From Myxosarcina sp. GI1 (GTDB taxonomy: Bacteria > Cyanobacteriota > Cyanobacteriia > Cyanobacteriales > Xenococcaceae), in NCBI RefSeq assembly GCF_000756305.1, contig NZ_JRFE01000015.1, forward strand, positions 130,238 through 194,237: a DNA stretch of 64,000 bases, given 5' to 3'. Positions 1-64,000 of this stretch are shown here, one piece after another. How positions within the stretch are numbered: position 1 is the stretch's first letter; every line of letters begins with the position of its first letter. The notes beneath the pieces are model-generated. The model was not told where the DNA came from and made no database searches. It saw only the letters and a list, made by a program, of their open reading frames with translations. Position numbers and translations under genes: made by a program.

Positions 1-1389
1 CTTACCGTCTCTAATTAGTACATCGAGCAAACGTCTTCTTAGCTGGGGAGATTCTCCAGTTAATAAACGCTGAGATACGTAGGGATAAGAAACTTCAATA
101 ATTTTGAAGTTGGGATTGAGGCTGAGTGCCAAACCTTCTTGAGTAATTAAAGAACGAATGATCAAAGCAAATTTGGCAGGTACTCGAAAAGGATATTCAT
201 ACATCAACTCGGAAAATTCGTCGGTGATAGTTTTAAAGTTGAAGCTGCTAACGCTTTCACCTATCGCTCGTCCTAGCACCTGTTCTAAAGCAGGAATAAT
301 TGGCTCGATGTCTACATTAGGGCTTAGAAAGCCTAATCGAACAAAATCTTTAGCTAAAGCCTGATAGTCGCGGTTGATTAGCTGCACTACCGCCGAAGCA
401 ATGGTTTCTTTCATCCATTCTTCAAGCTGATCCATCATGCCGAAGTCGATATATGCCATGCGACCATCGAGTGTAGCAAATAAATTTCCTGGATGGGGAT
501 CGGCATGAAAAAACCCGTATTCTAATAGTTGACGCAGACCAGAAGTTACGCCAATCTCAATTAGATTATCAAGATCCAAACCAGCAGCTTCGATGCGCTC
601 GATATCGGTAAGCTTGATACCGTTAATCCACTCTAGAGTTAAAACTCGACTGCTACTATACTGTCTGTAAATAAAAGGAACTTTTACTTGAGGATCGCCA
701 TCAAAATTAAGAGCAAATTTTTCCGCATTTTTAGCTTCGTTTACATAGTCAATTTCTTCAAATAGTTTGGTTCCAAACTCATCTACTATTAAAGTCAAAT
801 CATGACCAAGATTTAGAGGCAGCCATGGTGCCAGCCAACTCGCTCCCCAACGCATTAAATATAGATCGAGGCTCAATAAAGGTCTTAAATTTGGACGCTG
901 AACCTTGATCGCTACTTCCTCACCACTGTACAAAATACCCCGATATACCTGACCCAAACTAGCAGCAGCTATTGGATTTGCCGAAATTTCACGATAGATA
1001 TCTCGAATTTTATGCCCAAGTTCGGATTCGATAATTTTAAATGCAGTTTGATTATCAAAAGGAGGCAATCGATCTTGAAGCTCGATTAACTCGTTAAGAA
1101 AGTCGCGGCGAATTAAATCTGGTCTGGTAGATAAAGCCTGCCCTACTTTAATAAATGTCGGACCGAGTTTGGTTAAAATTTTGCGTATTTCTGTGGCGCG
1201 CTTTGGTCTATTTATTTCCGTTTTACCAAACCATCTGTCTAGCAAAATACGAATTATAAAACCACCGAATAACCAGACGATCGAAAATGCTCGTCCAATA
1301 ACTTGCCAAGGTCGATAGCGGTAATAAGACGAAATTGCTTTAGCATCGTAACGTAAAGACTGTGGTGCATCGATCGCTTTTTCGTCCAT
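1..1389 (-). CDS. ABC1/AarF/UbiB-family atypical kinase, 3' end outside the window
   Basis: The reverse strand encodes 463 residues from an ATG at 1389 and runs off the left edge, so the C-terminus is missing. Family hallmarks are visible: the KxGQ motif (KVGQ, about residues 81-84), the alanine-rich loop replacing the usual glycine loop (AAASLGQV, about 141-148), the lysine strand VAIKVQRP (about 159-166), the catalytic loop HADPHPGN (about 295-302) and DFG (about 315-317). ABC1 kinases in cyanobacteria and plastids act at membranes in quinone and tocopherol metabolism or stress responses. The exact role of this paralogue cannot be read from sequence. Confidence 0.92.
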   Translation of the reverse strand, partial: MDEKAIDAPQSLRYDAKAISSYYRYRPWQVIGRAFSIVWLFGGFIIRILLDRWFGKTEINRPKRATEIRKILTKLGPTFIKVGQALSTRPDLIRRDFLNELIELQDRLPPFDNQTAFKIIESELGHKIRDIYREISANPIAAASLGQVYRGILYSGEEVAIKVQRPNLRPLLSLDLYLMRWGASWLAPWLPLNLGHDLTLIVDEFGTKLFEEIDYVNEAKNAEKFALNFDGDPQVKVPFIYRQYSSSRVLTLEWINGIKLTDIERIEAAGLDLDNLIEIGVTSGLRQLLEYGFFHADPHPGNLFATLDGRMAYIDFGMMDQLEEWMKETIASAVVQLINRDYQALAKDFVRLGFLSPNVDIEPIIPALEQVLGRAIGESVSSFNFKTITDEFSELMYEYPFRVPAKFALIIRSLITQEGLALSLNPNFKIIEVSYPYVSQRLLTGESPQLRRRLLDVLIRDGK

Positions 1390-1652
1390 TATTCTCTTCG
1401 TTGCTATACCTATAAAATTAAATTATCGCTTAATATTAATTTTAGTATACAATTTTACATCTTACTTTACTTATAACTATTTTCAATCGATTGAATGAGT
1501 GCATATAAAATATATGACTTACGCAATCAATCCAAAAATCAGGGATTTTAGGCTTTAGGGAACGGGGAACGCTCGCCAAGACGAGAAATTACAGCTACGT
1601 TATAGCGGTAGGTGCGTAAATTCTGAAAATATCTGTAGTACAGCCGCTTATT

Positions 1653-2744
1653 TTAGCTATGAATTAAGTTTTTAATCGCGCCTTTTTGAACTTCAATGCT
1701 TTGCGCTAGCTTAAACTGAACTAAAGCTCGATTTAGATTTTGTTCTGGATATTTGACCTGAAAGTAAATATTACCTGCTAAATAGTCGGTGAAAAATCTC
1801 AGTCCCAATTCAAATGCTAGTAACCGAATTGCTTCGTAAAGATATCGATAATCATTGGATGTTAAAAATTTAGCTACCGATAAATATCCTTGTAAAATCG
1901 AGCGTGCGAGATCGAGATCGAAATATACATTTTGCCAGTTTGAAGTTTCTTCTCCCAATAGATTACAAGCCGATCGCAGACAGTCACCAATGTCATAATG
2001 TATCAAGCCAGGTTTGACCGTATCGAGATCGATAAGGGCGATTGCCTGTTGAGTTTGGCGATCGAGTAAAATATTATTGACTTTAGGATCGCCATGAATG
2101 GGACGTAGCTTCAATTCACCTCGTTCTCTGGCAGTTTCTAAAATATCGGCAGAGGCGGCGCGATCGCTGATAAATTTGAGGCAATAATCAACTTTGGAAG
2201 AATTGTTGACTTTAGCTCGTTTTAGAACTATTTGATAGTTTTGTAAGTAGTTTGGCGTGATATGAAAACCAGGTAAAGTATCGGCCAGTTGGGTTACATC
2301 GAGATTGCCAATTAAATTGTGGAACATTCCCAAGCCATAGCCTACTTCCCATCCGTGTTTGGTATCTCGAACCGTGTCGAAAGATTGGGAATTACTAATA
2401 TAGCTAATGCCGCGCCAGAATGAGCTTTGAGAATCTATATAATAGGTGCGATCGCTATTTTTTACCCTTAACACGCGAGGAACTTCCCAGCGGCGATCTT
2501 TTAATGGTGTCTGCTGTAGTTCTTGTCTCAGGCGATTGCAACAGGTGCTAATGTTATTCATAACCAGTTCTGGCTGATGAAAAACTTTAGTATTGAGGCG
2601 TTGCAGTACGAAATGCGGTTCGGTAGTAGAATTGGTGGTTACCAAAAAAGTATGATTGATGTTGCCACTACCAAACTTTTTTACCTCTAAAACTTTGTTT
2701 TCCTGTAGTTTGAACAGATCGGCGATCGCAATAAGATTATCCAC
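1653..2744 (-). CDS. APH-fold small-molecule phosphotransferase, NahK-like
   Basis: A 363-residue protein of the aminoglycoside-phosphotransferase/choline-kinase fold. The N-lobe begins with a nucleotide-loop-like GSGNINHTF (about 25-33). The catalytic HGDPKVNN is at about 217-224 and the metal-binding IDLDTV at about 238-243, followed by an HYDIGD segment. This combination resembles proteins annotated as N-acetylhexosamine 1-kinase-like or general phosphotransferases, so the substrate is probably a sugar or amino sugar. It lies upstream, on the same strand, of the ABC1 kinase gene, about 260 bases away, with no clear operon link. Substrate assignment is inference. Confidence 0.75.
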   Translation of the reverse strand: MDNLIAIADLFKLQENKVLEVKKFGSGNINHTFLVTTNSTTEPHFVLQRLNTKVFHQPELVMNNISTCCNRLRQELQQTPLKDRRWEVPRVLRVKNSDRTYYIDSQSSFWRGISYISNSQSFDTVRDTKHGWEVGYGLGMFHNLIGNLDVTQLADTLPGFHITPNYLQNYQIVLKRAKVNNSSKVDYCLKFISDRAASADILETARERGELKLRPIHGDPKVNNILLDRQTQQAIALIDLDTVKPGLIHYDIGDCLRSACNLLGEETSNWQNVYFDLDLARSILQGYLSVAKFLTSNDYRYLYEAIRLLAFELGLRFFTDYLAGNIYFQVKYPEQNLNRALVQFKLAQSIEVQKGAIKNLIHS

Positions 2745-2780
2745 AACTATAATCCAATCGAAGATTTAAAAAATAATAGT

Positions 2781-3101
2781 TTAAATTGGTTCTTCTTCGC
2801 CGTCAAAGGTACAAGTAACAATAGTGCCACCATTGCTCACATTTTCGATGCTCAATTCGCCATCGATAATTTCGGCTCGATAGCGCATAGAGTTAAGTCC
2901 TATACGCTTGATACTAACAGAATACAGGCTGTGAGAAATAGCCCGAACTCTTTGACTAGCTTGTTTTGAAGTCTTGAATAGTCGCTGAAAAAGCTGCTCT
3001 AGTTGGGGAGAAGTTGATTCGTTTAAAAATTGATGCTGGATAAAACTTGCCAGCATTCCAATTACGTTTAAATCCTGCTGTACACTGTAGTGTAAATCTC
3101 T
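2781..3101 (-). pseudogene. Decayed C-terminal remnant of a HisKA_3 (NarL-type) sensor histidine kinase
   Basis: An ATG at 3056 opens a 91-codon frame, but the homologous reading continues upstream in the same frame to 3101 with an H-box-like RDLHYSVQQDL, preceded by two in-frame stops (3102-3104 and 3108-3110). At the other end it carries the typical end of a NarL-type ATPase domain: GLNSMRYRAEIIDGEL, then a GGT turn. The region between (N box and first glycine box) is missing. The piece therefore looks like a kinase that lost its sensor part, had an internal deletion and acquired stops. Whether the 91-codon frame is still translated is unknown. Confidence 0.65.
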
Positions 3102-3265
3102 TTATGCTCAATTTAAAATTATATTGAGTAATTCTACTTAACGTCAAACTAATATTTAAACTTATTGCTAAATCTCGTATACAGAAAAAGCTGGAGTTTT
3201 ATAAATTAGACAAACTATGTATGAGCAAATCAAAAAACAGACGATAATTGATATTTGCTCTATAG

Positions 3266-4819
3266 TCAAGCATTTTTAGCTGCACGATGCCAATTTTGAG
3301 TAATGCCAGAATTTCCTAAAGGCAGAAAAATAGTTAATTCTTTGCCTTGTTCGTGTCTCTGTCTAACGGTGAGTTTGCCGCCTAAAGCTTGAAATATATT
3401 TTTGGTTATATCCAAATTGAGGCTCAAACAACCCGTTTCTGGTTGAAATGTTAGTAATTGACCCAGAGACTTAAGAGGGTTATCCTCGCTATTGTGTTCT
3501 GATAGTACCTGAAGTTTGAGGCGATCGCCAGCAGTAGTAACTTTGACATGAATATGTCCGCCAGTCGGTAAACTGCGGGTGCAGCTTTCCATCAAGCCCG
3601 TCAGAACCTTATCTAACATAGCAGGATCGCTAACAATTTTAGGAAGCTTTTGGGGAAGGCTAAAATCTAGTTCCACGTTGCGCCGCTGTGCTTTTTTCTG
3701 CCAGCGCGGTATGCTTTGTTGAAATACCTGTTCTAAAGGAAAAGGAACTAAATGAACTGGTTGAGCAGCAGGAGATGTAGATTTAAATTCTGCTGCTTTA
3801 AAAATTAGCTCCATACGTTCGATTTGTTCGGTACACTCGCGGTCTATCTCTTGTAAACGCTTGACGACGTTGGGTTTAAAATCCTGTTGGCGTTTTAATA
3901 GCAGTTTGGTCAGAGTCCGAATCGTGGTTAGAGGAGTCCGAACTTCATGAGTTAATGCCTGTAACAGTTCCATTTCCAGCTCTTCCGACTGTGTCGGTGC
4001 AAAAGCAGTTGTATACTCCGCTGTAGTGTCAGGCGATCGCAGATGAGAAACAGTTTTTAGTCGCTCGGCTTTTTCCGCTTCAAAACTAGTTTCGTCTGGT
4101 AAATTATGCAGCAGTTGGCGGGTAAAGCTAGATACCAAACGATAGTCAGGAACTGTCGGTTTAAAAGTTTCTACGAAACCATCTAAGGTTTCTCGCTGAT
4201 GGTAATCGAAAGGCAACAGGCGCGATCGCAAAGCTAGCCATACTTGTGTAATAAGTTGTGGCTCGAACGTAAAATGAAATTGCGCTATTCCTGCTGTGTC
4301 GGTTCCCAAGACCATCAGTAAGCTAAATTCCTCAGTCAAAATCAAGCAAAACTGTTCCTTGGCGATTGGATCTTGAGGAATTAAAGGTAGTTCGAGGGTA
4401 GAGGCAAAATTCCGTTGGGAATTATCTTCAGCCAGGGATGACTTTTTGCAGGGCATTAACGCTGCTTTATTAAATGCGCGAGGAGTAAATATTGCTGTTT
4501 GATAGTAAGTTGAGATTAGTGAATTACTAAATAGCGGTACTGGCGCAGCTAAAATCAGTCCCTGCTTGTTCTGTGACGATTTAAACTCGATTCGGTCTAA
4601 CAGTAATTGCTCGACTGTAGCGATCGCACCGCACCATTCTCTTTGGGCTTTTAATAAGGCAATACGGTTCTTACTGCTATGCTGTTCTCGATCTCGTTCG
4701 TTCGTTTTACTATTATTCTCAGGCGATAAAAAATTAAATTTTGCCTCATCGCGGTTGAGAATATCGCTCAGATTTTGCAGCAACCAATTTTGCACTTTTG
4801 TTACGACCTCCACCAGCAA
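3266..4819 (-). CDS. Sensor histidine kinase with degenerate ATP-binding domain
   Basis: About 517 residues. The first 280 residues are a soluble input region without membrane segments. A clear HisKA H-box, ALTHEVRTPLTT, places the phospho-acceptor His near residue 291. The C-terminal ATPase domain is divergent: the N-box position reads GLMESCTRSLP (about 408-418), lacking the usual Asn, and no DxGxG glycine box is obvious, although the end (ALGGKLTVRQ) fits the fold. It may be weakly active or act as a receptor of phosphate. The start is uncertain: TTG at 4819 or GTG at 4813 both lack a good ribosome binding site. No response regulator is adjacent. Confidence 0.8.
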   Translation of the reverse strand: MLVEVVTKVQNWLLQNLSDILNRDEAKFNFLSPENNSKTNERDREQHSSKNRIALLKAQREWCGAIATVEQLLLDRIEFKSSQNKQGLILAAPVPLFSNSLISTYYQTAIFTPRAFNKAALMPCKKSSLAEDNSQRNFASTLELPLIPQDPIAKEQFCLILTEEFSLLMVLGTDTAGIAQFHFTFEPQLITQVWLALRSRLLPFDYHQRETLDGFVETFKPTVPDYRLVSSFTRQLLHNLPDETSFEAEKAERLKTVSHLRSPDTTAEYTTAFAPTQSEELEMELLQALTHEVRTPLTTIRTLTKLLLKRQQDFKPNVVKRLQEIDRECTEQIERMELIFKAAEFKSTSPAAQPVHLVPFPLEQVFQQSIPRWQKKAQRRNVELDFSLPQKLPKIVSDPAMLDKVLTGLMESCTRSLPTGGHIHVKVTTAGDRLKLQVLSEHNSEDNPLKSLGQLLTFQPETGCLSLNLDITKNIFQALGGKLTVRQRHEQGKELTIFLPLGNSGITQNWHRAAKNA

Positions 4820-5083
4820 ATTAATTTGCTTACGTTATGTATTACGTACGTTGAAATCTCTCTCAAGAGAGAAAATTTATTTGTATTGTTTAAATCGTAG
4901 CTGTTTTAAGAGCTACTTCAAAGCAGTAAAACCGAACTAAATATTCGCAAACCCCGATATTTGTTAAAAGAAATAAACCCAAAATCGCTCTTTTTACTGT
5001 GTGGGTTAATAGAGATCGCTATTCGCTCTCTTAATTAAATGCTATATACTGCTCGCAATAAATTTAAATACATCTTTTAGTTT

Positions 5084-6361
5084 ATGAAACGAGGCAGCAA
5101 AACCATACTAACCTTATTATTAGTTGGCATATTATTATTAAGTAGCTGTGGCGATCGCAATACGATCGAATCAGAAAGACCCCTGAAAATAACTTTTTGG
5201 CACGGCATCAACCCTCCAGAAAATCGCGATATTTTTCAAGAGTTAGTTACTAGTTTTAATCAGCAACATAGCGATATTGAAGTAAAAGCTTTATATGTCG
5301 GACAGCCAGATGCCCAACTACCTAAAATTTTTGCTGCTACCGTTAGTGGACAGCCACCAGATATGTTGTGGTTTGTTCCTCAAATCACTGGTAAGTTGGT
5401 ACAGTTAGGTGCTTTGCTTCCTTTAGAAACTTGGCTGAATGATGCCCCAGTTAAAAACGATATCGACCCAGTAATGTTTGCTTCGATGAAGCTGAAAGAA
5501 CATATTTATTCAATTCCTTTTGCTACCAACAATGCTGCTGTTTTCTATCGTCCTGGTTTATTTGCCGAAGCGGGAATTACCGAGCTACCTACAAATTGGT
5601 CGGAGTTTAAAGCTGCTGCCAAAAAACTCACTAAAGATACTAACGGCGACGGTCGCCTAGATCGCTATGGCGTTCTATTATCTTTAGGTAAGGGAGAATG
5701 GACGGTATTTGCCTGGCTGCCGTTTATTTACAGTGCGGGGGGAAATTTACTAGCTAACGGTCAGCCAGACCTAACAAATAGCGGTACGGTGGCAGCTTTG
5801 CAGTTAGGAGCAGATTTAGTAGAAGCTAAAGCAGCTGTTTTGTCTTCTCCAGAAAGAGGTTACGAACTGGATGATTTCTTGTCGGGAAGAGCGGCGATGC
5901 AGGTAACTGGTCCTTGGACTCTGTCACAGCTACAGCCAACTGAAATTGATTATGATGTTTTTCCCATACCCGTTGCTGAAACTCCAGCCGCAGTTATTGG
6001 CGGCGAAAATGTCTTTGTATTTAAAACTACTTCCGAACGAGAGCGGGCTTCTCTAAAATTTTTAGAATATATTTTAAGCGAAGAATTTCAAACCGCTTGG
6101 GCTTTAAAAACAGGTTATTTACCAATTAATTTAAAATCGCAACAGAGCGCAGAGTATCAAAATTTTGTAGCAGAAAATCCCGTGTTAGAAGTGTTTTTAA
6201 ACCAAATGAAAGTAGCCAAATCGCGTCCAATTATTACGCAGTATACTCGCCTGTCAGAAAATTTGGGTAGAGCGATTGAAGCGACGCTTTTGCAACGACA
6301 AACACCAAAAACAGCTTTACAAGAATCGCAGCAGCGTTTGGAACTTATATTTGATAATTAA
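5084..6361 (+). CDS. Extracellular solute-binding lipoprotein, family 1 (sugar/polyol ABC importer)
   Basis: A 425-residue protein with a lipoprotein signal peptide ending at the lipobox LLSSC (Cys near residue 22). The mature part follows the MalE/UgpB pattern: ITFWHG at the start, a calcium-loop-like DTNGDGRLDRYG and a late AAMQVTGPW segment. Such proteins deliver sugars, oligosaccharides or glycerol derivatives to MalFG-type permeases. No permease or ATPase gene lies beside it. Because glucosylglycerol genes occur in this window, a GgtB-like role in compatible-solute uptake is possible, but this is inference from co-occurrence, not linkage. Confidence 0.85.
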   Translation: MKRGSKTILTLLLVGILLLSSCGDRNTIESERPLKITFWHGINPPENRDIFQELVTSFNQQHSDIEVKALYVGQPDAQLPKIFAATVSGQPPDMLWFVPQITGKLVQLGALLPLETWLNDAPVKNDIDPVMFASMKLKEHIYSIPFATNNAAVFYRPGLFAEAGITELPTNWSEFKAAAKKLTKDTNGDGRLDRYGVLLSLGKGEWTVFAWLPFIYSAGGNLLANGQPDLTNSGTVAALQLGADLVEAKAAVLSSPERGYELDDFLSGRAAMQVTGPWTLSQLQPTEIDYDVFPIPVAETPAAVIGGENVFVFKTTSERERASLKFLEYILSEEFQTAWALKTGYLPINLKSQQSAEYQNFVAENPVLEVFLNQMKVAKSRPIITQYTRLSENLGRAIEATLLQRQTPKTALQESQQRLELIFDN

Positions 6362-6491
6362 AAAAAGCTATAAGCCATTAGCTATAAGCTATAAGCTTAT
6401 TAATTAAATTAGTAAATATAGAGCGATCGCTATGTAAAATAAAACTTTGTTTTAGACCAATTCGGCAACGCAAGACTTGAGTAAGTTATTA

Positions 6492-7400
6492 ATGTCCCAT
6501 CCTATTAATTCTTGTCAACTACCACCATTTTTACAGTCAGGAGACTTAGTTACGGTTATTGCACCTAGTGGTGCTTTAAAAGAAACTCAGGTAGCAGCAT
6601 CGGGTTTGGCAATATGGCGATCGCAAGGCTATCGAATAAGATTGGGAAGCAATTATCGCTCTGGCTATGGATATCTAGCAGGAACCGATCGCGAAAGAAG
6701 ACAAGTATTAGCCGCAGCCTGGAACGATCCTGAGTGCAAAGCAATTGTTTGTCTGAGGGGTGGTTATGGTAGTGCGCGGTTATTAGAAGCTTGGGACTGG
6801 CAGCAAGAAAATTCTGCTGCCAAATGGCTAATCGGTTTTTCCGACATTACCTGTTTGCTGTGGAGTCTTGCCAGGGTAGGTATTGCCAGTCTTCACGCTC
6901 CCGTACTGACTACTTTAGCGGCAGAGCCAAAATGGTCGCTCGAACGCCTTTTCGGCTGTTTGCGCGGCGAAACTCTCACTCCCTTACAAGGTCAAGGTTG
7001 GGGTGGTGGAAAAGCTAACGGAATTTTACTACCTGCAAATCTTACTGTAGCTACTCATCTGCTGCAAACGCCACTTCAGCCCTCTCTAACAGGAGCTATT
7101 TTAGCCTTTGAAGACGTTACCGAATATCCCTATCGTATCGATCGCCAACTGACTCAATGGCGGTTGATGGGAGCTTTTAAAACCGTAAAAGGAATTGCTC
7201 TGGGTAGGTTTAGCCGCTGCGATGCACCCAAAGGCAGCAAAAGTTGGAAAATAGAAGCCGTGTTGCGCGATCGCCTGGGAGATCTAGATATTCCGATCGT
7301 TTCGGACTTACCCTTCGGACACGACGGAGTCAATGCTGCTTTACTCGTCGGGCGATCGGTAGAATTAGATGGCGAAGCAGGTATTTTAAGTTGGAACTAA
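6492..7400 (+). CDS. ldcA: LD-carboxypeptidase (peptidase family S66)
   Basis: An LdcA-type enzyme that removes the terminal D-Ala from murein tetrapeptides during peptidoglycan recycling. The N-terminal half starts with a GDLVTVIAPSG strand. The nucleophile Ser sits in GFSDITCLLW. The later FEDV and PFGH segments match the positions of the catalytic Glu and His in the family. I prefer the ATG at 6492 (302 residues) to the in-frame TTG at 6477, because the family begins close to this point. No signal peptide is seen, which agrees with a cytoplasmic recycling role. Confidence 0.9.
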   Translation: MSHPINSCQLPPFLQSGDLVTVIAPSGALKETQVAASGLAIWRSQGYRIRLGSNYRSGYGYLAGTDRERRQVLAAAWNDPECKAIVCLRGGYGSARLLEAWDWQQENSAAKWLIGFSDITCLLWSLARVGIASLHAPVLTTLAAEPKWSLERLFGCLRGETLTPLQGQGWGGGKANGILLPANLTVATHLLQTPLQPSLTGAILAFEDVTEYPYRIDRQLTQWRLMGAFKTVKGIALGRFSRCDAPKGSKSWKIEAVLRDRLGDLDIPIVSDLPFGHDGVNAALLVGRSVELDGEAGILSWN

Positions 7401-7453
7401 GATTAAATATAGGCTAGCCAGTAGAAAATATAAATTTATAAGGAGAACACATT

Positions 7454-7681
7454 TTGCCTCATACTATTGTCACCGAAACTTGCGAAGGAGTAGCAGATTG
7501 TGTCGATGCTTGTCCCGTAGCCTGTATTCATGAAGGACCGGGAAAAAACGCTAAAGGACATGACTGGTACTGGATTGATTTTGCCACCTGTATTGACTGC
7601 GGTATATGTTTGCAAGTATGCCCTGTAGAAGGCGCGATCGTGGGAGAAGAAAGACCAGAACTGCAACAAACTCCTGGTTAA
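7454..7681 (+). CDS. Bacterial-type 4Fe-4S (7Fe/8Fe-like) ferredoxin
   Basis: A 75-residue protein with eight Cys. The first set (10, 16, 20 and 24) includes CxxxCP, and the second is a classical CxxCxxCxxxCP cluster (46, 49, 52, 56). It is an electron carrier of the bacterial two-cluster type, distinct from photosynthetic 2Fe-2S ferredoxin. The start is a TTG at 7454. No ATG is available, and a good ribosome binding site AGGAGA lies at 7441-7446, eight bases upstream. The gene follows ldcA by about 50 bases. Its partner enzyme is not evident from the neighbourhood. Confidence 0.9.
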   Translation: MPHTIVTETCEGVADCVDACPVACIHEGPGKNAKGHDWYWIDFATCIDCGICLQVCPVEGAIVGEERPELQQTPG

Positions 7682-7699
7682 TACCTTCATTTGCGCTCG

Positions 7700-7781
7700 A
7701 CCCAGGTAAAACTTTTTTAGACAAACACCAAGCATAAAACTTGTTGTGAGTTTCTTTAAAAGACAATGCCTGGGTTTTTTA
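7700..7781 (+). terminator. Possible Rho-independent terminator after the ferredoxin gene
   Basis: ACCCAGG at 7700-7706 pairs with CCTGGGT at 7769-7775, which is followed directly by six T. The roughly 60-base interior is AT-rich and only partly self-complementary, so the structure is weaker than a compact terminator. Confidence 0.35.
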
Positions 7782-7892
7782 TTTTGTTGAAATTGGTATT
7801 AACCTTAAGTTCACATCTATGTCACTTAATTGTCATATTTAATTGTCAAAATAGTATGTAAAAACAAACTGGTTTCAGAAAACATACACCAA

Positions 7893-8369
7893 ATGTCTGC
7901 TTTTAAAACAATTTTGACAACAATAGTTAGCACTGGTATTGCAGGTGCTTTAATGGCATTGCCAGTTCGAGCTAATGAAGATAATTTAATTTATAAATCT
8001 AAAGATGCAGAACTAACTTTAAGCCAAAATTATTATGACTATAGCGATCGCCCAAACAATAATGAACCAGCCAATGATTTTAATAAAACTATTGGTCTAA
8101 TTGGTTTGGCAGTAGGTACTGGCTTTGTTGGTTGGCGTGTCGCACGTTCCTATAAGCCTTCTGTAGAAAACTCTATACCTGCATTAAATAACCACAACGC
8201 CTCCCTACTCGATCGCGTTAGTCCCAAACTGCGCCAGCAGCTATTAAGGTTGGTACACAATCGTCAGACGGCAGATCGTCTTTTATCTGGTACTTTACTT
8301 AGTCATCCCAACCGCTCTCCCAACTGGCTAGCCGAAAAAGTTATTTACGATCTACAGCGCGATCGCTGA
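7893..8369 (+). CDS. Secreted or membrane-anchored small protein of unknown function
   Basis: From the ATG at 7893 the protein is 158 residues with a signal peptide (hydrophobic ILTTIVSTGIAGALMALP, cleavage likely after VRA). The longer frame from TTG 7830 would bury this signal inside the protein and is disfavoured. A second hydrophobic stretch (IGLIGLAVGTGFVGWRVA) lies mid-protein. The C-terminal 55 residues are charged and helical, ending in a segment (HPNRSPNWLAEKVIYDL) that looks conserved in character. I do not recognise a named domain. Confidence 0.65.
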   Translation: MSAFKTILTTIVSTGIAGALMALPVRANEDNLIYKSKDAELTLSQNYYDYSDRPNNNEPANDFNKTIGLIGLAVGTGFVGWRVARSYKPSVENSIPALNNHNASLLDRVSPKLRQQLLRLVHNRQTADRLLSGTLLSHPNRSPNWLAEKVIYDLQRDR

Positions 8370-8611
8370 CAAAAATTTGATTAGACAATTTAATAGTACT
8401 ATGAAGCGATCTCCTTCCTACTTTAAATGCGATTGAATTAGAGTTAACGGTAAAGCGTGTTTTTGGTTGGCTCAAAATGGGAAAATAGTTAACTTTAAAA
8501 AAGATAATCTATGGCGCGATTGTGAGCTATAAACTAGAAATAGCTTTATACTTGCTCTCTAACCCAACTGCGAAAGGCTTTCATTCTCTTGTTTCTTCCT
8601 TCGGTTCTACA

Positions 8612-9184
8612 CTATGATAAATATTGAGGAACGACTTCAATTAGAGAGAAATTGGGAAAATTGGCACTAGATTTAGACTCAACATATTTACCATCTATTA
8701 AAAGCAAAATTTGCAGCTTATTTTTTTCATGTCTCCATAGTTCTGGTACGCCTAAAGCTTGATATATTTCTGGATGGGTACGATTGGTAACGTCTATTTC
8801 TATAGCTAAATCTGGTGGTGGATCGACAGACAAGTCTAATCTATTTTTGCCTCTAACTACAGCTTCATTTTGAATGTAAAAACAGCTATCTGGCTCAATT
8901 CCTACAGACATCAATTGATTTTTAAAAGTAGTAGAACCCAAAGGACAAAATTCAATATCTAGTTCTTCTAGCAGAATTTCTACAAAATTACTCAGATAAA
9001 CTTTGTTGACTTCGTGTTCTGGTAATGGTGTCATGATTTCCATTTGTCCTCTGTCATAGGCAATTCTAGAACCGCGACTTTCCCCCAGATCTTCTAAAAT
9101 AGCCTCAAATTCATCCCAGCTAATATCGTTAAGCACTACTGTTTGTCCTGGCGGAACTATAATTCTGTTAACTTCTAGTAGCAT
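8612..9184 (-). CDS. Uma2-family (DUF820) predicted restriction-like nuclease
   Basis: A 190-residue protein of the Uma2/DUF820 family, which is greatly expanded in cyanobacteria. The PD-(D/E)xK-type core is visible as ISWDEFEAILED near the N-terminus, a YDRGQMEIMTP strand, PDLAIEIDVTN carrying the predicted acidic residues, and YQALGVPELWRH near the C-terminal side. Family members are often linked with transposons but their physiological role is unsettled. It stands alone, between intergenic stretches of 242 and 224 bases. Confidence 0.88.
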   Translation of the reverse strand: MLLEVNRIIVPPGQTVVLNDISWDEFEAILEDLGESRGSRIAYDRGQMEIMTPLPEHEVNKVYLSNFVEILLEELDIEFCPLGSTTFKNQLMSVGIEPDSCFYIQNEAVVRGKNRLDLSVDPPPDLAIEIDVTNRTHPEIYQALGVPELWRHEKNKLQILLLIDGKYVESKSSANFPNFSLIEVVPQYLS

Positions 9185-9408
9185 AGTTTTTCTACAAGTA
9201 ATGCTCTCTGAAGATGAGGCGTAACACCAATCGGATTGTCGCTCGAAATTGCTTTTAAAGAAGAACTTTATTTACTTTATCGATCGCGATCGCGCAGTAA
9301 TCACCTATATCTCATTTATAGCAAAAGGTTTGTGTTTAACGATATTGGGTAAATGGTAGACAGTAAAGTGTACATAGTAGATTTCGATCGCTAATAATTA
9401 ACTTAGTA

Positions 9409-10464
9409 ATGGCACAACTTAGTACTTTAAGCAGCATTCTCTCTCACTGGTATCGACAGCAGCTAACAGCAGCAGAGATAGAGCAATTAATTAAAACTGA
9501 ATTAGCCGATAAACACAGATGTAAGGCTTTCAGAATCGATCGCGCTAACTGTCAGGAGAAACTTGAGGCGCGATCGCAATTATTTAAATTAGTTGCAACT
9601 CCAGTAGTTCAATGGTGTAAAAGCCAGGGATTTGAGCGGCAAGAAGATATTTTACTCATGCTCTGGAGATTATGGTTGCCATTAGCCATGCAGCTAGACG
9701 CAACTAGAAACAAATTAGGCAGAACCTCGATCGAAGGCATACTAGGAGGACAGGGAACGGGGAAAAGCACATTAGCCAGTATTTTAAAGCTAATTTTGAA
9801 CCAATTAGGACATTCAGTAGCCATCCTGTCCATCGACGATCTTTATTTGACTTATGCCGAAAGACAACAACTACAGCAACAAGATCCTCGTTTAATCTGG
9901 CGCGGTCCTCCAGGTACTCATGATGTAAACTTGGGCTTACAGGTTATCGAGAGATGTTTATCAGCAAATACTAGCGAACCTATTTTGTTACCTCGCTTTG
10001 ATAAATCGGCTTTTGAAGGGGCGGGCGATCGCACTACCCCAGAAGCCATAGAGAAGATAGATATTTTGCTGTTTGAAGGCTGGTTTGTAGGGGTACAGCC
10101 TATAGATGATAGAGTATTCGAGAATCCTCTAGAACCAATTACTACCTCTGAAGATTGTCAATTTGCTAGAGATAACAATCGAAGACTCAAAGCTTATTTA
10201 CCACTGTGGGAAAAACTAGATAGCCTTATCGTACTCAATCCTGTCGATTATCGTCTCAGCCAACAGTGGCGTAAAGAAGCCGAACAAAAAATGAAACAAC
10301 AGGGCAAAACAGGTATGAGTGATGCCGAAATCGATCGCTTTGTTGAATATTTTTGGCAAGCTCTGCATCCAGAACTATTTATTGCACCGCTAATTAATAA
10401 CCGCAATTTAGTTAACCTGGTTATCGAGATCGAGCGCGATCGTAGCATTGGCAAGATTTATTAA
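9409..10464 (+). CDS. glyK: D-glycerate 3-kinase, plant/cyanobacterial type
   Basis: A 351-residue P-loop kinase that converts D-glycerate to 3-phosphoglycerate, the last step of photorespiratory glycolate recycling, feeding the Calvin cycle. Walker A is GGQGTGKS (about 113-120). It is followed by ILSIDDLYLTY and the motif WRGPPGTHD characteristic of the GLYK family, then LLPRFDKSAFEGAGDR and LLFEGWFVG. Length and motif order match the plant-type enzyme. It is monocistronic, with a hairpin following its stop. Confidence 0.92.
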   Translation: MAQLSTLSSILSHWYRQQLTAAEIEQLIKTELADKHRCKAFRIDRANCQEKLEARSQLFKLVATPVVQWCKSQGFERQEDILLMLWRLWLPLAMQLDATRNKLGRTSIEGILGGQGTGKSTLASILKLILNQLGHSVAILSIDDLYLTYAERQQLQQQDPRLIWRGPPGTHDVNLGLQVIERCLSANTSEPILLPRFDKSAFEGAGDRTTPEAIEKIDILLFEGWFVGVQPIDDRVFENPLEPITTSEDCQFARDNNRRLKAYLPLWEKLDSLIVLNPVDYRLSQQWRKEAEQKMKQQGKTGMSDAEIDRFVEYFWQALHPELFIAPLINNRNLVNLVIEIERDRSIGKIY

Positions 10465-10502
10465 AAAAGACTTTAGGCTTTAGTAAAAGTAGACAGTCTT
10501 TT
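10465..10502 (+). terminator. Hairpin after glyK, likely terminator
   Basis: AAAAGACT at 10465-10472 and AGTCTTTT at 10495-10502 form an 8-bp stem with a 22-base loop immediately after the glyK stop codon, with A and T tracts on the two arms. Confidence 0.5.
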
Positions 10503-10588
10503 AAGCAAGGGGGCGGAGAGATTTTTTTGTCCGACTGATTTTTCCCCTGTTCCTCAGCACCCTGCCCCCAAGCGAAGCGGTGCTTCTT

Positions 10589-11194
10589 TTAACTGCCATA
10601 AACTCTCTGTCCATCTCCTGGTAATAAAGTTAGCATTCTGGGATTAATTTTTTCTCCCGTAGTTACTTCCACATCTTCGTCCCAGACTTCAATCGATAGA
10701 ACTTTGTTATTAGCGCGGTAATCGTAGTAAGTACATTTGCTAGCGGTGCGGTTTAAAGTCGTACCCGTACGAGTCATAGTAGCTTTACCAGAGCCAACTA
10801 AACTATAGATTTCATCGGCATAAGTCAACTGTTTGGGAGGTGTACCGCTAATGTCAATTTGGTTATTGGGTTCGAGCAATGCTACCTCTACGCGATCGTC
10901 TTCATCTACCGACAGCCATGCAAGCCGATCGTCTGTTTGGAGTAAATATTCCAGCCAGATATAGCCATTGTCATCATAAGTCAGCTTACCCTCTACCACC
11001 CAATCTGTGTCTAAATACTGAACGATATCGCCAATTTCTAAGTTAAAAATATTGCGTTCTAAAGCTGGTAGCTGCGGGCTAGTTTTACCTTGGGGAAGAA
11101 CACCCTTTTGTTGCAGTACAAGTAATACTATAGCTCCAATAACTGCTGCGATCGCCACTAACCAAACCATAAATTTATTTCTCCTGCCGCTCAA
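10589..11194 (-). CDS. DUF4178 membrane-anchored protein
   Basis: A 201-residue protein with one N-terminal membrane anchor (about residues 8-27), followed by a DUF4178 beta-rich domain: IGDIVQYLDTDWVVEG, then YIWLEYLL, a WLSVDEDD segment, and later CTYYDYRA and LSIEVWDEDVEVTTG. It lies 66 bases downstream of the membrane spermidine-synthase-like gene on the same strand, so the two are probably co-transcribed. DUF4178 genes are found next to polyamine-synthase-like genes in other bacteria. The biochemical role is not known. Confidence 0.85.
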   Translation of the reverse strand: MSGRRNKFMVWLVAIAAVIGAIVLLVLQQKGVLPQGKTSPQLPALERNIFNLEIGDIVQYLDTDWVVEGKLTYDDNGYIWLEYLLQTDDRLAWLSVDEDDRVEVALLEPNNQIDISGTPPKQLTYADEIYSLVGSGKATMTRTGTTLNRTASKCTYYDYRANNKVLSIEVWDEDVEVTTGEKINPRMLTLLPGDGQRVYGS

Positions 11195-11260
11195 CTATTA
11201 ATTATTGGATTTAAAAGTAGAAAAAATTTCTCTTTAATTTTTTAGTGCCTAGTGCCTTTT

Positions 11261-12823
11261 CTAATATGCAAACCAACGACGATCTGACTGATAGCGAGTA
11301 ATAACTGGATCGGAAAGTCGATTGATATCTACTCGATCTAAAGTTATGTCTCCAGGTAAGTCAAATAAATGATGTAAATTTGTTGCGGTGAGAAAACGAG
11401 TAGTAACGGGCAACTGCAACCTGGTATCATCGATATTTTGTCTCGACGCTAACACAAATCCCCAAAGACCAAAGCTAGGAACGTTAGTTACGTAAGGATG
11501 GGAAATTAAACCTACTTCTGCTATGGTTGCTGCAATACAGCTAATTACTTTGGGTGCAAAAAATGGACTGGAAGCTTGTGTAACTAGTATCCCTGTATCG
11601 CTGAGGCGACTTAATAAACGACGATAAAAACCTACTGCATATAGCTTGGCGATAATTTCGCGATCGGGGTCGGGAAAATCGGCAATAATTACATCAAATT
11701 GAGTTGGTAACTTGGGTGCAATTTGAAAAGCATCGCCATAAATCACCTTAACGCGTGGATCGGCAAATGAATTTTGATTGACTTTGACTAACTGCGGATA
11801 ACTGCTAGCTAACTTAACTACTTCTGGATCTAGTTCGATTAAAGTTACTTGCTCTACTTCCTGCCATTTTAAAACTTCTCGCAGTGCCATTCCATCTCCC
11901 GCACCCATAATTAATACCTTTTGGCGATCGCCGCTAGCACTCATTGCGGGATGTACTAAGGCTTCATGGTAGCGATATTCATCAAAGGTTGATAGCTGCA
12001 AGTCACCATCGAGGAATAGCCGTAAATCTTCTCCCTGACGGGTTAAAACGATACGCTGTACGGCTGACTGAATGCGACGCACTACAGGAGCTTGATAGAG
12101 ATCGTTTTCTAACCTGTTGCTCAAAGAAGTAGCCAGAGGAGACAAAATTATTAGAGCGATCGCAACTATCAAACCTACATAGCCCCAGCGTCGCAATTGG
12201 CTAAATTTTTGTCCGATAAAAAACGCCATCAGTGCGGGAAAAGCACCGAGAATAAAAGCAGTGGGAAACATTCCCAACCAGGGCAACAACAATACGGGAA
12301 AAGCTAACGAGCCGAGCAAAGCACCTAAGTAATCTAAAGCTAATACGCCTGCTAGAGCTTCTCTAACTCCTGCTTCTAGTTCTAATACTCTAGTAAGTAA
12401 GGGAACTTCTAAACCTGCCAAAATTCCCAATAAAACCGTAGCTAAAAACAACCCCAACCAAAGATAGCCATCGGCAATAAAAAGAGCAAACAAACTTAGA
12501 GGTAATAATGCCGTCAGAGGTGCAATTAACAGTTCGACTTTAATAAAAGCTGCAAGTAACTGCTGCTGAGAAGCTTTTTTACTGGCAGTATCGGCAGCAA
12601 TATACTGACTGAGGTAAGAACCAATACCCATCGCCGCTAAAAAACCACCAACAGCCACACCATAAGCCAAAGCCTGGTTGCCTACCAAATAGCTTGCCAG
12701 AGTACCTAAAAGCAACTCTACTGCTAACCCACAACCAGAAGAAACCGCCGCCGTTACTAACAATAATCGTCGCTGAGTTTTATTTAACTGGCGATCGCTT
12801 GCGATAGGTAATTTATTTGGCAT
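11261..12823 (-). CDS. Membrane-embedded spermidine-synthase-like aminopropyltransferase
   Basis: A 520-residue protein with two parts. The N-terminal 240 residues are a multi-helix membrane domain starting LLVTAAVSSGCGLAVELLLG. The C-terminal part is a Rossmann methyltransferase-like spermidine synthase domain with MGAGDGMALREVLKW (cofactor loop), VTLIELDPEVV, a DAFQ segment and DVIIADFPDPD. The last of these is the usual catalytic Asp region, here DFPDP rather than the common DxTDP. The family is annotated as polyamine aminopropyltransferase, though membrane-fused members are poorly characterised. It heads a two-gene unit with the DUF4178 gene. Confidence 0.85.
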   Translation of the reverse strand: MPNKLPIASDRQLNKTQRRLLLVTAAVSSGCGLAVELLLGTLASYLVGNQALAYGVAVGGFLAAMGIGSYLSQYIAADTASKKASQQQLLAAFIKVELLIAPLTALLPLSLFALFIADGYLWLGLFLATVLLGILAGLEVPLLTRVLELEAGVREALAGVLALDYLGALLGSLAFPVLLLPWLGMFPTAFILGAFPALMAFFIGQKFSQLRRWGYVGLIVAIALIILSPLATSLSNRLENDLYQAPVVRRIQSAVQRIVLTRQGEDLRLFLDGDLQLSTFDEYRYHEALVHPAMSASGDRQKVLIMGAGDGMALREVLKWQEVEQVTLIELDPEVVKLASSYPQLVKVNQNSFADPRVKVIYGDAFQIAPKLPTQFDVIIADFPDPDREIIAKLYAVGFYRRLLSRLSDTGILVTQASSPFFAPKVISCIAATIAEVGLISHPYVTNVPSFGLWGFVLASRQNIDDTRLQLPVTTRFLTATNLHHLFDLPGDITLDRVDINRLSDPVITRYQSDRRWFAY

Positions 12824-12920
12824 TAGTTGTGAATTATACTGACTAGATACTTACACTAGTTTTATTGCATTTTAATAAAATTAGTGAAAACTCAAAGAAT
12901 AGAGTATGCGGTAAAAAACA

Positions 12921-13178
12921 ATGGAAGAACTCGTACAGTTAAGGCAGATGGTGCTGATGTGCAAAACGACCGAAGCGATCGCCTTAATTGACGAACTCGA
13001 AGAAATGAGCAAAAGAGCAATTATCAGAAATATTGAATCTTATTTGGTATTGTTGCTTTCTTATTTAATTAAACATCAAGCCGAGCAAAGAATGACTAAC
13101 GTTCTGGCTACGACAACGTTAGCCCTGATCGCAGTCGAAGAGCTAATTCATAGATGGCATCAATTGTTAATGCAGTAG
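12921..13178 (+). CDS. Small helical protein with weak DUF29-like centre
   Basis: An 85-residue, largely helical protein. The segment IDELEEMSKRAIIRNIESYL followed by VLLLSYLIKHQAEQR recalls the helical core of DUF29, a cyanobacterial family of about 145 residues, but both ends differ and the length is short. It could be a truncated family member or unrelated. It is divergent from the spermidine-synthase-like gene, 97 bases away. Function unknown. Confidence 0.5.
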   Translation: MEELVQLRQMVLMCKTTEAIALIDELEEMSKRAIIRNIESYLVLLLSYLIKHQAEQRMTNVLATTTLALIAVEELIHRWHQLLMQ

Positions 13179-13706
13179 TAAAAATAAAAAAACTAAATAC
13201 CAGAAATAAAAACTCTTTCGATCTTAAAGAAAATGATTGAGATGATTATTTGGAAGAAGCGATCTAATTAGCAAGTGCTGAAAATTATATTTGAGATAAA
13301 AAAAGTTTTACCGATTGTATTTAATTGCATACAGCTAAGTTTTATGTTTAAAATTTGTTTGCGCTTAATTTTATACAAAGTAGATCTGGCTTGAAATAAT
13401 TAACTACGTTTAGTTTTATAAACTAAGTCAAAGTAATTGTTCTAGATAGGGTTTGGCTGTATTTACATTCTGAAACCTACGTAAGCTTTTCTACCCTTAC
13501 CTACTAATTACCGATTTAACAGTTTTTTATTGTCTAATTGAAGATAGTGATTTTACAAAAACATCTCAATAAATAACTTGTAATTACAAGTGTATAAGCT
13601 TTAACATTTTTATTTTTGTATATAGATTAAATTGTTGTATAAGTAAAAATTGTTTATATAGATATTCTGACTGAGTTACGAGTAAACAAACTTATAAAGA
13701 AAACAC
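13179..13706 (+). other. AT-rich intergenic region upstream of the sarcosine oxidase gene
   Basis: A 528-base stretch without a credible gene. It holds the 16-bp palindrome at 13576-13591 and, downstream of it, AT-rich promoter-like sequence with repeated TGTATAAG words (13592 and 13635 areas). A strong promoter cannot be assigned by eye. Confidence 0.6.
13576..13591. promoter_or_regulatory. 16-bp perfect palindrome, predicted operator copy 1
   Basis: ACTTGTAATTACAAGT is a perfect palindrome centred 123 bases upstream of the sarcosine oxidase start. The identical 16 bases recur at 25188-25203 upstream of the Rieske oxygenase. The core GTAATTAC resembles operators of the HutC branch of GntR regulators (GT-n4-AC), and a HutC-type regulator is encoded at 27437-28189. 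Assignment to that regulator is inference. Confidence 0.65.
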
Positions 13707-14861
13707 ATGAGCGAAAACTTTGACGTTATTGTCTTAGGTGCAGGAGGTATGGGAAGTGCTGCTGCTTACTATCTCTCCAAAGCCAACCAAAAAGTTCTGT
13801 TGCTAGAGCAATTTGAACTCAATCATCAGCAAGGTAGTTCTTATGGCTACTCCCGTGTTATTCGATATTCATATGACAATCCCGTATATGTCGAGCTAAT
13901 GCGAGCGGCTTATCCATTATGGTTCGCTTTGCAGGAAGAGGCTAAAGAAACTCTATACGTGCGAACGGGAGGACTGGATTTTGGTCTGCCCAGTCAACCG
14001 ACTTTTGCTAAATTACGCCACAGCATGGATCGAGCTAAACTCCAATACGAACATTTGACTGCTGCTGAGGCAGGCGATCGCTTTCCGCAATTTCAGTTCG
14101 AGTCTGGTATGGAGGCACTATATCAGCATGAAACTGGTTTGTTAGCAGCTTCTAAATGCGTCCTGGCGCATACTCGGTGTGCGATCGAGCGAGGAGCTAT
14201 TTTCAAAGATCGTACTCCCGTAACCGAAATAAAAGTTGGCAGCGACTCGGTAGAAGTTACTACCCCTACCGAGACATACAGTGCTGGTGCGATCGTAATT
14301 ACCGCAGGCAGTTGGGCAAAACAACTTCTGGAAAGACAGGGAATCGAACTACCTTTAAAAGTTATGCCCTGTCAGCTAGGCTTTTTTGAACCAGACCAGC
14401 CAGCCGAGTATGAACCAGGACGCTTTCCCGTCTTCTTTGCTCACATGAATGGAGACTATGGAGAAATGCCCTACGGTATTCCCAGTCATGATGGTTCTGG
14501 ACTAAAAGTAACGACTTTCTACGGCTGGAACACAGTAAATTCTCCTGCTGAAGTAGACTATACTCCCGACCCCGATTGGATCGAGCGAATGCGGGGCTTT
14601 ATCGCTAGATATATTCCTAAAGCAAACGGTTCTTTAGTGTCAACCCGTCGCTGTCTGTATACCATGACCCCCGATAAAGACTTTGTTATCGATCGCCATC
14701 GAGAATATCCCCACGTAGTCTTTGGAGCGGGTTTTTCGGGACACGGATTTAAGTTTACTACTCTAATCGGCAGTATTTTAGCAGACTTGGCACTTAAAGG
14801 CGAAACCGAACACGACATCAGCTTGTTTGAGCTAGAACGTTTTCAAACAGTAGCGGTATAG
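13707..14861 (+). CDS. Monomeric sarcosine oxidase / N-methyl amino acid oxidase
   Basis: A 384-residue flavoprotein of the MSOX/SolA family, which oxidises sarcosine to glycine with release of formaldehyde and H2O2. The FAD dinucleotide loop is GAGGMGSAAAYYL (about 11-23), followed by the family motif GSSYGYSRVIRYSY. The Cys that carries covalent FAD in the family is present at about residue 316 (RRCLYTMTPD), followed by FGAGFSGHGFKF. Length equals the Bacillus-type enzyme. It begins the island 115 bases after the palindrome and is followed 57 bases later by a second flavoprotein gene, likely one operon. N-methyltryptophan or pipecolate specificity cannot be excluded. Confidence 0.85.
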   Translation: MSENFDVIVLGAGGMGSAAAYYLSKANQKVLLLEQFELNHQQGSSYGYSRVIRYSYDNPVYVELMRAAYPLWFALQEEAKETLYVRTGGLDFGLPSQPTFAKLRHSMDRAKLQYEHLTAAEAGDRFPQFQFESGMEALYQHETGLLAASKCVLAHTRCAIERGAIFKDRTPVTEIKVGSDSVEVTTPTETYSAGAIVITAGSWAKQLLERQGIELPLKVMPCQLGFFEPDQPAEYEPGRFPVFFAHMNGDYGEMPYGIPSHDGSGLKVTTFYGWNTVNSPAEVDYTPDPDWIERMRGFIARYIPKANGSLVSTRRCLYTMTPDKDFVIDRHREYPHVVFGAGFSGHGFKFTTLIGSILADLALKGETEHDISLFELERFQTVAV

Positions 14862-14918
14862 CTTAACTAAGCGCGACTGCATTTTAGTTAGTAAAAAATC
14901 ATCCATATCCCCAAAACT

Positions 14919-16748
14919 ATGAATCAGCTACAGTCTTCTGTCGGTCAGGGCAAAACTTATATTGTCGGTGCGGGAGTGGCAGGGCTTTTAGTTGCCGATG
15001 CTTTAATTGAGTTGAGTAGCTCTAGATCTCAAACCCTACCAAATATTGAAATTATCGACCAGGCATTTAGCGTTGGTGAAAAATTAACTAAAGGTAACGG
15101 GCGTAGCATGACCGTAAGTGAAGGATTGGTAGCAGCAGGAGCAACGCCAGCACAATTACGGGCTGCTTTTACTACCTCGGTTTTTGAAGGCGGAATGTTG
15201 TATCCAGGCTTTGCACCCACCGAAGCAGATCGTCAAGCGATTATTGCTTATATCAAAAGTATGGAAGCAGATGTAGAAGAACAGGCACAAATTCTTGCCC
15301 AACAGGGCATGGAAACAGATGTTAATGCTGCTGCCTTACTAGCTCGTGACGACGCACTGCTAAGATTTGGATTTGCCAACGTCGAGCTATGGCAAGTGTT
15401 TGCTCGGAAAAATCCGATAATTGCTGCCAAGTCTGGTCTGCAAATGAACGAGAAATTTAGAATTTACGAAGGCGCGACAGCAAAAAAACGAGCGATAAAG
15501 GAAGTAGAAAGCATCAATCGTATTGGCGCGGAATTTGGAGCGAGTAGTAGTGCCAGGCTAATTAGTTATCGAGAAGCGATCGCTATCGATCCCGCTCTCA
15601 AGCCATATTTTTTGTCGCGGTTGGACGAGGCTGGCAATTATCAAGGAGCGATTACCATGCAGCCTGGGGGAGTGATTCACGGCGGGCTTTTAGTAAGAGA
15701 ACTAGAACAAAAGCTGCGGCAATTGGGGGTAACTTTTAGTTTAGGGCTAAAAGTCTGCGGTATTGAATTAGACTCTGACGGGCGAATTGTGGGATTGAAA
15801 GTGCTTAAAAATGGAGTAGAGACAGCAATAGGTTCGCCGAAAGATCGCTTTATATGTACTACTGGCTGCGATCGCCTGCTTTCTCAGTCGGGTATTTTCT
15901 CTGAGGAGTTGTTTCCCATTGCTGGAACTAGCATTACTATCCCCGTAGATGAAGAAGCCGTTCGTCGTGGCATTCCTTTTTCTAGAAAGTCTTGGAAACA
16001 AGATGGCGTAGGACCGTTAGTTATCAGTCCTACCTTCTCGGCAAACGATGAATTTATCGCCTTTATAGATGCTCTCGACCCTGCTACTTTCGATCCTCTA
16101 GCCCCAGAAATTAGAGAATTGGAGTTTTTTAGTGCGGAATTTAGCGAATCGTTTGTGGCTCAAACTTTTAATCCCCAGACTATCGATCCCCGTCAGCCAG
16201 ACTTCGATCCCTTTTGTGTTGGTGCTAGAGCAGGTAGCTGGGAACTAAGGATTGGAGGCTTGAAGTTCTATCCAGGTCGGGAAGAAGCACTAGATCTCGA
16301 CCATTCGGGAGTGCGCTGGGCGTTGCACGAACAGATTAAAAAGGCGATCGAGTTTATGCCAGAACTAATGTCTCATGTCTTGCAGCGATCGCTTCCTACA
16401 GTCGATACCGATGGCTACCAAGGCGATCGAGTTACTGCAGAAGATTTACTCAAACTTCAGCCCTGGACGGGAGCTAGACCGATGTACGACAAAGGTATGG
16501 CAGCAGTGGGAGCTTTTTGTAGTAATGGCTATGCTATAGTCGGTACGGGGTCTTGGGGAATGGCTTGCGGTCTTGGTAATGCAGCAATTATCGCTCAATT
16601 AGTTAACGAAATTCCTCAAACCGAGCTAAAAGTGGGCAATATGAAATCTCATGGGATTATTGACTATCTCCAGAGAGTTTTACCATCTCGACTTAAAAGA
16701 GCGAATGGATCTTGTCAGAGTCAGATTTTTGAAAGTGAATTGGTCTAA
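14919..16748 (+). CDS. Large FAD-dependent oxidoreductase (DAO-like), unknown substrate
   Basis: A 609-residue protein with an N-terminal dinucleotide loop IVGAGVAGLLVADAL (about 15-29) and a second FAD-contacting part in the middle (MQPGGVIHGGLLVRELEQ), as in D-amino-acid-oxidase-fold enzymes. The C-terminal part has ATGxxxxG-like NGYAIVGTGSWGMACGLG. It is much longer than MSOX (about 390), with long insertions around residues 60-200 and 380-470. No membrane segment or signal peptide is seen. Its position directly behind the sarcosine oxidase suggests an N-methylated or related amino acid substrate. I cannot name the reaction. Confidence 0.7.
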   Translation: MNQLQSSVGQGKTYIVGAGVAGLLVADALIELSSSRSQTLPNIEIIDQAFSVGEKLTKGNGRSMTVSEGLVAAGATPAQLRAAFTTSVFEGGMLYPGFAPTEADRQAIIAYIKSMEADVEEQAQILAQQGMETDVNAAALLARDDALLRFGFANVELWQVFARKNPIIAAKSGLQMNEKFRIYEGATAKKRAIKEVESINRIGAEFGASSSARLISYREAIAIDPALKPYFLSRLDEAGNYQGAITMQPGGVIHGGLLVRELEQKLRQLGVTFSLGLKVCGIELDSDGRIVGLKVLKNGVETAIGSPKDRFICTTGCDRLLSQSGIFSEELFPIAGTSITIPVDEEAVRRGIPFSRKSWKQDGVGPLVISPTFSANDEFIAFIDALDPATFDPLAPEIRELEFFSAEFSESFVAQTFNPQTIDPRQPDFDPFCVGARAGSWELRIGGLKFYPGREEALDLDHSGVRWALHEQIKKAIEFMPELMSHVLQRSLPTVDTDGYQGDRVTAEDLLKLQPWTGARPMYDKGMAAVGAFCSNGYAIVGTGSWGMACGLGNAAIIAQLVNEIPQTELKVGNMKSHGIIDYLQRVLPSRLKRANGSCQSQIFESELV

Positions 16749-17086
16749 AATTATCCTCTGATTGGGCTGGACTAATACTAATTCACTAAAATTTTCCGAG
16801 CATAAGAGCAGGGGAGCGTAGTGCAGCTTACAAAGGTATGTTTTTAATAATTGAATGATTTACTGGTAAAACTGAAACGGAAAATCAAGGATATGTCTTC
16901 CCCTACCTCCCTAATTTTTCTACTTCCCCACCTAACTTTACAGTTAAATCTAAAAATCATACATTTGAAAGGCAGGGTGCAGGAAGATTTTTGGGCTACT
17001 AGATCCTCTTGTTCTCTGCACCCAAGCGATGCTCTCTTGCCTCGAAGCCGCTCCCAAGCAAAGCGATGCCCTACTTCCTTTATGCT
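16749..17086 (+). other. Intergenic region between convergent genes, with degenerate repeats
   Basis: A 338-base stretch between the converging oxidoreductase and porin genes. It contains GC-richer words (CCCAAGCGATGC, CCCAAGCAAAGCGATGCC) resembling a segment near 10567-10585 (CCCCCAAGCGAAGCGGTGC). These look like scattered short cyanobacterial repeats. A 79-codon open frame here has repeat-like, low-complexity content and is not taken as a gene. Confidence 0.45.
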
Positions 17087-18649
17087 TTAAAACCTAAAAA
17101 TAGTTCGCAAGGTTCCGACATAAATAGTGCTATTATCTGAGTCACCGTTAGGATTAAATAAAGCATAACCGCCAGGCGTAAGCAGAATAAAGTCGTTCAA
17201 AGCGTATTGATATTCTACGTTCAAAAGATAGGGTGTATCTGGATCGTCATTTAGGGCATCTCCTCCAGAATCAACTAGACTAGGTGGCTGTCCAAAACTG
17301 ACAATAAAAGTCGAGCCTTCTTTTAGTAAATCGGTGTAAGTTACGTAGGCATTCCAGTTTAAAATGTCGGCATCAGCATTGCCTTCAGTTACCGAAGCAG
17401 TAGTATAACCAAAGTAACCGCCAACTGACAGTCGTTCTATAACTCGGAAGCTGGTAGCAAAACCATAGTTATTAGAGGTGTTGGCGCGATCGTCAAAAGG
17501 ATCGGTTGCCGCATCAGTTCCGACAAAGCCAGCAAGATCGTAGCCACTACCCGCACCCTGATAGGCTCTAAGATAAGCAAAAGCCATGTTTAAACGTTCA
17601 TCTAATAAAGAAATATTTAGGTTGGCACCAGCCGTATAGTTACCGTTAAAAAAACCATTGCCAGACTCAGGAGAGGCGGGATTAGCTGCCCAATAACCTA
17701 CTTGAAAATTCACCGAGTCGATAAATTCAAAACCCAAACCAACAGCTGCAGCACCACCGTTGGCATTATCATAAATTAAGTTATTGTAGGCACTGTAAAG
17801 ACTCAGAGCATCATAAGCTATTCCCATCGTGGGAGCAACATCAAAAAAATCATCGACATCAACGCCACTAGTACCGACGAAACCCGTGATTTTATCATTA
17901 ATGGGAAAATTGTAGTATAAAGCATTTATTTCAAAACTATTACCATTATCGCCTTCATAATTTAAAGCTAGAGCATTATTACCGCCAGATACGGCTGGAC
18001 TGGTAACGTTCCTTGCCTGTAGGCGAACTCTCAAGAAATCTTTTCCTGTAAAGCTACTGTCAAAGTTGAGACGAACTTGACTGCTAAAAATAACTTGGTC
18101 GTCAATATCGTCACCGTTGGGCTTTTCGTCGCCAAAAGTTCCCAGAATATAGTTAACAATCTCTACATTGAGTTTAGTGGTAGTCGAAAACTGGTTATCT
18201 TCTAAAAAAGCAGTCCGACTCTCGATATTGTCGATTCTACCTCCAAGACTCGCAAGTTCTGCTTCAAACTCGGTAGTCAATCGCTGCATCGTATCTAAAT
18301 CTTCTCTGGAAATAGCCTCAGAAGAAGCAATCAAACGTTCGATTTGGGTTAGACAAGAATTTAATCCTGCGGCAAATTCATAACGAGTTAGAGCTTGACT
18401 ACCTTTATAGGTCTGGTCGGGAAATCCAGCAATACAGCCATAGCGATCGACTAAGCTTCTCAGAGCTTCATAAGCCCAGTCGGTAGGGTAAACATCTCTT
18501 AGCTGATTGACATTGGTGACTTGCCCCATTTTGTCTTCTGATTCTTGCAGGGGCATGGCATTGAGGCGATCGCCCGTAGATAACAAGACAGCCAAAGTTA
18601 CTGCACCCATAGGGAGCAATTTAAATAAATTATTCATCATGACTCTCAC
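17087..18649 (-). CDS. OprB-type outer-membrane porin with SLH domain
   Basis: A 520-residue cyanobacterial porin. It has a signal peptide (about residues 1-31, ending GDRLNA) and an SLH domain at about 48-110 (DVYPTDWAYEALRSLVDRYG, then GFPDQTYKGSQALTRYEFA). A short coiled coil follows (about 110-150), then a beta-barrel of alternating strands ending in the aromatic TLRTIFRF typical of outer-membrane proteins. Such porins pass ions and small solutes. It lies 40 bases downstream of the fused binding-protein/permease gene on the same strand, so outer- and inner-membrane uptake are likely co-expressed. Confidence 0.88.
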   Translation of the reverse strand: MRVMMNNLFKLLPMGAVTLAVLLSTGDRLNAMPLQESEDKMGQVTNVNQLRDVYPTDWAYEALRSLVDRYGCIAGFPDQTYKGSQALTRYEFAAGLNSCLTQIERLIASSEAISREDLDTMQRLTTEFEAELASLGGRIDNIESRTAFLEDNQFSTTTKLNVEIVNYILGTFGDEKPNGDDIDDQVIFSSQVRLNFDSSFTGKDFLRVRLQARNVTSPAVSGGNNALALNYEGDNGNSFEINALYYNFPINDKITGFVGTSGVDVDDFFDVAPTMGIAYDALSLYSAYNNLIYDNANGGAAAVGLGFEFIDSVNFQVGYWAANPASPESGNGFFNGNYTAGANLNISLLDERLNMAFAYLRAYQGAGSGYDLAGFVGTDAATDPFDDRANTSNNYGFATSFRVIERLSVGGYFGYTTASVTEGNADADILNWNAYVTYTDLLKEGSTFIVSFGQPPSLVDSGGDALNDDPDTPYLLNVEYQYALNDFILLTPGGYALFNPNGDSDNSTIYVGTLRTIFRF

Positions 18650-18689
18650 ACCTTAAATTTGTTTGTAGTTGTCTTTCGTTAATCGAAAG

Positions 18690-20240
18690 CTAAGTTAACG
18701 ACTCGCCAATTCCTGTTTTGGCAGAACCTTTTGGCGATGCTTGTTTGCTGGCGCGTTTGACTGGGTCGAGGCGTTTTTCCAGCCAGCTAAATACTCTAGA
18801 AGCAATAAAGGTTAGTAGCAAATAAACCAAAGCCACAGCAGTATAAATTGCAAAGGAACGATAGGTAGTTGCAACCATCAGTTGTCCCTGACGAAATAGT
18901 TCTTCAAAACCAATAATCGCGACTAGGCTAGTGTCTTTAATTAATGTGATAAATTCATTACCTAACGGTGGTAACATACGGCGAAAAGCTTGAGGAAAAA
19001 TAACATAGCGCATGGTTTGCCGCCAACTCATCCCCATTGATTGGGAAGCTTCCCACTGTCCGATATCGATAGATTGAATTCCACCCCGAATAATTTCGGC
19101 TAAATATGCCGCAGAATTGAGACTGAGAGCCGTAACCGCTGCAAGAAGCCGATTGAAGCTAAAGTCCAAACCCATACTCTGTATTAAAGACGGGATGCCA
19201 AAGTAAATCATAAAGATCTGTACTAGCAGCGGCGTACCGCGAAAGAAATCTATATAGATACGGCTCAACCAGGTCAGAGGTTTAAAGTCAGAAATTGAGG
19301 CGACTGCTAGTAAAGTTCCGCCAATGGTGCCAAAAAACACCGACAATGCCGTCAGCATTATAGTTACCAACGCTCCCCAGAATAGGTTGCGGAACAGTTG
19401 GCTCCAGCTGAATGCCGCACCTTCTCCTTTTAAAGCAGGGGCAACTAAAGGTAACTTAGCTGGCTCTCCTGCAAACCATTTTTGATATAGTTCGCGATAC
19501 CTACCGCTTTGGAGGAGTTCATCTATAGCATCATCAACTTTTTCGACATTAGGAGAGTTTTTAGGCAAAGCAATTCCGTAATACTCTTCGGTCAACAGTT
19601 CTCCAACTACCTCAACATTATTTAGGTTGCCAACTTTGATGGCATAGAGAGTTACAGGAGCATCGTTAACAACAGCATCTACTCTACCGTTACTTAATTC
19701 TTGAAGAGCCAGGGCTGAGTTGTCAAAGGTCGAAATTTCTGCTCCCGATATTTTTTGAGCTTCCTGCGCTCCCGTGGTACCAATAGCTACGGCAATTTTT
19801 TTATTTTCTAAATCGTCAAAACTCTTAATCTCATCCTTACTATCTTTCCTTACCGCGATCGCCAAACCCGACTGAAAGTAAGGACGGGAAAAATCAACAG
19901 TCTGAGCGCGTTCGGCGGTAATAGTCATACCGCTAATCGCCGCGTTAATTGTCTGAGACTGCAAAGCTGGAATTAGCCCATCAAAAGGCATACTTTGAAA
20001 TTGAATTTCTAAATTAGCTTCTTCCCCAATCGCTCTAAACAGATCGATATCAAATCCAGTCAAACCCTTTCCGTCTGGTGCCTGCATTTCAAAGGGAGGA
20101 AAAGCGGGTTCGGTTCCTACCTTTAAAACTTCCTGTGCCGCTAGAGGCGATAAATAAGAGTGAATGCCGATCGCTAACAATAGTGCGATCGCACTTAGCC
20201 CTATTCTCCGCAACCAAAATTGTAAGCTGTTTTTATTCAT
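18690..20240 (-). CDS. Fused periplasmic binding protein and polar amino acid ABC permease
   Basis: A 516-residue fusion like cyanobacterial BgtB. It has a signal anchor (about 10-35) and a family-3 solute-binding domain (about 38-260, starting VLKVGTEPAFPPFEM and containing GFDIDLFRAIG). A HisM/GlnP-type permease domain (about 285-500) follows, with the EAA loop in EASQSMGMSWRQTMRYVIFP. The substrate is likely an amino acid or methylated derivative. It is divergent from the ATPase gene at 20612 and precedes the porin gene. Given the island, sarcosine, dimethylglycine or glycine are candidate substrates, which is inference. Confidence 0.9.
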   Translation of the reverse strand: MNKNSLQFWLRRIGLSAIALLLAIGIHSYLSPLAAQEVLKVGTEPAFPPFEMQAPDGKGLTGFDIDLFRAIGEEANLEIQFQSMPFDGLIPALQSQTINAAISGMTITAERAQTVDFSRPYFQSGLAIAVRKDSKDEIKSFDDLENKKIAVAIGTTGAQEAQKISGAEISTFDNSALALQELSNGRVDAVVNDAPVTLYAIKVGNLNNVEVVGELLTEEYYGIALPKNSPNVEKVDDAIDELLQSGRYRELYQKWFAGEPAKLPLVAPALKGEGAAFSWSQLFRNLFWGALVTIMLTALSVFFGTIGGTLLAVASISDFKPLTWLSRIYIDFFRGTPLLVQIFMIYFGIPSLIQSMGLDFSFNRLLAAVTALSLNSAAYLAEIIRGGIQSIDIGQWEASQSMGMSWRQTMRYVIFPQAFRRMLPPLGNEFITLIKDTSLVAIIGFEELFRQGQLMVATTYRSFAIYTAVALVYLLLTFIASRVFSWLEKRLDPVKRASKQASPKGSAKTGIGESLT

Positions 20241-20611
20241 AATTTTGGGTTTTTACTTTTTACTAAATCTTTAAAAGCAAAAAAACTTCTCTTTATATTT
20301 GTTTGTCAACAATTATTAATTAAATTGGGTTTTCATAATAAAAAGTTTTTCAAAAATTTAAAATTGGTCTTTTATTAATTTTTAATACAATAAGCGAGCG
20401 AGCTAAATAGTTTTGTTGAAGATAGGCTCGATCTTGAAGCATATTGAATGTTTTATGGCAGCTATAGTTAAATATTGCTCTATTTTTATGTTGAGCAGAT
20501 TATGCCTTTGAAGTAATATAAATAATGTAATCTATCGAACAATTGCGCAAAAAATATTTAGCTAATTTATTGTCATAATGTCATTATTAATAGAGTTTTG
20601 TATATAAAATA
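20241..20611. other. Divergent promoter region of the ABC transporter genes
   Basis: A 371-base AT-rich region between the divergent permease and ATPase genes. It lacks a copy of the ACTTGTAATTACAAGT palindrome found at the other island promoters. I see only a looser TTGTCAACAA near 20304 and repeated TGTCATAATGTCATTATT near 20571, so control by the same regulator is not supported here. Confidence 0.45.
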
Positions 20612-21370
20612 ATGTCAATATCAACTGCTACTCCCGTTATTTCCTTCAACAATTTAAGAAAAAGCTATGGTTCGTTAGAAGTGCTGCGGGGTATAACTGC
20701 TTCTTTGCATAAAGGGGATGTTGTTTCCATAATTGGGACTTCTGGCTGTGGTAAAAGTACACTGCTGCGCTGTTGTAACCGTTTGGAGACAATTAATGGA
20801 GGAGAGTTAAAGGTAATGGATATCGACCTTTCTCAACCAAAAATCAGTTCTTCAAAGTTGCGGCAGTTAAGAACTAAAGTCGGTATGGTGTTTCAACAAT
20901 TCAACTTATTTCCCCATCTCAGCGTTTTGCAAAACTTAATGCTCGCTCCCTCGCAGGTATTAAAAGAATCAAAATCGGAATGTCGCGATCGCGCCTTACA
21001 CTACCTAGAAAAAGTTGGTTTGAGTAGTAAAGCTACAGCCTATCCCGAACAGCTATCGGGGGGTCAAAAACAGCGAGTAGCGATCGCTCGCAGTTTGTGT
21101 ATGAAACCCGAAATACTGTTATTTGACGAACCCACCAGCGCGCTCGATCCCGAATTAGTGGGAGAGGTACTGAGGGTAATGAAGCAGCTAGCCGAAGAAG
21201 GGATGACTATGGTAGTAGTTACCCACGAAATGAACTTTGCCCGCGATGTTGCCAATCGAGTTATTTTTCTCAACAAAGGAGTGGTAGAAGAACAAGGCGA
21301 TGCTAGAGAAGTATTGACCAATCCTCAGTGCGATCGCCTAAAAACCTTTCTTAGTAGGATGAATAACTAA
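20612..21370 (+). CDS. Polar amino acid ABC transporter ATP-binding protein (GlnQ-like)
   Basis: A 252-residue ATPase with Walker A GTSGCGKST (about 43-51), Q-loop FQQFNLFPHLSV, signature LSGGQKQR, Walker B ILLFDEPTSALDPELVGEV and the His switch VVVTHEM. It is closest in pattern to GlnQ/HisP/BgtA. It almost certainly energises the fused binding-protein/permease encoded divergently at 18690-20240. Its end is only 8 bases from the convergent end of the dimethylglycine dehydrogenase-like gene. Confidence 0.93.
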   Translation: MSISTATPVISFNNLRKSYGSLEVLRGITASLHKGDVVSIIGTSGCGKSTLLRCCNRLETINGGELKVMDIDLSQPKISSSKLRQLRTKVGMVFQQFNLFPHLSVLQNLMLAPSQVLKESKSECRDRALHYLEKVGLSSKATAYPEQLSGGQKQRVAIARSLCMKPEILLFDEPTSALDPELVGEVLRVMKQLAEEGMTMVVVTHEMNFARDVANRVIFLNKGVVEEQGDAREVLTNPQCDRLKTFLSRMNN

Positions 21371-21378
21371 AATATTAG

Positions 21379-23796
21379 TTAATTCGATTCTGTTACCGTT
21401 GCCGAATAGCGATCGCCAAAGTATTCTACTTCTACAGTAGTACCAGGCTGTTCGTAACCGATAGGCAAATAGACATAGAGTACGCACCTACCCAAACTGT
21501 AACCATAGCCCGCGCTGGCAACGTAACCCAAGATTTTTTCACCAGCTAAGATCGGCTCTTTCCCCATAACTACCGCTTTAGGATCGTTTAAGGTTAAATA
21601 ACAGAGTTTGCGGCTGGGATACTGTTGACGCTGGAGTAGCATTTCTCTTCCGATAAATTCTCCTTTATTAGGTTTGACGGCAAAACCCAAGCCAGCCTCG
21701 TAGGGATCGTATTCGGTATGAATATCCGCACCCCAAAGTAAATAGCCTTTTTCCAAGCGTAAAGTCTCAAATGCTCCTCCGCCAGCAGCAATGATGCCGT
21801 GTTGTCGACCTACCTGCCAGAGTAAGTCCCATAGCTTTAACCCAGATTCGGTAGGAGCATAAATTTCCCAGCCTGGCTCGCCCACATAGGAAACGCGCAC
21901 TGCTAAGGCAGGAATGGCATCAATATAGATTTGTTGTGCTGTGAAAAAAGGAAAGCTTTCATCGTCACAAGCAGCATCGGTAACTGCTCCTAATACTTTT
22001 GGTGCTAGAGGTCCCCACAGTCCCAGACAGCAATAGCTAGCAGAGACATCAGCAATACACACCGAATTATCTTTAGGTAAATGAGACTTCATCCAGGCAA
22101 GATCGTGTTCGCCCACACTACCGCCAGTTACTACCCAGAATCTTTCTCGACCCAAACAGGTAATGGTTAGGTCGCACATGATGCCACCATTGGCATCGAG
22201 CATCGAAGTGTAAGTCACTTTACCTGCGGTAGAACTAATACGATTGGCACACAGGTATTGCAGATATGCTAAAGCTCCCTCTCCCGTAACTTCCAGCTTA
22301 GTAAACGGTGTCAGATCGTAAAGTGCCACTCCTTCGCGAGTTGCTAAATGCTCTGCACCCTGTATTGGCGACCAGTTTTGAGCCGACCAGCCTTGACGTT
22401 GGGGAATAGAGTATTTTTCTAATAGGTTGGTATTAGCTTCAAACCACTGAGGGCGTTCCCAGTTAGCACTAGTAAAAAACACGGCTCCCAACTCTTGCAA
22501 GCGAGGATGAAAAGGACTCAAACGCAGTTGACGAGAATGATTCTGCTGTGCCAGAGGATGAATGATATCGTAAACTTCTCGGTACTGCTGTGCCGCACTC
22601 GCCCAGATATATTCGCGACTTTTAGCAACTTGGGTAAAGCGATTGATATCGCATTCATGGATGTCGAGGCTGGGAATTCCCGTAGTCAATAATTCTGCAA
22701 CCATCTTACCCACACCACCCCCGTGAGTTACCCAAACTGCTTCGGCTACCCAAAAACCTCTAGCAAAAGCAGATTCACCAATTACGGGAAATCCATCAGG
22801 GGTAAAAGACATCATGCCGTTGATTTTGTAAGGTAGCTCCGTCCCAGCCAAACTAGGCAGCAGTTCCACTGTCGATCGCCATGCCTGCTGAAAATGTTCT
22901 TCGGTAAATTCTTTCACCGAAGGCATCACTGGTGCTTTTTTATTAGAGAGAATATCTTTGGGATCTACTAATAAAGGTTCGTGTTGGTAGGAACCAATAC
23001 CGTAGCAGTCACCATGCTGGCGAAAATACATCGACTTATCTTGATGGCGCAGGATGGGATGCACCACCTCGCGAGTTTCCCCTGCTAACTCTGAGACGGG
23101 AGAGGTTTTAACATACTGATGCTGTACGGGAACTAAAGGAATGGTTTCCCCTACCATTTCGCCAATCAAAGGACCCCAAATACCCGCACAGACTACGACT
23201 CTATCGGTGGTAATTTTTCCTCTATCGGTTACTACCGCTTTAACTTGCCCTGCTTCTACTTCTATATCTAATACCCGCGTATCGCCATAGAATTTAGCAG
23301 CATTAGCCTCGATCGCCAAGTTTGCTAGAGCTTCAGCCGCTCTTACTGCTTTAGCAATGCCATCGCTGGGAACGTAGTAGGCACCTAAAATTTTGGTTTC
23401 GTCGATGAGGGGGATTTTTTCTTTTGCTTGGGCGGGAGTAAGTATCGCTGCTTCAATACCCCAGGACTTTGCCCATCCTAGTTTGCGTTTTAGTTCTTGC
23501 CAACGGTCTGCGGTGTATGCCACCTCAATGCTACCCACGTCATAAAAAGCTGTCCCTTCATCGGTGTGTAGCTGACTGTATAGTTCTACGGTGTATTTTG
23601 CCAGTTTGGTCATGGTTTTAGAAGAGTTGGTTTGAAAAACCAGACCTGGTGCGTGAGAGGTAGAACCACCAGTAGCAAATAAAGGACCGCGATCGACAAC
23701 TACGATATCGCGCCAGCCTAGTTTTGCTAGATGATATGCCGTACTACAGCCAACTATTCCCGCTCCAATAATTACCAGTTTTGCTTTATTTTCCAT
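21379..23796 (-). CDS. Dimethylglycine dehydrogenase/oxidase-like flavoprotein (FAD + GcvT-like domains)
   Basis: An 805-residue two-domain enzyme. The FAD domain (about 1-400) starts with VIIGAGIVGCSTAYHL and carries GGSTSHAPGLVFQT. His48 in that motif corresponds to the His that binds FAD covalently in the DMGDH/DMGO family. The C-terminal part (about 430-805) is an aminomethyltransferase (GcvT/FAO) fold with LEKGYLLWGADIHTEYDP and GLGFAVKP, which binds folate and can trap the methyl as methylene-THF. The expected reaction is dimethylglycine to sarcosine; sarcosine dehydrogenase activity is possible. It follows the Rieske gene by 50 bases, forming an operon. Confidence 0.9.
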   Translation of the reverse strand: MENKAKLVIIGAGIVGCSTAYHLAKLGWRDIVVVDRGPLFATGGSTSHAPGLVFQTNSSKTMTKLAKYTVELYSQLHTDEGTAFYDVGSIEVAYTADRWQELKRKLGWAKSWGIEAAILTPAQAKEKIPLIDETKILGAYYVPSDGIAKAVRAAEALANLAIEANAAKFYGDTRVLDIEVEAGQVKAVVTDRGKITTDRVVVCAGIWGPLIGEMVGETIPLVPVQHQYVKTSPVSELAGETREVVHPILRHQDKSMYFRQHGDCYGIGSYQHEPLLVDPKDILSNKKAPVMPSVKEFTEEHFQQAWRSTVELLPSLAGTELPYKINGMMSFTPDGFPVIGESAFARGFWVAEAVWVTHGGGVGKMVAELLTTGIPSLDIHECDINRFTQVAKSREYIWASAAQQYREVYDIIHPLAQQNHSRQLRLSPFHPRLQELGAVFFTSANWERPQWFEANTNLLEKYSIPQRQGWSAQNWSPIQGAEHLATREGVALYDLTPFTKLEVTGEGALAYLQYLCANRISSTAGKVTYTSMLDANGGIMCDLTITCLGRERFWVVTGGSVGEHDLAWMKSHLPKDNSVCIADVSASYCCLGLWGPLAPKVLGAVTDAACDDESFPFFTAQQIYIDAIPALAVRVSYVGEPGWEIYAPTESGLKLWDLLWQVGRQHGIIAAGGGAFETLRLEKGYLLWGADIHTEYDPYEAGLGFAVKPNKGEFIGREMLLQRQQYPSRKLCYLTLNDPKAVVMGKEPILAGEKILGYVASAGYGYSLGRCVLYVYLPIGYEQPGTTVEVEYFGDRYSATVTESN

Positions 23797-23846
23797 GTCT
23801 ACAAGATCGAAAGTTTAAAAGAGATCGAAGCGTTCTAAAGAAAGTT

Positions 23847-25031
23847 CTACTGAGAGATCGCCTCAGCGACTAAACGTTGAAATTGATGAACGGTAATTTC
23901 TAAAGCAGGAGAAAAACAACCACCACTGAAAGCAGGAGAATGTCTGCCTTTCTGAAGTCGTTCTATAGTTTCCAAGTCCTCATCGTTGGTAATTTTCCAC
24001 AGATCGATAGGAATCTGGCGTAAAGCTTCATATCGGTTATCGGTTGCTCCATCGCCTACAAAATAAAATGCCATTCTCTCAACCGAACGGCTCGGACTGA
24101 GGGGATCGACTGTTAAAGCTAAAAAGTAGTCGGGATGAATGCCCAACATGAGATTGGGAAAGATGGAAATATATTCGGCTACGGTTTCTCGTTCGGTTGC
24201 TTGCAAATTGGGAAATACAGGCAGAGTGCGATTGCCCATCGCTCCAATGCGATAGAGTTTGCTTCCTTGACCGACGTGATTTTCTCCCACTTCAAAATTG
24301 AAATGATCCTCCATGCGAGAACAGTTATTTAGCTGGGGATGCACCCAGGGTAAATGGTAACTTTCGGAAAAGTTTTCTACTGCCAGTTTCCAGTTAGCCT
24401 CAAACTCAAACTTTAGCTCTCTTCCGAAACGCAGCAGGCTTAAGTCGTAAACCGACCAGCGATCGATAACTGGTTGTAAGTAATCCTTTAGTGGTGGTGC
24501 ATTGTTACCCAAATTGACAAAAATCAGGTCGAGCCACTGACTGCACCTAATTGACTGTAAGTTTTTGCTAGCGCGATCGAATCCTTCATAGGTGTCCTGC
24601 CAGTAACCACCAAAGTGAGGTGTAGTTTTGAGTTGACCTTCTAAATCGTATGCCCAGGAATGGTAAGGGCAACGAATCCGTTTTTGCTGCTCGCAGGGTT
24701 TGGTAACTAACTGCAAACCTCGGTGCGAACATATATTGTGAAAAGCCCGAATTTCTCCTTGAGGAGCGCGTACTAAGACGATGGGCATTCCAGCTACTTC
24801 TACGGGAAATAAATCGCCCACATTGGGTAAATCTGCACCCAAGCCTACACAAATCCAGCGATTGGTAAATATACTTTGCCGTTCGCGTTGTAAAAATTCT
24901 TCACTGGTATATGCCTCGGCAGTTAAGCCGACAGCATCTGACGTAGAGTTATTTAAAGATGCGATCGCATCTCCAAACTGGCTACTGTTGGCAATGCTGC
25001 TATCGCTGCGACGCGCTAATACTTTCTCCAT
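23847..25031 (-). CDS. Rieske non-heme iron oxygenase, glycine-betaine demethylase (GbcA)-like
   Basis: From the ATG at 25031 the protein is 394 residues. The Rieske [2Fe-2S] ligands are Cys101, His103, Cys121 and His124 (CSHRG and CPYHSW). The mononuclear iron site follows as ENFSESYHLPWVH (His226 and His231), with a downstream Asp in NDEDLETIERLQKG. This is the layout of GbcA-type oxygenases, which demethylate glycine betaine to dimethylglycine plus formaldehyde. The dehydrogenase for dimethylglycine is the next gene. Stachydrine, carnitine or choline oxygenases share the fold, so substrate identity rests on context. No GbcB-like reductase gene is in the window. Confidence 0.82.
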   Translation of the reverse strand: MEKVLARRSDSSIANSSQFGDAIASLNNSTSDAVGLTAEAYTSEEFLQRERQSIFTNRWICVGLGADLPNVGDLFPVEVAGMPIVLVRAPQGEIRAFHNICSHRGLQLVTKPCEQQKRIRCPYHSWAYDLEGQLKTTPHFGGYWQDTYEGFDRASKNLQSIRCSQWLDLIFVNLGNNAPPLKDYLQPVIDRWSVYDLSLLRFGRELKFEFEANWKLAVENFSESYHLPWVHPQLNNCSRMEDHFNFEVGENHVGQGSKLYRIGAMGNRTLPVFPNLQATERETVAEYISIFPNLMLGIHPDYFLALTVDPLSPSRSVERMAFYFVGDGATDNRYEALRQIPIDLWKITNDEDLETIERLQKGRHSPAFSGGCFSPALEITVHQFQRLVAEAISQ

Positions 25032-25637
25032 TATGGTAACTAGCAAAAAAACTTAGAAATATTTAGACAGTGGCTGTTCCACCTACGAAAACGTTCGCGT
25101 ATGCTGACTCTCAAGTTTTGTTAGGCGTTATCAAAATTAAACTTATAAAATCGACACGCACAACGTAAAATTAGCTTAACTAATTCGACTTGTAATTACA
25201 AGTTTAAAATCTAAATTTTATTAAAGTCGATTTTTTGTTTTTTTTGTCAAAATGTCTCCTTTTTTACAGTTTAAAATTTTTATAAGGCGTAAAAAGAATT
25301 AAAACAACTCAAGCTCTATCCATCAATGAGAAAGGCTTAGTTTTGGGTCGTGCAATTAAGTTTTAGAAAACTTATCTTATTTGTCAGAGAATCGTGAGTT
25401 TTGCCAAATAATAATGCGGAGATTATTTAACCTGTTTGCTTTGGTATTCATGTTTAAACTTATGTTCGATGATTGAATATTTTGGCAATAATTATAACTA
25501 CTGAATTAAAAACGAAGAGAAAAAAAAGTTTATTAGACGCGATTGCTTTAAAAATCAATAATACTTCATTAGTTTATAATTATTTTGTTTATATCTTTTT
25601 TAAAGTTTACACTTCCTATATTTATGGAGAGAAAACT
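25032..25637. other. Divergent control region of the oxygenase operon and BCCT gene
   Basis: A 606-base AT-rich region holding the palindrome at 25188-25203. The BCCT reading frame is open from TTG 25473, but the preferred GTG start at 25638 leaves this part as leader. No other gene is visible. Confidence 0.6.
25188..25203. promoter_or_regulatory. 16-bp perfect palindrome, predicted operator copy 2
   Basis: ACTTGTAATTACAAGT, identical in all 16 positions to the copy at 13576-13591. It begins 157 bases upstream of the Rieske ATG and lies 434 bases upstream of the BCCT start, so it could control either or both divergent units. The binding protein is probably the GntR regulator encoded at 27437-28189. 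Confidence 0.65.
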
Positions 25638-27254
25638 GTGAAAACGAAAAAGCCTCGTTCTAGCATTAATTCTTCAAGGCGAATTCCTGGAGATACAAAT
25701 ATACAAGGATGGGGGTTTGATATTCACCCCGAAGTATTTTTTGTTTCAGCAGGACTAATTTTATTATTTGTACTAGTAACACTTATCTTTCAAGAACCAG
25801 CCGAAGCAGCCTTTAGCGATTTACAGACATTTATCGCCAACGCTATGGGTTGGTTTATGATTTTAGTCGTCAGTATTTATCTAACCGTAGTAGTAATTCT
25901 GGCTCTGAGTAAGTTTGGCAAAATTCGGCTGGGAGGACAAACTGCTCGCCCAGACTTCCCCCTATTCGCTTGGCTGGCAATGCTGATTAGCGCGGGCATG
26001 GGGATTGGGCTAATGTTTTGGAGCGTTGCCGAACCAGTCTATCACTTTCAATCACCACCAACTGCTAGCTTCCAGCCCGAAACAGGTGCGGCGGCACAAG
26101 AAGCTTTAGGTGTTACTTTTTTTCACTGGGGATTTCATGCCTGGGGTGTGTATGCTTTAGTTGGCTTGTCTTTAGGATTTTTTGCCTACAATCGCGGCTT
26201 GCCCCTAACCATTCGTTCGGTATTTTATCCGCTAATAGGCGATCGCATTTATGGCTGGATGGGTAATGTAGTCGATATTTTAGCAGTGGCATCGACTCTT
26301 TTTGGTTTGGCTACTTCTTTGGGCTTGGGAGTACAACAAGTCAATGCGGGACTCAACTTTTTATTCGGGCTAGCGGAAAATACTTCAATTCAAGTCTGTC
26401 TGATTGCCATTATTACTGGTTTTGCCACTGCCTCAGTGGTATCTGGTTTGGATAGTGGCGTACGTCGTTTGAGCGAACTGAATATGATTCTGGCTGGTTT
26501 GTTTCTGCTCTTTGTCTTACTAGCAGGACCGACGTTGTTTATTCTTGGTTCCTTTGTGCAAACTCTGGGTTTTTATTTTGCCATGCTGCCGACATTTAGT
26601 TTTTGGACGGAAACCTTCGAGCAAACTGATTGGCAAAATAGCTGGACGGTTTTCTACTGGGGCTGGTGGGTATCCTGGTCGCCTTTTGTCGGGATCTTTA
26701 TCGCTCGTATTTCTAAAGGCAGAACCGTTAGGGAATTTGTCTTAGGTGTACTGCTGCTACCTTCATTGCTCACTTTTTTATGGATGTCCACCTTTGGCGG
26801 TACGGCACTATTTATGGAACTGAGTCAGGAGGGATCGCCTATTGCCCAGGCAGTAGAGGAAAATGTAGCAACTGCCCTATTTGTGATGTTGGAGCAACTT
26901 CCCATAACTGCCATCACCTCTTTTATCGGCATTATTTTAGTGACCGTATTTTTTGTCACTTCGTCTGACTCAGGGTCATTAGTAGTAGATAATTTGACTT
27001 CGGGAGGAAAAATTGATTCTCCCGTCCCTCAAAGAGTTTTTTGGGCAGTAACTGAAGGAGTTGTAGCAGCAGCCTTACTTCTTGGCGGAGGTTTACAGGC
27101 TTTACAAACTGCTTCTATTACTACGGGCTTGCCTTTTGCTATCGTGCTATTGATAATGTGTTTTAGCCTCTATCGCGGTTTAAACGAAGAACTTGCCATG
27201 CTGGAAGCTGAGAAACTCAGAGAAACCGAGCCAGAAAAAACCCTCGTTTCCTAG
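25638..27254 (+). CDS. BCCT-family betaine/choline/carnitine transporter
   Basis: A 538-residue, 12-helix transporter. The family signature is intact: GWGFDIHPEVFF at the start, SAGMGIGLMFWSVAEP (Gly-Met-Gly segment as in Na+-coupled BetP) and WGWWVSWSPFVGIFIARISK, the Trp-box helix that binds trimethylammonium groups. The C-terminal tail after the last helix is short and acidic, unlike the long sensory tail of BetP, which suggests catabolic uptake rather than osmosensing. I prefer GTG 25638 because GGAGAG at 25626-25631 sits 6 bases upstream. The TTG at 25473 would add 55 unlikely residues. Confidence 0.92.
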   Translation: MKTKKPRSSINSSRRIPGDTNIQGWGFDIHPEVFFVSAGLILLFVLVTLIFQEPAEAAFSDLQTFIANAMGWFMILVVSIYLTVVVILALSKFGKIRLGGQTARPDFPLFAWLAMLISAGMGIGLMFWSVAEPVYHFQSPPTASFQPETGAAAQEALGVTFFHWGFHAWGVYALVGLSLGFFAYNRGLPLTIRSVFYPLIGDRIYGWMGNVVDILAVASTLFGLATSLGLGVQQVNAGLNFLFGLAENTSIQVCLIAIITGFATASVVSGLDSGVRRLSELNMILAGLFLLFVLLAGPTLFILGSFVQTLGFYFAMLPTFSFWTETFEQTDWQNSWTVFYWGWWVSWSPFVGIFIARISKGRTVREFVLGVLLLPSLLTFLWMSTFGGTALFMELSQEGSPIAQAVEENVATALFVMLEQLPITAITSFIGIILVTVFFVTSSDSGSLVVDNLTSGGKIDSPVPQRVFWAVTEGVVAAALLLGGGLQALQTASITTGLPFAIVLLIMCFSLYRGLNEELAMLEAEKLRETEPEKTLVS

Positions 27255-27436
27255 CGTGTCGAACATAATCTAAGTGTTTGGACTTACTAAACTCAACCAA
27301 ACACTGACTTATAGCAATCAAGCTGAAGTTAGGACATTTTGTAAAATTATTTACTCGCTACTCTGTTTCGAGCATTCCCTTGCGCCTTACGTCGACGCGG
27401 GGTCTCGAATCTACTTTCTACTTCCGCGTAGCGGCA

Positions 27437-28189
27437 TTAGTCGCGATCGAGAACGACAGAATAACACATGCGATCGGCACTGGAGAGAGTCTCACCACAA
27501 GCTACTATTCCCTCGCCTACAGTACGAACGGCGTATTCATAGACCAAAAGCGGCGCACCAATAGCAACATTTAGATATTTACTTAGTTGGGGATTAGCGC
27601 GGGTACACTCTAAAGTTATCTCTGCTCTTTTGAGAGTAAATCCATAGCGATCGAGAGTGGCATAGGTGAAGCCAGACTGTAGTTGCTCTGCCAAAACCTC
27701 ACCAACCTCTAGAGGAAAATAGGCAGTATCTAAAGCTATAGGAGATTCGCCTACAGAAATGATTTGACGTTGGCGATACACTTGAGATTCTTTTGGCGAT
27801 AAATTCAAACGTAACCTTATCTCAGGAGATGCTTGAATCTTTCCTAATTCAATGGTGCTAGCATTACTAACTATTCCCTGACGAGCCAAATCTGCCTCGA
27901 ATGAAGTCAGTGGGTTAGATAGAGCAAGAGTTATTTTGCTGCTTTCTCTAACAAAAACTCCTTTGCCGCGCCGAGAAGTTACCAATCCCTGATTGACCAA
28001 GTTGGCGATCGCTTTTCTTACTGTGGTACGACTGACCTTAAAAATTTCACCCAGATCGTATTCGCTTGGTAGTTGCTCTCCTGGAGCATATTCTCCACCT
28101 ATAATCTTTTCTCGTAATTCCTCAGAAATGACAAGATATAGGGGCATTTTTTTTTGACTCAAATCTTGTCGAACCATTGGGTGGAGCAA
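27437..28189 (-). CDS. GntR-family regulator, HutC subfamily (UTRA effector domain)
   Basis: A 250-residue regulator. The winged helix-turn-helix occupies about residues 18-80 (GEQLPSEYDLGEIFKVSRTT, then VRKAIANLVNQGL and RRGKGVFV). The C-terminal UTRA ligand domain spans about 95-245 (SPKESQVYRQRQII, SPIALDTAYFP, LLVYEYAVRT). HutC-type regulators sense small metabolites, often amino acid-derived. It converges with the BCCT gene at the end of the betaine block, so it is the prime candidate to bind the two palindromes, with a pathway intermediate as inducer. No copy of the palindrome is seen at its own promoter. Confidence 0.9.
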   Translation of the reverse strand: MLHPMVRQDLSQKKMPLYLVISEELREKIIGGEYAPGEQLPSEYDLGEIFKVSRTTVRKAIANLVNQGLVTSRRGKGVFVRESSKITLALSNPLTSFEADLARQGIVSNASTIELGKIQASPEIRLRLNLSPKESQVYRQRQIISVGESPIALDTAYFPLEVGEVLAEQLQSGFTYATLDRYGFTLKRAEITLECTRANPQLSKYLNVAIGAPLLVYEYAVRTVGEGIVACGETLSSADRMCYSVVLDRD

Positions 28190-28359
28190 CTCTATTGCAA
28201 CGAGGCTATGCGTACACCCGAACGATGCCGATTAGCCAAGAAAAGACTGATGATGATACTAAAATCGTAACACAACCCAGCCTTTCTAAATAATCATTCT
28301 TTAGAGCCGTCAATCGGTCAAAGGTAAAAGGGGAAGGGTAAAGAGAACTATATTTTCTT

Positions 28360-28422
28360 TGACCGTTTACCTTTAACCTTTTTCCCTTAGCCAAAGTAGT
28401 CAATAATGATTCGTGCAAGAAG
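28360..28422. repeat. Dispersed repeat: pyrimidine tract plus ATTCGTGCAAGAAG, copy 1
   Basis: A pyrimidine-rich tract (CTTTAACCTTTTTCCCTT, 28371-28388) is followed about 20 bases later by ATTCGTGCAAGAAG (28409-28422). The same arrangement occurs at 32124-32182, and a variant at 57538-57600. Upstream, 28320-28343 is purine-rich and roughly complementary to the tract, so the unit could fold back on itself. Confidence 0.5.
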
Positions 28423-28430
28423 CCCTTTAC

Positions 28431-28661
28431 TTACTTGCCAGAACCAGAACCGCCACCCCGAAAACTACCGTAACTAGAGCGAGTGGGATTAGGTCGCCAA
28501 ATACCGCCTACATAAAACCCTGAGATTCTAGTTCCATGACGGGGATTATATTGAGGTTGATTTTCCTGGCGCAGTACTAGAGCCGAACGATTGCTATAGG
28601 CAGAGTGTAAGACATAAATAGCGATCGCCAGAGCGATAATCGTATAGATTTTACTTAACAT
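28431..28661 (-). CDS. Small membrane-anchored protein, glycine/serine-rich tail
   Basis: A 76-residue protein from the ATG at 28661, with a single N-terminal hydrophobic helix (YTIIALAIAIYVLHSAY) and a tail rich in Gly, Ser, Arg and Asn ending GSFRGGGSGSGK. GGAG lies 9 bases before the ATG. The in-frame TTG at 28682 is less likely because it overlaps the preceding gene. It directly follows the 339-residue membrane protein on the same strand, suggesting a two-gene unit. Function unknown. Confidence 0.6.
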   Translation of the reverse strand: MLSKIYTIIALAIAIYVLHSAYSNRSALVLRQENQPQYNPRHGTRISGFYVGGIWRPNPTRSSYGSFRGGGSGSGK

Positions 28662-28678
28662 TAAGCAATACTCCAATT

Positions 28679-29698
28679 TCAATTTGTAGAAGTGGCAAAA
28701 GAGCCTACTTCAGTCACTTCAACTTCACCCAAAGTACGATTACCCTCACGAACAGTTAATGATGTCCGTTCTACGGGTTCATCAGGGGTAACTCGTACCT
28801 GAAAACCATAAGAACTGCGAGTTTCTAGAACTAAATATTCTTCCAACTTGACAGTAGCAGTTTTAAATTCTTCATCACTCGCGGCAAATCCTACTACTTT
28901 TGAATAACTACGATGAAAAATACGTTCGCCATAAAGGTTATTTACTGAAAGAGTAATATCTGTATTGAGCAATGAGTTTGCACGTCGTGTGTTTACTTCC
29001 AAATTTACTTTGATATCGATCTTAAGCAGACGCTCTTTTCCCCCCGTTACCACTCTGCCACCAGGATCGCTATCGTTTTTACGAACGTCTAAAATTTTCT
29101 TACCCGATATAGGAGTAGCGATGAGTGAAACTATACCCAAACCGCAAAGAGCGATAAAACCAGGGAAAAAATAGCGAGTATCGATAACTCCTGTTTGTAC
29201 TTTAATTCTAAACGGCACTGCTAGATCTACTTCCGTTCCCGATGTGTCTCCCATTTCCAAAATTTCCACGCCAATAACAATTTCTTCTGGTTGTTTTGCA
29301 TTAACATCCAAACCACCAAGCAAATCCGATTCCGACCAAGTTCTAGTTTGTCCGTCTTCGTACCAAGTTCCCGATTCTCGCCAGGCTTCTTTAACCGCAG
29401 AAGCAATTAAGTTACCCTGGGTATCCAAAATCTGTATTTCGTAAACCAGCCAGTGATTGGTAGGAATAGCGGCTCTAACATCTACTCGTAAGGCACCGAT
29501 GAATCTGGCTTCAAGTTCGATCGGATCGGTAGTAATAGATTCTTCAGAATTAATAGTTAGAGTTTCAGAGATTATGGTTTTACTCAACAAGCTACCGAAT
29601 ACCATTAGCAAACTCATTAACAATAAGATGCCAAAAGGAAAATACGTCCATCGGTCTTGAAAACGAGATGTTTTTTGACGGGAAATTGAAACTGACAT
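28679..29698 (-). CDS. Membrane protein with two transmembrane helices, unknown function
   Basis: A 339-residue protein. One helix lies near the N-terminus (about 20-40), then about 130 residues of beta-rich, probably periplasmic sequence (IELEARFIGALRVDVRA, NHWLVYEIQILDTQG). A second helix follows (about 183-203, FFPGFIALCGLGIVSLIA), then a beta-rich C-terminal domain with DIKVNLEVNTRR and YGFQVRVTPDEP. The topology suggests two beta domains flanking the second helix. I do not recognise a named family. The gene is co-directional and contiguous with the small membrane protein downstream. Confidence 0.75.
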   Translation of the reverse strand: MSVSISRQKTSRFQDRWTYFPFGILLLMSLLMVFGSLLSKTIISETLTINSEESITTDPIELEARFIGALRVDVRAAIPTNHWLVYEIQILDTQGNLIASAVKEAWRESGTWYEDGQTRTWSESDLLGGLDVNAKQPEEIVIGVEILEMGDTSGTEVDLAVPFRIKVQTGVIDTRYFFPGFIALCGLGIVSLIATPISGKKILDVRKNDSDPGGRVVTGGKERLLKIDIKVNLEVNTRRANSLLNTDITLSVNNLYGERIFHRSYSKVVGFAASDEEFKTATVKLEEYLVLETRSSYGFQVRVTPDEPVERTSLTVREGNRTLGEVEVTEVGSFATSTN

Positions 29699-29800
29699 AA
29701 ATTTTATTTGGCGCGATCGCTATGTATGTCTGCCTAACTTAATTTTATTGTTAGGCGCAAATAACTTAAAATAAAGGATGCAGCTTATAAGTATCTAAGT

Positions 29801-31102
29801 ATGGTTGCTTCTAAAATAACATCTTCTCTAACAGACATTGCCCGACAAACACGCGCCTCGGCGAGTAAACTTGCCGTGTTATCAACCGCAGACCGCAATC
29901 GAGCTTTAGAAGAAATAGCCGCTGCGCTAGAAGCCGCTACTTCAGAAATCGTAGAAGCCAATCAAGCCGATTTACAAGCTGCCAAAGCCAATCATCTCGC
30001 TCCCGCTTTGTATGCCAGACTCAAGCTAGGTGAAAGTAAACTACAAGCTGCGATCGCAGGTGTACGTGATGTCGCTAAATTAGAAGATCCTGTAGGCGCG
30101 AGTCAAATTAAGCGCGAGTTGGATGAAGGCTTAATTCTCAAAAGAGTTACTTGCCCTTTGGGAGTGTTGGGAATCATTTTTGAGGCACGTCCCGAAGCTT
30201 TAATTCAAATTACCAGTTTGGCAATTAAGTCTGGTAACGGCGTAATTCTTAAAGGCGGCAAAGAAGCTCTTAATTCTTGTCAGACTTTAGTTGAAGTCAT
30301 TCACAAAGCATTAGTCAAAACTAAAGTCGAACCCGATGCCGTACAATTACTGACCACCAGAGAAGAAATCGCTCAATTGCTGTCATTAGATAAGTATATA
30401 GACTTAATTATTCCCAGAGGGTCTAACTCGTTTGTCCGTTACGTACAAGATAATACGCAAATTCCCGTTCTAGGACACGCTGACGGTATTTGTCATTTAT
30501 ATGTAGATTCGGCAGCAGACATCGATAAGGCAGTTAAAATTACTGTCGATGCTAAAACTCACTATCCCGCTGCCTGCAATGCGATCGAAACTCTGCTAGT
30601 ACATCGAGATATTGCACCTAAGTTCTTACCCACAGTCGCTACAGTCTTGAAGGAACATCACGTAGAGTTAAGAGGTGACACAGCAACTCGTAAAATTATC
30701 GACTGTACGGAAGCGACAGAAACAGACTGGAGTTTGGAGTATAGCGATTTAATTTTGGCGATTAAAATTGTTGACGATTTAGAAGCAGCGATCGCACATA
30801 TCGATCGGTACGGCTCAAAACACACCGATGCCATCGTTACTGAAGACAGTCAAGCAGCAGATATTTTTCAAAATCGAGTAGATGCAGCAGGAGTATACCA
30901 TAACTGTTCGACTCGCTTTGCCGATGGGTTTCGCTACGGTTTTGGGGCAGAGGTAGGTATTAGTACCCAACAAATGCCCCCTCGCGGACCAGTTGGTTTA
31001 GAAGGTTTAGTAACTTATAAATACAAGCTGACTGGTAATGGACATATTGCTGCAACTTACACGGGTGAAAATGCTAAATCTTTTACCCATAGAGATTTAT
31101 AA
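29801..31102 (+). CDS. proA: Glutamate-5-semialdehyde dehydrogenase (gamma-glutamyl phosphate reductase)
   Basis: A 433-residue aldehyde-dehydrogenase-fold enzyme catalysing the NADPH-dependent second step of proline biosynthesis. Recognised segments are [51 protein letters not shown], the catalytic Cys region [16 protein letters not shown], and the C-terminal [17 protein letters not shown]. Length matches ProA. Proline metabolism also bears on osmotic stress. It is followed 33 bases later by folB on the same strand, probably co-transcribed. Confidence 0.97.
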
Positions 31103-31135
31103 TCTGTAACCCTTGCGCGATAAGACAAAATAGAA

Positions 31136-31495
31136 ATGGATTCAATTCAAGTTACTGGCATACGTTGTTACGGATACGTTGGTTACTTACCAGAAGAACG
31201 AATATTGGGACAGTGGTTTGAAGTAGATCTTACCTTATGGGTAGATTTAACACCTGCCGCCAAAAGCGATGCTATAGAAGACACTTTAGACTATCGAGAA
31301 GCAATTGCTATAGTCAAACAGGAAATAAAAACTGCTAAATACTCTCTAGTAGAGACTTTGATTGATGCGATCGCCGATAAGCTATTGACCCTGGACAAAC
31401 TAGAACGAGTTAGAGTCAAATTGTCAAAGCCAGCCGCTCCTATTCCCGACTTTAGCGGTAAAATAACTCTCGATATTACTAGAGAAAAGCCGTAA
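31136..31495 (+). CDS. folB: Dihydroneopterin aldolase
   Basis: A 119-residue enzyme of folate biosynthesis, converting dihydroneopterin to hydroxymethyl-dihydropterin and glycolaldehyde. Typical features are GIRCYGYVGYLPEER near the start (catalytic Glu in the PEE segment), the DTLDYREAIAIV segment, LVETLIDAIADKLL and the ending VRVKLSKPAAPIPDF. Folate supply is relevant to the GcvT-like domain in the betaine block, but linkage to proA is the only visible context. Confidence 0.95.
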   Translation: MDSIQVTGIRCYGYVGYLPEERILGQWFEVDLTLWVDLTPAAKSDAIEDTLDYREAIAIVKQEIKTAKYSLVETLIDAIADKLLTLDKLERVRVKLSKPAAPIPDFSGKITLDITREKP

Positions 31496-31937
31496 CAAAG
31501 CTAAATAGACTGCAAAACGTCTTTGAAAGAGATGGAGTTTTTCTAAACTGCGTAAAAACACCGAAATGAAAATAATTTGGTTACCAATTTTACGCAATTC
31601 CGACCAAGAAGATCGAACGGATTGTCTGCCACATTGGAAGCATCACACTATCCTCATTCAAACTATCAAATACGGAAATCTCGCAGATGATCAGAAAAAT
31701 TAAGTTAAACGTTGTTTTTTTGTGGCTATATCTAAACCAGCATATTGGCAGTCCTCGTTCTGTATGGCATATAAAACGCTTTTGGTATTTGTATCAAATT
31801 AATCTATTCAAAAAGTGTTGGCAACAAGAATGTTCCAAACAAAGCAATCCTAGTTGCTAGTGCGATTGGCTTGCGCCAGAGGTTTTCAAGCGATCGCGAT
31901 TTGAACTAGTTATAGTCGTAGAAGGTTAGGTTAGATT

Positions 31938-32000
31938 ATGTTATTAACTAGCCTCCCTGGAGTGGAAGAAGTGGTAGCTACGACTCTAATTTCATCTTAA
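31938..32000 (+). pseudogene. Fragment of an IS110-family transposase (C-terminal Transposase_20 motif)
   Basis: A 20-codon frame reading MLLTSLPGVEEVVATTLISS then stop. This matches the hallmark of the IS110/IS116 C-terminal domain, where a LxSIPGVGxxTAxxLI helix-hairpin-helix is conserved. Nothing else of the transposase is recognisable around it, so this is a remnant, not an active element. Confidence 0.5.
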
Positions 32001-32123
32001 TTTTGGCTCTAGTTTGCTGAGTGAAACATCAAAGTCTAAACTCTGATGTCGGTTTATTCTGAGTTGAAATTGTCTCTAGCGATCGCCGCCAAAAAAAATT
32101 AGACTTAACATTCAAGACAATCG

Positions 32124-32182
32124 CTTTAACCTTTCCCCTTTTTCCTCTTGAAGAGGTAATCAATTATAATTCGTGCAAGAAG
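32124..32182. repeat. Dispersed repeat: pyrimidine tract plus ATTCGTGCAAGAAG, copy 2
   Basis: CTTTAACCTTTCCCC starts at 32124, and ATTCGTGCAAGAAG occupies 32169-32182, identical over 14 bases to 28409-28422, with similar spacing from the pyrimidine tract. Confidence 0.5.
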
Positions 32183-32257
32183 TCTAGTGGAGTGAATGTA
32201 CTTCGGTAATTTGGAACCACTAGAAAATATAAACTCGTACAGTCTTACCGTATAAAT

Positions 32258-32758
32258 ATGAACCAGTCAGCAGTCCTCAAACAGCTATCAGCAGAATGGA
32301 TTAGTGCAGATGAATTTCAAGCTTACGGTCAATTGATTACTCCCTCTGCTGATGGTAAACTTTTTGATGAAACCGATGCCCTATTAAAGCTCGATCGCGG
32401 TACGCCACGTTTTTATATTATGCACCTCACTCATAGAGGTAGAAAGTTTCATAAAATTACTCGCCACCAACTCTGCACTCAATGTTTGGGTTCCCTTGAA
32501 GGTAAAGACTGGTTTATTGCCGTCTGTCCCCCATCGCCAAAACCGCAGCCAGAAATAGACAAAATGAGCGTATTTCGTATTCCTGGTAACTGCTTTATCA
32601 AACTAGAAGTAGGGACTTGGCACGCAGGACCATATTTCGACCACGAAACGGTTAATTTTTATAACTTGGAACTCAGCGACACTAATATAGTTGACCACGA
32701 TACTTACGATTTTTTAAGCGAACAAAATCTGGAGTTCGAAATTTGCGATCGCCTGTAA
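32258..32758 (+). CDS. Ureidoglycolate lyase (AllA)-like cupin protein
   Basis: A 166-residue cupin of the ureidoglycolate lyase family, which splits ureidoglycolate to glyoxylate and urea in purine catabolism. Recognised segments are FQAYGQLI near the start, FYIMHLTHRGRKFHKITRH (metal-site His region), WFIAVCPPSP, and FRIPGNCFIKLEVGTWHAGP, the most characteristic part. No other allantoin-degradation gene lies nearby, so the real substrate could differ. Confidence 0.85.
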   Translation: MNQSAVLKQLSAEWISADEFQAYGQLITPSADGKLFDETDALLKLDRGTPRFYIMHLTHRGRKFHKITRHQLCTQCLGSLEGKDWFIAVCPPSPKPQPEIDKMSVFRIPGNCFIKLEVGTWHAGPYFDHETVNFYNLELSDTNIVDHDTYDFLSEQNLEFEICDRL

Positions 32759-32889
32759 GACGCTGTCAAAACTCTCTAAGTTCTCTACTTTTTGAAAAGG
32801 TAATGTCGCAAAAATTTTTTCTAACAATATCAGCAGTATTGTGTATCTTCTGTAAGCTCACTGCACTTAGCAGTTGACTATTTATTTCT

Positions 32890-32926
32890 TTGCAAAACTT
32901 TCTATTTTGAGTATTTGCTTTTGCAA
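32890..32926. promoter_or_regulatory. Inverted repeat upstream of the orphan phycocyanin-alpha-like gene
   Basis: TTGCAAAA (32890-32897) and TTTTGCAA (32919-32926) are perfect inverted repeats 21 bases apart, ending 55 bases before the start codon. They could be an operator or a leader hairpin. An AGGAG at 32951-32955 is 26 bases from the ATG, too far for a normal ribosome binding site. Confidence 0.35.
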
Positions 32927-32981
32927 TCGCGTTTAGAAGATAATTAGATTAGGAGCGTTTTACTGCAACCAACAAAAAGTT

Positions 32982-33467
32982 ATGTTTTCTGGGATAGTCG
33001 GGAGAAATCAAAACAATAGCGAAAACAAATTTGTAACAAAGAATGAGCTAGAAGCGTCATATCGTAATGCTCGTGAGGCTAATGCTTCTTTACAAGCTGC
33101 ACAGTCTTTAACTAATAATTTCGATCTGCTTGTTAAAGAAGCTGCAAATGTAGTCTATGCTAAATATCCTCACACTACTCAAAGACCAGAACCCCAGTAC
33201 GCATCTACACCTGTAGGAAAAGCTAAATGCGAAAGGGATATTGGCTATTACTTAAGAATGGTAACGTACAGCTTAATTGCTGGCAGTACTAGACCTATGG
33301 ACGAGTTTTTCCTTCAGGGTTTGAACGAAATGAATCGCGCTCTCGAACTATCTTCAAGCTGGTACATTGAAGCTTTAAAGTATATAAAAGAAAATCATGG
33401 ATTGACCAATTTAGCCGCTCAAAAAACTAACGAATACATTGATTATATTATTAGTGCTTTGAGCTAA
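32982..33467 (+). CDS. Orphan phycocyanin alpha-type phycobiliprotein
   Basis: A 161-residue globin-fold phycobiliprotein aligning along its length with CpcA/PecA. It keeps KCERDIGYYLRMVTY, with Cys83 (bilin attachment, CpcA Cys84), Arg85 and Asp86, as well as SSSWYIEALKYIKENHGL and the ending IDYIISALS. The N-terminal X/Y helix region (about 1-30) is strongly diverged, and the beta-side contact surface may be altered. No cpcB, linker or lyase gene is adjacent. Instead the stop codon overlaps the start of a membrane protein gene by one base. It is therefore unlikely to be a standard rod subunit, and a sensor or adaptor role is my inference. Confidence 0.88.
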   Translation: MFSGIVGRNQNNSENKFVTKNELEASYRNAREANASLQAAQSLTNNFDLLVKEAANVVYAKYPHTTQRPEPQYASTPVGKAKCERDIGYYLRMVTYSLIAGSTRPMDEFFLQGLNEMNRALELSSSWYIEALKYIKENHGLTNLAAQKTNEYIDYIISALS

Positions 33468-33925
33468 TGTTGTTTCGCCGACAAGATCCAGATTATCAAA
33501 AATTTCAATCTTCAATATGTATTAGGTGTGATGAATTTATTCAAGACACAGAAAACGGAATAAAAGATAATAAAAAACTAGCAAATATATGGGGCATAAT
33601 TCATATATTATTGGGATTGGCAACAGTTGTTCTTTCAAGTATTACTACTGCAATTACATTTTACGACCAAAGCGATTCTATTGTTTTAATTCCACTTTTG
33701 GCAACAGTTTCAGCAGCTTGTTTGACTTTTTTAAATCCGTCGCGTCGTGAATTTAAAAGGCGTACGGCATATATTAAATTTAAAAATTTAAACAATCGAT
33801 TTAAAGATTTAAAACTTGGTGTTGAAAATTCAAAATTATCTAAAGAAGATATGCTAGATCGTCTCGCCAACTTGTCAGAGCGATATGAAATAATAACTGA
33901 GGATTTGAAACCTTCTGTAGATTAA
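33467..33925 (+). CDS. Two-helix membrane protein resembling SLATT effectors
   Basis: A 152-residue protein with a short cytoplasmic helix (about 1-40), two adjacent membrane helices (about 44-66, WGIIHILLGLATVVLSSITT, and about 72-89, IVLIPLLATVSAACLTFL) and a long charged C-terminal helical part (about 93-152: RREFKRRTAYIKFKNLNNRF, then LANLSERYEII). This is the architecture of SLATT/DUF4231 2TM proteins, predicted pore-forming effectors of bacterial conflict systems. I see no certain sequence signature. The start ATG overlaps the phycobiliprotein stop (TAATG), implying translational coupling. No cyclase, SLOG or nuclease gene is adjacent. Confidence 0.55.
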   Translation: MLFRRQDPDYQKFQSSICIRCDEFIQDTENGIKDNKKLANIWGIIHILLGLATVVLSSITTAITFYDQSDSIVLIPLLATVSAACLTFLNPSRREFKRRTAYIKFKNLNNRFKDLKLGVENSKLSKEDMLDRLANLSERYEIITEDLKPSVD

Positions 33926-34037
33926 ATTTAACAGACTCAAATCCTTGACATCACAGTTCATTTTAATTTAGTTCCCTTAACTTACTAGAAGCTATAGTTT
34001 ATTTTATAGTGCAGAGCGGTTTAAAAGATAAAGATAA

Positions 34038-34988
34038 ATGAGTCAAGAATTTGCGATCGCTACTTACGGATTGACCAAAAGATTCGAGCGTCATCTGGCA
34101 GTAAATGAAATCGATCTGAGGATAAAAAGCGGTGAAGTATATGGCTTAATTGGTCCTAACGGTGCGGGAAAAACTACTTTAATTCGGATGTTAGCCGCTG
34201 CCGAAGAACCGACTAAAGGCGAAATTTATCTCAACGGCGATCGCCTCCTGCGCGACGATACCAATCCCCATCTCAAAAAACGTTTGGGTTATCTTCCCGA
34301 TGACTTTCCCCTCTACGACGATCTTACTGTCTGGGATTATCTCGACTATTTTGCACGGCTGTATCGCTTACCCCAACCCCATCGCCGCCGCCGACTCTAC
34401 GAGGTGCTAGAACTAGTCCAGCTAGAAAATAAACGTCAAAGCATTATTTCTACCCTATCGCGAGGTATGAAGCAACGCCTCTCGCTGGCGCGAACGATTA
34501 TTCACGAACCAATTGTCTTGTTATTAGATGAACCCGTATCGGGTTTAGATCCGCTGGCGCGAAAGCAATTTCGACAGATTATTAAAATTCTGCAAGAAGC
34601 AGGGATGACTATAGTAATTTCTTCCCACGTATTGAGCGATTTAGCCGAATTATGTACCTCTGTGGGAATTATGGAGTTGGGTTTTCTGGTAGAAAGTGCT
34701 TCTTTAAAAGAATTGTATCGGCGTTTATCTCGCCAACAAATTATCATTGCTACATTGGGTAAGATGGAAACACTGCAACGGGAACTATCCCAAAATTCTT
34801 TAGTACAACAGTGGGAGGTAATACCAGGAACTAATCGTTTAAAAGTTTACTTTACGGGAGAAGAAGCTAAAAGTGCCGAACTTTTGCGATCGCTAGTTAG
34901 AGCAGATATTCCCCTTACAGAATTTCACTGTAGTCGAGAAGATTTGGAAAGCATCTTTCTCAAACTCGGTCACAAACAAGCTTCCTAA
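34038..34988 (+). CDS. ABC transporter ATP-binding protein (ABC-2 exporter type)
   Basis: A 316-residue ATPase of the CcmA/NatA type: Walker A GPNGAGKTT (about 40-48), signature LSRGMKQRLSLARTI, Walker B LLLDEPVSGLDP, His switch VISSHVL, then a 90-residue C-terminal extension usual for this group. It is followed 86 bases later by the ABC-2 permease gene, forming an exporter. The substrate is not predictable. Confidence 0.93.
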   Translation: MSQEFAIATYGLTKRFERHLAVNEIDLRIKSGEVYGLIGPNGAGKTTLIRMLAAAEEPTKGEIYLNGDRLLRDDTNPHLKKRLGYLPDDFPLYDDLTVWDYLDYFARLYRLPQPHRRRRLYEVLELVQLENKRQSIISTLSRGMKQRLSLARTIIHEPIVLLLDEPVSGLDPLARKQFRQIIKILQEAGMTIVISSHVLSDLAELCTSVGIMELGFLVESASLKELYRRLSRQQIIIATLGKMETLQRELSQNSLVQQWEVIPGTNRLKVYFTGEEAKSAELLRSLVRADIPLTEFHCSREDLESIFLKLGHKQAS

Positions 34989-35074
34989 AGCATTACCACA
35001 ATATTATGAATAGTATTTTTGCTATGTAAACTATTGCCATCGAGCAATATTATCAATTAGCCAAATCTAATACC

Positions 35075-36769
35075 ATGAAACAAAGTATCAAACCTCGGCA
35101 ACTGCGAACGCCAAAGCTAAATTTTTTAGAGTGGAATCCCCAACTATTCCGCGAAGTAAAAGGTAAATTTAAACCGAGAAATATTATAGTTACGGTTAGT
35201 GTGTCTTTAGTTACCCAAATCGCCTTTCTAATTTATTTTTTGGGTAAGTTACCAGAACCACTTTCAACAGGTTCGCAATACAGTCGCTATTGCTTTGGAA
35301 CTGATTCCTATCTCTCTGAAAGTTTGTGCCAGACCGACTTATTAGATAATTGGTTAATCAATTGGCAACTACTATGGTTCGATCTGTTTGTGCTTTTAAG
35401 TCTGGTTGCTATTTTTGCTCTGCTGATTATCGGTACTTATATGCTGGTTGCCGATATAGTCAAAGAAGAAAGTAGCGGCACCTTAAATTTTATTCGCCTC
35501 ACTCCTCAATCTGCTACCAGTATATTAACGGGCAAACTTGTAGGGGTACCTAGCTTGCTTTATTTGGGAATCTTACTAGCATTTCCCCTACATTTATATG
35601 CAGGTTTGGGAGCGCGTTTATCTTTAAATTTAGTTCTGGGTTTTGATGCGGCAATAGTTGCTGCTTGCGCGTTCTTTTACAGTGCGGCTCTACTTTGGAG
35701 TTTAGTTAATACTGGCTTATCTGGTTTTAAACCTTGGTTGTTTGGCGGTGTAGTTACTTTCTTTGTCTGTACGGCTAACCAAGCTGCAATGAGTAACTAT
35801 TCAACTGTATTCAACAATTCCTTAGATTGGTTCAATCTGTTTTATCCAGGCAGAATTTTAACTTACTTATCTGACGCCACCTATCTACCAAGCATTTATC
35901 TGTCTTACAGCAACGCCGAAGATTTTAGAGAATTATTGTTTTACGGACATTCTCTCTGGACGACACCCAGTCTCGGTATTGGTTTGACTATTTTAAACCT
36001 TGGTTTATGGACGTATTGGATTTGGGAGGCTCTAAAACGCCGTTTTCACAATCCTGAGTATACTTTGTTAAGTAAAACGCAAAGCTATTGGATTACAGGA
36101 TGGTTTGTAGCGATTTGTTTGGGTTTTACCCTGCAATCTACCGAGACTCATCAAATCATGAGTAATTTGTCGCTGTTGCAGTTTTTCTTATTAGTCTTCT
36201 TTTTGGGTTTGATTGCTGCTTTAAGTCCTCACCGTCAGACATTACAAGATTGGGCAAGATACCGCCATCAGCTAGAACGAAAAGGAATCTGGCAAGAATT
36301 GATATTTGGCGATCGCTCTCCTGCAACTGTGGCGATCGCGATAAATTTATTAATGGTTACGGCTTATATTTTGCCTTCGGTATTGCTCTTTCCTGTTGAA
36401 GAAAATACTGCTACTACCGTCTGGGGACTAATCATCGGAGCCAACATAATTCTGTTCTATAGCTTAGTTGCTCAATTAGTGTTAACAATCGCCAGTCAGA
36501 AAAGAGCGATTTGGGCAGCAGCAACTGTTTTAGCTTTGATAGTAGTGCCAGTCGTTAGTTTCGGTCTAATTGGTTTCCATCCCGAACTGTTTCCTCAAGG
36601 TTGGCTGTTTAGCTTTTTGCCCTTGCTGGGTACTAAAACGGCTACTCTATCAATGGTATTGTCCTCAATTTTGGTTCAGTGGCTGGCGATCGCTCTAGCT
36701 GGTTTCCAGATGACTAAAGTTATTCGTCAGGCTGGTGCTTCAGAAACCAAGCTGTTGTTGGGTAAATGA
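35075..36769 (+). CDS. ABC-2 type transporter permease
   Basis: A 564-residue polytopic protein with about 11-12 hydrophobic segments. It starts with a soluble N-terminus (LEWNPQLFREVKGKFKPRN), a first helix at about 37-55, and the ABC-2 hallmark EESSGTLNFIRLTPQSATSI, a coupling-helix region after the second or third helix. It pairs with the upstream ATPase. The size and the duplicated second half are typical of cyanobacterial exporters of this group. Substrate unknown. Confidence 0.85.
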   Translation: MKQSIKPRQLRTPKLNFLEWNPQLFREVKGKFKPRNIIVTVSVSLVTQIAFLIYFLGKLPEPLSTGSQYSRYCFGTDSYLSESLCQTDLLDNWLINWQLLWFDLFVLLSLVAIFALLIIGTYMLVADIVKEESSGTLNFIRLTPQSATSILTGKLVGVPSLLYLGILLAFPLHLYAGLGARLSLNLVLGFDAAIVAACAFFYSAALLWSLVNTGLSGFKPWLFGGVVTFFVCTANQAAMSNYSTVFNNSLDWFNLFYPGRILTYLSDATYLPSIYLSYSNAEDFRELLFYGHSLWTTPSLGIGLTILNLGLWTYWIWEALKRRFHNPEYTLLSKTQSYWITGWFVAICLGFTLQSTETHQIMSNLSLLQFFLLVFFLGLIAALSPHRQTLQDWARYRHQLERKGIWQELIFGDRSPATVAIAINLLMVTAYILPSVLLFPVEENTATTVWGLIIGANIILFYSLVAQLVLTIASQKRAIWAAATVLALIVVPVVSFGLIGFHPELFPQGWLFSFLPLLGTKTATLSMVLSSILVQWLAIALAGFQMTKVIRQAGASETKLLLGK

Positions 36770-36832
36770 TCGCAGCAGTTTTCGATTGGAATACGGACAC
36801 TTTGGATTAGACAGGCTCTAGGCTTTAGGCAT

Positions 36833-36893
36833 AAGGAAGAAGAAAGAAGTTTTTTTATCCCTTCCTCTTTCTTCCTTCTTTCCTCTTTCTTCA
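36833..36893. terminator. Purine/pyrimidine inverted repeat between convergent genes
   Basis: A purine tract (AGGAAGAAGAAAGAAG, 36834-36849) faces T7 and a long pyrimidine tract (36858-36892) that is largely complementary to it. Sited between the convergent permease and zinc-binding-protein genes, it could terminate transcription from both sides. Confidence 0.4.
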
Positions 36894-37982
36894 TTAATTT
36901 TCAAAAGGGGTGCAGTTACCGCCCAAGCCATCAACAATAGTACAAGTATTATCAACCATCATCTCGATGTAGGTATCGGCTTCTCCCAAACCATCGGCTG
37001 ATAACTTCGTCTGTGCTAACTCAACTCCTGCTTCACGAGCAACGCTATTAATAACGCGATCGCTGGCTGTAGATTCGGCAAAAATAGTTGGTATTTCTTG
37101 CTGTCGAACTTGAGTTGCTAACTCTCTTAGCTGGGAGGCGGTAGGCGATTCCTCATCGCTCAAACCTTGCAAACTTAAATAATCGGTAAATTCATAAGCC
37201 TTAACATAATAGTTAAACGAATCATGAACGGTAACTAATATTTTTTGAGCTTCAGGAATAGTGGCAACTTGGTTTTTAATCCAGGCATCTAGTAACCACA
37301 GACGATCTTCTAAAGCCACGCTGTTTTGTAAGTAAAGTGCGGCATTAGCTGGATTTAACTGAGTCAAAGCTGTTTGCAGCGATTCTACTGTCGCCACCGC
37401 ATTTTCGACATTTTGCCAAACGTGGGGATCTGCTCCTTCTAAATTTTGAGTTTCTGGTGCAGCTTGAGTATCTGGCAACTGGTTGGCTTCTGGCACTAGA
37501 CGATCGGTTATCGATGATTCTGTGGTTTGTGTTTCAGAAGTATTTTCGTTTTCAGCTTCTGCTTCGTCGTGTTCTGCTTCATGATGGTGATCGCCAACAA
37601 TTGGTTCGGTTACTGCCGCTTCGTAGACGGCTATTTTCGGAGTTGGTGTTTGTGTGGCTGCTAATAACTCGCTAATTCGTGGTTCTAGTTCGTAACCCCC
37701 ATAGAGAATTAACTGCGCTGCTTCGAGCAATTGGCGATCTCTGGGGGTAGGACGATAGGTATGGGGGTCTTGAGTACCTTTTAGTAAACAAGTTAAATCT
37801 AAAGTATCCTCGGCAATAGCTTCAACAAAATCGCAAATAATACTGTGAGTTGCCACCACGGTAGGTTTTGTCTGTGCTAAAACAGAGCTTCGATCGCGAA
37901 CGAAATTACAGCCAGTCAAACTAGTCATTGCTAACACAGCAACACCTAAAAGGCTTTGTTTCCCTCGCACTCGTTCTAACAT
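36894..37982 (-). CDS. znuA: Zinc ABC transporter substrate-binding lipoprotein
   Basis: A 362-residue cluster A-I metal-binding protein with a lipobox LTGC (Cys about 25). Metal ligands fit the family: ATHSI (first His), DPHTYRP (second), DPHVWQN (third) and the late Glu/Asp region (IFAESTASD). Between the first ligands lies a long His/Glu-rich loop (GDHHHEAEHDEAEAE, about 130-145), typical of zinc rather than manganese proteins. It is divergent from the ATPase gene, with a shared region bearing two Zur-like boxes. Zinc over manganese is inferred from the loop and the boxes. Confidence 0.85.
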   Translation of the reverse strand: MLERVRGKQSLLGVAVLAMTSLTGCNFVRDRSSVLAQTKPTVVATHSIICDFVEAIAEDTLDLTCLLKGTQDPHTYRPTPRDRQLLEAAQLILYGGYELEPRISELLAATQTPTPKIAVYEAAVTEPIVGDHHHEAEHDEAEAENENTSETQTTESSITDRLVPEANQLPDTQAAPETQNLEGADPHVWQNVENAVATVESLQTALTQLNPANAALYLQNSVALEDRLWLLDAWIKNQVATIPEAQKILVTVHDSFNYYVKAYEFTDYLSLQGLSDEESPTASQLRELATQVRQQEIPTIFAESTASDRVINSVAREAGVELAQTKLSADGLGEADTYIEMMVDNTCTIVDGLGGNCTPFEN

Positions 37983-38008
37983 TAGCCAAACTCCTTTATT
38001 AGTTGATG

Positions 38009-38051
38009 AAAATGATAATGATTCTTATTATTATAAAATGATAATGATTCT
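38009..38051. promoter_or_regulatory. Tandem Zur-like boxes between znuA and znuC
   Basis: The 17-base word AAAATGATAATGATTCT occurs twice (38009-38025 and 38035-38051) on the same strand, 26 bases from start to start. Each contains TGATAAT-n-ATT, the strong half of the cyanobacterial Zur/Fur-type box (TGATAATnATTATCA). The second ends 17 bases before the znuC ATG, well placed for repression by Zn-loaded Zur of both divergent genes. Confidence 0.65.
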
Positions 38052-38068
38052 AAATTTATTTGCAACCG

Positions 38069-38809
38069 ATGTCGATCTTAGAAGTTTGCGATCTAACGGT
38101 TAATTATCGCCGTACTCAAGCCATAAGCGGGATAACGTTTGAACTCCAGCCAGGACAAATTACGGGTTTATTAGGTCCAAATGGTGCGGGTAAAAGCACT
38201 TTGGTTAAAGCCATCCTGGGACTGGTGCCAACTACTCAGGGATTTGTAAAATTTGGTTCTCGTCCTCTAAAAAAACAGTTAAAGCGAGTTGCCTATGTAC
38301 CGCAGCGATCGCAAATTGATTGGGACTATCCCGTTACCGTGCAAAAAGTGGTAATGATGGGACGTATCGCTCATACAGGTTGGTTTAGAAAGCCTTCGGT
38401 TGCTTCTAAGTCGATCGTGCGAGAAGCTTTAGAAAGAGTGGGGATGTGGCAATACCGCCAGCATCAAATAAGCGAACTGTCGGGAGGACAACAACAGCGA
38501 ATATTTTTAGCAAGGGCGATCGCTCAAGAAGCCGATTTATTTTTCTTTGACGAACCGTTTAATAATATCGATCGCCAAACCGAGGCAGTTATGTTCGATC
38601 TTTTTAGCGAACTTAAGGTACGACAAAAAACTTTGTTAGTTATCAGTCACGATTTAGGCGAAACTCTAAGTAATTACGACCGACTGTTACTATTAGACCG
38701 TCAACTAATTGCATCGGGTAAAAGAGAAGAGGTTTTAACTAGAGAAAATCTTAAAAAAGCTTATGGATTTTCAATGAATAAGCAGCAGTTAGCGATCGAG
38801 GCATATTAA
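38069..38809 (+). CDS. znuC: Zinc ABC transporter ATP-binding protein
   Basis: From the ATG at 38069, 246 residues: Walker A GPNGAGKST, the Q-loop area YVPQRSQIDWDYPVTV typical of metal-type ABC ATPases, signature LSGGQQQR, Walker B LFFFDEPF and the His switch VISHD. The TTG at 38060 used by a longer frame is unnecessary. It is divergent from znuA and 326 bases upstream of the permease gene. The QIDWDYPV segment also occurs in manganese systems (MntA), so metal identity depends on the partner protein and boxes. Confidence 0.9.
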   Translation: MSILEVCDLTVNYRRTQAISGITFELQPGQITGLLGPNGAGKSTLVKAILGLVPTTQGFVKFGSRPLKKQLKRVAYVPQRSQIDWDYPVTVQKVVMMGRIAHTGWFRKPSVASKSIVREALERVGMWQYRQHQISELSGGQQQRIFLARAIAQEADLFFFDEPFNNIDRQTEAVMFDLFSELKVRQKTLLVISHDLGETLSNYDRLLLLDRQLIASGKREEVLTRENLKKAYGFSMNKQQLAIEAY

Positions 38810-39135
38810 GCTTAAAAATTGTAGTTTTTTTAATGATTATTAGAATTGATTGTAGTGTAATTAACGTAGCCAAGACACTTCATCATGAGTATCTATTTAT
38901 TCATTATTTACTATTTCTTATTGCTCTACAGACAAACCCATCGCTTCTTCTAAAAATTTATCTAACAAAACATTATTTAGTGACATAGTATTTTTGTTGT
39001 TAGTCGATTGGTTGACTTTATATCTTATATTATTCCAAACTTCTCAATTGAAATAAATATTAGCGATAAACTAAATTAAACACTAATATTTATTAAATTG
39101 TTTAGCTAAATTATATTTTTGTAAGATTTAATATC
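38810..39135. other. AT-rich spacer between znuC and znuB
   Basis: A 326-base, very AT-rich stretch. The minus strand carries a 22-codon frame (about 38919-38987) reading like the N-terminal part of a small acidic protein (LLDKFLEEAMGLSVEQ), too short to call. The long spacer is unusual inside an ABC operon and may contain a separate promoter for znuB. Confidence 0.4.
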
Positions 39136-40017
39136 GTGTTATTTACTTGGCTAATAGAACCTTTGAGTTTTGAATTTATGCGTCAGGCGATCGCCATAGG
39201 AATTTTGTTAGGAATTCTCAGTGCGGTAGTAGGTAGCTATTTGATTTTGCAGCAGATGGGTATGATGAGCGGCGTAATTTCTCATGCTGTTTTACCAGGT
39301 ATGGCAATCGCTTTTTTTTTAGAGATTAATCTAGCAATTGGCGCATTTATCGCAGGAGTTTTAAGCGCCTTACTGGTAATAGTAATTAAAACGAGATCGC
39401 CTATAAAAGTAGATGCGGCAATGGGACTTAGTTTAACTACATTTCTGGCTTTGGGAGTAATTTTAATTACTGCTTTAGAAACTAATGCGATCGATCTTGA
39501 TGCTCTTTTATTTGGTGATATTTTAGGAGTTACTATTGACGACGTTTGGCAAACGGGTATTATTACGGCAGTTATTTTAATTTTGACAAGGCTTTTTTAT
39601 AAAGAATTAGAATTTTATACTTTCGATCCTCTGGGGGCAAAAGCTTGTGGATTACCTACTAATTTGCTGTATTTAGGCTTGGTTTGCGCTATAACCTTGA
39701 CTATAGTTGCCAGTATGCAAACCGTAGGGGTTTTGCTGGTTATGTCTTTATTAGTAGGTCCTGCAATTACTGCCTATTTGCTGGTTAGAGAACTGAAGCA
39801 AATGATGTTTTTAGGAGCGATAATTGGTGCAGTTTCCAGTATTGGCGGTATGTATTTAAGCTATTATTTCGATTTACCTTCTGGTGCGTCTATAGTTTTA
39901 GTCGTGTTTGGATGCTTTTTGCTGGCACTATTATTTAGTCCCCGTCAGGGAATTTTAACCACGCCGAATGTTAGAGCTAAAGTTGGTAGTTGGTTATGGA
40001 AAAACAGTAGCAAGTAG
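39136..40017 (+). CDS. znuB: Metal ABC transporter permease (ZnuB/MntB family)
   Basis: A 293-residue membrane protein with about eight or nine helices and the ABC-3 family pattern: MRQAIAIGILLGILSAVVGS at the N-terminus, MGMMSGVISHAVLPG (conserved His/Asp-type loop), SLTTFLALGVIL and SLLVGPAITAYLL. The start is a GTG at 39136 with no strong ribosome binding site. Together with znuC and znuA it completes a zinc importer. Confidence 0.9.
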   Translation: MLFTWLIEPLSFEFMRQAIAIGILLGILSAVVGSYLILQQMGMMSGVISHAVLPGMAIAFFLEINLAIGAFIAGVLSALLVIVIKTRSPIKVDAAMGLSLTTFLALGVILITALETNAIDLDALLFGDILGVTIDDVWQTGIITAVILILTRLFYKELEFYTFDPLGAKACGLPTNLLYLGLVCAITLTIVASMQTVGVLLVMSLLVGPAITAYLLVRELKQMMFLGAIIGAVSSIGGMYLSYYFDLPSGASIVLVVFGCFLLALLFSPRQGILTTPNVRAKVGSWLWKNSSK

Positions 40018-40121
40018 AAAGTTCAAAAGTAGCAATTGGAAAATGACACAGAAATAATCTTCCTCACTCGGCATTTAGATCTAGAATGATATCCATCAGA
40101 CAGTAATCAAAGAAAATACTT

Positions 40122-41600
40122 ATGGCGATCGCGACAACAAACTCCAAACCGCTAGACATAACTCGTCATGGATTACCTAATATCTGTGGTTGGGAGTCGG
40201 AAATTGCTTCACTAGTAAATCAAGAGCGATCGATTTTTTTACCCAACAGCAATATAAATATAGACAAAATTAAAGCTGGTTTTGCTTGCGCCTTACACAT
40301 GCACCAACCAACTATTCCTGCAGGAGCGAACGGCGAGTTAATTTCCAACTTACAGTATATGCTCGAACATCAAGGAGAAGGAGACAACCACAACGCGAAT
40401 GTTTTTGCCTGGTGTTATAGCCGTATGGGTGATTGGATACCCGAACTGGTACATAATGGCTGCAATCCTCGCATCATGTTGGATTACTCTGGTAACTTAC
40501 TGTGGGGAATTCAGCAAATGGGACGCAATGATATTATCGACAATTTGAAAAAGCTAGCTTGCGACCTTCAATATCAGCCTCATGTCGAATTCTTGGGAAC
40601 CATGTGGAGTCATGCAGTTATTCCTTCTACCCCCATTCCCGACATCAAACTGCATATTCGGGCGTGGCAGCAGTATTTTGCCGCGATTTTTGGTTACGAT
40701 GCCCTGCAACGAGTAAAAGGTTTCTCACCACCAGAGATGCACTTACCCAATCATCCCGATACCCTGTACGAATACATTAAAGCTTTAAAAGAATGTGGCT
40801 ATCGCTGGCTATTGGTACAGGAACATTCTGTAGAAAGGTTAGATGGTTCGGGACTGCACCACGATGATAAATATATTCCCAATCGTCTTGTCGCTCGTAA
40901 TTCCAACGGCGAAACTATTAGTATTACTGCATTGATTAAAACTCAAGGTTCGGATACCAAATTAGTCGCTCAAATGCAGCCCTATCACGAAGCTAAAGGC
41001 AGAAACAGACAGCAAATTGGTAATGTCTCCGTACCTGGTTGCGTTTCTCAAATAGCCGATGGCGAAAATGGCGGCGTAATGATGAACGAGTATGCCCGTG
41101 ATTTTCAACCTGTTTGGTATGAAATTAAAGATAACAGCGACGTAGTCGGGCTAAACGGTACGGAATATATCGAACTAATTGAAGCTGCTGGAGCCGCTCC
41201 CAATAATTATCCCATCTGTCAGGCAGCAGGACAACACAAAATCTGGCAAAAAGTAGATCCCGATACAGCCACACCAGAAGCAGTAGCTAAGGCTATCGAA
41301 GAATTGACCGCTACCGACGACCGATTTCATACCGATGGTGCGTCCTGGACGGATGACTTAAGCTGGGTCAAAGGTTATGAAAATGTTCTCGAACCGATGA
41401 ATCAACTCAGTGCCATGTTTCATACCAAATACGATTCTCTGGTAGCTGAAGATCCAGAAATTACTAAAAGTGCCGAGTATCAAGAAGCACTGCTATATGT
41501 CTTGCTACTTGAAACTAGCTGTTTTCGCTATTGGGGACAGGGTACCTGGACTGATTATGCACGGAAATTGTATCAAAGTGGTAAAGCTTTATTGAAATAG
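40122..41600 (+). CDS. Glycoside hydrolase family 57-like protein
   Basis: A 492-residue protein with GH57 hallmarks: ALHMHQPTIP near residue 57 (first conserved block), EFLGTMWSHAV, and KGFSPPEMHLPNHPD (about 204-218), in which the Glu occupies the region of the family's nucleophile block. A later block covers the HTDGASWTDD area. GH57 enzymes act on alpha-glucans (amylase, branching enzyme). Exact specificity is not evident. It is monocistronic by appearance. Confidence 0.85.
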   Translation: MAIATTNSKPLDITRHGLPNICGWESEIASLVNQERSIFLPNSNINIDKIKAGFACALHMHQPTIPAGANGELISNLQYMLEHQGEGDNHNANVFAWCYSRMGDWIPELVHNGCNPRIMLDYSGNLLWGIQQMGRNDIIDNLKKLACDLQYQPHVEFLGTMWSHAVIPSTPIPDIKLHIRAWQQYFAAIFGYDALQRVKGFSPPEMHLPNHPDTLYEYIKALKECGYRWLLVQEHSVERLDGSGLHHDDKYIPNRLVARNSNGETISITALIKTQGSDTKLVAQMQPYHEAKGRNRQQIGNVSVPGCVSQIADGENGGVMMNEYARDFQPVWYEIKDNSDVVGLNGTEYIELIEAAGAAPNNYPICQAAGQHKIWQKVDPDTATPEAVAKAIEELTATDDRFHTDGASWTDDLSWVKGYENVLEPMNQLSAMFHTKYDSLVAEDPEITKSAEYQEALLYVLLLETSCFRYWGQGTWTDYARKLYQSGKALLK

Positions 41601-41720
41601 TTAATTAGTTGGGCAAATATAGAAAACAATCTGACATAACTTATTTATACTGGTAACAACTCTAGGTAATATACTTGGAGCAAAATCAAAATATTGTAAG
41701 TATCAAACATTTTAACTTTT

Positions 41721-42911
41721 ATGTACACAATTTTAGATACAGTTAATTTACTCAATGTATCTATTCATAATATTACTGCTAATGAACTACTAGAAGACTT
41801 AAGTGTTAATGGCGGGGTAGTGGTAACTCCTAACGTCGATCATTTAGTTAAATTGCAAAGCGATCTGGAATTACTTAAAGCATATTATCATTCTGACTAT
41901 CGAGTTTGTGATAGTAAAATAATTCAGTATATTTCCTATTTTCTTGGCAGTCCAATTAAAGAAAAAATTTCAGGCTCGGACTTTTTTCCTGCTTTTTGTA
42001 AATATAACCAACACAACGAAAAAATCAAAATATTTTTGTTAGGTGGTAAGCCAGGAGTCGCCCAACAAGCCCAAGTAAAAATCAATCAAAAAATTGGTAG
42101 AAATATTATTGTTGACTCTCTATCACCTTCTTTTGGATTTGAAAAAAACGAACTAGAATGTCAAGAAATCATCGATCGCATCAATGCTTCTCAAGCTAAC
42201 GTGTTAGCAATTGGGGTGGGCGCACCAAAACAGGAAAAATGGATTGCTAAATACAAACATAAGTTAAATAAAATCGATATCTTTTTGGCTATTGGCGCGA
42301 CTATTGATTTTGAGGCAGGTCACAAATCCAGAGCACCCAAATGGATGAGCCAATGTGGTTTAGAGTGGCTTTATCGCCTCTATAGCGAACCCCAGCGGCT
42401 GTGGAAGAGATATTTAGTTGACAGTTTGCCTTTTTTCTGGTCGGTGGGCAAACAAAAGTTTGCTTGCTATCGATTTCCTTACGAACTCAAAATTCAATGT
42501 TTGCCTTTAGGAGAATTATTACAGCAGGCAGGCTTGCTATCATCTAGCCAAATCAGACAAACTTTGCGTCTGCAAGCCAATAGCAATTGTTATCGCTTTG
42601 GTGAATTAGTAGTTCGACAGGGGTATCTCAACTCAAAAACAGTCGATTTTTTTGCCGCTGAATTACCACAGCTAATTGAATTCGACTGTCAACTGCGTTT
42701 GGGAGAATACTTAAATAAAGCGGGATTGCTCGATCGCGACCAAGTTGCCGAGGCTTTAGAATATCAAAGATTAACTGAGAAAAAGTTTGGGGAGATTATT
42801 ATTCAAAAAGGATGGATTAATCTCGTGACTCTAAAATGGTTTATCGAACTACAAAAACAACTGGTACGGGTTGCTAGTAACAAAGAGCTAGAAGTTCAAA
42901 TAGCTAGATAA
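41721..42911 (+). CDS. WecG/TagA/CpsF glycosyltransferase fused to two MshEN-like repeats
   Basis: Residues 1-245 are a GT26 glycosyltransferase: VVVTPNVDHLVKLQ, the SGSDFFPAF segment, IFLLGGKPGVA, VLAIGVGAPKQEKWI, GATIDFEAGHKSRAP and LEWLYRLYSEPQRLWKRY. Residues about 260-390 are an added module with two similar copies of LGExLxxAGLL...QxxxxxxxFGExxxxxG, the pattern of MshEN (GspE N-terminal) domains that bind c-di-GMP in other proteins. The enzyme would transfer N-acetylmannosamine-type sugars to a lipid carrier for surface polysaccharide. Regulation by c-di-GMP is inference. Confidence 0.85.
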   Translation: MYTILDTVNLLNVSIHNITANELLEDLSVNGGVVVTPNVDHLVKLQSDLELLKAYYHSDYRVCDSKIIQYISYFLGSPIKEKISGSDFFPAFCKYNQHNEKIKIFLLGGKPGVAQQAQVKINQKIGRNIIVDSLSPSFGFEKNELECQEIIDRINASQANVLAIGVGAPKQEKWIAKYKHKLNKIDIFLAIGATIDFEAGHKSRAPKWMSQCGLEWLYRLYSEPQRLWKRYLVDSLPFFWSVGKQKFACYRFPYELKIQCLPLGELLQQAGLLSSSQIRQTLRLQANSNCYRFGELVVRQGYLNSKTVDFFAAELPQLIEFDCQLRLGEYLNKAGLLDRDQVAEALEYQRLTEKKFGEIIIQKGWINLVTLKWFIELQKQLVRVASNKELEVQIAR

Positions 42912-43192
42912 AAAAAGCATAAGACAATAGGATTACTATATTGATTTTTATATACTCGCTCGTGCGATCGCTAAATGGCTAGGGCTATTATAATACTGTA
43001 GTTAGTTGGTTAAAATTAGCAATTTACTATTTAGTCAAACAAAATCAATCTTTATTTATCGATCGCCAGTAAATAATCTACTCGATCGCAGATAAAGAGC
43101 GGTTAGCCCATATATATATTTAGTATCTGTAACCATACAAACGACTAAATTTTTAAAAATAACTTAGTTTGACGAATCATTTAGTACTTCCT

Positions 43193-45115
43193 ATGAATCG
43201 AGTCGTATCACCTATGTCTATCGACTATAGTTCGCTCCAGTCGCTAACAGAAATTACGCCTATTACTGCCGAAAAATTTGGCGATGTAGTTGCCCTGCAC
43301 GATCCCCATAGCAAACCCGAAGTAAAAATAACCTATCGCGAGTTAAACAGGCAAGTTGGGTATTTTGCGGCTGGTTTACAGGCATTGGGATTAAAACCCC
43401 AGGATAAGGTGGCATTTTTTGCTGACAATAGCCCCCGTTGGTTTATTGGCGATCGCGCTATTATGACCGCAGGAGGAGTAGATGTAGTGCGTTCTGCTGG
43501 TGCAGAACAGCAAGAATTAGTTTATATTCTGCAAAACAGCGATAGTACTAGTTTAGTCGTCGAAAACCTTAAAATATGGACTAAATTACGTTCTCAACTA
43601 AAGGATTTATCTTTACAGTTTGTTATTTTACTTTCAGACGAACAACCAGAGTCAACCGAATCGCTTAAAGTTCTCAACTACCAACAGTTAATCGATTTAG
43701 GCAAAGAAAGTCAATTGCAGTCGGTGCAGCAAGACAAACAAACTTTGGCAACTTTACTATACACTTCAGGAACAACGGGTAAACCCAAAGGTGTCATGCT
43801 CACTCATGGCAATTTATTACATCAGGTAAACGCGATCGAAACCATATTTCAACCGCAAGCAGGAGACAAGTTACTATCTATTCTTCCTAGTTGGCACGCT
43901 TACGAAAGAGCGGGGGAATACTTCTTTTTAGCTCATGGCTGTACTCAAATTTATACTAATATTCGCTACTTTAAAAAAGATTTAACCGAACATAAACCCG
44001 TATACATGATGGGTGTACCCCGTCTTTGGGAATCACTGCACGACGGAATTCAAAAACAGCTAAAAGAACAATCGCCATCGCAACAAAAGCTAGTTAAATT
44101 TTTCCTCGATCGCTCGGAACGCTATATTATTGCCAAACGTATTGCTAACAACGCTAGTTTAGACCATTTTAAAGTTTCTGGTTTGGCAAGAGCGAACGCT
44201 AGATTAGAAGCGATCGCCCTCGCACCAGTACACAAGTTAGCAGACCGCCTGGTGTATCGTAAAATACGTGCGGCAGTAGGTGGTATTGAAGCCGTTTGTA
44301 GTGGCGGTGGTTCTTTAGCTCGCTATCTCGATGATTTTTACGAAACAATTGGAATTGATGTTTTTGTAGGCTATGGCTTATCAGAAACTTCTCCAATTAC
44401 TAACGCTCGTACTCCAGTTCACAATGTTAGGGGAACTGCTGGCAAACCGCTACCAGAAACTGAAATTAAAATTGTCGATCCTCAAACTCGTGAAACTTTA
44501 CCGCAAGGAGAAACGGGTTTGGTATTGATTCGGGGAACTCAAGTGATGCAAGGTTACTATAACAATCTTGAAGCAACAGCTAAGGCAATCGATTCGGAAG
44601 GCTGGTTCGATAGTGGCGATCTCGGTTGGGTGACACCAGATAACGATTTGGTACTTACAGGTAGAGCCAAAGATACCATTGTGTTGACCAACGGCGAGAA
44701 TATCGAACCGCAACCAATAGAAGATGCCTGCGTTCGCAGTATTTATATCGAGCAAATTATGCTAGTCGGACAAGACCAGAGATCGCTCGGTGCCTTAATC
44801 GTTCCCAATATTGATAATCTTCAGCAGTGGGCAAAAGAACAAAATATCGATTTTCAACAGAGTGAATCATCTCAAGGTATAAACTCTGCTAATTTAAATA
44901 ATCCAGCCATAGAAAATCTATATCGTAGCGAACTGAATCGAGAAATCAAAAATCGTCCTGGCTATCGCGCCGACGATCTTGTTAAAACTTTTCGCCTGAT
45001 TTTAGAACCATTTTCTATTGAAGCAGGCACTATGACTCAAACCCTCAAAATCAAACGTCCTGTAGTTAGAGAACGATATCGAGACATAATTGAGGAGATG
45101 TTTGCTGAAAAGTAA
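43193..45115 (+). CDS. AMP-forming long-chain acyl-CoA / acyl-ACP synthetase
   Basis: From the ATG at 43193, 640 residues of the ANL superfamily. The P-loop LLYTSGTTGKPKGVM lies at about 186-200. Later come SILPSWHAYERAGEYF, VGYGLSETSPI, the hinge region WFDSGDLGW and LTGRAKDTIVLTNGENIEPQ. In cyanobacteria the single such enzyme (Aas) reactivates free fatty acids from membrane turnover as acyl-ACP. Motif spacing with a long linker (about 270-340) fits the bacterial FadD15/Aas group. The preceding TTG start at 43169 is not favoured. Confidence 0.92.
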   Translation: MNRVVSPMSIDYSSLQSLTEITPITAEKFGDVVALHDPHSKPEVKITYRELNRQVGYFAAGLQALGLKPQDKVAFFADNSPRWFIGDRAIMTAGGVDVVRSAGAEQQELVYILQNSDSTSLVVENLKIWTKLRSQLKDLSLQFVILLSDEQPESTESLKVLNYQQLIDLGKESQLQSVQQDKQTLATLLYTSGTTGKPKGVMLTHGNLLHQVNAIETIFQPQAGDKLLSILPSWHAYERAGEYFFLAHGCTQIYTNIRYFKKDLTEHKPVYMMGVPRLWESLHDGIQKQLKEQSPSQQKLVKFFLDRSERYIIAKRIANNASLDHFKVSGLARANARLEAIALAPVHKLADRLVYRKIRAAVGGIEAVCSGGGSLARYLDDFYETIGIDVFVGYGLSETSPITNARTPVHNVRGTAGKPLPETEIKIVDPQTRETLPQGETGLVLIRGTQVMQGYYNNLEATAKAIDSEGWFDSGDLGWVTPDNDLVLTGRAKDTIVLTNGENIEPQPIEDACVRSIYIEQIMLVGQDQRSLGALIVPNIDNLQQWAKEQNIDFQQSESSQGINSANLNNPAIENLYRSELNREIKNRPGYRADDLVKTFRLILEPFSIEAGTMTQTLKIKRPVVRERYRDIIEEMFAEK

Positions 45116-45290
45116 TAACCGTACTTGCAAATAACAGTTTGTTATTCGGCAAAAAAAGATGACATTCAATTTAAATTCAGTTACAAGTAAAAAGATTAAA
45201 AGTTCGGGAAGTAACAAATTTTAAATTTACAACTTTCTGTAATCTTTACGCTGTGATTTACTCAACTTAAGAACTAAGCAAAATAAAACT

Positions 45291-45740
45291 ATGGATTACG
45301 CAACTGCAAGCTTGATGTTAAAACGTCCCGTGACTGTAAAAGCGATCGTGACCACGAGATGGAAAGAAGAAGTTCAACAACAACTGCAAAATCAAGTATC
45401 TCAATTAGACAAACAGATGCAGCAACTCGATATGCAGGGCAAAAGAACTATCGAGGAAATCAATAAACAAGCCAAACAGCCTGCAAATCCGCAAATATCC
45501 AAACAGATTGAAAGTGTTCAAACTCAGGTCAATCAAAAAAAGAGCGAGATCTTAAATAAGAAAAATCAGATTTTACAGCAGCTACAGCAGATACAGCTTT
45601 TAGAATTAGAGCAAGAAGTAGTACAGGCTCAAATGGAAAGCTTCTTTAGACTGGAAAAAGGAGATAACCTGGTTAAAAAAATGAACGTTGAAGTTGTGAT
45701 CAAAGACGGAGTAGTAGAAGAAATTCGCGGCGAACTTTAA
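45291..45740 (+). CDS. YlqD-like coiled-coil protein
   Basis: A 149-residue protein. A short beta start (LMLKRPVTVKAIVTTRWKEE) leads into a Gln/Lys-rich coiled coil (about 25-120) and a beta end (NVEVVIKDGVVEEIRGEL). This matches the YlqD family found in Bacillus and cyanobacteria, of unknown function. A hairpin repeat starts 7 bases after its stop codon. Confidence 0.8.
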   Translation: MDYATASLMLKRPVTVKAIVTTRWKEEVQQQLQNQVSQLDKQMQQLDMQGKRTIEEINKQAKQPANPQISKQIESVQTQVNQKKSEILNKKNQILQQLQQIQLLELEQEVVQAQMESFFRLEKGDNLVKKMNVEVVIKDGVVEEIRGEL

Positions 45741-45746
45741 ACTGTA

Positions 45747-45765
45747 GGGACGTTTATAACGTCCC
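45747..45765. repeat. GGGACGTT/AACGTCCC hairpin repeat, likely terminator
   Basis: GGGACGTT-TAT-AACGTCCC, an 8-bp perfect stem with a 3-base loop, begins 7 bases after the ylqD-like stop. A related hairpin starts 7 bases after the gghA stop (57431-57456). It is probably a dispersed element doubling as a transcript end. Confidence 0.6.
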
Positions 45766-45869
45766 CATCCAGTCAAGCTAGCAATCTAAGTAAATAGACC
45801 TATTTAACTCCAGATCTTTCTCTGGGACAATATTGATTATTACGTTCGTTTTGTAATGAGGAGTCGAAA

Positions 45870-46874
45870 TTGAATAGTAATGGAAGTGCCTCCAAGCTGG
45901 CTAAAGTAATTTGTCTGGGAGAAATATTGTTCGATCTCCTCGCCAACCAGATAGGAAAATCTATGGAAGAAGTAGATTCTTGGACGGCATATCCAGGAGG
46001 CGCACCAGCCAATGTTGCTTGCGCTTTAGTTAAATTAGGTACTCCTGCTGCTTTTATCGGCTGTGTGGGCAAAGATACTGAAGGCGACGAGTTAGTAAAG
46101 CTTTTAGAGACTGTAGGCGTAGATGTATCTGGAGTACAACATTCCCAGGATGCTCCAACCAGACAAGTGTATGTAGTTCGCTCGACAAAAGGCGATCGCA
46201 CTTTTGCCGGCTTTGGCGATCGCCAGCCTGATAAGTTTGCCGATGCCTATCTTCAAGCCGATAAATTACCGCCCAAACTATTTTTAGATGCCGAATTTTT
46301 AGTAATTGGCACTCTGGAATTAGCTTATCCTCAAACTCGCGCCGCAGTATTTCGTGCTTTAGAACTAGCAGAAGAATATCATCTCAAAGTAATTTTAGAT
46401 GTTAACTGGCGAGGAATGTTTTGGCAGGACGAATCGGAAGCTTTGCCTTTAATTAACCAACTTTGGGAATATGTCGATTTTCTCAAGTTAGCAGATGAAG
46501 AAGCAAGATGGCTGTTTGATACTGCTGATGCTGGAGCTATATACTATCGACTCGATTCGGTAGAAGGAGTTTTGGTCAGTAATGGTGATGCTGAAGTTAG
46601 CTACTGCTTGAGCGATAATGAAGGTTTTGTAACTCCGTTTAAAATCGAGGTTGAAGATACTACAGGAGCGGGCGATGCTTTTTTAGCTGGCTTTATCCAT
46701 CAAATATGCCAAAAAGGAATTAAAAGTTTGAACGATCGCGCCGTTGCCCAAGAAGTAGTGACATATGCCTGTGCGGTTGGTGGCTTAACCGCAACTAAAT
46801 CGGGAGCGATTTCTGCTCAACCCCTGCTAACTGAGGTTGAGTCTTTTCTCCAGCAAAATTCTAGTGCGCTCTAA
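45870..46874 (+). CDS. PfkB-family carbohydrate kinase (fructokinase-like)
   Basis: A 334-residue ribokinase-fold sugar kinase: GEILFDLL at the N-terminus, YPGGAPANVACALVKLG (signature 1 area), VGKDTEGDEL and the signature-2 DTTGAGDAFLAGF with the catalytic Asp. It is most like bacterial fructokinases, phosphorylating fructose to fructose-6-phosphate. The start is TTG 45870, supported by GAGGAG at 45858-45863, six bases upstream. The first ATG in frame lies far inside. Confidence 0.9.
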   Translation: MNSNGSASKLAKVICLGEILFDLLANQIGKSMEEVDSWTAYPGGAPANVACALVKLGTPAAFIGCVGKDTEGDELVKLLETVGVDVSGVQHSQDAPTRQVYVVRSTKGDRTFAGFGDRQPDKFADAYLQADKLPPKLFLDAEFLVIGTLELAYPQTRAAVFRALELAEEYHLKVILDVNWRGMFWQDESEALPLINQLWEYVDFLKLADEEARWLFDTADAGAIYYRLDSVEGVLVSNGDAEVSYCLSDNEGFVTPFKIEVEDTTGAGDAFLAGFIHQICQKGIKSLNDRAVAQEVVTYACAVGGLTATKSGAISAQPLLTEVESFLQQNSSAL

Positions 46875-47000
46875 AAAATCAGAAAGAGAGCCAACGACTT
46901 GCCGGGTTTCGTCTTGACTCTCTTAATCTGGTTCGCTCCTCACACGCCAAAGATACTAAACAAACATGGAATGTTTGTCAAGGTTTTTTCAAAATTTAAT

Positions 47001-47948
47001 TTAAAGTTCTCTCAACGCTACTACTCTAAGTTCGGTCTGAAGTAGTTTTTGTAAAAAGTATTGTACTAAAGCGAGTAAGCCCAAACGAGCGATCGCTTGC
47101 TGAGGATGCTTCCGCTTGACCGCACCAAAAGTTTGACATCTGGCTTCAAAAGCTAACATTGCCTCGCTGAGATCAAAAGCTATTTTAAGCAAATTATTTT
47201 TATTAGTTAATTCTTCAACTGTTTTTAGTACTTGAAACAATAACCTGTATTCTGTAGGATGAGTTAAATAAAAATTACCTGTTGTGTCAAACCAAGAGAG
47301 TGATTCTGGCTGGACTATTTGCCAAGTTGAAGTTAAAAAAGGACGTTTTTTCAACCGAATCAGTTTTTCTCGTTCTCCCAAAGCCAACCAAGAACAGCAA
47401 CGAGCATGAGCGTACTGTATTGAAAAATAATTCGGCATTAAATCGACTTTTGTTAGTGAAGCATCTATAGTAGAAAGTTGGCAATTGTTTGCTTTGGCAA
47501 TCTCCGAATTTAACCAGCAGGCTAAAGTCAAATCTTCACAGTAAAAGTCAATTTGTCCTGCCGTTACTACTACTCTAAATTCTAAACTCGCCTCACTCTG
47601 CTTAAAGGCGATCGAAGCTAATAAATCGATTAATTCTTTAGCAACAATTATTGGTGATAAATCTACATATTTAGCAAGAGCAAAAGCAATTGTACATCGG
47701 TACACAATTTTTGAAGAACGAGCGAATAAGGATAAAATTTTGCGATCGAGTAAAGCATGAATTAACTCTGGATCGATAGCAATATCTTTGGTTTGCCAAT
47801 ATAAATCGATTGCTCGGCGTAAATTTTGTGTTAGCGATATTTTAATCAGATTTTGTTTTATATCTTGAAGTTTAGAAAAATTAATAGAAAAAGTATTCAT
47901 TGATACGTCATTATTCATAGTAGAATTAATACTTATTCGATCTATCAT
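47001..47948 (-). CDS. Stand-alone DALR (ArgRS-like anticodon-binding) protein
   Basis: A 315-residue protein without the HIGH/KMSKS catalytic domain of class I tRNA synthetases. Its C-terminal half copies the arginyl-tRNA synthetase DALR domain: SIQYAHARCCSWLAL (compare ArgRS VQYAHARxxS), THPTEYRLLFQVL, ALDLSEA-like AFDLSEAMLAFEARC, and ARLGLLALVQYFLQKLL. It may bind tRNA or have become a regulator. The annotated start is only 14 bases from the divergent Crp-family start. Internal Met codons at 47918 or 47900 could be the true start and leave room for promoters. Confidence 0.75.
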   Translation of the reverse strand: MIDRISINSTMNNDVSMNTFSINFSKLQDIKQNLIKISLTQNLRRAIDLYWQTKDIAIDPELIHALLDRKILSLFARSSKIVYRCTIAFALAKYVDLSPIIVAKELIDLLASIAFKQSEASLEFRVVVTAGQIDFYCEDLTLACWLNSEIAKANNCQLSTIDASLTKVDLMPNYFSIQYAHARCCSWLALGEREKLIRLKKRPFLTSTWQIVQPESLSWFDTTGNFYLTHPTEYRLLFQVLKTVEELTNKNNLLKIAFDLSEAMLAFEARCQTFGAVKRKHPQQAIARLGLLALVQYFLQKLLQTELRVVALREL

Positions 47949-47962
47949 TTTGCCTGTTCAAT

Positions 47963-48649
47963 ATGCACTTCTCCGATTCATCATCTGAGACATCTCGCCC
48001 TTTTTCAACTTGGCAAAGTATTACTGATTGGGCGCAAGAACATTATAGAGATCGTATTTTTAATAAAGACGAGCGTATTCCGACTCGTCCCGAATTGATA
48101 TATTTGGTAGGCAAAGGAGCGATTCGTCTGGTTGGTACGCCAGCAAAAACCACTGAAGTTTCTACAGAATTATCTGATGAATTGATAGCAGAAGCCTTTC
48201 TTGGTTTTGTTGGTGCAGGTCAACCTTTTGAAACTGTAGAACAGGCAGCTTTTGTAATTCAAGCATACGCTCACGTAGATCGTACTCAAGTAATCTGGCT
48301 TTACTGGCGAGATTTAGAGAATTGGCCTCATTTTCGTCAAGAAGTAGAGCGAGCATTTCGCTATCAACATCAGCGTAAATTATTGTGGCTTACCGCTTTA
48401 GGACAAAGAAAGACTATAGATAGGTTAGCCAGTTTTTTGATGCTATTAATTGAAGAGTACGGTAAAGCAGAACCACAGGGTTACTGCTTGCCCTATACTC
48501 TGACTCACGCTCAAATAGGTAGTGCAATTGGCTCGACTCGCGTTACAGTAACTCGTTTGATGGGAAAGCTGCGCCGTCAAGGCTTAATTTTTCCAGGGGA
48601 TGATAACTCGATTTGCATACCTAAAACCAAACTCGATCGCGGCTTATGA
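47963..48649 (+). CDS. Crp/Fnr-family transcriptional regulator
   Basis: A 228-residue regulator. The N-terminal cNMP-type beta-roll is divergent (LIYLVGKGAIRLVG, AFLGFVGAGQPFE) and lacks an obvious cAMP-binding RxS segment. The C-terminal HTH_Crp is clear: LTHAQIGSAIGSTRVTVTRL then RRQGLI, the same recognition-helix text as NtcA-like factors (STRVTVTR), predicting a GTA-n8-TAC-like site. It is not NtcA itself, judging from the N-terminal half. It is divergent from the DALR gene. Ligand unknown. Confidence 0.85.
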   Translation: MHFSDSSSETSRPFSTWQSITDWAQEHYRDRIFNKDERIPTRPELIYLVGKGAIRLVGTPAKTTEVSTELSDELIAEAFLGFVGAGQPFETVEQAAFVIQAYAHVDRTQVIWLYWRDLENWPHFRQEVERAFRYQHQRKLLWLTALGQRKTIDRLASFLMLLIEEYGKAEPQGYCLPYTLTHAQIGSAIGSTRVTVTRLMGKLRRQGLIFPGDDNSICIPKTKLDRGL

Positions 48650-48980
48650 ACAAATAGCAAAGTCCGACCGAATCAATATTTTAGAAGATTATAATTGCCG
48701 TTACTAGCAAAAATTTTTAAAATCTTCTGTTTTAAATATAAAATATATCTTAAGATTAACAGGTAAGAAATTAATTTTTCTTAAACTACACCCAATAAAA
48801 TGACGCAGGGTGACACTAATAGATTAAAACAGCAGTTGCCATCAAGCTCTGTTGACTAAAGTAAAAATTCTCGTTTTGCAAAATACGAGTCGCGTCAATA
48901 ACTCGTCCGTTTTCTAATATTCTGAGATGATATAGATAACGTTCGTCACTCGATAAAAAAATATATTTAGGAGGACATCT
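48650..48980 (+). other. Upstream region of the aldolase gene
   Basis: A 331-base AT-rich stretch with no gene. It ends with a strong ribosome binding site AGGAGG at 48970-48975, six bases before the ATG. Extended AT-rich -10-like sequence (GATGATATAGAT) occurs near 48925. A Crp-family operator could not be identified with confidence. Confidence 0.45.
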
Positions 48981-50060
48981 ATGGCACTCGTACCAATGCG
49001 GTTGCTTTTAGACCACGCTGCTGAGAATGGCTATGGCATTCCAGCATACAATGTAAACAACATGGAGCAAATTATTGCGATCATGCAGGCTGCTGAAGAA
49101 GCTGATAGCCCCGTAATTCTTCAGGCTTCTCGTGGCGCACGTAAATATGCAGGAGAAAATTTTCTTCGCCACCTAATCACCGCCGCTGTAGAAAGCTATC
49201 CTAATATTCCCATTGCTATGCACCAAGACCACGGCAATAGTCCTGCTACTTGCTTTTCTGCAATGCGTAATGGTTTTACTAGCGTCATGATGGATGGCTC
49301 TTTAGAAGCAGATGCTTCAACTCCTGCCAGCTTTGATTACAATGTCAACGTTACTGCAGAAGTCGTTAAAGTTGCTCACTCGATTGGTGTGAGTGTAGAA
49401 GGCGAACTTGGCTGTTTGGGTTCTTTAGAGACTGGAAAAGGCGATAAAGAAGACGGTCATGGTTTTGAAGGAACTCTCAGCAAAGAACAGTTGTTGACCG
49501 ATCCCGACGAAGCAGTAGAATTTGTCGAACGCACGCAAGTAGACGCTTTAGCTGTAGCTATCGGTACCAGTCACGGTGCCTATAAGTTTACTCGTAAACC
49601 TACTGGCGAAATCTTGGCTATTAGCAGAATTGAAGAAATTCACAGCCGTTTGCCCAATACTCACTTGGTAATGCACGGTTCTTCTTCCGTACCTCAAGAG
49701 TGGATCGAAATGATCAACGAGTACGGTGGTAAAATTCCCGAAACTTATGGGGTACCTATTGAAGAAATTCAAAAAGGTATCAAAAGTGGGGTGCGTAAAG
49801 TTAATATTGACACCGATAACCGTTTGGCAATTACTGCGGCAATTCGTGAAGCTGCTTTCAAAGATCCTTCTAACTTCGATCCCCGTCACTTCCTCAAGCC
49901 CTCAATTAAGTACATGAAGCAAGTGTGCTTAAAACGCTATGACGCTTTTGGAACTGCTGGAAACGCTAGCAAAATCAAGCAGATGACATTAGATGACTTT
50001 GCGGCTAAATATGCTAAAGGCGAACTAGCTGCTAGTCCTAAAAAAGCCGTTACTGCTTAA
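48981..50060 (+). CDS. fbaA: Fructose-bisphosphate aldolase, class II
   Basis: A 359-residue zinc aldolase that condenses glyceraldehyde-3-phosphate with DHAP, and erythrose-4-phosphate with DHAP, in the Calvin cycle and glycolysis. Signatures are MHQDHGNS (catalytic Asp and zinc His), [29 protein letters not shown] (zinc His), HGSSSVP and [14 protein letters not shown]. It has an excellent ribosome binding site and a strong terminator, as expected for a highly expressed housekeeping gene. Confidence 0.98.
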
Positions 50061-50104
50061 ATAGTGCGATCGCTATAGAAGCTATAATCAAATAATCTCT
50101 AACT

Positions 50105-50143
50105 ACCCTGTAGAAAAGTTATTAGCTTTTCTGTGGGGTTTTC
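50105..50143 (+). terminator. Rho-independent terminator of fbaA
   Basis: AGAAAAG (50112-50118) pairs with CTTTTCT (50126-50132) around a 7-base loop, extended by CCC (50106-50108) with GGG and followed by TTTT at 50139-50142. Confidence 0.85.
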
Positions 50144-50210
50144 TGCCTGTAATTTATTTGGTTTTAAGCTGTTGTTTGGTTGCTATTTGCTACTTACAAA
50201 CAGATAGCTG

Positions 50211-50990
50211 TTATTTATTGGTGTTTATTACTAACTCTGCTAGTTCGTAAAAACCTCGATTTTCAGCGTTAGTAGTTATATAAACAGGTAAATGTTTCAG
50301 GCGATCGCGATATTCTAAAATATTTGCCACCCCTACCGAAACAGGAAATATTTGAGGATCGAACAAACTTTCGTCGTTGGGACTATCCCCAACGGTAATA
50401 ATATTTTCTGTAGTTAAATCGGGAAAATATTGTTGTAATATTAGTTTCAATGCTATTGCTTTATCTTGTTGTTTGGGTTTGATATGACACTGAACGTTAC
50501 TATAGGTAAACCCCCACCCTTCAGCATGGCATATAGTTGCAATCTCTTCTATTTCTTTATTAGTCAAATTATTAATATCGAATGTCCAATCCGTGAGGCG
50601 AAAACGATTGTCTTCTGATTCTTCGATCTGGGGAATTTTAGTTTGAATTAATTGAAATACAGTTTTTAGTTGCTGTCGATGTTTGGCAATATCTTTAATT
50701 TCAGTTATTAATTGACTGCGGTTTAAGTGACTCCACAAAACCAAACCGCCATTTTCAGCGATCGCGCCAACAATGGGTAAATAAGAAGCAATTGCCTCAA
50801 CCCAACCAGCCGAACGTCCCGTGACAATCACAACGCTGATGTTAGCCTTTGCCAATTTTTCTAAAGCCAATAACACATCGGAGGTAAGCTTACCATTATG
50901 AGTTAAAGTTCCGTCGAGATCGGTTGCTAGTAGCCGAATATTGCCCAGTTTTTTATCGGTTATTGCCTTTAATATTGGTTTAGTTGACAT
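50211..50990 (-). CDS. HAD-superfamily (Cof/IIB) sugar-phosphate phosphatase
   Basis: A 259-residue HAD phosphatase. Motif I is [12 protein letters not shown], motif II VIVTGRS, motif III the Lys in QDKAIALK and motif [14 protein letters not shown]. The type IIB cap between motifs II and III is the same class as sucrose-6-phosphate, mannosyl-3-phosphoglycerate and glucosyl-3-phosphoglycerate phosphatases, so a phosphorylated sugar substrate is likely. Its start overlaps the end of lipB by 11 bases, indicating translational coupling. Confidence 0.88.
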
Positions 50991-51636
50991 CTTGAATAAA
51001 TTCTACTTGAAATACGGCAGCAAAAGCTGCTGCTACATCTAGCCTAATCTGTTCTACTGTAATATTGGGAATAAACTCCGCCAGACTACCTACAGGTTTG
51101 TCGGCAATACCGCAAGGAACTATCTGTTGAAAACCACTCAGATCGGGACAGACATTAAGGGATAGACCGTGCATAGTAATCCAGCGACGAACTTTAATTC
51201 CTACTGCCGCAATTTTTCTTTCTTCCAGCCAAACTCCCGTCAGTCCTTTAAGGCGATAGGCTTGTAGACCATATTTAGCCGCTACGCGAATAATTACTTC
51301 TTCTAGCTGTCTCAAATACCAGTGTAAATCCTGTTGATAGAAGCGCAGGTTGAAAATAGGATAAGCAACTAGTTGACCAGGGCAGTGATAGGTTACTTCG
51401 CCGCCTCGCTCGATACGATGTAGCTCAAAGTTGTTTAGTTGTGGATCGAACTTAAGAAAATCTGTTTTTGCTCCCGTACCCAAAGTATAAACTGAGGGAT
51501 GTTCTAATAAGATTAAAACATCATCGAAATTGGGGTTGTTAAGACGTTCGGCAACAAGCGATCGCTGCTCTTGCCAGGCTTTAGTATACGGCACTAAGCC
51601 TCGATTTTTTAAAATACAGCATCTTTGAGTTTTCAT
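50980..51636 (-). CDS. lipB: Octanoyl-ACP:protein N-octanoyltransferase
   Basis: A 218-residue LipB from the ATG at 51636. It moves octanoyl groups from ACP to lipoyl domains (GcvH, 2-oxoacid dehydrogenases), the first step of lipoate synthesis. The family signature is [19 protein letters not shown]. The conserved [19 protein letters not shown] follows, and the catalytic Cys is in [13 protein letters not shown] upstream at 51651 is not favoured. It forms an operon with the overlapping HAD phosphatase gene. Confidence 0.95.
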
Positions 51637-52069
51637 GCTAGTTAGCCGCAATTTTAAAACCGAAAATGTGTTCTAAATTTAACCAAATGTCAATCAATGT
51701 AACAGAAAATCAAAAGAAATAACAGATCTGATGTTTTGTAGAATACAAAATGCTAACCTAAGAAGCATAAAGTGAGTGAAGATTTAAAGTATTACTAGAT
51801 GTAATTTAAATACTGGCTGTAATTAAGCTAACTTTTTCTATTCATCGAGCGACTAATTAATTACTAAAGTAATCTTGATTCTTCCAAAACTAAAGATATT
51901 GGGGGGAAAAGCTACAAGTTTCAATTGAAAGAGGTATTAACTGTAACCAACAAAAAACTACAGTGCTTGTTAAAGAAACATAGTTAAATATAGCCAATCG
52001 TTGTATAGATATTTATTGCTGCGTATAGGCTATTTCGAGCATACAACTAGCATGGAGAAATAGAAAAGT
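51637..52069 (+). other. Long AT-rich leader/promoter region of lrtA
   Basis: A 433-base gap between divergent lipB and lrtA. No gene is visible. It contains TTGGGGGGAAAA near 51899-51910 and many A/T tracts. Known cyanobacterial lrtA genes have long 5' untranslated leaders that affect transcript stability in light and dark. A comparable leader would fit here but cannot be mapped by eye. Confidence 0.45.
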
Positions 52070-52648
52070 ATGAAGCTTTTAATCCAAGGTAACAATATTG
52101 CGGTAACAGATTCAATTCATGAATATGTCAAGCAGAAATTAGCTAAAGCAGTAAAACATTTTGAAAATATTACCAGCAAGATAGATGTTCATTTATCAGT
52201 TGCCCGTAATTCTCGGATTGAAAGCAAACATAAGGCAGAAGTGACTGTATATGCTAACGGTACGGTGATTAGAGCGCAAGAGGGCAGCAGCAATCTCTAC
52301 GCCAGTATCGATATGGTAGCAGACAAAATTTATCGTCAGTTACGCAAGTATAAAGAAAAGCATCTAACCAAAAAAACTCACGCTCATGTGAGAACGGGCG
52401 ATATTATTGAAGCAGCACCAGTAGAAGAAAATTTAATTGGCGATCGCACTCCCGAATTACCTGCCGAGATCGTTCGTAATAAATACTTTGCCATGCCGCC
52501 AATGACGATCGACGAGGCACTAGCGCAATTGGAATTAGTAGACCACGATTTTTATATGTTTCGCAATAAGGAAACTCAAGAAATCAATGTGATTTATACT
52601 CGCAATCACGGTGGCTATGGCGTAATTCAACCCCGCGACACTTTCTAA
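52070..52648 (+). CDS. lrtA: Light-repressed ribosome hibernation factor (long HPF/RaiA)
   Basis: A 192-residue long-form hibernation promoting factor. The N-terminal ribosome-binding domain (about 1-100) contains [36 protein letters not shown] and [14 protein letters not shown]. The C-terminal dimerisation domain (about 135-192) has [20 protein letters not shown], then [19 protein letters not shown] and GYGVIQPR. It dimerises 70S ribosomes into inactive 100S particles in darkness or starvation. A strong hairpin follows. Confidence 0.96.
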
Positions 52649-52660
52649 CAAGGAACTAAA

Positions 52661-52683
52661 AAAGGTGGGGCTTGCCCACCTTT
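52661..52683. terminator. Hairpin terminator after lrtA
   Basis: AAAGGTGGG (52661-52669) and CCCACCTTT (52675-52683) form a 9-bp perfect stem with the loop GCTTG. It sits between convergent lrtA and ggpS; the A- and T-flanked arms would serve both strands. Confidence 0.8.
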
Positions 52684-52779
52684 GACTATTCTATTTTGGT
52701 ACGAAAAAAGAGGTTAGATGGAAAAACTAAGAAAGAGCGCTCGCTTCTTCCTCCTTTCTTCATCCTTATTCCTTTAAAT

Positions 52780-54303
52780 CTAATTATTGGCTGCCGATAG
52801 AGCAGCTTCGCGTTCCTCTACTGTTTGGTGTTGGAGATTTTTAAATTTATCTAGTAACCGATCTGCCCAATACTTAACGTCGTAAGTAGTTACAGTTTCA
52901 TACATTTTTGCCATCCGCTCTTTTTGTTCCGATTCTGGCATTTCCAAAGCGCGATCGATCGCTCGATCCATACCGTCAATAGAATAGGGATTAGTTAAAA
53001 TTGCCTCTGGTAGCTCTACTGCCGCACCGACAAACTCGGACAACACTAAAACTCCTTTATCTTCTTTGTGAGCGACGACATATTCTTTGGCAACCAAATT
53101 CAACCCATCACGCAAAGGAGCCGTCCAGCAAATATCTGCTGCTTTGTAGTAAGCTATAAGCTGCGAAAACTCTAGAGGTTGAGTAAACAGTCTAATTGGC
53201 ATCCAGTCTAATTTGCCATAACGACCGTTAATTCTACCCGCCAGTTGTTCGATTGTCTCTTGAGCGTCTTGATAAACTCGCATTCCAGCAGCAGCTTCCA
53301 CGCAAGTCATCACAAAACTAATTTTACCGTGTAGCTCTGGGCGGCGTTCTAGCAAACGCCAGTATGCTTCTAATTTTTCTTGATTGCCCTTGACATAATC
53401 TACTCTGCCTGCGGCAATAATTAATTTACGTCCGTTTAGTTCGGCTTTGATATCAGCCAGATGCTTTTCGGTTTCTGGCTTTTCTAAAGTATTGAGGATA
53501 TGTTGGGGATTAGTACCTACAGGAAAAGCATCGATATTAACTACCTGTTCTTTATAACTCAGTTGGGTCGTAACTTCTGGCTCTGCTAGAGCAAGACCTA
53601 CAGGAGTCATGTGTCCTTGGGAAACTGCTTCTTGCTTTAAAATTTTGACTGGTTTGAGGCTGCGAGCTACGCGCACAAAATTTTCCGAATAGCGGGGAAC
53701 GTGAAAACCAACAATGTCGCAACACAGCAAGCTTTCAGCGATCGCATCTCGCCAGGGCAAAATATTAAATATGTCTACCGAAGGGAACGGAGTATGGTGG
53801 AAAAAGGCGATTCTGGCATCGGGTTTTTGCTGGCGAATATACATAGGCGCGAGCCAGAGATTATAGTCGTGAACCCAAATCAAAGCATCTTCTGCCGCTT
53901 CTTTACAGGCAGCATCGGCAAACAGGCGATTAATCTCCTGAAAATTTTCCCAGTCGGCAGTTTCTGACGTAAAGTGATAGGGAAAAGAATGCAGGATCGG
54001 CCAAAAAGCTTCTTTAGAAGTAATGTGATAGAAGTGTTTTACTTGATCGGCGTTTAAGGGAATGCGTCGTACGTTATAGTTACCTTCTCCTTCAATTTCA
54101 ACTCGCTCTTGAAAATTGGCTTTTTGTTCGGCAGTTACCTGTTTCCAAGCAATCCAAGTTCCCTGATTGACATCTGCAAAAAAGCTTTTTAAAGTAGGTA
54201 CAATTCCATTGGGACTTTTCTTTGGTAAATATAAGGTTTTGCCATCTTTGACTACTTCGTCGTAAGGTTCTCGGTGGTAGAGGATTACTAAAGAAGATTT
54301 CAT
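52780..54303 (-). CDS. ggpS: Glucosylglycerol-phosphate synthase
   Basis: A 507-residue GT20 enzyme (OtsA relative) that joins ADP-glucose and glycerol-3-phosphate to glucosylglycerol phosphate, precursor of the main compatible solute of moderately halotolerant cyanobacteria. Seen features are VLYHREPYDE-type text at the N-terminus (ILYHREPYDE), LIWVHDYNLWLAP, FFHHTPFPSVDIFNILPW, AAGRVDYVKGNQEKLEAY and APLRDGLNLVAKEYV. These follow GgpS rather than trehalose-phosphate synthase. It is divergent from gghA; the phosphatase gene ggpP is not in the window. Confidence 0.93.
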   Translation of the reverse strand: MKSSLVILYHREPYDEVVKDGKTLYLPKKSPNGIVPTLKSFFADVNQGTWIAWKQVTAEQKANFQERVEIEGEGNYNVRRIPLNADQVKHFYHITSKEAFWPILHSFPYHFTSETADWENFQEINRLFADAACKEAAEDALIWVHDYNLWLAPMYIRQQKPDARIAFFHHTPFPSVDIFNILPWRDAIAESLLCCDIVGFHVPRYSENFVRVARSLKPVKILKQEAVSQGHMTPVGLALAEPEVTTQLSYKEQVVNIDAFPVGTNPQHILNTLEKPETEKHLADIKAELNGRKLIIAAGRVDYVKGNQEKLEAYWRLLERRPELHGKISFVMTCVEAAAGMRVYQDAQETIEQLAGRINGRYGKLDWMPIRLFTQPLEFSQLIAYYKAADICWTAPLRDGLNLVAKEYVVAHKEDKGVLVLSEFVGAAVELPEAILTNPYSIDGMDRAIDRALEMPESEQKERMAKMYETVTTYDVKYWADRLLDKFKNLQHQTVEEREAALSAANN

Positions 54304-54931
54304 AGTTATTTGGAGGGTGTTGTTTATTTTCGGTCTTAGCGAGAGTTGAATTGGGACTCATCGATCGCGATAATCACTAAATTTTAACTGGCTATAATGA
54401 ATTTACTCGAAAAACATTATGCAGTTAAAGATTGCCGCGCCGTAAGAAGGCAGAGCAGTAACTGTCGGTCGAGTAAAAAATGCTTGTTTCATTTAATTGA
54501 TTTAAACCAGCAGTTTGATGACACGATCTAGATCTATATTAAAACCCAATCTCAATTTTCAATCTTTTTAATTACTTTCGTTATAGTAACTAGAGTATTT
54601 GCTGCCAAACAAGCAAAGCTCGGGCGTGAGGATCGCTCGTGTATTATTTTACGATGACCGAAAATATGAATATAGTAGAATCCTACACTATTGATGAATG
54701 TAACCCAAATTAGAGTTTTCTTATTGAGGAAGCAGCTAAATTGGTTATTAACGAGCGATTCAGTTTATAGTGGAGTCTTTGACTGAATTTGCAGTCAATT
54801 AATTAAAAAAGTATATGCCGTCTACCCCATACTCACTATTGTTGTATTCTGGCAATGTTACATAACAAAAATATAAATTTATTAGTATTTTGATAATAAC
54901 GGTGCGGTAATGCCTGGCTGTATATCAAAAT
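54304..54931. other. Divergent control region of ggpS and gghA
   Basis: A 628-base AT-rich region between the synthesis and degradation genes for glucosylglycerol. In other cyanobacteria ggpS is salt-induced and a small repressor ORF (ggpR) overlaps its promoter. Here a minus-strand frame starting at 54361 overlaps the ggpS start, but I see no family evidence for it. No obvious operator stands out. Confidence 0.5.
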
Positions 54932-57424
54932 ATGTCCAAGAAAAAGCAAATTAGTTTAATAACCAGAGATAATGGCGTGAAAGTTGAAGCAATAAATAAA
55001 TCGGTCGCATTAGTAGAAGAAGCAACAGGACAATTACTAGCTTGGGCGACAGGTCTAGAATCATCAACCAACAATTACTTAGAGCAAGTCAGAGCCCTGG
55101 CGACAAAACTAGGCGCGCACTATCGTGCTGACGGGCTGACAGAAATTGGTTTTTGGGTACCAGGATTGATGGGAGATGTTTTACACGAGCGAGAGATTTT
55201 TTTAGAAGTCTTTACTCCCCTGGATGAGATTGACTGGCATAATAAAGAACAGAGAATTAGATTTAGACGCGATCGCCTCCAGTTAGAACAGCAAGGAGAA
55301 TTTATCTGGGGTGTAGTGTCGGGAATGCAGGCTGGAACGCGCGATCGAACTGGTTCTTTTTACTGGTTGCGCTATGTAGATCGCGCTCAACAACTGCGGA
55401 CTATTCGCGATTTGGTACCTTATTCTCTGCCCTATGGTATTTTTGCCCCTGCCGAACTCTACGACATAGATAGCTTACAGGCAAATAGAACCGATTTAGA
55501 ATATTTTCGACGCACTGCCGTACCTATTAAGAAAAATGTCATTCCCAGAGTTAGCGATCCGAAAAATATTTTACAGCTTCATGTCGGTACGGCTTCAGCT
55601 GAAGGAACTCTATCGGGATTGACCCGTATTTATCAAAACATTGCCCAGAAGCTAGAAGCAAATACGCCACTAACATCAGCAGAACAAAACTATGTCGGCT
55701 ACGATGCCATAGAACTTCTACCTACCGAACCGACAATCGAATTTCGCGATGAGTATAGTCCTGAAAGTGAGTTTTTCTCTTTCATTTCTGAAGACGAAGA
55801 TATTGTAGAAGTAGAATTAACCAAACCCAATACTCAAGACTGGGGCTATGACGTACCGATTTTAGGTTCTAGCACCACTAATCCTGCCTTGTTAGAAAGT
55901 TTGCGTCCAGACGAAGTAATTGAGTTTATCGCTACGTTGCACAATTTTCCTACTGGACCAATTCAACTTATTTACGATTTAGTATACGGACACGCTGATA
56001 ACCAGAGTGAGTTGCTGATCTCTCGTATGTTTCTCAAAGGTCCTAATATGTACGGTCAGGATCTCAATCATCAATTACCGATGGTTAGAGCAATTTTATT
56101 GGAAATGCAGCGGCGTAAAATCAACAATGGTGTTGATGGGATTCGTATTGATGGCGGTCAGGATTTTCGCTTTTTTAATCCTCTTTCAGGCAGAGTCGAA
56201 TATGACGATGCCTACTTGCTAGCTATGAGCAATGTAGTGCAAGAAATTGGCGGCAATCAAAGACTCTTAGTCACTATTTATGAAGATGGTCGTCCCTGGC
56301 CCGAAGAAGGGTGGGAAGAAAAATCGCGCTACCGCGAACTAATCGAACTGCAACCAGAGTCCTATCAATGGGGACCTCTAATTTTCGCTCATAATACTCC
56401 TACTCTTAAAGGTTTTTGGGAGCGAAAATGGAGTCGCGTTAGAGAAGTAATGGAAATAGGCGATCGCTGGATTACAGGATGTGCCAATCACGATACCGTA
56501 AGACGCGGCAATCAAATCCCTCTCGATAAACCAATTAACTGGCATTTGGGAAAAATTCTCACTCACATACTACATCATGCCTACGACAATCCTGCCATTA
56601 CCATGTGGGTCTATGGTTTTAGCCCTGGGTTGCCTATGGACTTTATTAATGCGACCATGCGCGCTCCCTGGTTATTTTTCCGCAACACCGACGAACAATA
56701 CGGAGTCAAAGTAGTTTCGGAAGAATTTGGCTTTTTAGACTGGCAAATTACTCCCCAACTATACAAGCAATCATATTGCTTTCCCCGTCTTAAATCTTTA
56801 GGCTTCAAACAACTACCGCAGCTACAGGAGTTTGGTCGAGCTTTACAGGTAGCGATGATTAAACAAGATTACAATTTAGCAGAGGTAGTAGAGGTTTTGC
56901 GTTCCTGTACCGACGGCAATTGTATTGATGAGACTTCGCCGTACAAAGAACTGAGGCGCGGTACGATGGTTCGCTTCCTCAAAAAGCTCGATGAAGACAG
57001 ACTCAAGAGTTTTGCGTTGCTGTTTATGGAAGATTGCTATCAAATATGTAATGTCGCCCATTATCAATCTCAACTCAATGCGGCACATACTAAATTTAAT
57101 CTTTCTCTAAGGCAGTTTCGTCACCAGCATCCTTGGCTACAAAAAAATATTTTGGCTACAGATACTTTTGATAAGCTTGAAGATCCAGAGAGAACGATAG
57201 TTTATGGAGTGCGTTACGCTCCCGACACTGACAAACCCACAGTTGCAATGGTAGGCAATTGGGAAGGAGAACCTATAACTCTCAATATCGAAGAGTTATT
57301 AAAAGTTAAGCGCGATCGCTTGCAGGTGGCGATCGCAACTCCTGGTTTAATAGTTGAAGATCTTAGTTCTGTAACTCTAGCTAATAGTCAAAGCTTGTTA
57401 TTAACCGCTAATGAGACTGACTAA
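54932..57424 (+). CDS. gghA: Glucosylglycerol hydrolase (GghA-like)
   Basis: An 830-residue enzyme matching cyanobacterial GghA, which hydrolyses glucosylglycerol to glucose and glycerol and lowers solute levels when salinity falls. The centre is a GH13-like barrel: LIYDLVYGHADNQS, VDGIRIDGGQDFRFF (about 401-415, nucleophile Asp region), LVTIYEDGRPWPEEGWE (acid/base Glu region) and ITGCANHDTVRRG (about 515-527). An N-terminal domain of about 280 residues precedes it. It is divergent from ggpS, with a hairpin repeat 7 bases after its stop. Confidence 0.88.
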   Translation: MSKKKQISLITRDNGVKVEAINKSVALVEEATGQLLAWATGLESSTNNYLEQVRALATKLGAHYRADGLTEIGFWVPGLMGDVLHEREIFLEVFTPLDEIDWHNKEQRIRFRRDRLQLEQQGEFIWGVVSGMQAGTRDRTGSFYWLRYVDRAQQLRTIRDLVPYSLPYGIFAPAELYDIDSLQANRTDLEYFRRTAVPIKKNVIPRVSDPKNILQLHVGTASAEGTLSGLTRIYQNIAQKLEANTPLTSAEQNYVGYDAIELLPTEPTIEFRDEYSPESEFFSFISEDEDIVEVELTKPNTQDWGYDVPILGSSTTNPALLESLRPDEVIEFIATLHNFPTGPIQLIYDLVYGHADNQSELLISRMFLKGPNMYGQDLNHQLPMVRAILLEMQRRKINNGVDGIRIDGGQDFRFFNPLSGRVEYDDAYLLAMSNVVQEIGGNQRLLVTIYEDGRPWPEEGWEEKSRYRELIELQPESYQWGPLIFAHNTPTLKGFWERKWSRVREVMEIGDRWITGCANHDTVRRGNQIPLDKPINWHLGKILTHILHHAYDNPAITMWVYGFSPGLPMDFINATMRAPWLFFRNTDEQYGVKVVSEEFGFLDWQITPQLYKQSYCFPRLKSLGFKQLPQLQEFGRALQVAMIKQDYNLAEVVEVLRSCTDGNCIDETSPYKELRRGTMVRFLKKLDEDRLKSFALLFMEDCYQICNVAHYQSQLNAAHTKFNLSLRQFRHQHPWLQKNILATDTFDKLEDPERTIVYGVRYAPDTDKPTVAMVGNWEGEPITLNIEELLKVKRDRLQVAIATPGLIVEDLSSVTLANSQSLLLTANETD

Positions 57425-57430
57425 TATAGT

Positions 57431-57456
57431 TTGGGGACGCTTACAAACGTCCCCAA
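57431..57456. repeat. TTGGGGACG/CGTCCCCAA hairpin repeat, likely terminator
   Basis: A 9-bp perfect stem with an 8-base loop, related in sequence to the hairpin at 45747-45765 and likewise 7 bases after a stop codon. Confidence 0.6.
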
Positions 57457-57537
57457 CCGTCAAATATTTAAAAAATCAGCAGAAATTTTTATTAAACTTC
57501 TTGCAAAAGTTGATTAGGAATAAAAATTAATTTCTTT

Positions 57538-57600
57538 CCCCTTAATCTTTACCCTTTACCCTTTACCAAAGGAAAATTTATCGGGCTTGTGCAAGATGTC
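57538..57600. repeat. Dispersed repeat variant: pyrimidine tract plus CTTGTGCAAGATGTC
   Basis: Three to four CTTTACC-like units (57547-57567) are followed by CTTGTGCAAGATGTC (57586-57600), a diverged form of the unit at 28360-28422 and 32124-32182. It abuts the stop codon of the next minus-strand gene. Confidence 0.4.
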
Positions 57601-58178
57601 TATCCTTCAGTCAAACCACCGAACGTACCTTTGAGAGCGGCAATTGCGTCTTCTGCTGCCGACCAAATACTGTCTTCTGGTTCTTCTCCTACCAACTGAC
57701 GAGTACCGTATAAATAGATCGCGCTTTTTAATTGTTCTTGGTGAGCGCGGTTTTTAAAGTTAACTTTGTTAATAGGATCGACTAGCTTTTGTAAAATGCC
57801 GTCTGTAGCCTGGGCTGCCTTGTGAACTAACAAACCAGTCATCACTAACTGGTGTTTTAGCCCTTCATGCTGCATAATTTTTTCATATACATCGAGTTTG
57901 CTTCCCGACATAAGCTCTTCGATAGTTCCTACCATGCTTTCTACGGTGTTGCTAGGATCGGAAGTCATTTCCAAATCTGAGATCGCTTCATCGATCGCAG
58001 TCAAACTTTTGCGATCGTCTTCTAACATATCATTGAGGTTTTCTGTAACTTTATTTTCGCCTTTACAAGCTTCAAGTAATTTTTCTTCGTTAGAAATCAT
58101 TAGATTTTGCAGAGCTTTCATATCTGCTAGCTTGCGCGCGATCGCATTTTTTTTGGTTGTTTCTAATGTAGCTGCCAT
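57600..58178 (-). CDS. Conserved cyanobacterial helical protein, hemerythrin-associated N-terminal type
   Basis: A 192-residue, almost all-helical, acidic protein. It recalls the N-terminal half of longer cyanobacterial proteins that end in a hemerythrin (HHE) domain: ARKLADMKALQNLMI, the LKHQLVMTGLLVHKAAQ helix and VNFKNRAHQEQLKSAIYLYG. The HHE part itself is absent, so this would be a short paralogue. The His residues in these helices could bind metal, but no HHE motif is complete. Function unknown. Monocistronic. Confidence 0.6.
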   Translation of the reverse strand: MAATLETTKKNAIARKLADMKALQNLMISNEEKLLEACKGENKVTENLNDMLEDDRKSLTAIDEAISDLEMTSDPSNTVESMVGTIEELMSGSKLDVYEKIMQHEGLKHQLVMTGLLVHKAAQATDGILQKLVDPINKVNFKNRAHQEQLKSAIYLYGTRQLVGEEPEDSIWSAAEDAIAALKGTFGGLTEG

Positions 58179-58517
58179 TTTTATTTAAAAATTCTACAAA
58201 TCTGACTTAATATTTTTAGTTTTACGCTAATAAAAATTAGAAACATCGTACTTACGAGTGATTAGAATACAGTTTTTTAAAATTATATTTAGGAAAATTC
58301 TATTTTAGAAATCGTAATAAAAATCAAATGACCTGCAAATAAAAAAATACTAGCTTACTAATTTACGTCTTTAGATAGATTCAATTTTAATTTATGTCAT
58401 ACGCAATTGATTTAATTTAAAATTAAATAGAGTATTTTTTATTTCTGTCTAGTTGCAGTTTACTTTTGTTTATATTTTTTAATTTTTAGTGATTACAAAC
58501 TTTTGAATTTTATAATA
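58179..58517. other. AT-rich intergenic region
   Basis: A 339-base, very AT-rich divergent region between the helical protein and DUF2993 genes. I see no repeat, hairpin or small gene in it. Confidence 0.5.
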
Positions 58518-59351
58518 ATGAATGCTAGAGCGTCAAATAACTTTTGTATAACAAAAGCTGCATTAAATAAAGCCGCAGAATTATATTTATCCAGTCAGGT
58601 AAATAAATCTAAAAGTCTAGAAATAGATATAGATAGCGAAGCAAATAAGCTTATCAAAGGCGAAATAAACTCTATTAATTTTAACGGCAAAGAAATAGTT
58701 GTTTTTCAAGATATTAGTATTAAGGAAATAAACCTTAAGTCAGACAGCATAAATTTAGATTTATTAGAAGCTATTTCTGGTACTATTAAATTAGAAAAGC
58801 CAAGCAATATTCAAGGACAAATAATTTTAAGTCAGGCAGACTGTAACCATTTAATAAATTCTAAATATTTAGCAACTCTTTTAGAACGGCTGCCAATAAA
58901 AATTGACGAGCGGTTATTTACATTTGATATACGACACGCTAAATGCGACTTAAAAGATAATAACAAACTAACTTTAAGTGCAGAATTAATTTTGTCTAAT
59001 TGTTTTCAGTTCGCGTCCTTAGAGAGCCAAAAATGTACAAATTCAGGTATCGAAAAAATATCAAAATTTGAAATCGATCTATTGTTGGTTGAAGATGGAC
59101 GAAAAATAATTTTTGAAGGGGGCAAATATCAAGAAAACCAAACTCTATCTTTAGAAGCTACAGTTGCAGTTCTTGGAAAAATTAGAGATTTGGTGTATTT
59201 TCGTCACTTTACCTCCCCTAGCTTAAATTTTCAAATAAAAACAATTGAGGTTAAAGCCGAACAAATAATTCTCGATCTCGATGCTACTGTAAACCAACTA
59301 CCCGACTCTTTAGAAAGTTCGTTGATAACCGCAGCTTTAGAAATAAACTAA
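58518..59351 (+). CDS. DUF2993 (LmeA-like) lipid-binding protein
   Basis: A 277-residue protein from the ATG at 58518 (the TTG at 58503 is not favoured). The beta-rich DUF2993 pattern is visible: LEIDIDSEANKLIKGEINSI, IVVFQDISIKEINLKSDSI, GQIILSQADCNHLI and LSAELILS. The family includes mycobacterial LmeA and many cyanobacterial proteins thought to bind or move phospholipids. There is no clear signal peptide, unlike many members. Base composition is more AT-rich than neighbours. Confidence 0.8.
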   Translation: MNARASNNFCITKAALNKAAELYLSSQVNKSKSLEIDIDSEANKLIKGEINSINFNGKEIVVFQDISIKEINLKSDSINLDLLEAISGTIKLEKPSNIQGQIILSQADCNHLINSKYLATLLERLPIKIDERLFTFDIRHAKCDLKDNNKLTLSAELILSNCFQFASLESQKCTNSGIEKISKFEIDLLLVEDGRKIIFEGGKYQENQTLSLEATVAVLGKIRDLVYFRHFTSPSLNFQIKTIEVKAEQIILDLDATVNQLPDSLESSLITAALEIN

Positions 59352-59394
59352 TTTATCATTTATTTTAGCTAAAACTAAAATTTAACTAACTTTA

Positions 59395-60024
59395 TTATTG
59401 AGTAGAGTTAGTTTCTTCCGAGTCTGACATAGGCGACTGATTTACTGTTGGCTCCAAATTCTGCTTGATAATATTTAGAACAACTTGAGGATCGGTTGCT
59501 TGCTGCATGATTTGAGCTTCCCAATCATAGCGATTGCGCACGCTGGGCATATCGGTTCGTAACTCTTCAATAAGTTCGATTAGTTTGGCAATTTTTTGTT
59601 CTGTCAATAGTTCGATCTGTAAGATTAAATGCGATCGCTGTTCTGCTAATTTATCTTGACGTGCTTGCTGTACTAAAACTCCTGTAGCAATAAGTAGAGA
59701 CGCTACGTCTATTCCCATTTCCTGTAAGTCAAATTTGGGTAAGTTCCAGGGTAGCGAACTCGGCGCAAAATGACTGCATAAACCCCAGCTAACAAACAAA
59801 ATCAGCTGAAGATATAAAAATTCTGGCTTACCAAAAAAAGCAGCAACTCGAGTTAAGACACGCTCGTGAATTGGTATATCCTTAACCTGTTTTGCTTGAA
59901 AACCAATTACGGATTCAATGTTTTTTAATACCTGTTCTGATAAAGGATATTTTTTGCCATTGATAAACACCGAGTCTGCTGAAGTAGTGATAACAGGAGA
60001 GGAATCTTGACAATCGGCAACCAT
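59395..60024 (-). CDS. DUF1003 membrane protein
   Basis: A 209-residue protein with an N-terminal soluble part, the DUF1003 core and two membrane helices (about 76-95, LYLQLILFVSWGLCSHFA, and about 110-125, DVASLLIATGVLVQQA). Between them is a segment like the family WNxxxxxxxFDxxP loop (LPWNLPKFDLQEMG). After the second helix come QARQDKLAEQRSHL and a coiled-coil cytoplasmic tail. Function unknown. Confidence 0.85.
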   Translation of the reverse strand: MVADCQDSSPVITTSADSVFINGKKYPLSEQVLKNIESVIGFQAKQVKDIPIHERVLTRVAAFFGKPEFLYLQLILFVSWGLCSHFAPSSLPWNLPKFDLQEMGIDVASLLIATGVLVQQARQDKLAEQRSHLILQIELLTEQKIAKLIELIEELRTDMPSVRNRYDWEAQIMQQATDPQVVLNIIKQNLEPTVNQSPMSDSEETNSTQ

Positions 60025-60219
60025 AGTATTGGTATTTTTTTACAGTTAATTTGGCAGGTAAACATTATTATGATTATGACAGTATAAAAAAAGAAATACA
60101 CGATGCCAATGATAGCGATCGCCTAATGACCAAGCGATCGATATTATATTTAGTATCTGCACGAGCATTAAATCTAATAAATTGTTTATTTTTAGTACGA
60201 CCGAAGGAAGATAACTAAA

Positions 60220-60723
60220 TTGACTGACAAACAAATTGGTAAGCCTCAGCTACCCAAACTACCTACTTCAGAAATCGAGCCCGACAAGGGTTTGCAGGCA
60301 AAAACCCAACGCTGGTTTGAATATCCTGTCAAAGCACAGCCACATCATACCGATTATGCTGGTATAGTTTGGCACGGAACTTATCTAACCTGGATGGAAT
60401 CTGCCAGAGTCGAATATTTGCGCTCTATTGGTATTGATTTTTCTAATTTGGTTGCTATGGGGTGCGATTTGCCTGTAGTCGAATTATCGCTACGCTATCA
60501 TCGCCCAGTTCGGTTGGGTACATCGGCAGTAGTAAAAACTCGTTTGATTGAAACCGAAGGCGTACGCATTCATTGGGACTATCGCATTCTGTCATTGGAT
60601 GGTGAAGAATTATACGTGACGGGGAGAGTAACTTTGGTAGGGATCGATCGCGAAAAAGGTAAAATTATGCGTCAATTACCAGCTAGCGTTCAAGATGCTT
60701 TGGTAAAAGTGACTCAAACTTGA
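60220..60723 (+). CDS. YbgC-type acyl-CoA thioesterase (hotdog fold)
   Basis: A 167-residue hotdog thioesterase. HHTDYAGIVWHGTYLTWMES contains the catalytic Asp of the 4HBT family, followed by ARVEYLRSIGID and VVELSLRYHRPVRLGT. In cyanobacteria one such enzyme hydrolyses 1,4-dihydroxy-2-naphthoyl-CoA in phylloquinone synthesis, and this is a candidate. The start is a TTG at 60220, the only start codon after the in-frame TAG at 60193, with GGAAG at 60206-60210. Confidence 0.85.
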   Translation: MTDKQIGKPQLPKLPTSEIEPDKGLQAKTQRWFEYPVKAQPHHTDYAGIVWHGTYLTWMESARVEYLRSIGIDFSNLVAMGCDLPVVELSLRYHRPVRLGTSAVVKTRLIETEGVRIHWDYRILSLDGEELYVTGRVTLVGIDREKGKIMRQLPASVQDALVKVTQT

Positions 60724-60724
60724 T

Positions 60725-61408
60725 TTACAGCTTAATTAGACTTACAGCAATATTACCAGAAAAACACACATCGACATCGGTTCCAGGAGAGCGATCGCGT
60801 TTGGCATATTCTCCCTGATAGTAATATAAATCTTCCTCAACTCGATAATCTACAGGCAGAGGGTCAATACTGAGATCGCAGAACACGATTTTTGGTTCTG
60901 GTGCATTTGGTTCTAAATGGGGCAAATTGACATTCCAAAAACTATAAGGTGGCAGCGAACGGTGGAATAAAGTTTCTAAAACTCTAGCCGTCCAGCGACT
61001 AGCTACTTGCCAGTCAACAATTAATGGTCTTTTAATCCAGTGAGAAATTGCTATACCGGGTATACCATGTATAGCTGCTTCTCTTACCGCCGCTACTGTC
61101 CCCGAAATGTAAATATCCGTACCTAAATTTCCCCCAGCATTGATTCCTGAAAGCACCCAGGTAATTTTTTTATTTTTGGCAATTTGAGTTATTGCCATGC
61201 GGCTACAGTCAGCAGGAGTACCATCTACCGCATATTCTACAGGCGATCGCTTCTGAAGGTGAATTGGTTTACTAGTAGTTACGCGATGTCCGCAACCCGA
61301 TAAAGGCGATTTCGGCGCGACAATAATATTTTTTTGGGTTACTGCGTGCTGCAAAGCTTGAATGCCTGGAGCATCAATACCATCATCATTAGTTAAAATT
61401 ATGGTCAT
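60725..61408 (-). CDS. surE: 5'/3'-nucleotidase SurE
   Basis: A 227-residue survival protein E, a metal-dependent nucleoside monophosphate phosphatase. The N-terminal ILTNDDGIDAPGI provides the Asp-Asp metal ligands. GCGHRVTTSKPIHL holds the Ser/Thr region, and the WVLSGINAGGNLGTDIYISG motif carries the conserved Asn. Its ATG overlaps the stop codon of the upstream Old Yellow Enzyme gene by 4 bases (ATGA), so the two are translationally coupled. Confidence 0.95.
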   Translation of the reverse strand: MTIILTNDDGIDAPGIQALQHAVTQKNIIVAPKSPLSGCGHRVTTSKPIHLQKRSPVEYAVDGTPADCSRMAITQIAKNKKITWVLSGINAGGNLGTDIYISGTVAAVREAAIHGIPGIAISHWIKRPLIVDWQVASRWTARVLETLFHRSLPPYSFWNVNLPHLEPNAPEPKIVFCDLSIDPLPVDYRVEEDLYYYQGEYAKRDRSPGTDVDVCFSGNIAVSLIKL

Positions 61409-62541
61409 GCTCTGGCTATAGTTTGAGTAGCATTAGACTTTTGATAGGTAGGAAAATCCGTGTAGCCTTCAGCTTCAAAGGAATACCAAATGGACTGGTC
61501 GGCATCGGGATTGAGTTCCCAGTTATTGGCAAAACGGGCAACTAGATCGGGATTACTGATATACGGTCTACCAAAGGCAATTAAATCGGCATCTCCGTTA
61601 GCGATCGCTTTTTCGGCTGATTCTTTGTCATATCCGCAATTACCCATAACAGTTCCGTCGTATATTTTTCTTATTTCTGCTAGAGTCATCGGCTCTCCAA
61701 GTTCGTGGAAACCAAATGCTAATCCGTCAAGTACGTGCAAATATGCCAATCCATGATTGTTTAACTGTTGGATAACATAGGTAAAAGTTTCTCGATAATC
61801 TGGCGAACCCATATCATTATAAATGCCATTCGGAGAAAGTCTCACGCCTACTCGTCCTGTATCCCAAACACTCAAAACAGCTTCAACAACTTCTTTTAAA
61901 AATCGATAGCGATTTTCTAAACTGCCGCCATATTTATCGCTGCGGTGATTGGTTTTAGACTGCAAGAATTCATCAAGAAGATAACCATTAGCACTATGAA
62001 TTTCTACCCCATCAAAACCAGCTTGTTTGGCGTTGGCTGCTGCTTGGCGATAGTCTTCCACTATTTGAGGAATTTCTTCGGTTTCTAAAGCCCTGGGAGT
62101 TTCATGGGGCTGTTTGCCGTTCGGTGTATGTACTTCCGCTCCTTCATGTCTAATTGCTGAAGGTGCGACGGGAAGCTGGTTGTTGGGTTGAAAGCTGCTA
62201 TGAGAAGCTCGTCCCGTATGCCATAGCTGCATGAAAATTGGCGTACCTTTGGCGTGTACCGCATCGACAACTTGTTTCCAAGCTTCGGTTTGCTCTGCTG
62301 TATAAACACCAGGAGTATGTTGCCAACCATTTGCCTGTTGGGAAATAGTCGTAGCTTCGGTAATAATTAAACCCGCACCCGCTCGTTGGGCGTAATACTC
62401 TGCCATCAAAGCATTGGGTATTCTTTCTTTACCAGCACGCGATCGAGTCAAAGGAGCCATAATCGCGCGGTTTTTTAAAGATAGATCGTTGTTAAGTTTA
62501 AAAGCACTTAATAGCTGTAGAGAATTTGTCTGAGAAGTCAT
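61405..62541 (-). CDS. Old Yellow Enzyme-family alkene reductase
   Basis: A 378-residue FMN TIM-barrel reductase (NemA/OYE class) using NADPH to reduce activated C=C bonds, often in detoxifying electrophiles. Visible features are RAIMAPLTRSRAG, the FMN/substrate region IFMQLWHTGRASH, DGVEIHSANGYLLDEFLQ with the conserved His and Asn, and IAFGRPYISNPDLVARF. It is the first gene of an operon with surE. The following PEBP and GST genes are on the same strand further upstream, perhaps a stress-response neighbourhood. Confidence 0.95.
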   Translation of the reverse strand: MTSQTNSLQLLSAFKLNNDLSLKNRAIMAPLTRSRAGKERIPNALMAEYYAQRAGAGLIITEATTISQQANGWQHTPGVYTAEQTEAWKQVVDAVHAKGTPIFMQLWHTGRASHSSFQPNNQLPVAPSAIRHEGAEVHTPNGKQPHETPRALETEEIPQIVEDYRQAAANAKQAGFDGVEIHSANGYLLDEFLQSKTNHRSDKYGGSLENRYRFLKEVVEAVLSVWDTGRVGVRLSPNGIYNDMGSPDYRETFTYVIQQLNNHGLAYLHVLDGLAFGFHELGEPMTLAEIRKIYDGTVMGNCGYDKESAEKAIANGDADLIAFGRPYISNPDLVARFANNWELNPDADQSIWYSFEAEGYTDFPTYQKSNATQTIARA

Positions 62542-62620
62542 ATCGCTCGGTAATAGAAATGTTTCTGAATTATTTAGTAGTTAGTGGTTAGTAGTTAGTT
62601 ATAAATAATATTGGGTTGTT

Positions 62621-63085
62621 CTAACGCTCGTAAGTTCCTACTAGTCTGGCTTGTGCCGTAACATAATCGGCGATCGCGTCGAGTAGTTCTTCTCTATTTA
62701 AACTGGCTTTGAGGTCTAGAGATTTATTTAAAGCGTAGAGCCAGAAGTAATAGTGATGAACGCCATGACCTTCTGGAGGAGCGGGACCTGTATAGCCATT
62801 ACTGCCAGCACTGTTGCTGCCTTGAGTAAACTTATCGCCGCCAGCTTCTGCGATTTCGGTAATATCGGGCGGAATATTGTAGAGAGTCCAGTGAGTAAAC
62901 CCTAACGGTAAGGGTGCATCGGGATCGTAACAAATTAAGACTAACTGTTTGGTTTCAGGTGGTATTTTACTCCACTGGAGAGGGGGTGAAATATTTTCTC
63001 CATCGCTGGTATAGCGTTTAGGTATAGCTGCTAGAGGCGAAAAAACAGGACTAGTAAGTTCTAAATCTTTGAGTTTTAATTCCAT
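62621..63085 (-). CDS. YbhB/YbcL-family PEBP (Raf-kinase-inhibitor-like) protein
   Basis: A 154-residue phosphatidylethanolamine-binding-protein fold. The ligand-pocket motifs DPDAPLPLGFTHWTLYNIP and GPAPPEGHGVHHYYFWLYAL are intact, and PRRYTSDGENISPP-like text (IPKRYTSDGENISPP) lies near the start. Bacterial members have no established substrate. It is cytoplasmic (no signal peptide). Confidence 0.93.
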   Translation of the reverse strand: MELKLKDLELTSPVFSPLAAIPKRYTSDGENISPPLQWSKIPPETKQLVLICYDPDAPLPLGFTHWTLYNIPPDITEIAEAGGDKFTQGSNSAGSNGYTGPAPPEGHGVHHYYFWLYALNKSLDLKASLNREELLDAIADYVTAQARLVGTYER

Positions 63086-63152
63086 AAAAAATATTTTAAT
63101 TGCTGCAAATTTAGTTTGTATTCTTAACCTTCAGCCAGGTCAAAAACTCAAA

Positions 63153-63785
63153 TCAAGCACAAATTTCTTTGACGCTGGCAAGAATCTTAACCTCATCCCA
63201 CCAAGCTTTTAGTTTGGGAGTTTGTGCCGTAACTGTAGTAAATTCAGGCGTTTTTTCTAAATAAATAAAAATTGGAATTAGATAAAAATCGGCGATGCTA
63301 ATCAGACTACCTGCTAGAAACGGAGTGCATAAAGCTACGTCTTCGATCGCCTTTAAAGCTTTTTGAGTAGGTGCGATCGCCTCACGAACTGCTGATTCGT
63401 CTGGTTGACCTCCCTGTTGGGGTACGATTAAACGTTGAATCACAATCGTACCAACGGCGTGAGCGTAAAGATAATTGTCGATAATTGACATAATCTGACG
63501 CATTTTAGCCTCCAGCAGCAAATCTGGCGGACTAAATTTGCTGTCAGCCAATTTTTGGTTAATGTAGTGTGTAATGGCGGTTGATTCGTAGATTGTTTCG
63601 CCGTCTACTTCCAATGTGGGAACTTTTCCGAAGGGGTGCTTGTCTAAATATTCTGCTGTATGATTGTCACCATTAAAAATACCGATATCTTTTGAGTTAT
63701 AGTCGATATTTGCTTCTGCTAGCAATAAACGGCTGGTGCGGACATAGGTACTTGTAGGTGTACCGTAGAGTGTAACATTGGGCAT
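63153..63785 (-). CDS. Glutathione S-transferase family protein
   Basis: A 210-residue GST. The thioredoxin-like N-domain is at about 1-80 (VTLYGTPTSTYVRTSRLLL, with HPFGKVPTLEVDGETIYES and the conserved cis-Pro and Glu-Ser for glutathione). A helical C-domain is at about 90-205, with SIADFYLIPIFIYL. The active residue is probably Ser/Thr in TSTYVRT. Substrate unknown; a role in oxidative or electrophile stress fits the neighbouring reductase gene. Confidence 0.92.
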   Translation of the reverse strand: MPNVTLYGTPTSTYVRTSRLLLAEANIDYNSKDIGIFNGDNHTAEYLDKHPFGKVPTLEVDGETIYESTAITHYINQKLADSKFSPPDLLLEAKMRQIMSIIDNYLYAHAVGTIVIQRLIVPQQGGQPDESAVREAIAPTQKALKAIEDVALCTPFLAGSLISIADFYLIPIFIYLEKTPEFTTVTAQTPKLKAWWDEVKILASVKEICA

Positions 63786-63869
63786 AGATATAAATTAATT
63801 TACTTCAGTATGTTATTTAATCGTGTAAGGTGAGTAATGCGATTTAGTTAGGCATTACTCACCACAAAA

Positions 63870-64000
63870 CTACTTGGTTACTGGTTGCTTAGAAAATAAT
63901 TCGATCGCTTTAGCGTTAAAAGCAGGAATATCGTCGGGGTTACGGCTGGTAACTAAACCATTATCTTCGACTACTTCGCGATCGACCCAGGTAGCACCTG
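63870..64000 (-). CDS. PfpI/DJ-1-family protein, C-terminal end only
   Basis: The last 43 codons of a gene entering from the right edge. The ending [20 protein letters not shown], then [15 protein letters not shown], is characteristic of type-1 glutamine-amidotransferase-like PfpI proteins (intracellular protease/deglycase family). The catalytic Cys and His lie outside the window. Confidence 0.85.

Follow-up and report, generated by a model that had tools for sequence, protein, structure and literature searches.

The gene at positions 41,721 to 42,911 of the window (the whole stretch of DNA that was analysed, 64,000 nucleotides of Myxosarcina sp. GI1) encodes a protein, P0001, in which a GT26 glycosyltransferase is followed by a C-terminal tail of two MshEN modules. 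We read P0001 as a surface-polysaccharide GT26 whose activity is set by c-di-GMP on this MshEN tail, and we give this reading a probability of roughly 0.7. It draws on the architecture of the protein, the predicted fold of the tail, the contact and catalytic residues that have been kept, the recurrence of the fusion, and the convergent joining of an EAL domain to related GT26 proteins.

Catalytic half and MshEN tail of P0001

The features of the gene, in positions of the window, are as follows.

41721..42911, + strand: whole gene, GT26 with C-terminal tandem MshEN (ATG start, 396 aa plus stop)
41892..42413, + strand: GT26 (WecG/TagA/CpsF) domain, residues 58-231 (Pfam PF03808)
42321..42479, + strand: TagA-like C-terminal appendage, approximately residues 201-253 (alignment to TagA 7mpk)
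42504..42665, + strand: MshEN module 1, residues 262-315 (PLG..Q, 6-residue spacer, RFG..L)
42696..42854, + strand: MshEN module 2, residues 326-378 (RLG..Q, 5-residue spacer, KFG..Q)

The GT26 identity, which had been proposed in an earlier note on this DNA, was borne out by the Pfam family PF03808 (WecG), which scored 196.3 bits where its cut-off is 27.4, and a second GT26 profile, TIGR00696, was also over its cut-off in P0001 (125.3 bits against 69). The AlphaFold model of the whole protein (pLDDT 92.0) was superposed on TagA of Thermoanaerobacter italicus, a GT26 enzyme (PDB 7mpk, chain B), with a Z-score of 25.2 and 1.4 Å over 193 residues, and the two proteins have the fold, the catalytic residues, and the appendage arginines in common. 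According to the alignment to 7mpk, D64, Q171, and E172 within the Pfam domain correspond to TagA D65, Q167, and E168, T36 just upstream of the domain corresponds to TagA T37, and R219, R226, and R230 of the appendage correspond to TagA R214, R221, and R224. T36, D64, Q171, and E172, as well as the three arginines, are invariant in 25 of the 25 rows of alignment A2, and the position of TagA R83 is occupied by Lys in P0001. To judge from these residues and the model, the GT26 half of P0001 looks active. TagA is described as inactive when it is a dimer in solution and active as a monomer on the membrane, and its C-terminal appendage is proposed to fold at the membrane and thereby complete the active site (PMC6493773). 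TagA has no MshEN tail, and membrane association alone is proposed to control its activity; the tail of P0001 starts directly past the TagA-like appendage.

The C-terminal MshEN-like double repeat that had been noticed earlier is real: the NCBIfam profile NF053729 (c-di-GMP motif, MshE-related) matched P0001 in two stretches with 73.0 bits (cut-off 38 bits, E 1.2e-20). The repeat comprises two whole modules of 54 and 53 residues, that is, four 24-residue motifs, with a spacing of 24-6-24 in module 1 and 24-5-24 in module 2. In the whole-genome search, module 2 alone passed the cut-off of this profile (47.6 bits) and module 1 alone remained below it (35.2 bits), and 10 of the 10 rows of alignment A1 (P0001 and nine orthologs) were matched. 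The profile search for MshEN or T2SSE_N that the earlier note had suggested was positive with NCBIfam and negative with Pfam, where neither whole P0001 nor three pieces of the tail gave an MshEN/T2SSE_N match at E up to 10; a check that used only Pfam would thus miss the tail. The Pfam candidates for the tail (DUF4388, FumaraseC_C, and DUF2949) were weak and under their cut-offs, and they were rejected in favour of the far stronger NCBIfam match.

The tail was modelled alone, from 10 sequences, and the model showed eight helices in two four-helix bundles (pLDDT 91.6), with the helices of module 1 at H8-14, H20-32, H38-44, and H50-65. When this model was searched against the PDB using Foldseek, the first 11 of the 24 rows were chains of MshE or PilF GSPII-B with c-di-GMP bound, wild type or point mutants being included, at weak E-values of 1.5 to 4.1 and probabilities of 0.77-0.98. 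VIA-align placed module 2 on MshE 5htl_B (model residues 69-127; Z 8.6, 2.0 Å, 59 residues) and on PilF 8pdk_B (model residues 69-126; Z 8.5, 1.2 Å, 57 residues), and the tail model scored 6.1 and 6.0 on PilB N-terminal domains, 4.9 and 4.8 on fumarases, which were taken as unrelated, and 2.8 on the non-binding PilF GSPII-A; for small helical bundles, Z-scores under about 13 may reflect merely a common helical arrangement. Since the Foldseek E-values are weak and the Z-scores modest, the case is built on the profile, the fold, and the residues taken together. The fold searches with the whole protein were dominated by the GT domain, and the 50 matches listed in each contained neither MshE nor PilF. 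By prediction, the tail has the MshEN four-helix bundle fold, and the domain assignment is backed by the profile, by this predicted fold, and by the agreement of its residues with the c-di-GMP contacts that have been published.

Module 2 resembles the MshEN domain of Vibrio cholerae MshE (PDB 5htl; PMC5013675) in its 24-5-24 motif and four-helix bundle, and it has the same bundle as GSPII-B of Thermus thermophilus PilF (PDB 8pdk; PMC11731258). The surrounding architectures differ: MshE also has an alpha/beta MshEN_C subdomain and an ATPase, and PilF is a pilus ATPase with three GSPII domains, whereas P0001 carries MshEN_N alone, in tandem, on a glycosyltransferase.

Residues at the c-di-GMP contact positions

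According to Wang et al. (PMC5013675), the Arg at position 1 of the motif stacks, the Leu residues at positions 2, 17, and 21 form the clusters for guanine, the Hoogsteen edge is bound by the Gly at position 3 together with the backbone amide that follows it, and the Gln at position 24 binds ribose and phosphate. In the same paper, a change of MshE G11 abolished binding, isolated MshEN_N bound c-di-GMP at 0.35 µM, and the consensus was given as RLG..L..L..Q. Position 1 was widened to R/K/L by Neissner et al. (PMC11731258), and in PilF GSPII-B, Lys or Leu can replace the first Arg.

We compared positions 1, 2, 3, 17, 21, and 24 of each 24-residue motif. Module 2 reads R L G V L Q in its first motif and K F G L I Q in its second, and it keeps both Gly and both Gln at a spacing of 24-5-24. 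Module 1 reads P L G I L Q and R F G V A L, with the second Gln replaced by Leu. Position 2 of motif II is Phe in P0001, not Leu. Because module 1 has lost a contact Gln, one ligand per chain would be likelier than two.

The same positions were tabulated for 30 tails, 24 on GT26 and 6 without GT26, with repeated copies of one protein (L122, L130, L141, L119, and others) omitted and with L134 and L135 being near-identical. At the four sites, 30, 28, 27, and 26 of the 30 tails have retained the Gly of position 3. Module 2 has both of its Gln in 10 tails, corresponding to 10/24 on GT26 and 0/6 without GT26, and both Gln of module 1 are found in 0/30 in the alignment, in which the column is gapped in L171 and L173; these two align poorly, and by eye a Gln ends both modules of each. 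The decayed tails of L134 and L135 have lost the motif Gly at three of the four sites, and the tail of L134 scores 23.8 bits with NF053729. The tails of L134, L135, and L104 also contain extra, partly decayed repeat units, which suggests module duplication. Judged from these positions, module 2 of P0001 is a good candidate receptor and module 1 a poor one, and the relatives do not all appear to be equal in this respect.

The chief rival to c-di-GMP control, which we regard as rather unlikely, is that the tail is an MshEN-derived protein-protein or dimerisation module that binds no nucleotide and positions the GT26 beside partners, such as an initiating sugar transferase or pilus/secretion machinery. 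Such a module would fit the lack of the second Gln in module 1 and the Ala at position 21 of its second motif, which is present in 21 of the 30 tails; non-binding MshEN relatives have been published (XpsE and PilF GSPII-A), and six proteins of this genome carry the tandem without GT26, one of them with TPR repeats. The published non-binders, however, have changed motif Gly, Leu, or Gln positions, whereas module 2 of P0001 keeps these positions or has conservative changes there. A docking role also leaves unexplained the EAL domain that is found on related GT26 proteins (see below).

Distribution, neighbourhood, and related fusions

The scan of contigs yielded 80 loci that were kept, and the full tail was present at nine of these in addition to the window: three from Pleurocapsales, one from Gomphosphaeria, two from Planktothrix, one from Planktothricoides, and two from Oscillatoriales MAGs. 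Tailed orthologs, including those of Pleurocapsa, Planktothrix, and Gomphosphaeria, are scattered among untailed ones. The orthologs in alignment A1 (n = 9) are 52-69% identical to P0001 over the whole protein, the open tail is kept in all of them, and the invariant residues of the tail include L263, G264, G294, L327, G328, Q349, F356, G357, and W365. Among 386 genomes drawn from the phylum, 61 had a match at E ≤1e-30, and the GT26 ran on into a tail in at least 12 (G000, G033, G045, G109, G116, G119, G129, G135, G151, G157, G159, and G262), where the calls for matches without a fetched locus were made by match span alone. The tailed gene of G119 is split, lying in two pieces approximately 1.4 kb apart (L138).

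A GT-domain tree was constructed from 75 rows, using the best stretch per protein with a GT match at E 1e-75 or below and leaving out subfamily B, the split G119 gene, identical rows, and the partial L137. The tailed rows, 19 in number, fall in different parts of this tree and require at least seven tail changes (gain or loss), read across inner branches that are weakly supported. The AU test is firmer and rejected a single tailed clade by 73 log units (p-AU 0.00054), the tested group having been chosen after the trees were viewed. Subfamilies A and B were far apart in a quick 127-row tree, from which L014, L016, L042, and L137/L146, for example, are missing. Members of the second GT26 subfamily are 34-36% identical to P0001 over the match; its tailed members are L152, L153 (with a shortened tail), and L171 and L173, whose tails are divergent, and it also has untailed members that are up to 61% identical to L152. 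Sequence comparison thus indicates that the GT26-MshEN fusion is recurrent.

The genome contains 38 GGDEF matches and one UDP-GlcNAc 2-epimerase match over the cut-offs, which makes both the signal and a source of UDP-ManNAc plausible. The neighbours of the gene in the window do not resemble an operon for a polysaccharide; judged by eye, they encode a metal ABC transporter, a GH57-like protein, an acyl-CoA ligase, and a sugar kinase. Neighbourhoods were compared over the window and loci L009-L047 by means of BLAST clusters, with seven neighbour proteins assigned by Pfam and the rest by eye. Common neighbours were present only within groups of close relatives (L009/L010/L011, L013/L014/L016, and L015/L017), and the neighbourhood therefore did not identify the glycan. 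No c-di-GMP gene was a common neighbour of the tailed genes in this set. In L015 and L017, the tailed gene is immediately followed by a gene with AAA_31 and an N-terminal part that is Wzc-like by eye, and a relative of this neighbour is found at the untailed locus L042; in L009 and L011, a GT4 gene lies approximately 3 kb upstream (Pfam was run on the L009 copy only). A GGDEF neighbour occurs at one of the nine tailed named loci, L013 of Planktothrix sp. PCC 11201, where a GAF-PAS-GAF-GGDEF protein is encoded two genes upstream of the tailed GT26 (L013:1878-3824), and this gene is absent from the matching flank of the close relatives L014 and L016.

An untailed close GT26 paralog (L002) is present in the genome of P0001 itself (G000), and Gomphosphaeria aponina likewise has a tailed and an untailed copy (L012 and L018). 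The second GT26 of the P0001 genome (L144:3568-4884 on contig C6, the same as L004 and L173) carries a different type of tandem MshEN tail, with 71.8 bits for NF053729, and is flanked by an AAA_31 protein that is Wzc-like by eye (L144:159-2348) and by a very large gene that is NRPS/PKS-like by eye. Six further tandem-MshEN proteins without GT26 are encoded in this genome (L143:1728-2210, L123, L126, L132, L142:2307-3743, and L141:761-2698, on contigs C14, C17, C10, C26, and C6). Four of them are small (approximately 160-196 aa) and two are large, one having TPR repeats, and they are possible c-di-GMP effectors.

A domain of another c-di-GMP-related type was found on the GT26 of genome G296, which is 54% identical to P0001 and carries an N-terminal EAL domain (Pfam 144.8 bits). 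Since the fusion is held by 11 of the 29 genomes of this cyanobacterial family (L140:1900-3354, L176-L180, and L184-L188), it is not an accident of assembly. Both EAL and WecG were matched by Pfam in all four of the 11 proteins that were run; among the 11, that of G401 is cut at a contig edge and that of G390 has two TGA codons inside. The full-length fusion was seen in one of the 386 genomes of the phylum draw, where few candidates were scored per genome. The EAL motifs ExLxR, DDF, and AE bear on binding and catalysis. An ExLxR-type sequence, either EVLLR or EILLR, is present in 11/11 of the aligned domains, the second Asp of DDF is lost in 10/11, and the acid of the AE sequence is lost in 11/11; the latter two losses were likewise evident when L140 was aligned to the EAL domain of PA0861 and to 8pps. 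Judged by these motifs, the EAL domain is degraded and looks like a receptor-type domain.

In three of the 29 genomes of the same family, MshEN, Bac_transf, and GT26 are joined in one polypeptide (L181:427-2118, L182:1178-2812, and L183:1493-3154). The N-terminal MshEN of these proteins, at E 3.3e-8 or better, falls slightly short of the cut-off of 38 bits with scores of 36.8, 36.3, and 33.2, Bac_transf, an initiating transferase, scores 188-211 bits, and the GT26 is C-terminal. No full-length match was obtained among 373 genomes of the phylum draw, and this architecture is thus known here only from the three genomes of one family. The fusion of GT26 to an initiating transferase supports an early, lipid-linked step for the GT26. 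Limnofasciculus baicalensis encodes a GT26-STAS-Bac_transf fusion (L042:2583-4316), in which STAS is another regulatory-looking domain.

Proposed control of the enzyme and its significance

In the function that we propose, the GT26 half would add a sugar, probably of the N-acetylhexosamine type, to a polyprenyl-diphosphate-linked primer at the cytoplasmic membrane, a reaction that would be an early step of a surface polysaccharide, and c-di-GMP on the C-terminal tail would set this activity. Module 2 (residues 326-378) would bind one c-di-GMP, and module 1 would be a half-degraded copy, probably serving as a scaffold or a weak second site. Because the tail directly follows the TagA-like appendage, binding of the ligand would most likely favour the membrane-bound, active state, corresponding to activation at high c-di-GMP. 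Direct c-di-GMP control would best explain why different c-di-GMP-type modules have repeatedly been joined to GT26, and the recurrent fusions, those of EAL with GT26 included, appear to strengthen the link between c-di-GMP and polysaccharide synthesis.

The sign of the effect is fixed by nothing in the sequence, and the tail might instead bind c-di-GMP and inhibit the enzyme or act as a local sink, with polysaccharide synthesis falling as c-di-GMP rises; in the two genomes with a tailed and an untailed copy, one enzyme could then be switched off while the other stays on. This appears improbable to us, since c-di-GMP is said to be a common activator of cellulose and PGA synthases and to activate NfrB as well (PMC8669469). 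That the tail is a chance-preserved fusion remnant with no function in P0001 is scarcely credible. In favour of a remnant, the tail was gained or lost at least seven times on the subfamily tree, and decayed or shortened tails exist (L134, L135, and L153); against it, remnants would be expected to be broken, and the A1 orthologs (n = 9) all keep an open tail with invariant residues.

Control of polysaccharide synthesis by a c-di-GMP receptor on the enzyme itself, which is the reading we prefer for P0001, is established for BcsA and other PilZ-controlled synthases, in which the receptor is PilZ and is located on a processive GT2. NfrB of Escherichia coli, the synthase of the N4 glycan receptor, consists, like P0001, of a glycosyltransferase domain followed by a C-terminal MshEN, binds c-di-GMP with a Kd of 1 µM, and has UDP-ManNAc as its proposed substrate (PMC8669469). 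NfrB is a GT2 that bears signatures of the processive type, and two putative transmembrane helices separate its domains (PMC8669469), whereas in P0001 the enzyme is a GT26 and the TagA-like appendage is directly followed by two adjoining MshEN modules. P0001 does not share the GT2 identity of NfrB, its catalytic domain being GT26, and the NCBIfam equivalog for NfrB gave its best match over residues 322-371, with 19.0 bits against 1170. A glycosyltransferase with MshEN is mentioned once by Wang et al. (2016; PMC5013675). Given NfrB and this mention, the fusion of a glycosyltransferase with MshEN was already known in kind. Among the matches listed in the open-licence literature, neither a GT26 version nor its repeated assembly was found, and none of the papers listed dealt with a GT26 under c-di-GMP control.

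More tentatively, it is possible that cyanobacterial GT26 enzymes have been brought under direct c-di-GMP control repeatedly, by at least four constructions, namely tandem MshEN joined to each of two distant GT26 subfamilies, tandem MshEN of another type, an EAL domain of the receptor type, and MshEN with an initiating transferase and GT26. The early, lipid-linked GT26 step might in that case be a general control point of surface polysaccharide in cyanobacteria, and in the tailed enzymes the receptor would act through the TagA-type appendage, which would gate the transition from the inactive dimer in solution to the active monomer at the membrane.

The synthases that c-di-GMP is known to switch include cellulose synthase and NfrB. 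If the reading of P0001 is true, a receptor on GT26 would put the switch early, on the lipid carrier and ahead of the flippase and the polymerase, which would be a different logic for the control of capsules and slime. In a genome with 38 GGDEF matches, the tailed proteins are concrete candidates for effectors that read c-di-GMP, and the recurrent presence of MshEN and EAL on one enzyme may serve as a natural experiment on how receptors gain control of a catalytic domain.
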